From: a virus
DNA length: 27,611 nt
Direction: 5' to 3' (one strand)
IMG/VR virus record: IMGVR_UViG_3300020580_000231
Location: 1 to 27,611 of that record
In this document: piece by piece, positions 1-27,611 of the stretch
How positions within the stretch are numbered: the stretch's first letter is position 1
Layout of the letters: every line of letters begins with the position of its first letter
Translations under genes and position numbers: made by a program
Notes under the pieces: generated by a model
What the model saw: only the letters and a program-made list of their open reading frames with translations
Database searches by the model: none
Told to the model about the DNA's origin: nothing

Positions 1-57
1 CCCACCATCCTACGACACCCCCAGAGGCCTGAAAACCTTACTACGCTCGTCTAATCG

Positions 58-393
58 TTACCTGGGGGGCAATTCTGACGGACCCTGGTCCTGGTCCTCA
101 ATCTCCAGGATGGTAGCCCTGCCCCCCTGACGTTTAGGAGGACCCATCCCGAGAGCTGCTAGGACACCAGCGGAGAGGGTCTTAGCTCCAGAGGCTTTGA
201 TACGGTCACCGAATGCAATGACCTGGTCCCTGGCTAGGTCGGCCATGCGTTGTTTGTCGTCATCCAGGATCGACATGATCTGGTCGTAGGCGTACAGCTC
301 GGGGGACACACGGATTTCTCCGTCCCCGACCCTCATGGTTAGAGGTTTGGGAGGAGCTTTATTGGTAGCGGGTTTGGATTTGATCTTGGTCAT
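58..393 (-). CDS. Hypothetical protein, 111 aa
   Basis: I do not recognise this protein. It has a basic, Lys/Pro-rich N-terminus (about residues 1-20), a short central part that looks helical (about 33-60, with an acidic DDDK stretch), and a Pro/Glu-rich acidic C-terminus. No membrane segment, signal peptide or cysteine motif is visible. It is the last complete gene of the leftward operon that begins near 1968 and starts a few bases after the stop of the frameshifted HTH gene upstream. Its position after two HTH genes suggests a small DNA-associated phage protein, but that is only context. Confidence 0.6.
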   Translation of the reverse strand: MTKIKSKPATNKAPPKPLTMRVGDGEIRVSPELYAYDQIMSILDDDKQRMADLARDQVIAFGDRIKASGAKTLSAGVLAALGMGPPKRQGGRATILEIEDQDQGPSELPPR

Positions 394-397
394 CAGA

Positions 398-785
398 TTA
401 GGTCCTACTCTTCATGTCCATGTCCTTCCACCACCGGTTAGCAGTGTCGGGCTTAGGACCTCGCTTGGGACGTTTAGTCGCCTCTGTTCTTAGGATACGC
501 AAATGTGAGGACATTTTGGGGAGGCCACATTGCCTGGCTAACTCCATGGCTAGTTCGAGGGTCTCCACAGATAGTACGCGGGACCCGGTTGATAGCTTAT
601 CGAGCATGGGGACCGAGATTCCCAATCCTGTAGGCCATCTCCTCACGGGTCAGACGAGAGGCTTGGGTGAGCACGTCTATCATTTGGGGCTGGGAGGCGT
701 ACTCTGGCTCTTTGATCCGGGGGCAACGAATGCGGAGTAGCCATTCGATGATCGAGGCGTTGGGTTTGATGTCCAGGATTCTCAT
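398..785 (-). pseudogene. XRE-like HTH protein, frameshifted copy of the neighbouring gene
   Basis: Two overlapping reading frames together match the intact neighbour at 801-1199. The first (ATG at 785) gives residues up to EEMAYRIG, and the second carries on with ISVPMLDKLS through to the shared C-terminal tail DMDMKSRT. The whole span is 388 nt, one base more than a multiple of three. Removing one base from the run of three G on the minus strand (C621-623 on the plus strand) restores a 128-residue protein aligned end to end with its 132-residue paralogue. The helix-turn-helix (EEMAYRIGISVP and following helix) crosses the frameshift, so the gene is broken unless a +1 shift occurs from GGG to GGA. 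A sequencing indel in a homopolymer is an equally good explanation. Confidence 0.75.
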
Positions 786-800
786 ACTGAGGCTCTGGAC

Positions 801-1199
801 CTAGGTTCTACTCTTCATGTCTACGTTTTTCCACCAATCACTTTCATTCGCCTTTGGGCCGCGTTTGGGCTTGCCGCGAGTGCTGGCATGGAGGAGCCGG
901 AAGAATGCCGCCATCTGTGGAAGATTGCATTGCAGGGCCAGTTTCATGGCCTTGGAGAGCTGGTCAATAGACATGTTTCCGCCGTACTGTCCACTTTCCG
1001 ACTTGTCGTATTGGGGGACAGAGATACCTAGCTTTAAGGCCATCTGCTGGACAGTCAGGCCGGAGATCTTCCTGAGCTTCATGAGAGCCTCACCCTGGTA
1101 GGTGTAGGAGGACTCGATGGTCTTGGGATGTTTGATCCTGAGGATACGGCCTAGGAGGTCAGCGGCGGGGTTTTTGGATAGTGGCTTTTTAGATTCCAA
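801..1199 (-). CDS. XRE-like helix-turn-helix protein, 132 aa
   Basis: A Cro/C1-type helix-turn-helix is visible around residues 48-75: LTVQQMALKLGISVPQYDKS followed by a second helical stretch ending MKLALQCNLP. The N-terminal region (LLGRILRIKHP) and the basic tail (KPKRGPK...VDMKSRT) are both shared with the frameshifted paralogue just downstream, so this is a tandem duplication. The TTG at 1199 is preferred over the internal ATG of MKLRKIS because the upstream part is conserved in the paralogue. The start overlaps the stop of the preceding gene by 11 nt. A role as transcriptional regulator or other DNA binder is inferred from the fold. The dimerisation or effector part was not recognised. 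Confidence 0.7.
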   Translation of the reverse strand: MESKKPLSKNPAADLLGRILRIKHPKTIESSYTYQGEALMKLRKISGLTVQQMALKLGISVPQYDKSESGQYGGNMSIDQLSKAMKLALQCNLPQMAAFFRLLHASTRGKPKRGPKANESDWWKNVDMKSRT

Positions 1200-1539
1200 G
1201 GTCTATGAGCTCCACTGGTTCGTTTTCCCGGCCTGGCCACTCCAGGATCTCACCTTCGTTATTCTCCAGGGAATCGGAGAGAAGCATAGAGAACAGGCTG
1301 GCATGGATGATTGATCGCAGGGTAGGGTTGATTGGTTGCCGGAAGATTGCCGGGTCACTGCTCCAGGGTCCCTTGGCCATGGGGCGGCTGTAGCCCGCAT
1401 GATGGGCGTAGTAGATCCTGATGCCACGCTCAGTCAGGTAGAGGTAGCAGACGATCCCTGTTTTGGATACTTCGCTGTGAACCATGTCGAATTCTACCCG
1501 CCATAGCCGGTTACTCTCATGAGGGGTTGAGCTGATCAT
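1189..1539 (-). CDS. Hypothetical protein, 116 aa
   Basis: Not recognised. The middle reads like a compact beta-rich domain (VCYLYLTERGIRIYYAHH, residues about 31-48), followed by a helical acidic stretch. The start ATG at 1539 sits in an ATGA overlap with the stop of the previous gene and has a good AAGGAG Shine-Dalgarno 6 nt upstream, which makes the start secure. It forms a translationally coupled chain with its neighbours between 1968 and 801. No catalytic motif is visible. Confidence 0.7.
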   Translation of the reverse strand: MISSTPHESNRLWRVEFDMVHSEVSKTGIVCYLYLTERGIRIYYAHHAGYSRPMAKGPWSSDPAIFRQPINPTLRSIIHASLFSMLLSDSLENNEGEILEWPGRENEPVELIDLGI

Positions 1540-1778
1540 AAGCGGCTCCTTGTAGATTTTTGGGCAGCAATCGATTTGTCTCTGAGGCGTCTAGCCTTTT
1601 GGCAGGCGCGCAGGGCTTTGATGACTACTTCGGCCATCCGGGGGGACATCATAGGCACCCCATTGTATTCGTCGTCCATCACACAGATCAGTTTTCCGGG
1701 CTCGTTTTGTTCTACGATCACGGAACTCTCCCCCGGAACCTCACATACCTTACGGCAGTAGGCCGACTGACTAGGCAT
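1536..1778 (-). CDS. Hypothetical protein, 80 aa
   Basis: Not recognised. A longer frame reaches 1826, but the ATG at 1778 overlaps the previous gene's stop in the octamer ATGCCTAG, a junction type repeated elsewhere in this genome, so that start is chosen. The protein has an acidic beta-like centre (KLICVMDDEYNGVPMM) and a basic helical C-terminus rich in Arg/Lys (about residues 50-80). That tail could contact nucleic acid, but nothing in the sequence proves it. Confidence 0.65.
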   Translation of the reverse strand: MPSQSAYCRKVCEVPGESSVIVEQNEPGKLICVMDDEYNGVPMMSPRMAEVVIKALRACQKARRLRDKSIAAQKSTRSRL

Positions 1779-1968
1779 CGAGCACCTCTCTAAGAAACCC
1801 CCTCCCAAGCTCATTAGACAGCTCATATGGGTCCCCCAGGTCGGCTCCGGGGGTTTCTAGGCCCTCGGTCCCCTTAACTGTTCCTGCCGAACCCCTGACT
1901 GCCCACGCATAGTCGTCCAGCCGGGTACCTGGGGTCCCTGCCGCCTTCCATTTCCTAGGATCAATCAC
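1771..1968 (-). CDS. Hypothetical protein, 65 aa, first gene of leftward operon
   Basis: Not recognised. This small protein has many Gly, Asp and Pro residues. The GTG start at 1968 lies about 30 nt downstream of a sigma70-like -10 and has a purine-rich AGGGAG 10-11 nt upstream. It is the promoter-proximal gene of the operon containing the HTH proteins, and its end overlaps the next start by 8 nt. Codon use looks like the neighbours, so it is probably genuine, although it has no recognisable domain. Confidence 0.5.
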   Translation of the reverse strand: MIDPRKWKAAGTPGTRLDDYAWAVRGSAGTVKGTEGLETPGADLGDPYELSNELGRGFLREVLDA

Positions 1969-2180
1969 CAGCTAAATTCTCCCTTCTAATCACCCCTATA
2001 CTATCTTACTTCTTATAAGGGGGTCAACTACTAATATCCACCTATCAATAGATAATGCGGTTGCGGCGCAAAAAGTGGCCTTTTTAGCCCTAATTGGCTA
2101 TACGTGAATTCGCAATCCTGCAACTCCAAAATTTTCACCATTACACAGTTGAATCTTTGTGGTTGTAACATGAGTTTTAC
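1969..2180. other. AT-rich intergenic region between two leftward operons
   Basis: No coding frame is convincing here. The left part holds the promoter at 1998-2027. The rest, downstream of the UDG-exonuclease stop, holds only weak dyads, such as AAAAAG-N4-CTTTTT near 2080 and a short TAGCC/GGCTA pair beside it. Neither is a convincing rho-independent terminator. In particular, no coding remnant of a polymerase palm domain follows the exonuclease gene. Confidence 0.5.
1998..2027 (-). promoter_or_regulatory. Sigma70-like promoter for the 1968-58 operon
   Basis: On the minus strand TTGACC (2027-2022) is followed after 18 nt by TAGTAT (2003-1998). It lies 30 nt before the first GTG of the leftward HTH operon, in a short AT-rich intergenic region. 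The -35 matches 5 of 6 consensus bases and the -10 matches 4 of 6. It is the best promoter match in this part of the window. Confidence 0.55.
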
Positions 2181-3707
2181 TTATCGTACTTTGTACCCAT
2201 CCAGCCACTTTTTTAGCCTAATCGTGGCGTCGGCATCCGAACATGCATAAGGCAGTAGTGCCAGTTCGGGAGCCGAACCTATACTAAGAACCGGGAGGGG
2301 GCCTAAAAACCCCTCTAATAGGTCCTTTTCATACCCATGCCACTCCTCAAAGGTCTTCCAGGGATCGGTAGGGGTCCCATCCCCCTGATCCTCCCACTTG
2401 CCCTCTAGGAGCTTGGAATTGAGCAATTTAACCTTCCTATATGTGAGGCCTAATGACTTATCTTGTTTAGTAGCAATGACTTTGGTGTACTTCTCACACC
2501 ATTTCTCCCCACACAATAGACACCCCCCAGTCCTTTTTCCGCTCTTCCCCCTCTCCTGGTGCTCATGTTGCGGATGCCCGCATTTGCACCAATCTTTGTT
2601 TTTTGGTTCGGCAGGAGAAAGAAGATCCTCCGCGTCCATGAGCCAACTGATGACCTGGGGGATGACAAAAGGAAGGCAAGTGTCCTTAAAACTCTTCATT
2701 TCCATGTGGAGGTGCCTAAAAGCCAGGGATTTGAGGCCTAGGGAGCCACGAGCGGCGTTAGATCCGGCTTCCTCATTGTCGTCCCCACCCCCTCCTAGCC
2801 CCAGGTCATAGGCCCGGATCATGGTATCGACGAATCGGCCTGGGGGAGGGTACACTAGACCCATTTTGGTCCTAACTTCTACGTCATGGAGCCAGTTGTG
2901 GAAGGCCATGAGGGGACGGCGGCATTGGAGGTAGCCGTGATAGGCCCTGAGGACCTTTTCATTGGTGGCGTAGATGAGGCGGGCAGTACCAGGAGTATGA
3001 GAGAAGGTTAGGCAATAGGGGGTGCCATCGGGGAGGTTCTCTGTGTCCTCGGCTAGGTCCCAGTAATGCTCCCTGCTAGGTAGGTAGTCATTTAGTTCGG
3101 CAACCGAATTGATGATCTGGTAATCGGGGGAGGGGTAGGGGTCCTGGGGATAGGCAACAGTCCCCTGGTCCAGATCCTTAATGAGTCGGCCTAGGGCCTG
3201 GAAGTCTCTCCTGAGGGGGATCATAGCTGCCGTAGACCTCAATCCATAGGCGGGGTGAAACATGGCCATATGAATCCCCTCCCATCCAGCATATTTGGCA
3301 GGGCGGGGGATGCCGTGGTGGAGCATTAGGTCAGTGCCTGGGAAGAGGGAGGCAGAGACGGCCCCCATGGTTACGATGATCTGGGGCTGGAGTCGCTCTA
3401 GATACTGAGGGAGGTGAGTGGAGGCACAGATCTGGGCCTGCTCAGGGGATGGGTTCTTGTAGGCTTGGTTCGAGCAGAGCATAGGATTCGCAACTGCCAC
3501 TTGGTCACGGAATAGACGGGCCAGTGGGAGGTATTGGTCATTAAGCTCTTGGCCGGATTGCCCTCGGTCAGCGAAGGGGATACCTTGACGGTCTTCAGCA
3601 GTGCTCGGCGCTTCTCCCAGAAACAACACACGGCATGGAAGTGGACCTGACGGGTAGATTGGATTCCTGCGGGGCACGCATGGACAAACACTACAACGTA
3701 TGCTCAT
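2181..3707 (-). CDS. Family 4-type uracil-DNA glycosylase fused to DnaQ/PolA-type 3'-5' exonuclease
   Basis: Residues about 1-180 are a UDG family 4/5-like domain. It has Cys5, Cys8, Cys78 and Cys94 in the spacing expected of 4Fe-4S ligands, motif LGEAPSTAEDRQGIPF (30-45) and the late motif HPAY (151-154). Residues about 210-508 are a DnaQ-like exonuclease as found in phage A-family polymerases, with D221/E223 (Exo I), N271/D275 (Exo II) and Y487/D491 (Exo III), so all catalytic positions are kept. A Cys/His cluster inside the exonuclease (C374, C376, H378, H381, H383, C396, C399, C404) looks like an inserted zinc-binding module. The protein ends right after Exo III, so the polymerase domain that often follows in phage fusions is absent. 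The likely role is repair or proofreading during phage replication. The ATG overlaps the HNH gene stop (ATGA). Confidence 0.85.
   Translation of the reverse strand: MSIRCSVCPCVPRRNPIYPSGPLPCRVLFLGEAPSTAEDRQGIPFADRGQSGQELNDQYLPLARLFRDQVAVANPMLCSNQAYKNPSPEQAQICASTHLPQYLERLQPQIIVTMGAVSASLFPGTDLMLHHGIPRPAKYAGWEGIHMAMFHPAYGLRSTAAMIPLRRDFQALGRLIKDLDQGTVAYPQDPYPSPDYQIINSVAELNDYLPSREHYWDLAEDTENLPDGTPYCLTFSHTPGTARLIYATNEKVLRAYHGYLQCRRPLMAFHNWLHDVEVRTKMGLVYPPPGRFVDTMIRAYDLGLGGGGDDNEEAGSNAARGSLGLKSLAFRHLHMEMKSFKDTCLPFVIPQVISWLMDAEDLLSPAEPKNKDWCKCGHPQHEHQERGKSGKRTGGCLLCGEKWCEKYTKVIATKQDKSLGLTYRKVKLLNSKLLEGKWEDQGDGTPTDPWKTFEEWHGYEKDLLEGFLGPLPVLSIGSAPELALLPYACSDADATIRLKKWLDGYKVR
2607..2619 (+). repeat. 13-mer TTCGGCAGGAGAA, exact copy 1
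   Basis: One of four exact copies in the window. It lies inside the exonuclease gene, antisense to it, where the coding strand reads Ser-Pro-Ala-Glu. See the finding on this motif. Confidence 0.6.
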
Positions 3708-4270
3708 TTTTTGAGTGCTCTGATCCTGTCCTCAATTTCATTACTGCTAATTACCAATCCAATGCCTAGGATGACTATAGTGCGTGTCTGAGGATCATCC
3801 GGCACAGGCACATTGTTCTTCTCCATGAATCTAAATACAGCTTGACTGTGAAGTGCACACAAACAATGAGCACCATGTATATCGTCAACTCCGCAAGCCA
3901 TACACGGCCCTCTATGTGCACGATGTAGTGACGTATGTGTCTGGGTGTCTATCAACATTAGATTGTCTATGCTGTTATCGGTTTTGTTTTCATTCTTGTG
4001 ATGTACCAGTTCGGTTGCTAGTAGTCTGCGCCCCAGGTGACGCTCCATCACATACCGATGCTCGGCTACAACTCTACCATCAGCAGTACGCAGATATAGA
4101 TACCCCTTGTGTTCCCATGTTTCGCTATCCTTTCTTACAGATCCCTTAGCAGGCGTATTCATGGGCAGGCCGTTTGCCACACGTTGATAGTGCATGCCAC
4201 AAAGACCCTTGGATAGATGTTTTCTGGTGCAACCTTCAATAGTACATGTGTAATGTGTTCTGGCTGGCAT
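3704..4270 (-). CDS. HNH homing endonuclease (HNH_3-like) with N-terminal zinc finger
   Basis: The N-terminus has a CxxxxC...C..H finger (C9, C14, C24, H27: CTIEGCTRKHLSKGLCGMHY), common in free-standing phage HNH proteins. The HNH core follows at about residues 56-118: VVAEHRYVMERHLGRRL, then ELVHHKNENKTDNSIDNLML, then HTSLH. A second Cys/His cluster (CMACG...HCLCALH) comes after it. The fold nicks or cuts DNA at a specific site and usually promotes its own spread. The gene sits directly between a 31-codon remnant of the UDG 5' end (4276-4374) and the complete UDG-exonuclease gene, whose ATG overlaps its stop. This placement strongly suggests insertion into a UDG gene. The target site is inferred, not shown. 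Confidence 0.85.
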   Translation of the reverse strand: MPARTHYTCTIEGCTRKHLSKGLCGMHYQRVANGLPMNTPAKGSVRKDSETWEHKGYLYLRTADGRVVAEHRYVMERHLGRRLLATELVHHKNENKTDNSIDNLMLIDTQTHTSLHRAHRGPCMACGVDDIHGAHCLCALHSQAVFRFMEKNNVPVPDDPQTRTIVILGIGLVISSNEIEDRIRALKK

Positions 4271-4275
4271 ATCTA

Positions 4276-4374
4276 TTATCGGTCTCCTAGGAACAGGATT
4301 CGGCAGGGGGAGGGACCAGAGGGGAGGATAGGGTTACGGCCTTTAGTGCAGGGGCAGATAGAGCATCTAGTCAA
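4276..4374 (-). pseudogene. Remnant of the 5' end of a second UDG-exonuclease gene
   Basis: The frame from TTG at 4374 to TAA at 4276 encodes 32 residues that match the N-terminus of the UDG-exonuclease downstream. It reads RCSICPCTKGRNPILPSG then CRILFLGD, against RCSVCPC, RNPIYPSG and CRVLFLGE; I count 21 identities over 31 positions. The CxxC half of the Fe-S site is kept. Similarity stops exactly where the catalytic GEAP motif should start, then a stop codon appears and the HNH gene begins 5 nt later. It follows the stop of the upstream gene directly, as a real first exon would. A short translated peptide cannot be excluded, but a gene fragment is the best reading. Confidence 0.8.
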
Positions 4375-4683
4375 TCAGGTTCCTTTCCTGGTTACCGAGT
4401 CCACATTAGGATCAAAATGGAACTTGTGATTTTGTGGGGCCTCGCTCTCCAGAAAGGCGTAATTAGAGATGTTGAGGAGGTGCTCCATGTTCCCTGTATT
4501 CTCATAAGCCTCTAGCTCTAACTTGAGTCGGGTCATGTACTTTTTGCGGCGGTTGGGGGGACCATAACGGAGATGTCCCACGGCGATACGATTAGCTGTG
4601 AGCTGGAGGAAGGTAAAGAAGGGGCGGTAGGTGAGAGCACTAACGCATATGTCATAGGGGATGGAGATGAGGCGGTCGGGCAT
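4375..4683 (-). CDS. Conserved phage-type protein of unknown function, 102 aa
   Basis: Not assignable to a named family by eye, though the pattern ANRIAVGHLRYGPPNRRKKY, then RLKLELEAYENTGNMEHLLN, then NYAFLESEAPQ resembles small proteins I have seen next to replication genes in environmental phages. It is probably helical and basic in the centre, with conserved-looking Asn, Arg and Tyr residues that might bind a nucleotide or nucleic acid. The ATG at 4683 has AGAGGT upstream. The stop is immediately followed by the UDG remnant. Confidence 0.65.
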   Translation of the reverse strand: MPDRLISIPYDICVSALTYRPFFTFLQLTANRIAVGHLRYGPPNRRKKYMTRLKLELEAYENTGNMEHLLNISNYAFLESEAPQNHKFHFDPNVDSVTRKGT

Positions 4684-4729
4684 CTATCTGGACCTCTTTA
4701 GGCGCTTTGGACGGATTCTCATGTTCGTC

Positions 4730-4999
4730 CTATACATTCCGCACGCGCCACGATTCTCCGGGTACTGTGCCGTCCCAGTAAGCAATTCTCAATTCATTCT
4801 TGATGGTTTCGCCGACGATACGGATGATTCTCAGATTTTGAGAGCCCCAAGTTACAATTCCATCCAGCACTTCCACCGGCCTCGGATCGGGTACGACGCC
4901 AGTGCCTTTGCAGATGCAATTTGGAAATCGCGTAAAACAAGTCGGGCACGGCTTCGTGTGGTCAGTTTCGAGCTTCCCAGACCAATCGAGTGTGTTCAT
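4730..4999 (-). CDS. Small zinc-finger protein with DnaJ-like CxxC/CxC motif, 89 aa
   Basis: Residues 18-33 read CPTCFTRFPNCICKGTG, a CxxC-N7-CxC arrangement ending in the GTG spacing typical of half a DnaJ zinc-finger repeat. The rest is a beta-rich segment (about residues 40-89) without a known signature. It lies 8 nt downstream of the J-domain gene in the same transcript, so the two could act together, as the separate J and zinc modules of a split DnaJ-type co-chaperone. That link is inference from context and the short motif only. Its upstream ribosome binding site is weak. Confidence 0.6.
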   Translation of the reverse strand: MNTLDWSGKLETDHTKPCPTCFTRFPNCICKGTGVVPDPRPVEVLDGIVTWGSQNLRIIRIVGETIKNELRIAYWDGTVPGESWRVRNV

Positions 5000-5007
5000 A
5001 TAATAAT

Positions 5008-5442
5008 TTATTTAATTCCTATCATCTGGTCGTAGTTCTTACGCTTCTGGGGATGGCTCAAGATGTCATGAGCATGATTCAGGTACTTGATCGTCTCCTC
5101 GCTACCCCCCTCTTTGTCTGGGTGATGGCGTTTAGAGAGGGATCTCCAGGCAGCGGTGATGACCTCGGGGGATGCCTTAGGAGAGATCTCTAGGATATCG
5201 TAGAGAGTCACAGTCCTGGGGGCAGTGGCAGAGGCCTGAGATTGGGCCTTGCCCTGCGCCTGGGCTTTGGTCCGACGCACATAATCCTGGACTTGAGGCA
5301 GGGGGAGGGGAGAGTTAGGCAGGAATCTCTCTAAGACAGCTTGAAACATCTGGTCCATGGCTTGGGAGAGATGGGAGGCCATTAGCTCCTCAAGAGAAGG
5401 GGGCTGGGAGAGGGAGCGGCGTTTAGTGGGTTTCTTAGGCAT
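5008..5442 (-). CDS. J-domain (DnaJ-like) protein, 144 aa
   Basis: A C-terminal J domain occupies about residues 78-141. It includes TLYDILEISPKASPEVITAA, the helix II basic patch, the HPD tripeptide at 107-109, and helices III/IV (KYLNHAHDILSHPQKRKNYD). The HPD motif is what stimulates Hsp70 ATPase. About 75 residues precede it: a basic start, a helical stretch (ELMASHLSQAMDQMFQAVLE) and a Gln/Ala/Lys linker. No G/F region or zinc finger is attached, so this is a type III-like J protein, probably recruiting host DnaK to a phage process such as replication initiation. ATG 5442 overlaps the preceding stop in the octamer ATGCCTAA. An in-frame TTG at 5451 is less likely. Confidence 0.85.
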   Translation of the reverse strand: MPKKPTKRRSLSQPPSLEELMASHLSQAMDQMFQAVLERFLPNSPLPLPQVQDYVRRTKAQAQGKAQSQASATAPRTVTLYDILEISPKASPEVITAAWRSLSKRHHPDKEGGSEETIKYLNHAHDILSHPQKRKNYDQMIGIK

Positions 5443-5644
5443 TGGATTCAAGTACCTTCCTGGCTAAAACTAGCTTCTCGGAATCCACCAATACAGCAGC
5501 AGGATAGTATAAGGACCCAACCCAACCGTAGAGTGGGTCACGGTAACGGTTTTTTCTAACCTCGGGCGTCCACAGTGGTAATATTCTTAGGACTTCCTCC
5601 AGTTCATGTATCCTGGTCCGTAGTTTTTCTACTTCCTGACTCAT
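5435..5644 (-). CDS. Hypothetical protein, 69 aa, with N-terminal coiled coil
   Basis: Not recognised. Residues 2-25 form an amphipathic helix rich in Glu/Leu (QEVEKLRTRIHELEEVLRIL), followed by an aromatic segment (DPLYGWVGSLYYPAAVLVDS) and a short final helix. The ATG at 5644 sits in an ATGA overlap with the HhH remnant stop. The in-frame codons further upstream lie inside that gene. It is coupled to the J-domain gene downstream by an 8-nt overlap. Confidence 0.65.
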   Translation of the reverse strand: MSQEVEKLRTRIHELEEVLRILPLWTPEVRKNRYRDPLYGWVGSLYYPAAVLVDSEKLVLARKVLESNA

Positions 5645-5766
5645 AATTCTTCTCCTGGGTCCTTCCATACCCCTCTCAATTGATCAAATGCCCGTTTAGC
5701 CAGGACCTTGCCGAATCCTGGAATTGTCTGCCATTCAGCCGGACCCGCTAATAACAACCTAAGCAT
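5641..5766 (-). pseudogene. Orphan HhH tail, remnant of a second ERCC4-type nuclease gene
   Basis: The 41-residue frame from ATG 5766 aligns along its length with the last 41 residues of the ERCC4 nuclease encoded at 6232-7050. It has WQTIPGFGKVLAKRAFDQLR and GVWKDPGEEL, against WETIKPGIGKVMAKRCWEQIR and GIWREKGEEL. It is therefore a helix-hairpin-helix fragment without a nuclease domain. The nucleotide sequences have diverged considerably, so the duplication is not recent. It begins inside the stop of the HNH gene (ATGCTTAG) and ends in an ATGA junction. Intact overlaps on both sides mean it could still be translated as a free HhH peptide. Origin as a 3' gene fragment cut off by HNH insertion is the simplest explanation. 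Confidence 0.75.
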
Positions 5767-6235
5767 CGTTGTCCTTTCTATGTATCTCACCATGACACAG
5801 GGTACACAACCATTCAACGGACAACGGCTTAGAATAGTCGGCATGATGCCCATGTACTGGGCCACGACGCCCGCAACGTGAACACTTGCTAGGACGTTTG
5901 ATTTGTCCCTGGTCTATGGCCGATCTCAGTAAACGACGGGCTTTACGCTTGGCCGTGTACCTGTGTAGCCTAGCCCTCTCTTTGAGCTTGTAAGATAGCT
6001 TACGGAACTTCTCACGGCTGGACGCACGCACTCTCTCCCTATTTTTGATGTAGTATTTTCTATACTTGGCCCGCATCCTTTGTGCATTTTTGGGGTAGTA
6101 TTCCTTCATGTACTGGCGCATGTGGGCATTCTTACAAGGCTTGCATGTTCCAGTTACTCCCCCAGCACATCCCTTATTTTTTACGAACTCGTACAAGGGC
6201 TTAGTTTGTCCACACTTAGAGCACGTTTTAGTCAC
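5759..6235 (-). CDS. HNH endonuclease with two zinc-binding motifs, 158 aa
   Basis: An N-terminal finger (CSKCGQTKPLYEF...TCKPCKNAH) is followed by a very basic helical linker and a C-terminal HNH-type motif: CSRCGRRGPVHGHHADYS, then LSVEWLCTLCHGEIHRK. Four Cys form the structural zinc site and the HH/H residues form the catalytic site. This architecture is common in free-standing phage HNH endonucleases. A longer frame exists upstream, but GTG 6235 overlaps the ERCC4 gene stop as GTGA and has GAGG 5-6 nt upstream, so it is chosen. The gene lies exactly between the complete ERCC4-HhH gene and an orphan copy of the HhH tail, indicating insertion into, or recombination at, the 3' end of an ERCC4 gene. 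Confidence 0.8.
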   Translation of the reverse strand: MTKTCSKCGQTKPLYEFVKNKGCAGGVTGTCKPCKNAHMRQYMKEYYPKNAQRMRAKYRKYYIKNRERVRASSREKFRKLSYKLKERARLHRYTAKRKARRLLRSAIDQGQIKRPSKCSRCGRRGPVHGHHADYSKPLSVEWLCTLCHGEIHRKDNDA

Positions 6236-7050
6236 AACTCCTCGCCTTTCTCCCTCCAAATTCCACGGATTTGTTCCCAACACCTTTTAGCCATCACCTT
6301 ACCGATCCCTGGCTTGATCGTCTCCCACTGTTCCACGGATGCATTGGCTAGGTCCAATCCGGTCTGGAACTTATTAGCCACGGCCCCAGACTTGGTCCAT
6401 CCAATTCCAGCCAAGTCAGCCGCCCACTTCCGTACAAGCCCCGCTTTCCCCAGTGTGGCCAATGTCTGAGGCACATGCATAGCTTCATGGCTATGGTGCT
6501 GCTCATAAGGCTTCTGGTAGTGGCTATAGAGGCTTAGGATCTGGGCACAAGTCTCATAATCGGTATTCGTCCTCCTCACTCTCACCCTGGTCATCTGCTC
6601 CAGGGTACAGCAAAAATGATCCAATTCCGTGTACCTAAAGGTCTGAGTACTCCCACACGTAACTGGTACCCATTTACCACCCATCGTATCCCCTAATGGA
6701 TGCGCGTGAGTCACCAGAGCCTCTAGTTCTCCTGCCGGACCACAGCGATGGTGGCCCTCGATTATGAGATAGCATTGGTCGTAGAGGTCGAGCATCTCGG
6801 GGAGCTGGTGGCCAGAGTAGCGGCCAGACCTAATGCTATTCATCATGTCACGAAGGCGCTTGCGCTCGATCCCGATCATGAGGCGTTTAGATGAGGGGCC
6901 TAGGCCGTCGAAGCAGATGTCGCCACCGAGGAGGCGGGAAGAGGTCACGGGAGGGGGTACTTGGCTCTTAGATCTACAGAGGACTTGGGCTAGGTCCTGG
7001 AGGATGGGGATAAGTTCGATGGAGCCTATGCGGTCGTCTACGGTGATCAC
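6232..7050 (-). CDS. ERCC4 (XPF/Mus81-type) nuclease with C-terminal helix-hairpin-helix
   Basis: The catalytic signature GDx(n)ERKx3D is present as D44, E62-R63-K64 and D68 (GIERKRLRDMMNSI), preceded by the usual beta strand start ITVDDRIGS. Family members cut branched or flapped DNA near single/double-strand junctions. A C-terminal HhH region (about residues 190-272, with two helical hairpins including AGIGWTKS and PGIGKVMAKRCWEQIRG) would bind DNA. The length of 272 aa fits phage and archaeal-like single-chain members without a helicase domain. GTG 7050 has AAGGA 8-9 nt upstream. The role is probably processing of replication forks or recombination intermediates. The gene is intact although an HNH gene and a partial duplicate of its own tail follow it. 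Confidence 0.85.
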   Translation of the reverse strand: MITVDDRIGSIELIPILQDLAQVLCRSKSQVPPPVTSSRLLGGDICFDGLGPSSKRLMIGIERKRLRDMMNSIRSGRYSGHQLPEMLDLYDQCYLIIEGHHRCGPAGELEALVTHAHPLGDTMGGKWVPVTCGSTQTFRYTELDHFCCTLEQMTRVRVRRTNTDYETCAQILSLYSHYQKPYEQHHSHEAMHVPQTLATLGKAGLVRKWAADLAGIGWTKSGAVANKFQTGLDLANASVEQWETIKPGIGKVMAKRCWEQIRGIWREKGEEL

Positions 7051-7060
7051 TAGAGGGTCC

Positions 7061-7219
7061 TTAGACTCTGTAATTCACTTTGCCGTAACTACGATTGCAT
7101 TCTGTGCTGCCAGCTTCCCAAAACTCATGTCTCCCGATATCGTCAGTTTCCCCGTCTGGCCACAAACATACCCAGCACCAGTAATCCAAAAATGCACCCC
7201 ACAACTCCTTCGGCTCCAT
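7061..7219 (-). CDS. Small Cys/Trp-rich protein, 52 aa (frame choice uncertain)
   Basis: Three minus-strand frames are open here. I favour this one because the product (MEPKELWGAFLDYWCWVCLW then PDGETDDIGRHEFWEAG) has a CxxC plus later His and Cys residues, like the many zinc-binding microproteins in this operon. Its stop also lies in the ribosome binding region of the ERCC4 gene, 10 nt upstream of that start. The competing frames give a 78-residue protein ending at 7075 and a 39-residue membrane-like peptide starting at 7262 in an ATGA overlap. The last is a reasonable alternative. No strong Shine-Dalgarno supports any of them. Confidence 0.4.
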   Translation of the reverse strand: MEPKELWGAFLDYWCWVCLWPDGETDDIGRHEFWEAGSTECNRSYGKVNYRV

Positions 7220-7258
7220 TTGTCGCTTGAGTGAGAAATAGTCCCTTGTACAGTCTCC

Positions 7259-7534
7259 TCATTTAGTAGGAAGCGGGCTTCCAAAAAGGGGCTGATAGAC
7301 ATACCCAGCACGACGGCTCAACCCATTGCGCCTGATTGTAATGGCCTGCTCGTTGTGGAGCGCCTCAATCTGGGCCGCAACAAATTCCTTAGGTGTACCG
7401 CTGAAGTGTTTTTGTATCTCTCTAAGAGATGCCTGCTCACGGCGTTTCAGGAAAGTCATAATTGCTGCGTGCATTGAAACAGATGCTTTCGAGAAGTCTA
7501 CCCGTCTATTGGCTTGTGCGCGTGATGCGTTCAT
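7259..7534 (-). CDS. Winged-helix-like DNA-binding protein, 91 aa
   Basis: Residues about 22-80 fit a winged helix-turn-helix: an N-terminal helix (MHAAIMTFLKRREQ), the HTH (SLREIQKHFSGTPKEFVAAQ), then IEALHNEQAITIRRNG and a wing ending GYVYQP. The N-terminus is basic. Such small wHTH proteins in phages act as regulators or replication accessory factors. There is no direct clue to the target. A 56-nt gap upstream without clear promoter elements separates it from the preceding gene in the same transcript. Confidence 0.6.
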   Translation of the reverse strand: MNASRAQANRRVDFSKASVSMHAAIMTFLKRREQASLREIQKHFSGTPKEFVAAQIEALHNEQAITIRRNGLSRRAGYVYQPLFGSPLPTK

Positions 7535-7590
7535 GCTTTCACTATGAACTATTGTTTTGAGCTGTGCAATAGACCAGATATACTAGAAAG

Positions 7591-7854
7591 TTACTTAGAC
7601 TCTGGGCTAAGTGTCACTACCTCTACAGGAACCAGCTTCATCTCCCTAATCGACACATGCGCCACCCCTTTGTACTTCTCATCTACCCCCTCTAACACAG
7701 CCTTGGCCCACTTCCTAGCACTCTCTAACGAGCTATCGAAGCTCTGTTGATTAGCAGGGCTAATCGTAATAGTCCCATGCTTATCCTCTCCTTGTTTATC
7801 AGGGACCCCCATGAGGATCGAGTGATACTTACCGGCCTGCCTACCATTCGTCAT
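7591..7854 (-). CDS. Hypothetical protein, 87 aa
   Basis: Not recognised. The sequence alternates a beta-like N-terminal half (YHSILMGVPDKQGEDKHGTI), a central helix (SSLESARKWAKAVLEGVDEK) and a beta-like end (VSIREMKLVPVEVVTL), a compact alpha/beta fold. The ATG at 7854 overlaps the stop of the zinc-ribbon gene upstream (ATGA). No cysteine cluster or membrane segment is visible. Confidence 0.6.
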   Translation of the reverse strand: MTNGRQAGKYHSILMGVPDKQGEDKHGTITISPANQQSFDSSLESARKWAKAVLEGVDEKYKGVAHVSIREMKLVPVEVVTLSPESK

Positions 7855-8018
7855 TCAGTGGCCTCTTTGTTAGTTGTTACACCTATCCCACATTCATTAC
7901 ATATGAAGGCTTCCACAGAAGTAACTTCCGGGAAGGCATTAACCGTAGAACACACTGGGCACTTAGCCTTTAACATCAGATCCTCTACATAGGTGCTGGT
8001 GATCGGCGTCATATCCAT
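7851..8018 (-). CDS. Zinc-ribbon microprotein, 55 aa
   Basis: This short frame is easily missed. It has an unmistakable zinc ribbon made of two CxxC knuckles (CPVC at 20-23 and CNECG at 40-44) separated by 16 residues, with a short helical N-terminus. The ATG at 8018 has AGGAGA 5 nt upstream and overlaps the previous gene's stop. Its own stop overlaps the next ATG (ATGA). Such free zinc ribbons are frequent in phage replication operons and usually bind nucleic acid or a partner protein. The specific role is unknown. Confidence 0.8.
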   Translation of the reverse strand: MDMTPITSTYVEDLMLKAKCPVCSTVNAFPEVTSVEAFICNECGIGVTTNKEATE

Positions 8019-8362
8019 GACTCTCCTATCCGTTCATAGGTCTGTGAACTCTCCCGGCTGTAGATCCTAATCAACGCTAGGTACTTCATCTTGTGATCGA
8101 ATCCTCTGCCCTGCGTCTCCTCTTTAATCAGATGGTCAGCAGTCATCACAGCGCATTCTTTGTTAGAGAAGTGGTAGACCTGGGACTGGTCCCTGATGAT
8201 TATGGAGAAGGGGTGATGAGCTAAGCTGATTGAGCCCCCCTCTCGATTCACAGGACCAGGGCTGATGTGCAGGCGGGGCAGGTGAGAGGGAGTACCTAGG
8301 TAATCCAGGGCATCGGTATCTAGGCCGCCGTTTAGGGCTTTGTTGTAGTGATGCTCGGCCAC
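8009..8362 (-). CDS. Hypothetical protein, 117 aa
   Basis: Not recognised. The protein is rich in His near the N-terminus (residues 4-5 and 27-50) and seems to be a beta-rich alpha/beta fold (FSIIIRDQSQVYHFSNKECAV) ending in a helix. Only one Cys is visible, so it is not a zinc finger of the type encoded next door. It lies inside the tightly overlapping run of small genes between the ATPase and ERCC4 genes, with a 2-nt gap to the gene upstream. Confidence 0.6.
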   Translation of the reverse strand: MAEHHYNKALNGGLDTDALDYLGTPSHLPRLHISPGPVNREGGSISLAHHPFSIIIRDQSQVYHFSNKECAVMTADHLIKEETQGRGFDHKMKYLALIRIYSRESSQTYERIGESWI

Positions 8363-8364
8363 AG

Positions 8365-8565
8365 TTATCGGTCCTCCTTAGGGGTCATCAGTGTAGTGGT
8401 GGTCTTGATCATAGGAGTCCCACATTGATGGGGCATATTGAGCATGGCCATGAAGCTAGGGACCTTGGCCGTGCATAGGGGCAGCTCACTGGAGTTGTAT
8501 GGCAGGGCTACTATGGTCCCGTGTTCGGGGCATAGCCAGATGGCAAAGAATTTTTGATCAGTCAT
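8365..8565 (-). CDS. Small Cys/His protein, probable zinc ribbon, 66 aa
   Basis: Cysteines and histidines are placed as CPEHG (about residues 12-16), a lone Cys near residue 31, and HQCGT (about 46-50), which suggests an irregular zinc-binding fold. A Thr/Lys-rich tail follows. ATG 8565 overlaps the previous stop in ATGACTGA. I cannot assign a family. It belongs to the same group of short metal-binding proteins seen across this operon. Confidence 0.6.
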   Translation of the reverse strand: MTDQKFFAIWLCPEHGTIVALPYNSSELPLCTAKVPSFMAMLNMPHQCGTPMIKTTTTLMTPKEDR

Positions 8566-8746
8566 TAGTGTGTGCCTCTCGTACTTCTATTTCCAATTTG
8601 GTGAATCCAGCGGTAGGCTCATACCTCACATCATAGCCACTGACTTGTTGTGTGTCCGGGAATCCTGGACCGATACCGTCTCTCCAGGTAAGCCGGGTTC
8701 TAATCCAGATTTTGATTGTCTTAGTTGTAGGCATTGTATCAGACAT
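8558..8746 (-). CDS. Hypothetical protein, 62 aa
   Basis: Not recognised. It is a short beta-rich protein with strands around KTIKIWIRTRLTWR and TKLEIEVREAH separated by a Gly/Pro turn region. It overlaps both neighbours by 8 nt, which supports translation in this frame. Confidence 0.55.
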   Translation of the reverse strand: MSDTMPTTKTIKIWIRTRLTWRDGIGPGFPDTQQVSGYDVRYEPTAGFTKLEIEVREAHTND

Positions 8747-8981
8747 TGGGGAACCTCTCCTCTACTACGGCTAGGGCAGCATCGGCTACGTTTAATGCGC
8801 TCTGGGCTAGTTCATCGGCCTCCATGCGGGTTAGAGACTTGACTCGGTCATCATCGCTGGAGAGCAGGGCATTGAGGGCATCAGTGAATAGCCCTAGCCA
8901 TAGGTCGCGTGATTCATTGATGCGGCGCTTGGAGAGCTGACGGGTGTGTGAAAGATTTGGCGCGGTTAACTTCTTTTTCAT
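8739..8981 (-). CDS. Hypothetical helical protein, 80 aa
   Basis: Not recognised. The protein is basic at its start (MKKKLTAPN) and mostly helical. The C-terminal part (MEADELAQSALNVADAALAV) looks like a helical hairpin. ATG 8981 sits in an ATGA overlap with the ATPase stop and is preferred over the in-frame ATG at 8996 inside that gene. Direct coupling to the RecA-like ATPase suggests a partner in recombination or annealing, but there is no motif evidence. Confidence 0.6.
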   Translation of the reverse strand: MKKKLTAPNLSHTRQLSKRRINESRDLWLGLFTDALNALLSSDDDRVKSLTRMEADELAQSALNVADAALAVVEERFPNV

Positions 8982-9817
8982 AATCTTATACCCCAATACT
9001 CAGGATCATTGCCCTCGTCTGTAAAACCCATCAGCTTAGCCCGGTCTGGATACTCTGGATCGGCAAAGATATGCATAGCCAGAGCAGAGAACGAGCAATC
9101 ATCCCCCGTCATAGTTATCCCAGAGAACTCAGGTCCAAACCGCGTGGCCTCGGTACTGAGGGTGGTGATGCCGAATCCCTCTTTACCTGTGAAGGTGTGG
9201 CCTAGGCTCAGATCCACCAGGAAGTCCAGCCCACTAAATCCAGCCGCATACATCGCTTTTCCATCCCATTTGTCATCCACATAGGCTTTCTTGTGCTTCT
9301 GAATGTAGATCGTATTCAAATCAGGCCTGCCGTAATAAACCTCATCCACTAATCCCCCAAACTCGGCATTGACCCCTCCGTACTGAAATTTGTTATTCTG
9401 CTTGAGCTTCCCGAACTCAGCTAGTTGGATCAGGTCCCAGCAATCGCTAATTGTGTCGATCACAAGGGTCCTAATTGACCTGGTGGCCATGATGGCCCGG
9501 ATAGCTGATCTGTAGTCTTGCCAGAGCTTTTTAGCTGTGGCTTGGTCCTCGCGTTTGGAGTGATCCAGATACTTGGGGAGGATGGTGCGGCCCATCATCG
9601 TGCCTCTATCTACTACTTGCCGGGTACCTGGATCTAAGCTGATGACTGCTACGGGATCGGGAGGAGTGATCAAGGCCCAGTGCGTCTTTCCTCGCTTAGT
9701 GCTTCCTCCTGTGGCTACACTGATCCTGGGGGGCTTGGTGGGTTTGGGACTAGGTTGTGTGAATCCAGCGTCTTTGAGGGACTTTAGGTCGGCGGCTGGA
9801 ACTGCTACTGTACCCAT
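8978..9817 (-). CDS. RecA-like AAA ATPase, Sak4-type phage recombination protein
   Basis: Walker A is GGSTKRGKTHW (residues 37-47; K44, T45) and Walker B is RTLVIDTI (D121). The arrangement and length (279 aa) match the single-domain RecA/Rad51-like phage ATPases known as Sak4, which help load or anneal single-stranded DNA, often with a phage SSB. A basic Pro-rich stretch (SPKPTKPPR) precedes the core. The gene has one of the best ribosome binding sites in the window (AAGGAGG, 5 nt before ATG) and lies in the same operon as the helicase and a candidate SSB. DnaB-type or DNA-packaging ATPase activity is unlikely given the size. Confidence 0.75.
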   Translation of the reverse strand: MGTVAVPAADLKSLKDAGFTQPSPKPTKPPRISVATGGSTKRGKTHWALITPPDPVAVISLDPGTRQVVDRGTMMGRTILPKYLDHSKREDQATAKKLWQDYRSAIRAIMATRSIRTLVIDTISDCWDLIQLAEFGKLKQNNKFQYGGVNAEFGGLVDEVYYGRPDLNTIYIQKHKKAYVDDKWDGKAMYAAGFSGLDFLVDLSLGHTFTGKEGFGITTLSTEATRFGPEFSGITMTGDDCSFSALAMHIFADPEYPDRAKLMGFTDEGNDPEYWGIRL

Positions 9818-10011
9818 TCGGCCTCCTTATGCTTGATCTTCTCGATGCTATGATGCCCACTGCAATTCCCCTTACGATCAACCGTTGTGAAGCCACAGCC
9901 CTCACAAATCACCGGCCAGCCCACTCCGTCCTCCAATGGGCCATAATCCGGGTAGTCGCTCCCCGGCTCGAATCCCATCTCCTCTTTGCACTGGTTACAG
10001 AAGTCAGCCAT
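9805..10011 (-). CDS. Zinc-binding microprotein, 68 aa
   Basis: Two Cys pairs (CNQC at 5-8 and CEGCG at 36-40) form a probable zinc ribbon. A further Cys and His cluster (NCSGHHS, about 49-55) could add ligands. The middle is acidic. The start overlaps the previous stop (ATGGCTGA) and the end overlaps the ATPase gene by 13 nt. The function is not known. Such ribbons often mediate protein or DNA contacts in replication complexes. Confidence 0.65.
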   Translation of the reverse strand: MADFCNQCKEEMGFEPGSDYPDYGPLEDGVGWPVICEGCGFTTVDRKGNCSGHHSIEKIKHKEAEWVQ

Positions 10012-10219
10012 TCACAGTACTCCTCTCCATATCCCAATCAGCCTTACCATCCAATTTCCTGCTATGCACTGAGAAGGTCTGGATGATGATCTGGGCCAGG
10101 GAATCGATAGTCCTGCTCCTTCTCCCGCCTGGGCAGGCTAACCGGGGGTGGGAGGTGTCCTCGGTCATCATGCGATGGGCACAGATGTAGGCGGCACGTT
10201 CTAGCTGAGTGGCGTTCAT
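10004..10219 (-). CDS. Hypothetical protein, 71 aa
   Basis: Not recognised. The N-terminal helix (NATQLERAAYICAHRM) and a basic CPGGRRSRTIDSLAQIII segment are the only visible features. ATG 10219 in an ATGA overlap is chosen over the in-frame codon at 10240. The gene is part of the continuous minus-strand chain between the coiled-coil gene and the zinc protein. Confidence 0.6.
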   Translation of the reverse strand: MNATQLERAAYICAHRMMTEDTSHPRLACPGGRRSRTIDSLAQIIIQTFSVHSRKLDGKADWDMERSTVNG

Positions 10220-10596
10220 CGTGTGAACCTCCACAACCACCCTCTCACCATCACGCTCATTCTGCTCCTCTCGATCCCCAGATAATGAATCACCACGTCC
10301 CCAATCGACCTCATATTATTGTGCCTGCCCAGGGCGATCTCCCGAGCGTACTGCTCCCGGACAAACACAGTGATCTCATTCAATTCATCCCGTCTCTGCT
10401 CATTCTCCTCCCGGATCTTCTTGATCTCCTCTACCTCTGAATCCAACAAGCTCCTACCTTTTCTCAATTGCTGGTTATCTGCTCTTAGGGCCTGGAGTTC
10501 CTTAGTCAGCTCCCCGTATGCAGTGAGGGTGACCCACTCTCTCTCATGGCCTTCTGGGTCAGTGAAGCGTTGTACATCCAATTCAATATTGGGCAC
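10216..10596 (-). CDS. Coiled-coil protein, about 126 aa
   Basis: Residues about 32-85 form a long heptad-like coiled coil (ELTKELQALRADNQQLRKG, then EVEEIKKIREENEQRRDELN), followed by a helical basic C-terminus. The frame can extend to a TTG at 10629. GTG 10596 is chosen because GGAG lies 10 nt upstream and the longer version has no ribosome binding site. The coiled coil implies oligomerisation or scaffolding. I cannot assign a family. The ribosome binding region overlaps one exact copy of the 13-mer repeat. Confidence 0.6.
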   Translation of the reverse strand: MPNIELDVQRFTDPEGHEREWVTLTAYGELTKELQALRADNQQLRKGRSLLDSEVEEIKKIREENEQRRDELNEITVFVREQYAREIALGRHNNMRSIGDVVIHYLGIERSRMSVMVRGWLWRFTR

Positions 10597-10604
10597 TTTT
10601 ACTA

Positions 10605-10617
10605 TTCTCCTGCCGAA
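10605..10617 (-). repeat. 13-mer TTCGGCAGGAGAA, exact copy 2
   Basis: On the minus strand this copy supplies the GGAG ribosome binding sequence in front of the coiled-coil gene at 10596. Confidence 0.6.
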
Positions 10618-10644
10618 ATTTAGGGACAAAAAATTAGAAGGCCT

Positions 10645-10671
10645 GAGGAGGTGTCCCTATAACACCCCCTC
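10645..10671 (-). terminator. Possible leaky terminator or attenuator hairpin after the SSB-like gene
   Basis: A 10-bp stem with one mismatch (arms 10645-10654 and 10662-10671, loop 7 nt) lies in the 124-nt gap after the SSB-like gene. On the minus strand six T follow, but only after 11 further bases, so it is a poor intrinsic terminator. It may adjust expression of the downstream part of the operon. No other gene is visible in 10597-10720. Confidence 0.35.
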
Positions 10672-10720
10672 TGCCCTCATCTATCTCCAGAGGAAACAGG
10701 TATAACCTTGGAGGCAGAAT

Positions 10721-11608
10721 CTAAGATTGAGTCAGGGTGTCTCCGTTGACCTCCCAGCCTAAGTCGTGCTCCATAGATTGGTCAATGAGGAAGTCCCCGG
10801 TAATGGATTGGGCTCCCGATTGGCATTCGTTAGAGGGTTTACCATCAGCTTTGAGGGCACGGAATACAGACTTTTTGAGGTCGGCGATGGTGATGGACCC
10901 GGCTGAGTCTTTGAGGATGTCCTGGATGTGTTTGAGGACATCAGAGGAAGCGGAGTTGCCGTTAGTGGCGGCTTTAACGGCAGCAGTGGCAGTGGCAGCG
11001 GGAGCAGCGGCGTTGGCTTTAGGAGCAGCACTGGTCCCAGCCCCTTTCTTAGCTCCCTTTTTGGCTTCTCCGGGGAGAGCGATGATCTTGAGGCAGGTGT
11101 AGAACTTCTTGTCATAGCCCTTGGCGTTCTTCTCTTCCAAACCTTCACGCTTGGGCTGGGGGATCTGACGGACGGTTAGCTCTAACCCGGCTAAGGCTCT
11201 CAGGCCATCGGGGCCGTTGAGGGAGAGGGTCATTCCTGCGTCACGCATAGCTTTGAAAACGTGAGCCCAGTTGGAGTTTACATAGAGGCTCTTTTTGGTC
11301 CCTGTGGGCTTTAGAGCCCCGCCGTCATTCACGATTGCAAAGTCGGCCATCTTAGCTCCTGTGGTCCATTCGATGGTGAAGTCCTTGCCTTCGTTGGAGC
11401 CATCGATGGGGGAGACTTGGGCCTGGACCGCGATGGAGGCGTCGTTTTTCATGGTCCCCGCATAATCGAACATCGCATAACCGATGGAATTGATTTTTAC
11501 GTCGGCTTGCTCGGGGCCAAAAGAGGCTGTAGCGAAGTCCTCTAGGTCATTAGATACTGTACCGATGTCTTGATCGTCAGTCTGGGAGGTTGCGTTGGAG
11601 ATTGCCAT
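10721..11608 (-). CDS. Candidate phage ssDNA-binding or annealing-associated protein, 295 aa
   Basis: No family is certain. Residues about 1-190 look like a beta-rich globular domain (GYAMFDYAGTMKNDASIAVQ, DFTIEWTTGAKM, AGLELTVRQIP and a late FYTCLKIIALPGEAKK). Next comes a low-complexity Ala/Lys/Thr linker (about 190-225) and a C-terminal helical, winged-helix-like domain (SITIADLKKSVFRALK onward). Globular core plus flexible linker, and a location between the helicase and the Sak4-like ATPase, are what phage SSBs often show, so that role is inferred. A structural prediction would decide. The ATG follows the helicase stop by 5 nt. Confidence 0.6.
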   Translation of the reverse strand: MAISNATSQTDDQDIGTVSNDLEDFATASFGPEQADVKINSIGYAMFDYAGTMKNDASIAVQAQVSPIDGSNEGKDFTIEWTTGAKMADFAIVNDGGALKPTGTKKSLYVNSNWAHVFKAMRDAGMTLSLNGPDGLRALAGLELTVRQIPQPKREGLEEKNAKGYDKKFYTCLKIIALPGEAKKGAKKGAGTSAAPKANAAAPAATATAAVKAATNGNSASSDVLKHIQDILKDSAGSITIADLKKSVFRALKADGKPSNECQSGAQSITGDFLIDQSMEHDLGWEVNGDTLTQS

Positions 11609-11613
11609 TAGAT

Positions 11614-13263
11614 TTAACTGTTGGTCCTTTCGATTGAGATTACGTTACTGGTGCTTGGGTTAGAGGGTAGAGAGGTGGCAACCACTCTGGGTAGAGGGGC
11701 TGGCGGTTCCGGGATGCGGCCACGGATCGGAGTGATGAGGCGATGGAACCAAAAAGGGAAAAGGTGCTTAAACTGCCTTATGACCCATCTGAAGTGATCA
11801 TCGGGTATAGCGGTTTCAGATTGATCGGTCTCAGCCCGCATTGTTCGGCCATGGGCTTGGACAATGGTTTGAGCTGTGATGTAAGGGGCGTATTCTGGGT
11901 CCTTCTCTTGGCGGGCAGTAATGAGTTTGCCACGAGTATCCAGAAAGGGTACTTTAGCAAGTATGTTATATTCTCCTGCCGAAAATGCAAAGTCGTAGCC
12001 TGTGGTGATAGCGGGGGAGACGAGGGTAGCAGGGGGATCAGCCTTTTTAAACTGCTCTACTTTCTGGGCTGTCTCTCGGCCTGATTGGGGGGTGATGAAG
12101 GTATGGCCGAATTCCGATATATCCGAAATTTGTCTGGCTCGGTCATAGGACACAGAATGGATGATGCCCTTGCGATCCTGCCTGGTCCTCAGAAAGTTAT
12201 CTATCCTAGCCATGTATTGAGCGAACATGTGGGGAGGGGTTTTGTGATCTAAGCGGAGGAGGGGTTGGCCTTCCCAGTAGTAGACGGGGGAACGGCGGGC
12301 AGGGAAGGAGGAATGGTATTCGTAGAAGTCGATTTGGTCATCGGGGATGCCTAAGAGGGAGATGGTTTTTTTGACCATCGTGGCGGAGATGAGGATGATC
12401 TTGGGGATTTGCATGAAGAGGATTTTTTGGGCATATTGGTGAGCCCAGATGGGTTCGAGTTTGTAGCCGTCACCTGTGCGTTCTACGATCCATTCTAGGT
12501 CTCCTTCGCTGGCTAGGATGGAGATGCATTTGTGGCTGATCTTGGTCCAGAAGCGGTGGTCGGCGGCTGTGGATGGGTGGACGTGGCCTTTGTCGGAGAT
12601 GTCGGCCTCAGCCTGGAGCTTGATATCTTCTAAGATCTGTATGGCTTTCTTGCCTACATCCTTGGCCCAGGCCCACCAGGACGAGATTGGAGCCTCTCCT
12701 TGCGGAAATCTGATTTGTATCTTTTGAGCCTCGGCATACGAAACAGTTACGGCCATTGCTGAACAGATCTCATCTGGAACATCATGACATTCATCGCATA
12801 CCAATAAATCGAACTCACCCATCCCCCGGCCATAAAGATTGGATAGCATGAAGTACGAATAATTAGACACCACGAGAGAGGACTCGATCATCCTGTCCCT
12901 AGCCTTCTCGTAAGAATTGCAATTACGCCGGCAGGTGTACTGACCCTCTTCACAAGTCTCAGATCCTTTGCCAGAACATGGGTAGTTATTCCGGCCTCGC
13001 ATGTCACATAGGCCGATAGAGTGAAATTCGTCTTGGTACTGGTCCTGTAGCCCTTTCGTAGATGTTAGGAAACAGGTACGCTTAGCCATCAGCATCGCTG
13101 TTCCCACAGCTAATCCACCTTTGCCCTCGCCTGTAGGCATGGAATGGGCCATGAAGCGCTTGGTGGAGGTTAGGCCACGGTCAAGAGCTAGGAGTTGGCC
13201 GGGACGCCAGGAACGGAACTTGGCGGGGAGCCCGATGTCTTGGGGGGAGAGGCCGGGGATCAC
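11614..13263 (-). CDS. DinG/XPD-like superfamily 2 DNA helicase
   Basis: The motifs appear in family order: Walker A region MPTGEGKGG (42-50), motif Ia (FLTSTKGLQDQY), five cysteines between 86 and 115 (C86, C96, C104, C111, C115) in the place of the XPD/DinG 4Fe-4S domain, the DECH box at 157-160, and motif VI QAHGRTMRAETD near the C-terminus. These enzymes unwind DNA 5' to 3'. The length (549 aa) suits a phage version. The residue after the Walker A lysine is Gly instead of the usual Thr/Ser, which is odd. GTG 13263 overlaps the previous stop (GTGA). It probably drives replication or recombination with the SSB-like protein and ATPase downstream. Confidence 0.85.
   Translation of the reverse strand: MIPGLSPQDIGLPAKFRSWRPGQLLALDRGLTSTKRFMAHSMPTGEGKGGLAVGTAMLMAKRTCFLTSTKGLQDQYQDEFHSIGLCDMRGRNNYPCSGKGSETCEEGQYTCRRNCNSYEKARDRMIESSLVVSNYSYFMLSNLYGRGMGEFDLLVCDECHDVPDEICSAMAVTVSYAEAQKIQIRFPQGEAPISSWWAWAKDVGKKAIQILEDIKLQAEADISDKGHVHPSTAADHRFWTKISHKCISILASEGDLEWIVERTGDGYKLEPIWAHQYAQKILFMQIPKIILISATMVKKTISLLGIPDDQIDFYEYHSSFPARRSPVYYWEGQPLLRLDHKTPPHMFAQYMARIDNFLRTRQDRKGIIHSVSYDRARQISDISEFGHTFITPQSGRETAQKVEQFKKADPPATLVSPAITTGYDFAFSAGEYNILAKVPFLDTRGKLITARQEKDPEYAPYITAQTIVQAHGRTMRAETDQSETAIPDDHFRWVIRQFKHLFPFWFHRLITPIRGRIPEPPAPLPRVVATSLPSNPSTSNVISIERTNS
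11971..11983 (-). repeat. 13-mer TTCGGCAGGAGAA, exact copy 3
   Basis: This copy lies inside the helicase gene, read as Ser-Ala-Gly-Glu in a different frame from copies 2 and 4. Confidence 0.6.
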
Positions 13264-13421
13264 TCGGTAACCTCCTCCTCCTCAGAATGACCTGCCAGCA
13301 CACTTCTCTCAATATCCTTGGCGTATCTTCTCAATTCTTTTGCATACCCACCACTCACGTCGTCCTGGGGTATGCACTTTTCCAGGTAATCAGCGATCAT
13401 GCGTAATCGATTGGGAGTCAT
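13260..13421 (-). CDS. Small helical protein, 53 aa
   Basis: A short frame starts in a TGATG overlap with the RHH-like gene and ends in a GTGA overlap with the helicase gene, so coupling on both sides supports it. The product is a charged helical protein (MTPNRLRMIADYLEKCIPQD, then YAKELRRYAKDIERSVLA) ending in a Glu run. It has no recognised domain. It could be an accessory subunit for the helicase encoded next. Confidence 0.7.
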   Translation of the reverse strand: MTPNRLRMIADYLEKCIPQDDVSGGYAKELRRYAKDIERSVLAGHSEEEEVTE

Positions 13422-13999
13422 CAGCCTGTGACCTCTGCCTTAAATTTCCCTCTCAGAATCGTCCCGTACCTCTCATAGAACCTCTGCGAGAATCGAGTAA
13501 CCCATAGGCTCGGAGGCATTCTACGAATCCCCTGGTCGATATGGCTAATCAGTCTTAGGACCTCGCCGTGCTCCCCTCTAGTGACGTGCTGCCCCACCCG
13601 CTCATCCAGGTTCAGAAAGACCCCCTCCATCTTCATGTGATAGTCGTCATCCCTCACCAGCTCACTTATGGACTCGAACATAGCCAGGTGATGACTAGGG
13701 ATAGACTTTCTGATCTCGTTACTAAGCCAGCCCATGTGACGTACGAACCCATGCCGGACCATGTCCTTTTGCGAAGCGTATGGGAAGCGCTTGGAGGCCA
13801 GAATGATGTCGGCTTGACGAGCTAGCATAGGAGGAACGTTGAGGGCTATGGTGTGGGAGCGGCCTTTGTCATCAGCTCCGGGGACTAGGAATTGATCTAG
13901 TTGGGCGAGGGAGACCTCGTCATCGGACATGGCGTCCTGGAATTCTACGCCTACTAGATCGGCCTCCTCTTCGGGGCCACGCTTACGCCTATTGCTCAT
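13421..13999 (-). CDS. Ribbon-helix-helix-like phage protein, 192 aa
   Basis: The acidic N-terminal 45 residues look disordered. Residues about 48-90 (HTIALNVPPMLARQADIILA followed by FPYASQKDMVRHGFVRHMGW) resemble the strand-helix-helix of RHH/CopG-type DNA binders and match a pattern I have seen in environmental phage proteins. The remaining C-terminal half is helical, with no signature. A DNA-binding role is inferred. ATG 13999 lies in an ATGA overlap with a tiny frameshifted gene. Confidence 0.55.
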   Translation of the reverse strand: MSNRRKRGPEEEADLVGVEFQDAMSDDEVSLAQLDQFLVPGADDKGRSHTIALNVPPMLARQADIILASKRFPYASQKDMVRHGFVRHMGWLSNEIRKSIPSHHLAMFESISELVRDDDYHMKMEGVFLNLDERVGQHVTRGEHGEVLRLISHIDQGIRRMPPSLWVTRFSQRFYERYGTILRGKFKAEVTG

Positions 14000-14071
14000 T
14001 GGATCGTTACCGGCTCCATCGCTGTATTACCGTTTTCGTCGATTAGTACTTTGGAGTTCTAGGCGCTTCAT
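13996..14071 (-). pseudogene. Tiny gene (about 24 codons) with a one-base frameshift
   Basis: ATG 14071 overlaps the stop of the upstream gene (ATGA), and a stop at 13998-13996 overlaps the next ATG (ATGA), exactly the coupling seen between real genes here. The two ends lie in different frames and the span is 76 nt, one more than a multiple of three. Dropping one A from the AAA at 14050-14052 joins MKRLELQ to VLIDENGNTAMEPVTIQ. Otherwise a 14-residue peptide ends at 14027. Possibilities are a decayed gene, a sequencing indel or a +1 frameshift. Confidence 0.4.
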
Positions 14072-14235
14072 TTGAGACTATCCATCCATTGCAATAATTT
14101 CAAGAACCGTTCAAAGTTCTTATTCGAATAGTCCCAAATCTCCCGAAGATCATTCGGTGTCCAATCTCGCGCCAGTACCCGATCCTCCTCTGGGTCGTTC
14201 ATTTCAGCAATTTTAGTGTCCAATGTACGTTTCAT
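14068..14235 (-). CDS. Hypothetical protein, 55 aa
   Basis: Not recognised. This charged, mostly helical protein (DWTPNDLREIWDYSNKNFER) has a Trp-rich core. ATG 14235 has AAAGGAG about 14 nt upstream. An in-frame GTG at 14292 would add 19 residues and overlap the preceding gene. The end overlaps the next start by 4 nt. Confidence 0.6.
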   Translation of the reverse strand: MKRTLDTKIAEMNDPEEDRVLARDWTPNDLREIWDYSNKNFERFLKLLQWMDSLK

Positions 14236-14269
14236 TTGCTCAGTTAGTACTCCTTTATTGCAGCACTCA

Positions 14270-14584
14270 TTATCTAGGGACCTTGAATCCACCCATGCTC
14301 GGGATCATCAGGGGGCTCCTCAATTGCTTCAGGTTATCCTCGTGGGCTTTACGCTTCTCCTCGAACCCCCGGATCTGCAATAGGTACTCGGATTTTTGGA
14401 TGATGATGAAGTAGGATAGGGCTTTGGCTAGGTCCCCGGACGCGATGCAGTTGTCCATCTCATCGAGGTTTTGGAGAGAGGTTTGTTTGATGGCTAAGAC
14501 TTCGAGGGTGGCTTTGAGTTCGGCCTCCTGCTGGAGAATGAGCTGGGGTATTTGATCGGGGGTGATGCCTTGGATTTGGGGCAT
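14270..14584 (-). CDS. Helical coiled-coil protein, 104 aa
   Basis: Not recognised. It is nearly all helix: QQEAELKATLEVLAIKQTSL, then MDNCIASGDLAKALSYFIII, then GFEEKRKAHEDNLKQL, with a Gly/Pro-rich tail. ATG 14584 is chosen because it overlaps the stop of the small membrane protein gene (TAATG). The longer frame from TTG 14608 lies wholly in that gene. The fold suggests a dimeric structural or adaptor protein. Confidence 0.65.
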   Translation of the reverse strand: MPQIQGITPDQIPQLILQQEAELKATLEVLAIKQTSLQNLDEMDNCIASGDLAKALSYFIIIQKSEYLLQIRGFEEKRKAHEDNLKQLRSPLMIPSMGGFKVPR

Positions 14585-14748
14585 TAGTCTTGGGACCTCG
14601 CTATCCAAGTTATGAGAGCCATGATGAGTAATTCGGCCCCACCGATTAATTCAGCATAGTGTATGCCCAGGAGACCAAATACGCCTAGAGTGGTTAGAAT
14701 CCAGGACCCCAGGAAGAGATGGAATAGCGGAAGTTTATAGTCCTTCAC
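14584..14748 (-). CDS. Two-helix membrane protein, 54 aa
   Basis: GTG 14748 overlaps the stop of the MazG-like gene (GTGA) and the stop overlaps the next ATG (TAATG). The product has two clear hydrophobic segments, LFHLFLGSWILTTLGVFGLL (about residues 8-27) and GAELLIMALITWIA (about 37-50), with a short polar hairpin between and a charged tail. It therefore sits in the inner membrane. It could be a holin-like or superinfection-related peptide, but an early-operon position argues against lysis. Confidence 0.75.
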   Translation of the reverse strand: MKDYKLPLFHLFLGSWILTTLGVFGLLGIHYAELIGGAELLIMALITWIARSQD

Positions 14749-15218
14749 TTACGGCCTCCCTCTAAAATCTGCCTCTCACCTTTGAGATCCCGGACCTGGG
14801 CATCGTGCTCGGTGAATCGGTCGGGGAAACGTTTTTGGAGCTTTAGGACGTTGCGGGTGAGCATTTCTTGGAAAGATACCTCCAGGGCATCACAGGCAAT
14901 CCTGGTATACCAGAGGGAATCCCCGCCCTCCTCAATAAGATTCACGCGGTCCAGCTCTTTGCCATAGAAGATGTGCTTTTTGAGCTGATCGGCGAACTCC
15001 CCGGCCTCAGTACAAAGACCAAGAGCGGCATGGAGGAGACGCATGGTCCTCCATGAATCTTCTGGCGTCCAATATAGGCGGTCATGGGCCATGCCATATT
15101 GATCCCTATCGGGCTCGGTATTAGTGGCCATCTTTACGAACCATTCGAGGTCCACAGTACTGATAACATCGGGGTGGGGTAGATCCATGGGGGGTAGTTG
15201 TGACATACAGATGAACAT
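14745..15218 (-). CDS. MazG-like all-alpha nucleotide pyrophosphohydrolase
   Basis: The metal-binding signature of the family is present as E71-x2-E74 (CTEAGEFADQLKKHIFYG) and E97-x2-D100 (LIEEGGDSLWY). Such enzymes hydrolyse (d)NTPs to monophosphates and PPi. Phage versions are thought to shape nucleotide pools or lower (p)ppGpp. At 157 aa it is a single-domain member. It is the first gene of the long leftward replication operon. AAGGAG lies only 2 nt before ATG 15218, while the in-frame ATG 15206 is 14 nt away, so the true start is uncertain by 4 codons. Confidence 0.8.
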   Translation of the reverse strand: MFICMSQLPPMDLPHPDVISTVDLEWFVKMATNTEPDRDQYGMAHDRLYWTPEDSWRTMRLLHAALGLCTEAGEFADQLKKHIFYGKELDRVNLIEEGGDSLWYTRIACDALEVSFQEMLTRNVLKLQKRFPDRFTEHDAQVRDLKGERQILEGGRK

Positions 15219-15388
15219 TGCTCCTTAGACGTGAATCATGTTACTCTCTTTAGCAGAAGCCATTATCGGCTATGGCTAAGGGTTATGGTCTCTCCTCAAA
15301 GACCAGCCTAGCCTGAGGCCGTTGATCGGTGATGGCCTGGTTGAGACGCTGAAACGTCCCACTGGGCCTCTAAACCTAAGAACTTGGA

Positions 15389-15469
15389 ATGGGGACAGTC
15401 AATACGTTAGTCTCCACGTCATTACCCATGGATCGTACTGGCTTGGCATTCTATTTCAACTGTCCCCAT
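15389..15469. repeat. 11-bp perfect inverted repeat, arms 59 nt apart
   Basis: ATGGGGACAGT at 15389-15399 and its exact complement ACTGTCCCCAT at 15459-15469 could pair around a 59-nt loop in either strand's RNA, or serve as paired protein sites. Confidence 0.65.
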
Positions 15470-15515
15470 GATAGGCTCGGGTATCGCTACCCTGCTTACA
15501 CAGCCAAAGCCTTTC

Positions 15516-15645
15516 ACGCCTGAATCCGTTACCTACACCCTCTACGCTTAAGTGCCCGTCAGAGGACCGCGAGATCCACGCTCAGGGGTTAACCCATAAT
15601 TGGATTCGGATGAATGGCGCTTTCAACCATTACAGATTCAGGCGT
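15516..15645. repeat. 11-bp perfect inverted repeat, arms 108 nt apart
   Basis: ACGCCTGAATC at 15516-15526 pairs with GATTCAGGCGT at 15635-15645, and similarity continues for a few bases beyond one mismatch. The right arm lies inside the loop of the next dyad, so the two structures would compete. Confidence 0.6.
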
Positions 15646-15664
15646 CAAAAGCCACGAATCCAAT
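15599..15664. repeat. 10-bp perfect inverted repeat, arms 46 nt apart
   Basis: ATTGGATTCG at 15599-15608 pairs with CGAATCCAAT at 15655-15664. Inside it AATGG/CCATT can form a second short stem. It ends about 78 nt before the TATAAT box of the rightward promoter. Confidence 0.6.
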
Positions 15665-15741
15665 GCTATTACAGTCCTAGCTCTAAGTCAACACCCCTAG
15701 CCCTGTTTATTTTACTTAGTACAAAAGCTCTGGATCTGCTG

Positions 15742-15747
15742 TATAAT
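15742..15747 (+). promoter_or_regulatory. Candidate -10 box of the rightward operon promoter
   Basis: A perfect TATAAT stands about 77 nt before the ATG of the first rightward gene, in the only intergenic region that could drive it. No good -35 lies 16-18 nt upstream, so the promoter may need an activator or a phage factor. Confidence 0.45.
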
Positions 15748-15823
15748 CAAGGAGGTGAAAGGTACCTGGGGTCTATTCACCAGCCCTAGGACCTGTGAAT
15801 TAGAGAAAGGAACATTTGATCAA

Positions 15824-16273
15824 ATGACGAGTCTCCCATCTGGAGTACAGCAAATCCTAACAACCACTGGCATAGGTGGTACGATCACTCAAACCCCCAT
15901 CCCGGTCCTGCCGGGGAATTGGCAAAAGTTCTGTATGCTCACGGATGCTCAGGCGATACTGACTAAAATGCTGAGCGTCGTTCCAGGGGCCACATTGGCT
16001 GTCGTGGAAAATACAGCAGAAGAGGGTATGCTCTACACCTTCGCTTCCACTGACAACACCGCATCTCCCAGGGTGTGGATGATTCAGGGCCTATTAGCCG
16101 ATGGCTCCACGGTTGTGGGCGAATACGCCGGAGGAATGATCGACAGGCAGACCAATCCTCAGCCGTTTATCGACAACACGTCTGGTAACCCCGCAAACAA
16201 CACTTTGCAGTATTCCATCGTGGCCCCTGGTGTCGCTCAGTTCTTTTATGGAGCCCCTGTAGCTACTGCCTAA
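15824..16273 (+). CDS. Hypothetical phage protein, 149 aa, possibly structural
   Basis: Not recognised. It is a Thr/Gly/Pro-rich, beta-looking protein with no signal peptide or membrane segment. The C-terminus (LQYSIVAPGVAQFFYGAPVA) resembles ends of small virion-associated proteins, a weak hint. A longer frame starts at GTG 15755, but that codon is inside the only Shine-Dalgarno-like sequence. ATG 15824 has AAAGGA about 11 nt upstream and is preferred. It is the first gene of the rightward operon with the lipoprotein gene. Confidence 0.6.
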   Translation: MTSLPSGVQQILTTTGIGGTITQTPIPVLPGNWQKFCMLTDAQAILTKMLSVVPGATLAVVENTAEEGMLYTFASTDNTASPRVWMIQGLLADGSTVVGEYAGGMIDRQTNPQPFIDNTSGNPANNTLQYSIVAPGVAQFFYGAPVATA

Positions 16274-16285
16274 AAGGAGACTAAA

Positions 16286-16843
16286 ATGATGAATCTCAAA
16301 ACCAATCTCACTAAGTCCCTTTGCCTGGTTCTGGTGCTCTGCCTAGCCGGGTGCACTCAGGCACAGGTGTTGACGGACCTTGATATCGCGGCTGCCGCCC
16401 TAGCCGCTATCTCCGTGGTCCCCGGCATCCCCGCTCCCTACACCATTTACATAGCCGACACTGCCCAGGCCCTTGATTGTGTCTCAGCGGCCATTGAAAC
16501 AGGCGGTACCAATGCCCAGGTAGCCCTTGCCATCTCCACATGTGGTTTATCGGCGGCTGCCCCTAACATCCCCTCTGGCACCCCCACCACCGTCATAGCA
16601 GCTATTACAGCAGTGATTACGGCTGTACAAAAGGTCATTGCCGATGAGCAGCCCATTATGACCGCTGTGGATCACGGCTCTGTACAATTCAGTCCTAGCG
16701 CGTCTGAATGGCAGGCGTCCTATTTTGGTCCTCATGGCAAGGACAAATTCTCCTTAGGCATCGGTGGTAAGAATCACATCAAAAAGATCCGGGCCACTCT
16801 CGCTAAGGTCAAAGCCAAATTCCCCCAGAAAGGAACCAAATAG
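16286..16843 (+). CDS. Lipoprotein, 185 aa
   Basis: An N-terminal type II signal is clear: basic start, hydrophobic SLCLVLVLCLAGC with the lipobox LAGC and lipidated Cys at 23. The mature part begins Ala/Ile-rich and hydrophobic (about 35-120, with IPSGTPTTVIAAITAVITA) and ends with a basic tail (KIRATLAKVKAKFPQKGTK). A similar hydrophobic-then-basic layout occurs in host-like acidobacterial small lipoproteins. In a phage it could act in lysis (spanin-like), superinfection exclusion or as a moron. The AGGAG ribosome binding site lies 6 nt before ATG. A second Met follows directly. Confidence 0.7.
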   Translation: MMNLKTNLTKSLCLVLVLCLAGCTQAQVLTDLDIAAAALAAISVVPGIPAPYTIYIADTAQALDCVSAAIETGGTNAQVALAISTCGLSAAAPNIPSGTPTTVIAAITAVITAVQKVIADEQPIMTAVDHGSVQFSPSASEWQASYFGPHGKDKFSLGIGGKNHIKKIRATLAKVKAKFPQKGTK

Positions 16844-16845
16844 CT

Positions 16846-16971
16846 ATGGCCACTCTGGGTACGTGGATGATCATGGCATTTGGCTGGCTGGCTACTCCCA
16901 TTGGAGCCTTCTTTGGAGAAGGTCCATGCAGCGGATGCCAGTATCCCTCGCCCACGCCTTTAGGCGATTAG
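16846..16971 (+). CDS. Small membrane peptide with CxxC, 41 aa
   Basis: The frame begins 2 nt after the lipoprotein stop, with AAAGGA 12 nt upstream. The product has one hydrophobic segment (LGTWMIMAFGWLATPIGAFF) followed by PCSGC and a Pro-rich tail ending LGD. It is the last gene before the hairpin at 17025-17098. The function is unknown. A single-span holin or antiholin-like peptide is one option. Confidence 0.6.
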   Translation: MATLGTWMIMAFGWLATPIGAFFGEGPCSGCQYPSPTPLGD

Positions 16972-17024
16972 GCCGGGGCAATTAGGTGTGCTAAGCTAGA
17001 AGGGCTAAACCTCCCTTGTTGAAG

Positions 17025-17098
17025 AGGGCAGTAAGCTAGAGAGTGAATACGAAAGAGGCACTCAGTGAGTAAGCCACACGTCCCTAGTCTACTGCCCT
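17025..17098 (+). terminator. Large hairpin with T-rich tail between convergent operons, terminator or structured RNA
   Basis: Arms 17025-17039 and 17084-17098 pair over 15 positions with one mismatch and one G-T pair, followed on the plus strand by TTATTTTATTT. The 44-nt loop contains its own hairpin (GGC-ACTC-AGT-GAGT-AA-GCC). The position after the rightward operon fits a terminator. The base of the stem touches the stop codon of the convergent leftward gene (17098). The elaborate loop suggests it may also persist as a small RNA 3' end. It is not a tRNA: no T-loop. Confidence 0.6.
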
Positions 17099-17190
17099 TA
17101 TTTTATTTCCTCTGAGCTTCTCCTGCCGAATAGATAGAGGACTGAGCCGCAGATGCGGCCTAGGGCGTAGAAGCAGAGATTAAAGAACAT
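17098..17190 (-). CDS. Small membrane protein, 30 aa
   Basis: ATG 17190 has GGAG 8 nt upstream and overlaps the end of the previous gene by 11 nt. The peptide is one hydrophobic helix (FFNLCFYALGRICGSVLYLF) followed by a basic, then acidic, tail (GRRSSEEIK). Its stop abuts the convergent hairpin. The 13-mer repeat copy 4 lies in the codons for FGRR. The function is unknown. Confidence 0.55.
   Translation of the reverse strand: MFFNLCFYALGRICGSVLYLFGRRSSEEIK
17118..17130 (-). repeat. 13-mer TTCGGCAGGAGAA, exact copy 4
   Basis: This copy lies near the 3' end of the 30-residue membrane protein gene, in the frame Phe-Gly-Arg-Arg, about 20 nt from the convergent hairpin. Confidence 0.6.
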
Positions 17191-17497
17191 GGGTACGGCT
17201 CCTAGATTTTTGTTCACTCTCTACTGTTTCCTCTACAAGTTGTTTGATGCCGCCGATGAGGAGCTTGGTGGGGAAGTGGCCAGGAGAATACAGGATGGTG
17301 ATAGTGAGTTTGCCGTCCTGTTGATGGAATGATAACTTACCCGAGTCGTGCTCAACAATGCCTACTACTTCTCCATGAGGAGGACCCCAATCAAGATTAT
17401 CTGGAGTGACTCTAGCCCCGTGGAGTTTTAGGATGGAGATGAGGCGGGGGAGCACGTAACGGGGACAAGGACAGGTGATAGTGGGGTGACTAGTCAT
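17180..17497 (-). CDS. Hypothetical protein, 105 aa
   Basis: Not recognised. The N-terminus has CPCPRYVLPRLISILKLHGA, then beta-like strands (GEVVGIVEHDSGKLSF, GKLTITILYSPGHFPTK) and a helix (LLIGGIKQLVEETVE), a compact alpha/beta domain. It overlaps the gene upstream by 8 nt and the tiny membrane protein gene downstream. Confidence 0.6.
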   Translation of the reverse strand: MTSHPTITCPCPRYVLPRLISILKLHGARVTPDNLDWGPPHGEVVGIVEHDSGKLSFHQQDGKLTITILYSPGHFPTKLLIGGIKQLVEETVESEQKSRSRTHVL

Positions 17498-17717
17498 CTT
17501 TGAAAGTCTCCAGCATGTGGTCCGGCATAGGGATTGGATCGGGGAGCGGCTCCGTGAGCGGGAAGCCGATGAAGTAACGGATGTCTTCTTCAGTTAATTC
17601 AACCTCCTCATTCTCATGTATCTTGCCCTCCCTGCAACAGTATGAGTCCCAGCCATGGCGTAGGCAGTACTCCTCCCACAGGCCTGCCGAAAACAAATCG
17701 CTCACCGTGATGTGCAT
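17490..17717 (-). CDS. Hypothetical acidic protein, 75 aa
   Basis: Not recognised. Cys residues (C18, C27, C28) and Trp residues are packed in the first half (LWEEYCLRHGWDSYCC). The second half is acidic with repeated Pro (EPLPDPIPMPDHM). It starts the short leftward operon opposite the plus-strand gene at 17776. A TACAAT sequence stands about 11 nt before the ATG, but no -35 is convincing. Confidence 0.6.
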   Translation of the reverse strand: MHITVSDLFSAGLWEEYCLRHGWDSYCCREGKIHENEEVELTEEDIRYFIGFPLTEPLPDPIPMPDHMLETFKDD

Positions 17718-17775
17718 ACCTGGGAATTGTACATGAAAATGGAGTAGGATGGAATAGGTAGGAGGTACTAAAGAG

Positions 17776-18135
17776 ATGACGATGGCTACTCAGAGGGAAA
17801 GAAAGGGCGGGGTCAGGGGCACAGGGCTAAGAGGGGGAAGGGGCATGGGGGATGCATATGACCAACCTATATGTGCGATGGGATATACGGAGGGTACGGA
17901 TGGGAGTTGTATGTGTTACACGGGGGTGTATAACGCGGATGGGAGTTGTGGAGATGCTCAGCCAGTGGTGAATGGGATAGTGCAGCCCATAGGCACGGCT
18001 CCAACGGCAGCGGCCTGTACAGGTCTGTTTTATGGGGGTAGTCCAGGGACAGGGCTGGGGACCTGTGTAGGGCCGATTGATCTGGGGACCCTGTTGCTGG
18101 CTGTGGGGGCATGGTTCATGTTCAAGGACAAATAA
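17776..18135 (+). CDS. Cys-rich, C-terminally membrane-anchored protein, 119 aa
   Basis: A basic Gly/Arg-rich start (about residues 7-24) is followed by a Cys-rich central domain with small repeats (DGSCMCYTGVYNADGSC and later ACTG...TCVGP) and one C-terminal hydrophobic helix (IDLGTLLLAVGAWFMF) ending KDK. It looks like a small membrane protein whose Cys domain lies on one side of the membrane. It is followed 1 nt later by a lysozyme-like gene, so it may be a holin or spanin-like partner; this is context only. GGAGG stands about 10 nt before ATG. In-frame Met codons at 17782 and near residue 24 are alternatives. Confidence 0.6.
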   Translation: MTMATQRERKGGVRGTGLRGGRGMGDAYDQPICAMGYTEGTDGSCMCYTGVYNADGSCGDAQPVVNGIVQPIGTAPTAAACTGLFYGGSPGTGLGTCVGPIDLGTLLLAVGAWFMFKDK

Positions 18136-18136
18136 G

Positions 18137-18544
18137 ATGAGTTTTCTGGCTGACTTCTCCAAATACATCGCTCACATGGAAGGATTCGCAACTATCGGCG
18201 CTATCCCCTGGACTAATAACAACCCTGGGGACCTGGACGCTGGTACACGGGCCATAGGGAAGGATTCTAGGGGCTATGCACAGTATGCTAAGGTGAGTGA
18301 TGGGTGGGCCGACTTGGAAGACCTGATCACCAGGACTCTCACCAATCACCCCAACCTGACGATCCTGACTTTTTTCGCCGGGGAGCGGGATCAGAATGGG
18401 TTGATTGTTCCTGGGGGTTATGCGGGGTATGCTCCGAGTGCTGATCCAAGGGGGCCGAACAATCCTCAGGTGTATGCGGAGTGGGTGGCGAAACAGTTGC
18501 AGATAACGGTGGGAGAGACTTTGTCTCCATTGCTTCAGAGCTGA
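18137..18544 (+). CDS. Lysozyme-like protein with NNPGDL motif, probable endolysin, 135 aa
   Basis: The N-terminal pattern YIAHMEGF...IPWTNNNPGDLDAG, followed by GYAQYAKVSDGWADLEDLI and GYAPSADPRGPNNPQVYAEW, is typical of lysozyme-fold phage and transglycosylase-related proteins in which a helix-borne Glu precedes NNPGNL and an F/Y...G..A..L segment follows. It has no signal peptide, so export would need a holin, and the gene just upstream encodes a membrane protein. ATG 18137 follows the previous stop by 1 nt and is preferred to a codon 60 nt upstream inside that gene. Its last 206 nt overlap a convergent gene. Confidence 0.7.
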   Translation: MSFLADFSKYIAHMEGFATIGAIPWTNNNPGDLDAGTRAIGKDSRGYAQYAKVSDGWADLEDLITRTLTNHPNLTILTFFAGERDQNGLIVPGGYAGYAPSADPRGPNNPQVYAEWVAKQLQITVGETLSPLLQS

Positions 18545-18656
18545 CCTGTTCATCTAGATATCGCATTATGGCGAATACCAGATGACTCAGTTGTACGGTG
18601 TCACGATTGGCAATCAGTTTAGACAATACTGTGATACGATTACTGGGCAAAGTCAT
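18339..18656 (-). CDS. Hypothetical protein, 105 aa, overprinting the endolysin 3' end
   Basis: ATG 18656 overlaps the stop of the GroES-like gene (ATGA), which supports translation. The first ~37 residues (LSKLIANRDTVQLSHLVFAI then MRYLDEQV) look like a normal helical protein. The rest, antisense to the endolysin gene, is low-complexity Pro/Ser/His-rich (SPPTPHTPEDCSAPLDQHSE) and looks like accidental extension. The gene may have lost an earlier stop. Which part is functional cannot be told from the sequence. Confidence 0.5.
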   Translation of the reverse strand: MTLPSNRITVLSKLIANRDTVQLSHLVFAIMRYLDEQVSSEAMETKSLPPLSATVSPPTPHTPEDCSAPLDQHSEHTPHNPQEQSTHSDPAPRRKKSGSSGWGDW

Positions 18657-19006
18657 TCCTTCACCGCCACGATCTGTCCTAGCCTCACCACCACGTACTG
18701 ATTATCCATCTCATCCATGTGGCCTAGGTAGTAGACAGTGGCCCCCCTCTTGACGAGCCGTGAATCCTCGTCCTTGAACTGGCGCATCATCCCCAGGCGA
18801 TTGCTGAAGTACTCACGATTCACCTTAACCACCACTGCCTCTCTCACTGCTTGTCTCTCTAACTCCCCCTGAGCCGCCGACTCAGGTTTATAGACCAGAG
18901 ATCCGGGCTCCCGCTCTTGGGCCTTGGCTTGGACCTTGAGTAAGGCATGGCCGGGGAGAGGTGAACAGGCTAAGGCCTGGGCATCAGTCAAGTTTAGATT
19001 AGGCAT
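18653..19006 (-). CDS. GroES-like (Cpn10) protein, 117 aa
   Basis: The order of elements fits co-chaperonin 10: LPGHALLKV near residue 18 (compare the PLGDRVLVK start of GroES), a mobile-loop-like region, AVVVKVN (compare VVAVG), LVKRGATVYYLGH (compare VKxGDxVxF) and a final YVVVRLGQIVAVKE (compare YLILREDDILAVIE). Phages such as T4 encode GroES substitutes that help host GroEL fold large capsid proteins. Identity by eye is low and the mobile loop is not conserved, so this is a fold-level guess. It is coupled by overlaps to the zinc ribbon upstream and the small gene downstream. Confidence 0.5.
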   Translation of the reverse strand: MPNLNLTDAQALACSPLPGHALLKVQAKAQEREPGSLVYKPESAAQGELERQAVREAVVVKVNREYFSNRLGMMRQFKDEDSRLVKRGATVYYLGHMDEMDNQYVVVRLGQIVAVKE

Positions 19007-19238
19007 TGGTGATTACCTCGTCTCTCAGGAATTCCTCGGTGACTTTGTAGTAGGCCTTGATATAGGTGTTCCTGACCCTGACATCATCACCATCCGAGGG
19101 GCAGTCGTAAGAGCATAATGTCATATCTATCACGTATCCGCATTCGGTGCAGACTAGATAGCACCTCTCCTCAACGATAGTCTGGCCCGATTTAGGGCGT
19201 GCATGTGTTACGGTTTTTGGTTCGGGCTGATTAGGCAT
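18999..19238 (-). CDS. Zinc-ribbon protein, 79 aa
   Basis: Two Cys pairs are visible, CTECG at about 30-34 and CSYDC at about 42-46, preceded by a basic Pro-rich start and followed by a helical tail (YIKAYYKVTEEFLRDEV). The gene overlaps both neighbours by 8 nt. Free zinc ribbons like this usually bind DNA, RNA or a polymerase. The target is unknown. Confidence 0.65.
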   Translation of the reverse strand: MPNQPEPKTVTHARPKSGQTIVEERCYLVCTECGYVIDMTLCSYDCPSDGDDVRVRNTYIKAYYKVTEEFLRDEVITNA

Positions 19239-19758
19239 AGTCTTTCCTTTCTCTCAAGATTCGGCCTGTCTCCTGGTACTCAGCTCTGGTCACCAGCAGA
19301 GGGACCAGGTTCCGCAAGTGGCTATGGATCTGGCCCTGAGCATCAGAGCTATTCATGATTAGCTGGTCCCAATTCTGGGATGGATGATCGGAGTGATCGG
19401 AGCATAGGAGGAGGTATTGGCCCTGGGATTGGGAGGCAGCTCGATTCCAGCCGTTGATGGGAGAGAAGGGCTCCTCTCTGTTGACGACTATGCGGAACTG
19501 GCCAAAGCCGCATGCTAGCTCAATGGGCTTGTTGAGGTGGCTTGAGCCCCAGCTCCCTTTAACCATGGGAGTGAAGACCCCTAGGTCATGCTCCCGGCCA
19601 CGATCGATGCAGAGGAGGTATTCGACGCTGGAGGGATTGTGGCAGGTCTCTAGCCACTGGTTCATTGAGTCCTGCCAGCCGCTAGGTAGACAGTCTGTAG
19701 CATGAAGTAAGCTGAACAAAATTGAGCGTTCGGATGCCGAACTTGACGGGTTGGTCAT
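19231..19758 (-). CDS. GT-A-fold glycosyltransferase-like protein, 175 aa
   Basis: The layout follows the start of family 2 transferases: ILFSLLHATDCLPSGWQDSM, then SVEYLLCIDRG (the first acidic residue after a beta strand), then FSPINGWNRAASQSQGQYLL followed by LCSDHSDHPSQNWDQL. That last stretch corresponds to the N-x3-A-x-G-x-Y-hydrophobic-D-x-D region that binds the sugar nucleotide and metal. At 175 residues it lacks most acceptor-domain sequence, so it may be a minimal enzyme or a non-catalytic relative. Phage transferases of this type modify DNA bases, capsid proteins or host surface sugars. The ATG overlaps the recombinase stop. Confidence 0.55.
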   Translation of the reverse strand: MTNPSSSASERSILFSLLHATDCLPSGWQDSMNQWLETCHNPSSVEYLLCIDRGREHDLGVFTPMVKGSWGSSHLNKPIELACGFGQFRIVVNREEPFSPINGWNRAASQSQGQYLLLCSDHSDHPSQNWDQLIMNSSDAQGQIHSHLRNLVPLLVTRAEYQETGRILRERKDYA

Positions 19759-20270
19759 AGTTTTTCGTCCATTTCTTTGATCACATCTTCGGGAGAAAGA
19801 TTCAGGTAGATCATCGTTGTGTTAATCGACTCGTGACCCAGCATCTTCCCCAGCATCACGATGTTGACCCCCTTTTTTAGGGCCTGGACTGCAAAGGTGT
19901 GCCTGAGTACGTGGGGGGAGCAGGGGCGCTTGATCTTGGCCCGGTTGGCCACCTTCCGGATGATCTTTTGGCAGGTCCTGGGCTCGATCCCCATGATCTC
20001 CTGATTAGCCAAGTGACCCTCCAGGATATCGCGGGACCTGGCCTGCTTTAGGAGAATGATCCGCCTCTTGCCCCCCTTCCCCTTCCTCACCGTCAATCTG
20101 TGAGTCTGCCAGTCCATCGACTCCTTGTCTAGGGCACAGAACTCGGCCACGCGGAGGCCGGTATCGAGGAGGGTCCAGATTATGAGCTTCTCTTTGTAGG
20201 TCTGGCAGGAGTTGGAGAGCTGGTTGGCCTCATCGGAGGTGAGGGGTTCGCGTTTGTACTCGTACTTCAT
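19755..20270 (-). CDS. Tyrosine recombinase/integrase, catalytic domain only, 171 aa
   Basis: All catalytic residues are present: R40 (TGLRVAEFCAL), Lys in the beta hairpin (RKGKGGKRR, about 62-70), H120 and R123 (SPHVLRHTFA), H146 (LGHESINTT) and the nucleophile Y155. The protein lacks the ~100-residue N-terminal core-binding domain of typical integrases. ATG 20270 in an ATGA overlap is chosen, and the in-frame codons upstream lie in the previous gene. It may integrate the phage, resolve dimers or invert a segment. No att-like repeat or target tRNA is visible nearby. Being locked in an operon with a glycosyltransferase-like gene is unusual for an integrase. Confidence 0.85.
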   Translation of the reverse strand: MKYEYKREPLTSDEANQLSNSCQTYKEKLIIWTLLDTGLRVAEFCALDKESMDWQTHRLTVRKGKGGKRRIILLKQARSRDILEGHLANQEIMGIEPRTCQKIIRKVANRAKIKRPCSPHVLRHTFAVQALKKGVNIVMLGKMLGHESINTTMIYLNLSPEDVIKEMDEKL

Positions 20271-20677
20271 AGGATCACTACCCCATCCTTGTAATGGACA
20301 TAGAGTCCCTCTATGCATTGTCTGCCACTCACATACTCCATCCGTCCATGCCCCACGGGGGTGTCCGGGGGGAACTGCCCCAGGGCCTCACTAAGGGTCT
20401 TGGCCGTCCATCCGTTGGGAGGAGGTTGGGGAGAGTAGCCATCAGGCGGGGGAGCCAGAGCTTGATCAAAGAAGCAAGTTGGGCACTGACTGAACTGCAC
20501 AATTGGTTGACCCTTGCAACCTAGACTTGCTGGACAATGCCTTTTGCATCTTCCACACACTGCACATCTCTGCACAATGGACGGCGGCTGTGCGTTTGGA
20601 GACCAGGGGGTAGCCTGATTACCTACCCCCTCCCCCTCGATTCGTCCTTCGTCGTTTCTCACTTCCTTGTTTCCCAT
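20267..20677 (-). CDS. Cys-rich zinc-finger protein, 136 aa
   Basis: The central segment has CAVCGRCKRHCPASLGC (about residues 38-54) followed by QCPTC (about 64-68), enough ligands for one or two zinc sites. A Pro-rich linker (APPPDGYSPQPPPNGW) leads to a C-terminal domain with HGRMEYVSGRQCIEGLYVHY, which looks beta-rich. No known family is recognised. It is the gene immediately upstream of the recombinase and is translationally coupled to it, so a DNA-binding or accessory role in recombination is conceivable. Confidence 0.65.
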   Translation of the reverse strand: MGNKEVRNDEGRIEGEGVGNQATPWSPNAQPPSIVQRCAVCGRCKRHCPASLGCKGQPIVQFSQCPTCFFDQALAPPPDGYSPQPPPNGWTAKTLSEALGQFPPDTPVGHGRMEYVSGRQCIEGLYVHYKDGVVIL

Positions 20678-20809
20678 GCCGTAATCCTACCACCTCCCGC
20701 CCTTTATTCGCAATCCCCCATTGACCCCGTTTTGATTCTAAAAGCCTTCCCTGGTCCCCCTCCTAGACCTAGTTCGCTAATTGGTATAGATTGCGACCAA
20801 AGAAAGGGT

Positions 20810-20971
20810 CTAGGGGTCTTTGTTTATGGCTTGACGGACTTGATCCAACAGAACGTACAGGGCACAGCAGGAGATTGCAAACTTGTCCGGGCCCAGCAGC
20901 TTCACTGGAATCCAGGGTACGATTCCAACCCAAAGTGACAGGATGATCCATCCACCATACTTGGCTATCAT
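20810..20971 (-). CDS. Two-helix membrane protein, 53 aa
   Basis: ATG 20971 overlaps the stop of the upstream gene (ATGA). The product has two hydrophobic helices, GGWIILSLWVGIVPWIPV (about residues 6-23) and FAISCCALYVLL (about 31-42), with a short loop and a charged end. A longer frame exists at 20769-21002 but shows no protein-like pattern, so this one is preferred. It resembles in size and topology the membrane protein at 14584-14748, without clear sequence similarity. From 20678 to 20809 no further gene is visible. Confidence 0.7.
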   Translation of the reverse strand: MIAKYGGWIILSLWVGIVPWIPVKLLGPDKFAISCCALYVLLDQVRQAINKDP

Positions 20972-21273
20972 GTGCCTCCCAGGAATCGGTCAAAATCGTC
21001 ACCCTCTTGTTGCTCCCTCAATTTCTCCCGCCTCTTCCTAATCCTCTCCGGGTCAGCCCTTTTAGGTTCCCCCTCCCAGATCAGCTTCAGGACCTCGATC
21101 TTTGGCACAGCCCGCCTAGGTAGCCCACTCTCCGTCCTTTCCATCAAGATCTTGTTCTCCAGCTCTTGCATCCTCTGAGCCACCTGGACGGCATCCTCGT
21201 CACTAGGATAGGTCTCACAGATCTGCCCTAGGGGCCTGCCGTTCATGTTTCTGCGGATCAGATATTTAGGCAT
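20968..21273 (-). CDS. Charged helical protein, 101 aa
   Basis: Not recognised. A short beta-like start (MPKYLIRRNMNGRPLGQICE) is followed by a helix with regular heptads (DAVQVAQRMQELENKILMER) and a very basic/acidic C-terminus (DPERIRKRREKLREQQEGDD). ATG 21273 is in the octamer overlap ATGCCTAA with the previous gene. It is probably a small structural or DNA-associated phage protein. Confidence 0.6.
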   Translation of the reverse strand: MPKYLIRRNMNGRPLGQICETYPSDEDAVQVAQRMQELENKILMERTESGLPRRAVPKIEVLKLIWEGEPKRADPERIRKRREKLREQQEGDDFDRFLGGT

Positions 21274-21493
21274 GGGCACCAATTAATATTACGTCGCCAT
21301 TGTTCAGTTCATGCAAACTCGTGTCACAGCATCCGAACCTTGACCCAGATGCAGCCCATCCGGGCTCCCCGTACTTCTCCCAGTGCTTTTTAGGAATTAG
21401 AGCTACCCAATCCTCATCCCCTCCGTGCTCCGATAAGGCTTGGTATTCTTCGGGAGCCTGATGGAAGCTCCATACTTTGATTGGATCTGTCAT
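21266..21493 (-). CDS. Hypothetical protein, 75 aa
   Basis: Not recognised. It contains Trp and His residues in a first half that looks mixed alpha/beta (VWSFHQAPEEYQALSEHG) and a Cys pair (GCCDTSLHEL) before a hydrophobic end. ATG 21493 is preferred over an in-frame TTG at 21514, but neither has an ideal ribosome binding site. About 37 nt without genes separate it from the gene upstream. Confidence 0.55.
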   Translation of the reverse strand: MTDPIKVWSFHQAPEEYQALSEHGGDEDWVALIPKKHWEKYGEPGWAASGSRFGCCDTSLHELNNGDVILIGAHA

Positions 21494-21530
21494 GCCCCTA
21501 ATCTTAGGGCACAATTCTACAGGCTAACAA

Positions 21531-21890
21531 CTACCCATTCGTACTACCAACTACTAGGACCCTCTCCCTGACCTCTTCACTACTCCAGATGATCCGCTTG
21601 ACTTCTACAATTACCTCACTGGCCTGGTCCCTCTTCACCAATCCCATGAGATGGCCTATGAGTAGTTCTCTGGCTACCCTCTCAGCCTCCCCATCACCCG
21701 GCAGCTCCATCATCGCTTCATGCCTCTGGCCATCGTCAATGAGGGTGAATTGGTACAGGGGTGATTTATAGGGCATACTGGATTCTCCTGCCAAACTCTT
21801 TTTACCTGTCTTCCACTCAGGCCACTGGTCCACCTGAGCAGTTCTGCTGACTAGGTCCCAGTAGGCTTGGCCAGACAAGGGTGGTTTCAT
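21531..21890 (-). CDS. Hypothetical phage protein, 119 aa
   Basis: Not recognised by name. The start (SGQAYWDLVSRTAQVDQWPE) is of a type often seen in small phage proteins next to virion genes. The rest is helical (EAERVARELLIGHLMGLVKR) with basic and acidic patches. ATG 21890 lies in an ATGA overlap with the lysozyme-like gene. In-frame codons further upstream fall inside that gene. Confidence 0.65.
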   Translation of the reverse strand: MKPPLSGQAYWDLVSRTAQVDQWPEWKTGKKSLAGESSMPYKSPLYQFTLIDDGQRHEAMMELPGDGEAERVARELLIGHLMGLVKRDQASEVIVEVKRIIWSSEEVRERVLVVGSTNG

Positions 21891-22522
21891 AGGTCTGTCA
21901 ACATCATAACTCCAACCACCGCTGCCAAAGCAATCCCTACCGTGACCCAATCCACACTAGCCAGGTCCAGGACCGAGGAGCTATCGCTAGATCCAGAATC
22001 ATCTCCCGTGGCTGATGCACTGGGGCTAGTGGCTGTGCCTGCGAATATGCTGCTGAGTGAATCCGAGGGATCGACCCCCAAGCTGTTGGCTAGGGTATTG
22101 GCGTAGGCTGTGGGATTGTTCCCCGCCTGTCCAGCCGGGGCATAGATATTCATCACTGATTCAAGGGTCTGTGGTTGCCCATTACACTGTCCGCACGTCC
22201 CCTGAGCATAGAGGTTGAGTTGGTTATAGAGTGCTTGCTGCCCATCGGCGTAGGAGTCGAATACAGCGAATCCCCCGGCCCCTCCAGGTGACGCCCCCGG
22301 CTGCCCCGCATACACCAAGTTACCAGGATTGTTATTTTGGTAAGCTATCGAGCCGTTGGGGTAGGAGACGCCATTCACTACAGATCCAGGCGGGTAGTAG
22401 CCCTCAACGGTCTGGATCTGGCTGGCCATAGCCTGCATAGCTGGGGTAGGGGTCACATTGACTACACCCATGCCTCTCCCCAGGCCGGATAGACTTTTGA
22501 GTTTGATGGGGAGAAAGGCCAT
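21887..22522 (-). CDS. Lysozyme-like, membrane-anchored virion protein, 211 aa
   Basis: Residues about 28-170 match the lysozyme-like pattern of phage structural peptidoglycan hydrolases: IQTVEGYYPPG with a helix-borne Glu, YQNNNPGNLVYAG, GFAVFDSYADGQQALYNQL, and an NPTAYANTLANSLGV end. A Ser/Asp-rich linker precedes one C-terminal membrane helix (DWVTVGIALAAVVGVMML). The anchor is unusual for a free endolysin. A virion-associated or host-envelope-located hydrolase is likely, perhaps used at DNA entry. It is the second such protein in the window (see 18137-18544) and belongs to the virion-type block at the right. Confidence 0.7.
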   Translation of the reverse strand: MAFLPIKLKSLSGLGRGMGVVNVTPTPAMQAMASQIQTVEGYYPPGSVVNGVSYPNGSIAYQNNNPGNLVYAGQPGASPGGAGGFAVFDSYADGQQALYNQLNLYAQGTCGQCNGQPQTLESVMNIYAPAGQAGNNPTAYANTLANSLGVDPSDSLSSIFAGTATSPSASATGDDSGSSDSSSVLDLASVDWVTVGIALAAVVGVMMLTDL

Positions 22523-22526
22523 TAGG

Positions 22527-23573
22527 TTAGGGTGTGGTAGCTGACCAGGTAATCACGGCATTGGTCACTACTCCAGGGCCATTAAGCGTATCAGAATTCT
22601 CCACAGTGGGCCCATCTCCTATGGGTGTTAGAAAAGTTCCACTAGCTTCTGAGTAAAAAGTTACAAATGCTCCATTACTGTAATAAGCCCACGTTCTGGT
22701 TGTGCCAGTGTCCTTGATCCTAAAAGTGGGGTTGCTATTTACCAGAGTAGTTGTAGGGCCAGCTAGTACACCGAATGATCCAGAATGTAGACTAGTGCCG
22801 GTGATTACTCGTAACTGGATCTGTCCGGGGCTCACGCTATTCTGCATCAGCATGTCTATTTCCTCGAATTTTGTGCCGTCTGTCAAAGCCAGCCCCACTG
22901 ATTGAGTATCCTCAGTGCGATTAGCAAAAAAGGTCTGAAGAGTAGCCGTTATAGTGTACGTGGAACCGGGGATCGCTTGATAAGCCATAGCAAAATCAGT
23001 AGCGGAAACGGGCTCAGCTCCAAGTGAGGCGATAGTGGACGAGAAATCACTAAACGTAGCATTAGCATTAGTCATATTTAATAGTGTCCATCCTGTCGTA
23101 GGAACAGACCCTCCTCCACCCCCTCCACTCGGAGTACAATTTGTACTTACTCCCGATGTATCTGTACAGGTTACATTGGACGCGAAATTAAGAGCTGGTT
23201 CCTGAGGTTGATTGACTCCCGCCACTTGGATCGTCTGATAGAAACTAGATCCCCCGCCTCCCCCCGATCCGTTGGACCCGTTAATCACCACTGTCCCGCT
23301 CTGAGAGCTGGAGAATGTGACTGTCACAACATTATTGCTAGTGAGGGTTACGGAGGTGGGGAAGATCTCTACGGGCGGGCTAGCTGCGTTATAGACATCC
23401 ACCAATACCGCTGTAGTGCCCAAGTTATGAGTGCACGTAACTGAGGTCTGGCTGGTGAATGGACAGGTGAAGTTTGAGGCCTGGGGATTAGATACCTGTA
23501 TACTGCTCCCCGCTAACACCGATCCAATCACCAGCACCAACATCACTACCACAACTGATTTTAAGTAGAGCAT
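22527..23573 (-). CDS. Exported tail-fibre-like protein, 348 aa
   Basis: A Sec-type signal (LKSVVVVMLVLVIGSVLAG) starts the protein. Two glycine runs separate segments: a beta-rich N-terminal domain, a short block (SSFYQTIQVAGVNQPQEPAL then NFASNVTCTDTSG) typical of fibre proteins from environmental phages, and a C-terminal beta domain (about residues 160-348) with a jelly-roll or lectin-like look. A signal peptide on a fibre-like protein is odd for a virion component. It could be a surface protein expressed by a lysogen or a fibre exported by the host. It is followed, 15 nt away in gene order, by other exported proteins. Confidence 0.6.
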   Translation of the reverse strand: MLYLKSVVVVMLVLVIGSVLAGSSIQVSNPQASNFTCPFTSQTSVTCTHNLGTTAVLVDVYNAASPPVEIFPTSVTLTSNNVVTVTFSSSQSGTVVINGSNGSGGGGGSSFYQTIQVAGVNQPQEPALNFASNVTCTDTSGVSTNCTPSGGGGGGSVPTTGWTLLNMTNANATFSDFSSTIASLGAEPVSATDFAMAYQAIPGSTYTITATLQTFFANRTEDTQSVGLALTDGTKFEEIDMLMQNSVSPGQIQLRVITGTSLHSGSFGVLAGPTTTLVNSNPTFRIKDTGTTRTWAYYSNGAFVTFYSEASGTFLTPIGDGPTVENSDTLNGPGVVTNAVITWSATTP

Positions 23574-23588
23574 AGTTTATTGTACCTG

Positions 23589-25964
23589 TTATTGTACCTG
23601 TACTTGAATTGACCCACCCATGCTGCTTCCAGGATTTGTACCCCCGCCTCCACCCCCTGAGCTAGCCGCAAAACTTGTAGGCCCACTGATCATGATCGAG
23701 GATACATTAACTGGCTCGAAATCAGACTGGATCAGATTGGCTAGACAGGTCAAATCTGAATTGTTCCACTGTGAATCTGGCGTACCTATTAAGCCATGTG
23801 CTCCATTGTCAGCCATAATCATTCCGTACTGATAAAGCCCTGTAGCAATGATGCTTGACTGAGGGCTAGTCGAGAAGCAACTGGGCAGACTGGTATAAAC
23901 TGAGGCCTTGAGTCTCCAGATAGCCCCGGCAGCCGGACTGTTAGTACATGCGGATGGGGGAGAGCTTTGAGACAGGAGTGTATCCTGTGCCACCCCAGTA
24001 CAGCTTCCCACTCCGGCGGTATCGGTCCCCGGCCATCCCCAGTTAGCCAGCATATGATTCTGGGGCGTATACCGCATCACGTGCAATACTGCCCCATTTG
24101 GACTAGTAGGGGTGCCCGTACCATTCACCTCCGAGGCTGTCACCAAAAACATCAATAGTGAAAGCCCCGAGGCATCAGTGGTGCCACATGGAAATATACT
24201 CACCCCCATTGAATATGTACTATTGCAGCTAGGGTTGTCGGCCTGAGGCGTCATCGTATTAGTAGTCGTATTCGGCCATAGAGCGTTTGAAAAAGCATTC
24301 CAAGTGCCATTTCCATTGTTCTGTGCATTCCAAGCCTCAAACAATGCGGGGGGATTTCCTCCACCAGCTTCCAAGTATACAATCCCGTGGCAGTCGTTCC
24401 CCCCTCCCGCGTAATCGCATCCAATCGCGCTATCCTCAGTCGGCAGGTAGTTTGGGAATGGAGCTGAAGAGAAGTAGGATTGATAGAGGGTAGTCGTGAC
24501 GTTCACATAGGCCTGATTATACGGAACTTGTATAGCTGGTATCCCATTCCCTCCTTGTGTCCCAAAGTAAGGGCTTATTGGTTCGTTCATTTCTATTGAA
24601 TTAACTTGATCGGCAGGAGAACTACTAACTGGTAAGCCTGTACTTGCTAGGTCCATACGATGATATGCGATCCCCGTATGAGGAAATACATTGAACATCC
24701 AAGCATTGACGGCTTGAAAGGAAAATGAAATGGTGCTTTTGCTGGCTGTAGCTCCTAAAGAGTCTGTGACTGTGATCGTCGGGGTATAGATTCCCTGCGC
24801 CCCTATCAAACCACTGGTGATTGCTCCCGTAGATGCGTTTAAGCCTAGGCCTTCTGGGGGAGCGTCCCCATTACCTCCTCCAGTGGTCCAGGAATAAGTC
24901 AATGCACCCGTACCACCTGTGCCCACAATTGTACAACCAGCATATGCCGCATACTGTACACCACCTGAGCACGTAGATGTAGTAATGGATAGTTGGGCGG
25001 CAGCAATGGTCAGAGGCAGTGTTCCTGTATTAGGTAATGAAGCTGTGGAACTGTTAGAGTCTGTTACTAGGAAGCTTAACGGTGTAGCGCTTATGGCGCT
25101 GGTAGGGGTGCCGCTGATAAGTCCTCCAGTACTCAGGCTCAGGCCATTAGGCAGAGTCCCACTAGCTACGGTCCAGGTATATGGCTGGACTCCCCCCTGA
25201 GCCTGGAGCTGTTTACTGTAAGCTACCCCTACGAATCCCTCAGGTAGGGTTGTGGATATGGTGCTAAGGGTTTCTGGGCTTGCTGTAGAGAAGAATGTTT
25301 GAGTAACCCCTGCTGTCTCTCCACTAAAATTAGACCAATTAGGATTAACCGTAGCTGGGGTACTTGTAGTCTGAATCTGGTATGAATCGGCTACACCCTC
25401 TGCACTAGCTACAACTCTCTGGTAAGAGTCGATCTGGATCATGGGGGGAGAAACCCCTGTATTGTTAACTGTGAGCAGTCCTGTGCCCGCGTCACCGATA
25501 CAGGACACTACTAGTTCATCTGCGTTGGTAGGTGTTACTTGTCCGGTAGTTCCAGTTGAGACGGTAGTGGCCGTCTGATCCGGTCCAGACGTTACTCCCG
25601 TATACACGGCTACGGTCATGGATTGCCAAAAGCCATTAGGAGCGGTGAAGGTCATTGAAGAGGATGTAGACAGCCCAATTGATGAGCATGAGGCTATACG
25701 CACGTCTCCATCTTCATTCCGGGTAGTACATGTGTATGTATTTCCCAGATTGTCTATACGAGTGGTTGATCCGGCCTCAATATCGGACGGGAATGATGAC
25801 GTTGATGCTGAGTAGCATATGTGGGCTGCCGGATGAGCAGCGAGGCTAGAGAGATTCAAAGGGCCAATCGACGGATTAGATATGGTGGTAACGCCGTGGA
25901 TGCCAGTGTAAGCGGCTTGCCCGAGGCACGCTACCGAGGCGAGAAGAAAGAAGGCGGGTTTCAT
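23589..25964 (-). CDS. Exported Ig-like repeat protein with host-type C-terminal domain, 791 aa
   Basis: A signal peptide (FFLLASVACLGQAA) is followed by a beta domain shared with the neighbour at 25961-26701 (both have a YQIQTT...W.NFSG/W.FSN end). Next come two putative Ig folds of the He_PIG type (LPEGFVGVAYSKQL...GTLPNGLSLS...GLISGTPT), then a large C-terminal domain. The latter has HGIVYLEAGGG, ALFEAWN, AIWRLKASVYTSLPSCFS and YQYGMIMADNGAHGLIGTPD, a pattern I recognise from secreted soil-bacterial proteins of unknown activity. It is probably displayed at the cell or virion surface and may bind polysaccharide. The tail is Gly-rich and ends VQVQ. Confidence 0.65.
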   Translation of the reverse strand: MKPAFFLLASVACLGQAAYTGIHGVTTISNPSIGPLNLSSLAAHPAAHICYSASTSSFPSDIEAGSTTRIDNLGNTYTCTTRNEDGDVRIASCSSIGLSTSSSMTFTAPNGFWQSMTVAVYTGVTSGPDQTATTVSTGTTGQVTPTNADELVVSCIGDAGTGLLTVNNTGVSPPMIQIDSYQRVVASAEGVADSYQIQTTSTPATVNPNWSNFSGETAGVTQTFFSTASPETLSTISTTLPEGFVGVAYSKQLQAQGGVQPYTWTVASGTLPNGLSLSTGGLISGTPTSAISATPLSFLVTDSNSSTASLPNTGTLPLTIAAAQLSITTSTCSGGVQYAAYAGCTIVGTGGTGALTYSWTTGGGNGDAPPEGLGLNASTGAITSGLIGAQGIYTPTITVTDSLGATASKSTISFSFQAVNAWMFNVFPHTGIAYHRMDLASTGLPVSSSPADQVNSIEMNEPISPYFGTQGGNGIPAIQVPYNQAYVNVTTTLYQSYFSSAPFPNYLPTEDSAIGCDYAGGGNDCHGIVYLEAGGGNPPALFEAWNAQNNGNGTWNAFSNALWPNTTTNTMTPQADNPSCNSTYSMGVSIFPCGTTDASGLSLLMFLVTASEVNGTGTPTSPNGAVLHVMRYTPQNHMLANWGWPGTDTAGVGSCTGVAQDTLLSQSSPPSACTNSPAAGAIWRLKASVYTSLPSCFSTSPQSSIIATGLYQYGMIMADNGAHGLIGTPDSQWNNSDLTCLANLIQSDFEPVNVSSIMISGPTSFAASSGGGGGGTNPGSSMGGSIQVQVQ

Positions 25965-26701
25965 GGCTCAAAAGTTTGAAGGGTCACCGATACAGTCGCG
26001 AAACCACCCTGATTTGAAAAGCTCCACGTTGGCTGCTCGGCTGTCTTGGTCGTTTGAATTTGATAAGCTGCAGCCACGCCGTAATTGGTACCGGAAGAAA
26101 AGTTGAGGAATCCAGGGGTGCTGAAACTTCCGGTCCCACTGACTGATGGTGTGGTTGATGTAGCCGTGAGGCCTATGGCTGTAAAAATCAATTCATTATT
26201 GACGGTGGGCGTGCAGGATGCGCTGGGCTGAATTGAGGTCCCTGATCCAGGCCCGAGTCCACACTGCTGGTCAATCGCACCATTTGTATCAGGAAACGTG
26301 AAACCGTAAGTGATGCAGCCGACAAAGTTGGACTTACAGGTGAAGGTTTGCGTTCCTGACGCGGTCGCATTAATAGCGTAACAAAGTGTGACGTTGCTGT
26401 AATTGGTGGCGTACTGCCATGAGTTCCCGCCGACAGAATCCCCGCACGTAAGGGCTGTACTGTCGAACGTCATCGCCGCTGTGATGAAAAAGTTCGCCCC
26501 TGTCATGTTCGTGGATGCCGAGGTCGCGGTATTCGTGGAGGTGTTATGATACGGCAGGGTCTGATTGACGTAGGTGATACCTGATGTGTTCGCTCCCCCC
26601 GCCACCGTCCCCGGTCCCGCAATAGTCCCTGGGCCAGCAAATGTGGAGGATTGGGAGAAGCAGCCCGAGGCCGCTAGAATAATAACAAGTACATATCTCA
26701 T
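25961..26701 (-). CDS. Exported beta-rich surface protein, 246 aa
   Basis: A signal peptide (YVLVIILAASGCFSQ) could be type I or an imperfect lipobox (ASGC). The mature part is Thr/Ser/Gly-rich and beta-like, with several Cys pairs (TCGDS, LCYAIN, CKSNFVGC, QCGLG, SCTPT) likely forming disulphides outside the cytoplasm. The C-terminal 80 residues (NNELIFTAIGL, AAAYQIQTTKTAEQPTWSFS) are homologous to the N-terminal domain of the 791-residue protein downstream. The pair therefore shares a module and probably a role in surface binding. The ATG directly follows the stop of the fibre gene upstream. Confidence 0.65.
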   Translation of the reverse strand: MRYVLVIILAASGCFSQSSTFAGPGTIAGPGTVAGGANTSGITYVNQTLPYHNTSTNTATSASTNMTGANFFITAAMTFDSTALTCGDSVGGNSWQYATNYSNVTLCYAINATASGTQTFTCKSNFVGCITYGFTFPDTNGAIDQQCGLGPGSGTSIQPSASCTPTVNNELIFTAIGLTATSTTPSVSGTGSFSTPGFLNFSSGTNYGVAAAYQIQTTKTAEQPTWSFSNQGGFATVSVTLQTFEP

Positions 26702-27611
26702 TTAGTTCGTGATCAAGAACCCGACACAAAGCGGATTCGTTGCAATCGTCCCGTTATAGGTGATCGTGAAACTCGCCCCCGCAGACCGCGCCGTGATCGC
26801 CAGTCCACCTACGAGAGTCGATAGGGTGCTATTGCAGGTCACGCTCAGCTTCGTGCCGAGTGTGTCGTCAGGAAACACGAAGATTTGGCTGTTGGCCGTC
26901 ACTGCCGTGGTGTTTACCTGAAGAGTCACACTGACCGTACCCGTGGGAATCGCCACGCTTCCAGCCGGAGCAGCAGCGCAGACAGCCGGGGACGCCGATG
27001 AAGAACAGTTTGTATTCGTGCCAATAGATGTGAAGTGCGAGGTAATAACCTGATCGGAAGTGTTGATGTCCGCGCCGGAAGCTACAACCTGAGTGGCCGT
27101 CCCGTTATTGTTGATCATCTTGAATCGATGCGCGGTGGAATCCGCATACAGTTCATCGACCGAGGCGATTCCGGTTGGCGCAGTGCCTTCGCCCGGACAA
27201 TATGCTCCCGCCGTTCCAGCCCCGCAACTCGTCGCGGATGGCGGGCTGGCTCCGGTCTGCACGTAAGACGTGGTGATGACGGGCTCGGTGGTGCTCACTG
27301 TCGTGCCGTTGTCCGTAACGCTGGATGACGTAGGGGCTGCTCCTGCTCCTCCACCCTTGATAAGAACGTTCGAGGTCAATGCAGCAGACGAAGATTCCTG
27401 GGTTGTCGAATTGAAGTAGGGTATGCCACCAGAATTAACCGTCCCTGATACTGTAGCTGGAAAAGCTAGAGCTATAGCGCTGGGAGCCCCACCATCCGTA
27501 GGAGCACTCCCGGCCCCGCCCCACAATATCAAATGCCCAACCGTGCCTGCCGCACTACTAGCCCATGTACTCGAACTCGCGAAATAAGGAATCCCTCCAC
27601 TAGTCCCTGCC
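26702..27611 (-). CDS. Tail-fibre-like repeat protein, 3' part only (runs off the right edge)
   Basis: The frame stays open to the window end, so the start is missing. Two copies of a ~45-residue repeat are visible: GGIPYFASSSTWASSAA then LILWGGAGSAPTDGG, and GGIPYFNSTTQESSSAA then LIKGGGAGAAPTSS. Such repeats are common in long fibre proteins of environmental phages. A middle block (ELYADSTAHRFKMINNNGTA) and a C-terminal beta domain (about the last 90 residues, with VSVTLQVNTTAVTANSQIFV and a terminal Cys-containing strand) follow. The role is probably receptor binding or virion decoration. An internal ATA/ATT-type start near 27532 is not credible, since the repeat continues upstream. Confidence 0.7.
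   Translation of the reverse strand, partial: AGTSGGIPYFASSSTWASSAAGTVGHLILWGGAGSAPTDGGAPSAIALAFPATVSGTVNSGGIPYFNSTTQESSSAALTSNVLIKGGGAGAAPTSSSVTDNGTTVSTTEPVITTSYVQTGASPPSATSCGAGTAGAYCPGEGTAPTGIASVDELYADSTAHRFKMINNNGTATQVVASGADINTSDQVITSHFTSIGTNTNCSSSASPAVCAAAPAGSVAIPTGTVSVTLQVNTTAVTANSQIFVFPDDTLGTKLSVTCNSTLSTLVGGLAITARSAGASFTITYNGTIATNPLCVGFLITN

Follow-up and report, generated by a model that had tools for sequence, protein, structure and literature searches.

Two neighbouring loci of a soil phage share one anatomy, in which a free-standing HNH endonuclease gene has the full-length target gene on one side and, on the other, a second copy of one end of that target in the same orientation, and we consider it fairly probable that both are homing elements of a gene-end-replacing kind, where the nuclease brought along a new gene end that took the place of the native one. 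The loci lie in the 27,611-nucleotide stretch of viral DNA analysed here (the window), which is a permuted part of a circular-looking record of 61,475 bp whose two ends share about 97 identical bases. Every gene around the two loci is encoded on the minus strand. One target is an ERCC4 nuclease gene, where a second gene end had already been pointed out in the original prediction; the other is a UDG gene in the same window, a mirror-image case that was absent from that finding. On balance we lean, to a small degree, towards a broader statement: that phage homing elements capture and replace one end of a conserved gene, be it the 3' or the 5' one, that at least two unrelated HNH families did so close to each other in one genome, and that the ends left behind function as homology arms and as bridges for translation.

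Second gene ends beyond two HNH genes

The ERCC4-(HhH)2 nuclease gene (6232..7050, minus strand; PF02732, E=4.1e-8) is complete and codes for an XPF/Mus81-like protein of 272 aa with an ERCC4 nuclease fold, a GIERK motif and an (HhH)2 tail. Its AlphaFold model (pLDDT 90.7) consists of the ERCC4 domain and (HhH)2, and the best PDB match of the model is A. pernix XPF (E=1.8e-10). The resident tail, residues 231-272 with the second HhH (6235..6360, minus strand), is the presumed replaced end. HNH2, a free-standing HNH endonuclease gene of 158 aa (5759..6235, minus strand; phrog_2340 endonuclease, E=6.8e-33), starts with GTG at 6235 and overlaps the ERCC4 stop in GTGA (6232-6235). Beyond it is the orphan tail, an open frame of 41 codons (5641..5766, minus strand; MLRLLLAGPAEWQTIPGFGKVLAKRAFDQLRGVWKDPGEEL), which by its alignment to the resident tail appears to be a displaced copy of the ERCC4 3' end. 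Its start overlaps the HNH2 stop in ATGCTTAG (5759-5766), and its stop overlaps in ATGA (5641-5644) the start codon of the next gene (5435..5644, minus strand), whose product begins with MSQEV.

The orphan tail is identical to residues 232-272 of the ERCC4 protein in 22/40 positions, with one gap; it finds the resident tail with E=1.9e-11 in the 61-kb genome (1e-10 by blastp), and the nucleotide alignment of the two tails scores 57, with the best shuffle reaching 44. With such E-value and identity, and with a nucleotide score above all shuffles, the match is not a chance one. The original prediction, that the 41-residue ORF is a second copy of the ERCC4-HhH tail and that an HNH gene stands between it and the complete nuclease gene and overlaps both, is borne out by these numbers and by the exact overlaps, and the match is real at the nucleotide as well as at the protein level, the two at which it had called for an alignment. 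An AAAGGA just upstream of the orphan-tail ATG makes a good ribosome site, and judging from such signals the orphan tail can probably be translated. It may possibly also serve to link translation to that of the gene behind it, in the way of the ERCC4 start-stop overlaps in the relatives L113 and L114, where the ERCC4 stop likewise forms an ATGA-type overlap with the following gene.

At the second locus the UDG and polymerase-type exonuclease gene (2181..3707, minus strand) is 508 aa long and matches PF03167 (E=1.7e-16) and phrog_17. Its resident head, residues 1-32 (3612..3707, minus strand), is the presumed replaced end according to base comparison with relatives, and its ATG overlaps the HNH1 stop in ATGA. 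HNH1, a free-standing HNH_3 endonuclease gene of 188 aa (3704..4270, minus strand; PF13392, E=1.1e-8; phrog_7545, E=1.2e-14), separates the complete gene from the orphan head (4276..4374, minus strand), a probably displaced copy of the UDG 5' end. This frame of 32 aa has a TTG start, which overlaps the upstream stop in TTGA, and copies the first 30 or so residues of the UDG/exonuclease (72% over 29 aa, E=4.9e-12). The UDG/exonuclease gene and PolA (L008:4332-5780), separate in this phage, match successive parts of phrog_17, and in L120 there is a single gene of 869 aa with UDG at the N-terminus and polymerase-like sequence at the end.

HNH1 and HNH2 belong to different families (HNH_3 PF13392 versus phrog_2340), lie 1.5 kb apart and show the same pattern on opposite gene ends. 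Both carry the HNH homing endonuclease motif with intact catalytic and zinc residues, as seen from PF13392 for HNH1 and, for HNH2, from phrog_2340 and an alignment with seven homologues in which its zinc Cys and HH residues are intact. PDB sequence searches with the two proteins gave no match. When the 61.4-kb genome was compared with itself, the orphan tail and the orphan head were the sole gene-end copies lying across an HNH gene from the complete gene. A group I intron around the HNH genes was ruled out, as there is no Rfam intron match between 2100 and 7200 at E<=1 and both target genes are complete.

Relatives, native ends and the proposed course of events

The ERCC4 protein had no match in INPHARED by tblastn even at E=10 and no relative in a scan of bacterial genomes, and single-protein scans of IMG/VR returned this phage only; with the topoisomerase as a marker 80 loci were collected, and an ERCC4 relative occurred in 0 of the 50 of their records that were searched. 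The alignment of the two tails, taken as a query, brought ten relatives, and a wider alignment brought 79 ERCC4 loci in IMG/VR besides the window's own. The nearest of them are G052/L112 (62%) and L113 (60%). G052 is syntenic, with ERCC4, J-domain, ThyX, UDG and PolA in the same order, and has single gene ends and none of these HNH genes; L113 is likewise empty, having neither these HNH genes nor second ends. Besides in G052, the UDG/exonuclease gene has relatives in G055 and in L136, which shares its metagenome of origin with L113; both have the gene without HNH1, and L136 has no second end either. Insertion-free alleles thus exist in G052, L113, L136 and G055. Each of the 79 related ERCC4 loci has one tail, and the second tail is absent from 79/79; the 41-residue ORF was looked for there in places with no HNH gene nearby and does not occur, in keeping with the tie between tail copy and HNH gene that had been predicted. 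In 2/79 loci an HNH gene of another family than HNH2 is located directly downstream of ERCC4, starting at or over its 3' end (L120:4001-5316 and L192:2019-3691), and possibly the same target gene is used there by a different nuclease.

Compared with the resident ends, the orphan ends show the greater likeness to the near relatives. The orphan tail agrees with L112 and L113 in 22/39 and 25/39 residues and the resident tail in 19/39 and 15/39, the ERCC4 body being 64% identical to the same relatives; the orphan head agrees with two relatives in 65/90 and 60/90 nucleotides, and the resident head in 56/90 and 47/90. At the bases where two relatives agree with each other, the orphan-to-resident counts are 16:4 for the head and 18:9 for the tail (together 34:13, p=0.003), and at the corresponding residues 12:3 (p=0.035). 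The resident tail also has an extra K before PGIGK, which is found neither in the orphan nor in the closely aligned relatives. These comparisons draw on only 30 codons of the head and 40 of the tail, with the nearest relatives 60-64% identical. The tree that places the orphan outside and the resident with the relatives is the worst one (AU p=0.035, head and tail, aa). For the tail, as for both ends together, the tree that ranks highest pairs the orphan with the resident (AU 0.81 in both cases, aa), and on 30-40 codons it is not distinguishable from the tree that joins the orphan with the relatives (AU 0.24, aa). The original prediction had called for relatives that have a tail nearer to the orphan and no HNH gene; L112 and L113 are of this kind, whereas in the full set of 69 distinct ERCC4 relatives, which are mostly distant ones, the resident tail is the nearer of the two for 40 and the orphan tail for 21. 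Identity to relatives is low at the ERCC4 N-terminus too, and the resident ends could be native and fast-evolving instead of foreign. We infer that they may be foreign ends brought from a donor phage; searches for the donor found none.

The divergence between the two tails is constrained. Synonymous sites are saturated (pS 0.84) and pN is 0.34, with 55% of amino acids identical, while an unconstrained tail drifting that long would keep about 10% identity; between the orphan tail and L113 pN is 0.24, close to the 0.27 of the gene body. Since protein similarity was kept while synonymous sites became saturated, either the copies diverged in working genes or the orphan has been selected ever since, and the former option is the simpler one. 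The divergence of the tails most likely came before the insertion, and if it took place within working genes the insertion can be recent despite the diverged copies. It had been suggested originally that the event is old, as the tail is diverged, and in view of these values that conclusion does not follow.

We propose the following course of events. In a donor phage the HNH nuclease gene would adjoin a conserved phage gene, and during co-infection the nuclease would cut the recipient's gene near one of its ends, that is, near codon 231 in ERCC4 and near codon 32 in UDG. Repair would then copy the nuclease gene together with the donor's gene end, and a full-length chimeric gene would be rebuilt, while the recipient's own end, the tail for ERCC4 and the head for UDG, would be stranded beyond the nuclease gene. 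The stranded piece could further provide a homology arm for subsequent homing events and carry translation across to the following gene. We put forward cleavage, its positions, a donor as the source of the resident ends and the order of these steps as the arrangement that would lead to the present anatomy.

Other explanations of the orphan ends

One could suggest that the orphan tail is kept by selection as a working 41-residue peptide, which might for instance bind DNA as a free HhH module or act together with the nuclease, and the open frame, the constrained divergence, the AAAGGA ribosome site and the tight coupling with the neighbours are what such a peptide would have. The constraint is, however, equally explained if the tail was part of a full gene until recently; going by the predicted structure, the orphan would comprise only the second half of the paired (HhH)2 domain, no relative has an orphan tail, and the orphan head of UDG is a similar piece, a fragment of a catalytic domain without obvious use. 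We regard a selected peptide as unlikely, and under gene-end replacement a free-peptide function is not needed. The same divergence values weigh on old in-place partial duplications, in which the insertion of the nuclease would have duplicated the gene end in one lineage and the copies would then have drifted. The tree pairing orphan with resident, best for the tail although not significantly, would suit this, but saturated synonymous sites with 55% of residues kept would not, and the orphan, which should be the decaying copy, is the one nearer to close relatives, while relatives at a similar distance have no second tail. Such duplications are thus disfavoured by the divergence patterns, namely by tail pS and pN, by the site counts in relatives and by the neutral expectation of about 10%, and we hold them for quite improbable.

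About equally doubtful, in our opinion, is mosaic recombination of the ordinary sort during co-infection, with unequal joints falling within genes and the HNH genes as mere passengers. In phages, nuclease genes are frequently found at the borders of recombined segments (PMC10448857), and most relatives of HNH2 are without a gene-end copy. It would nevertheless require that two joints arose independently, both of them precisely around an HNH gene and with no such copies elsewhere in the genome, and it would have to leave reading frames and start-stop overlaps intact. An assembly artefact from mixed strains with and without the insertions comes to mind with metagenomic contigs such as these, yet two records of the phage are 100% alike over their overlaps and at every junction the coupled genes overlap cleanly, which makes an artefact very improbable indeed.

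Comparison with known systems and generality

A phage example of gene-end-replacing homing was not found in the open-access literature. In the phage Aeh1 the homing endonuclease gene mobE is inserted inside nrdA, a phage DNA-metabolism gene, which it splits into two working pieces; in the present case, in contrast, the gene is whole and a spare end is left. The seg and mob homing endonucleases of T4-like phages are, similar to HNH1 and HNH2, free-standing beside conserved phage genes, and they co-convert flanks and use upstream promoters, but they home through homology on both sides (PMC2988022), and the review of T4 homing makes no mention of duplicated or stranded gene ends (PMC2988022). A model of gene-end replacement has been published for the yeast WHO elements at the FBA1 locus of Torulaspora and Lachancea, for which cleavage was shown (PMC7282813), and also for mitochondrial gene hybrids in Allomyces and Glomus (PMC3630166). 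In the WHO elements, too, the endonuclease gene lies between the full-length target and a fragment of the target's end, and divergence is seen in the resident end of a target whose body is conserved (PMC7282813). The WHO fragment starts near the cut site (PMC7282813), and we count this as a likeness to the cut sites suggested here. The WHO nucleases differ in being eukaryotic intein-zinc-finger proteins that act on the FBA1 3' end, whereas here phage HNH proteins of two families are concerned with one 3' and one 5' end. Mobile ORFs of fungal mitochondria also make gene hybrids, of atp6 in Allomyces and of atp6, atp9, cox2 and nad3 in Glomus (PMC3630166); as in our loci, a C-terminal end is brought with the endonuclease ORF, the native end is displaced downstream and the copies are moderately alike, though the nucleases are LAGLIDADG or GIY-YIG and C-terminal ends only are involved (PMC3630166).

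If gene-end replacement is true for our loci, it would extend to phages the manner of homing that yeast WHO elements and the mitochondria of fungi are known for, and add a 5'-end version of it. It would also provide a simple source of chimeric phage genes and of the unexplained short ORFs beside HNH genes; a neighbour's end copied across a nuclease would be the sign to look for, and it would indicate where the cut probably lies, something that is usually difficult to guess with nucleases of the free-standing kind.

In about 2.1 Mb of other phage loci no clear second gene-end copy around an HNH gene was seen. Among the loci of the HNH2 family, with the window's own locus as a positive control, a gene-end copy occurred in 0/23, by which most members of this family do not replace gene ends. 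Among the self-similar pairs at the topoisomerase loci none is clearly a duplicated gene end flanking an HNH gene; most of them look like low-complexity or shadow-frame matches. Either the arrangement is rare, or it does not persist for long, or the copies have diverged beyond recognition.

A third HNH gene of the phrog_374 type is placed directly behind PolA (L008:3682-4350; 43682-44350 in the genome record, outside the window), and no stranded or second PolA end is detectable across it; the last 40 residues of PolA match G052 in 20/40 positions, and the whole PolA in 68%. ParB-like, topoisomerase and J-domain genes are also encoded in the 61.4-kb genome (L006-L008), and two of its longest proteins are without a Pfam or PHROG match. 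At 398-1199 of the window two adjacent helix-turn-helix-like ORFs are paralogues, with 45% identity over 84 aa.
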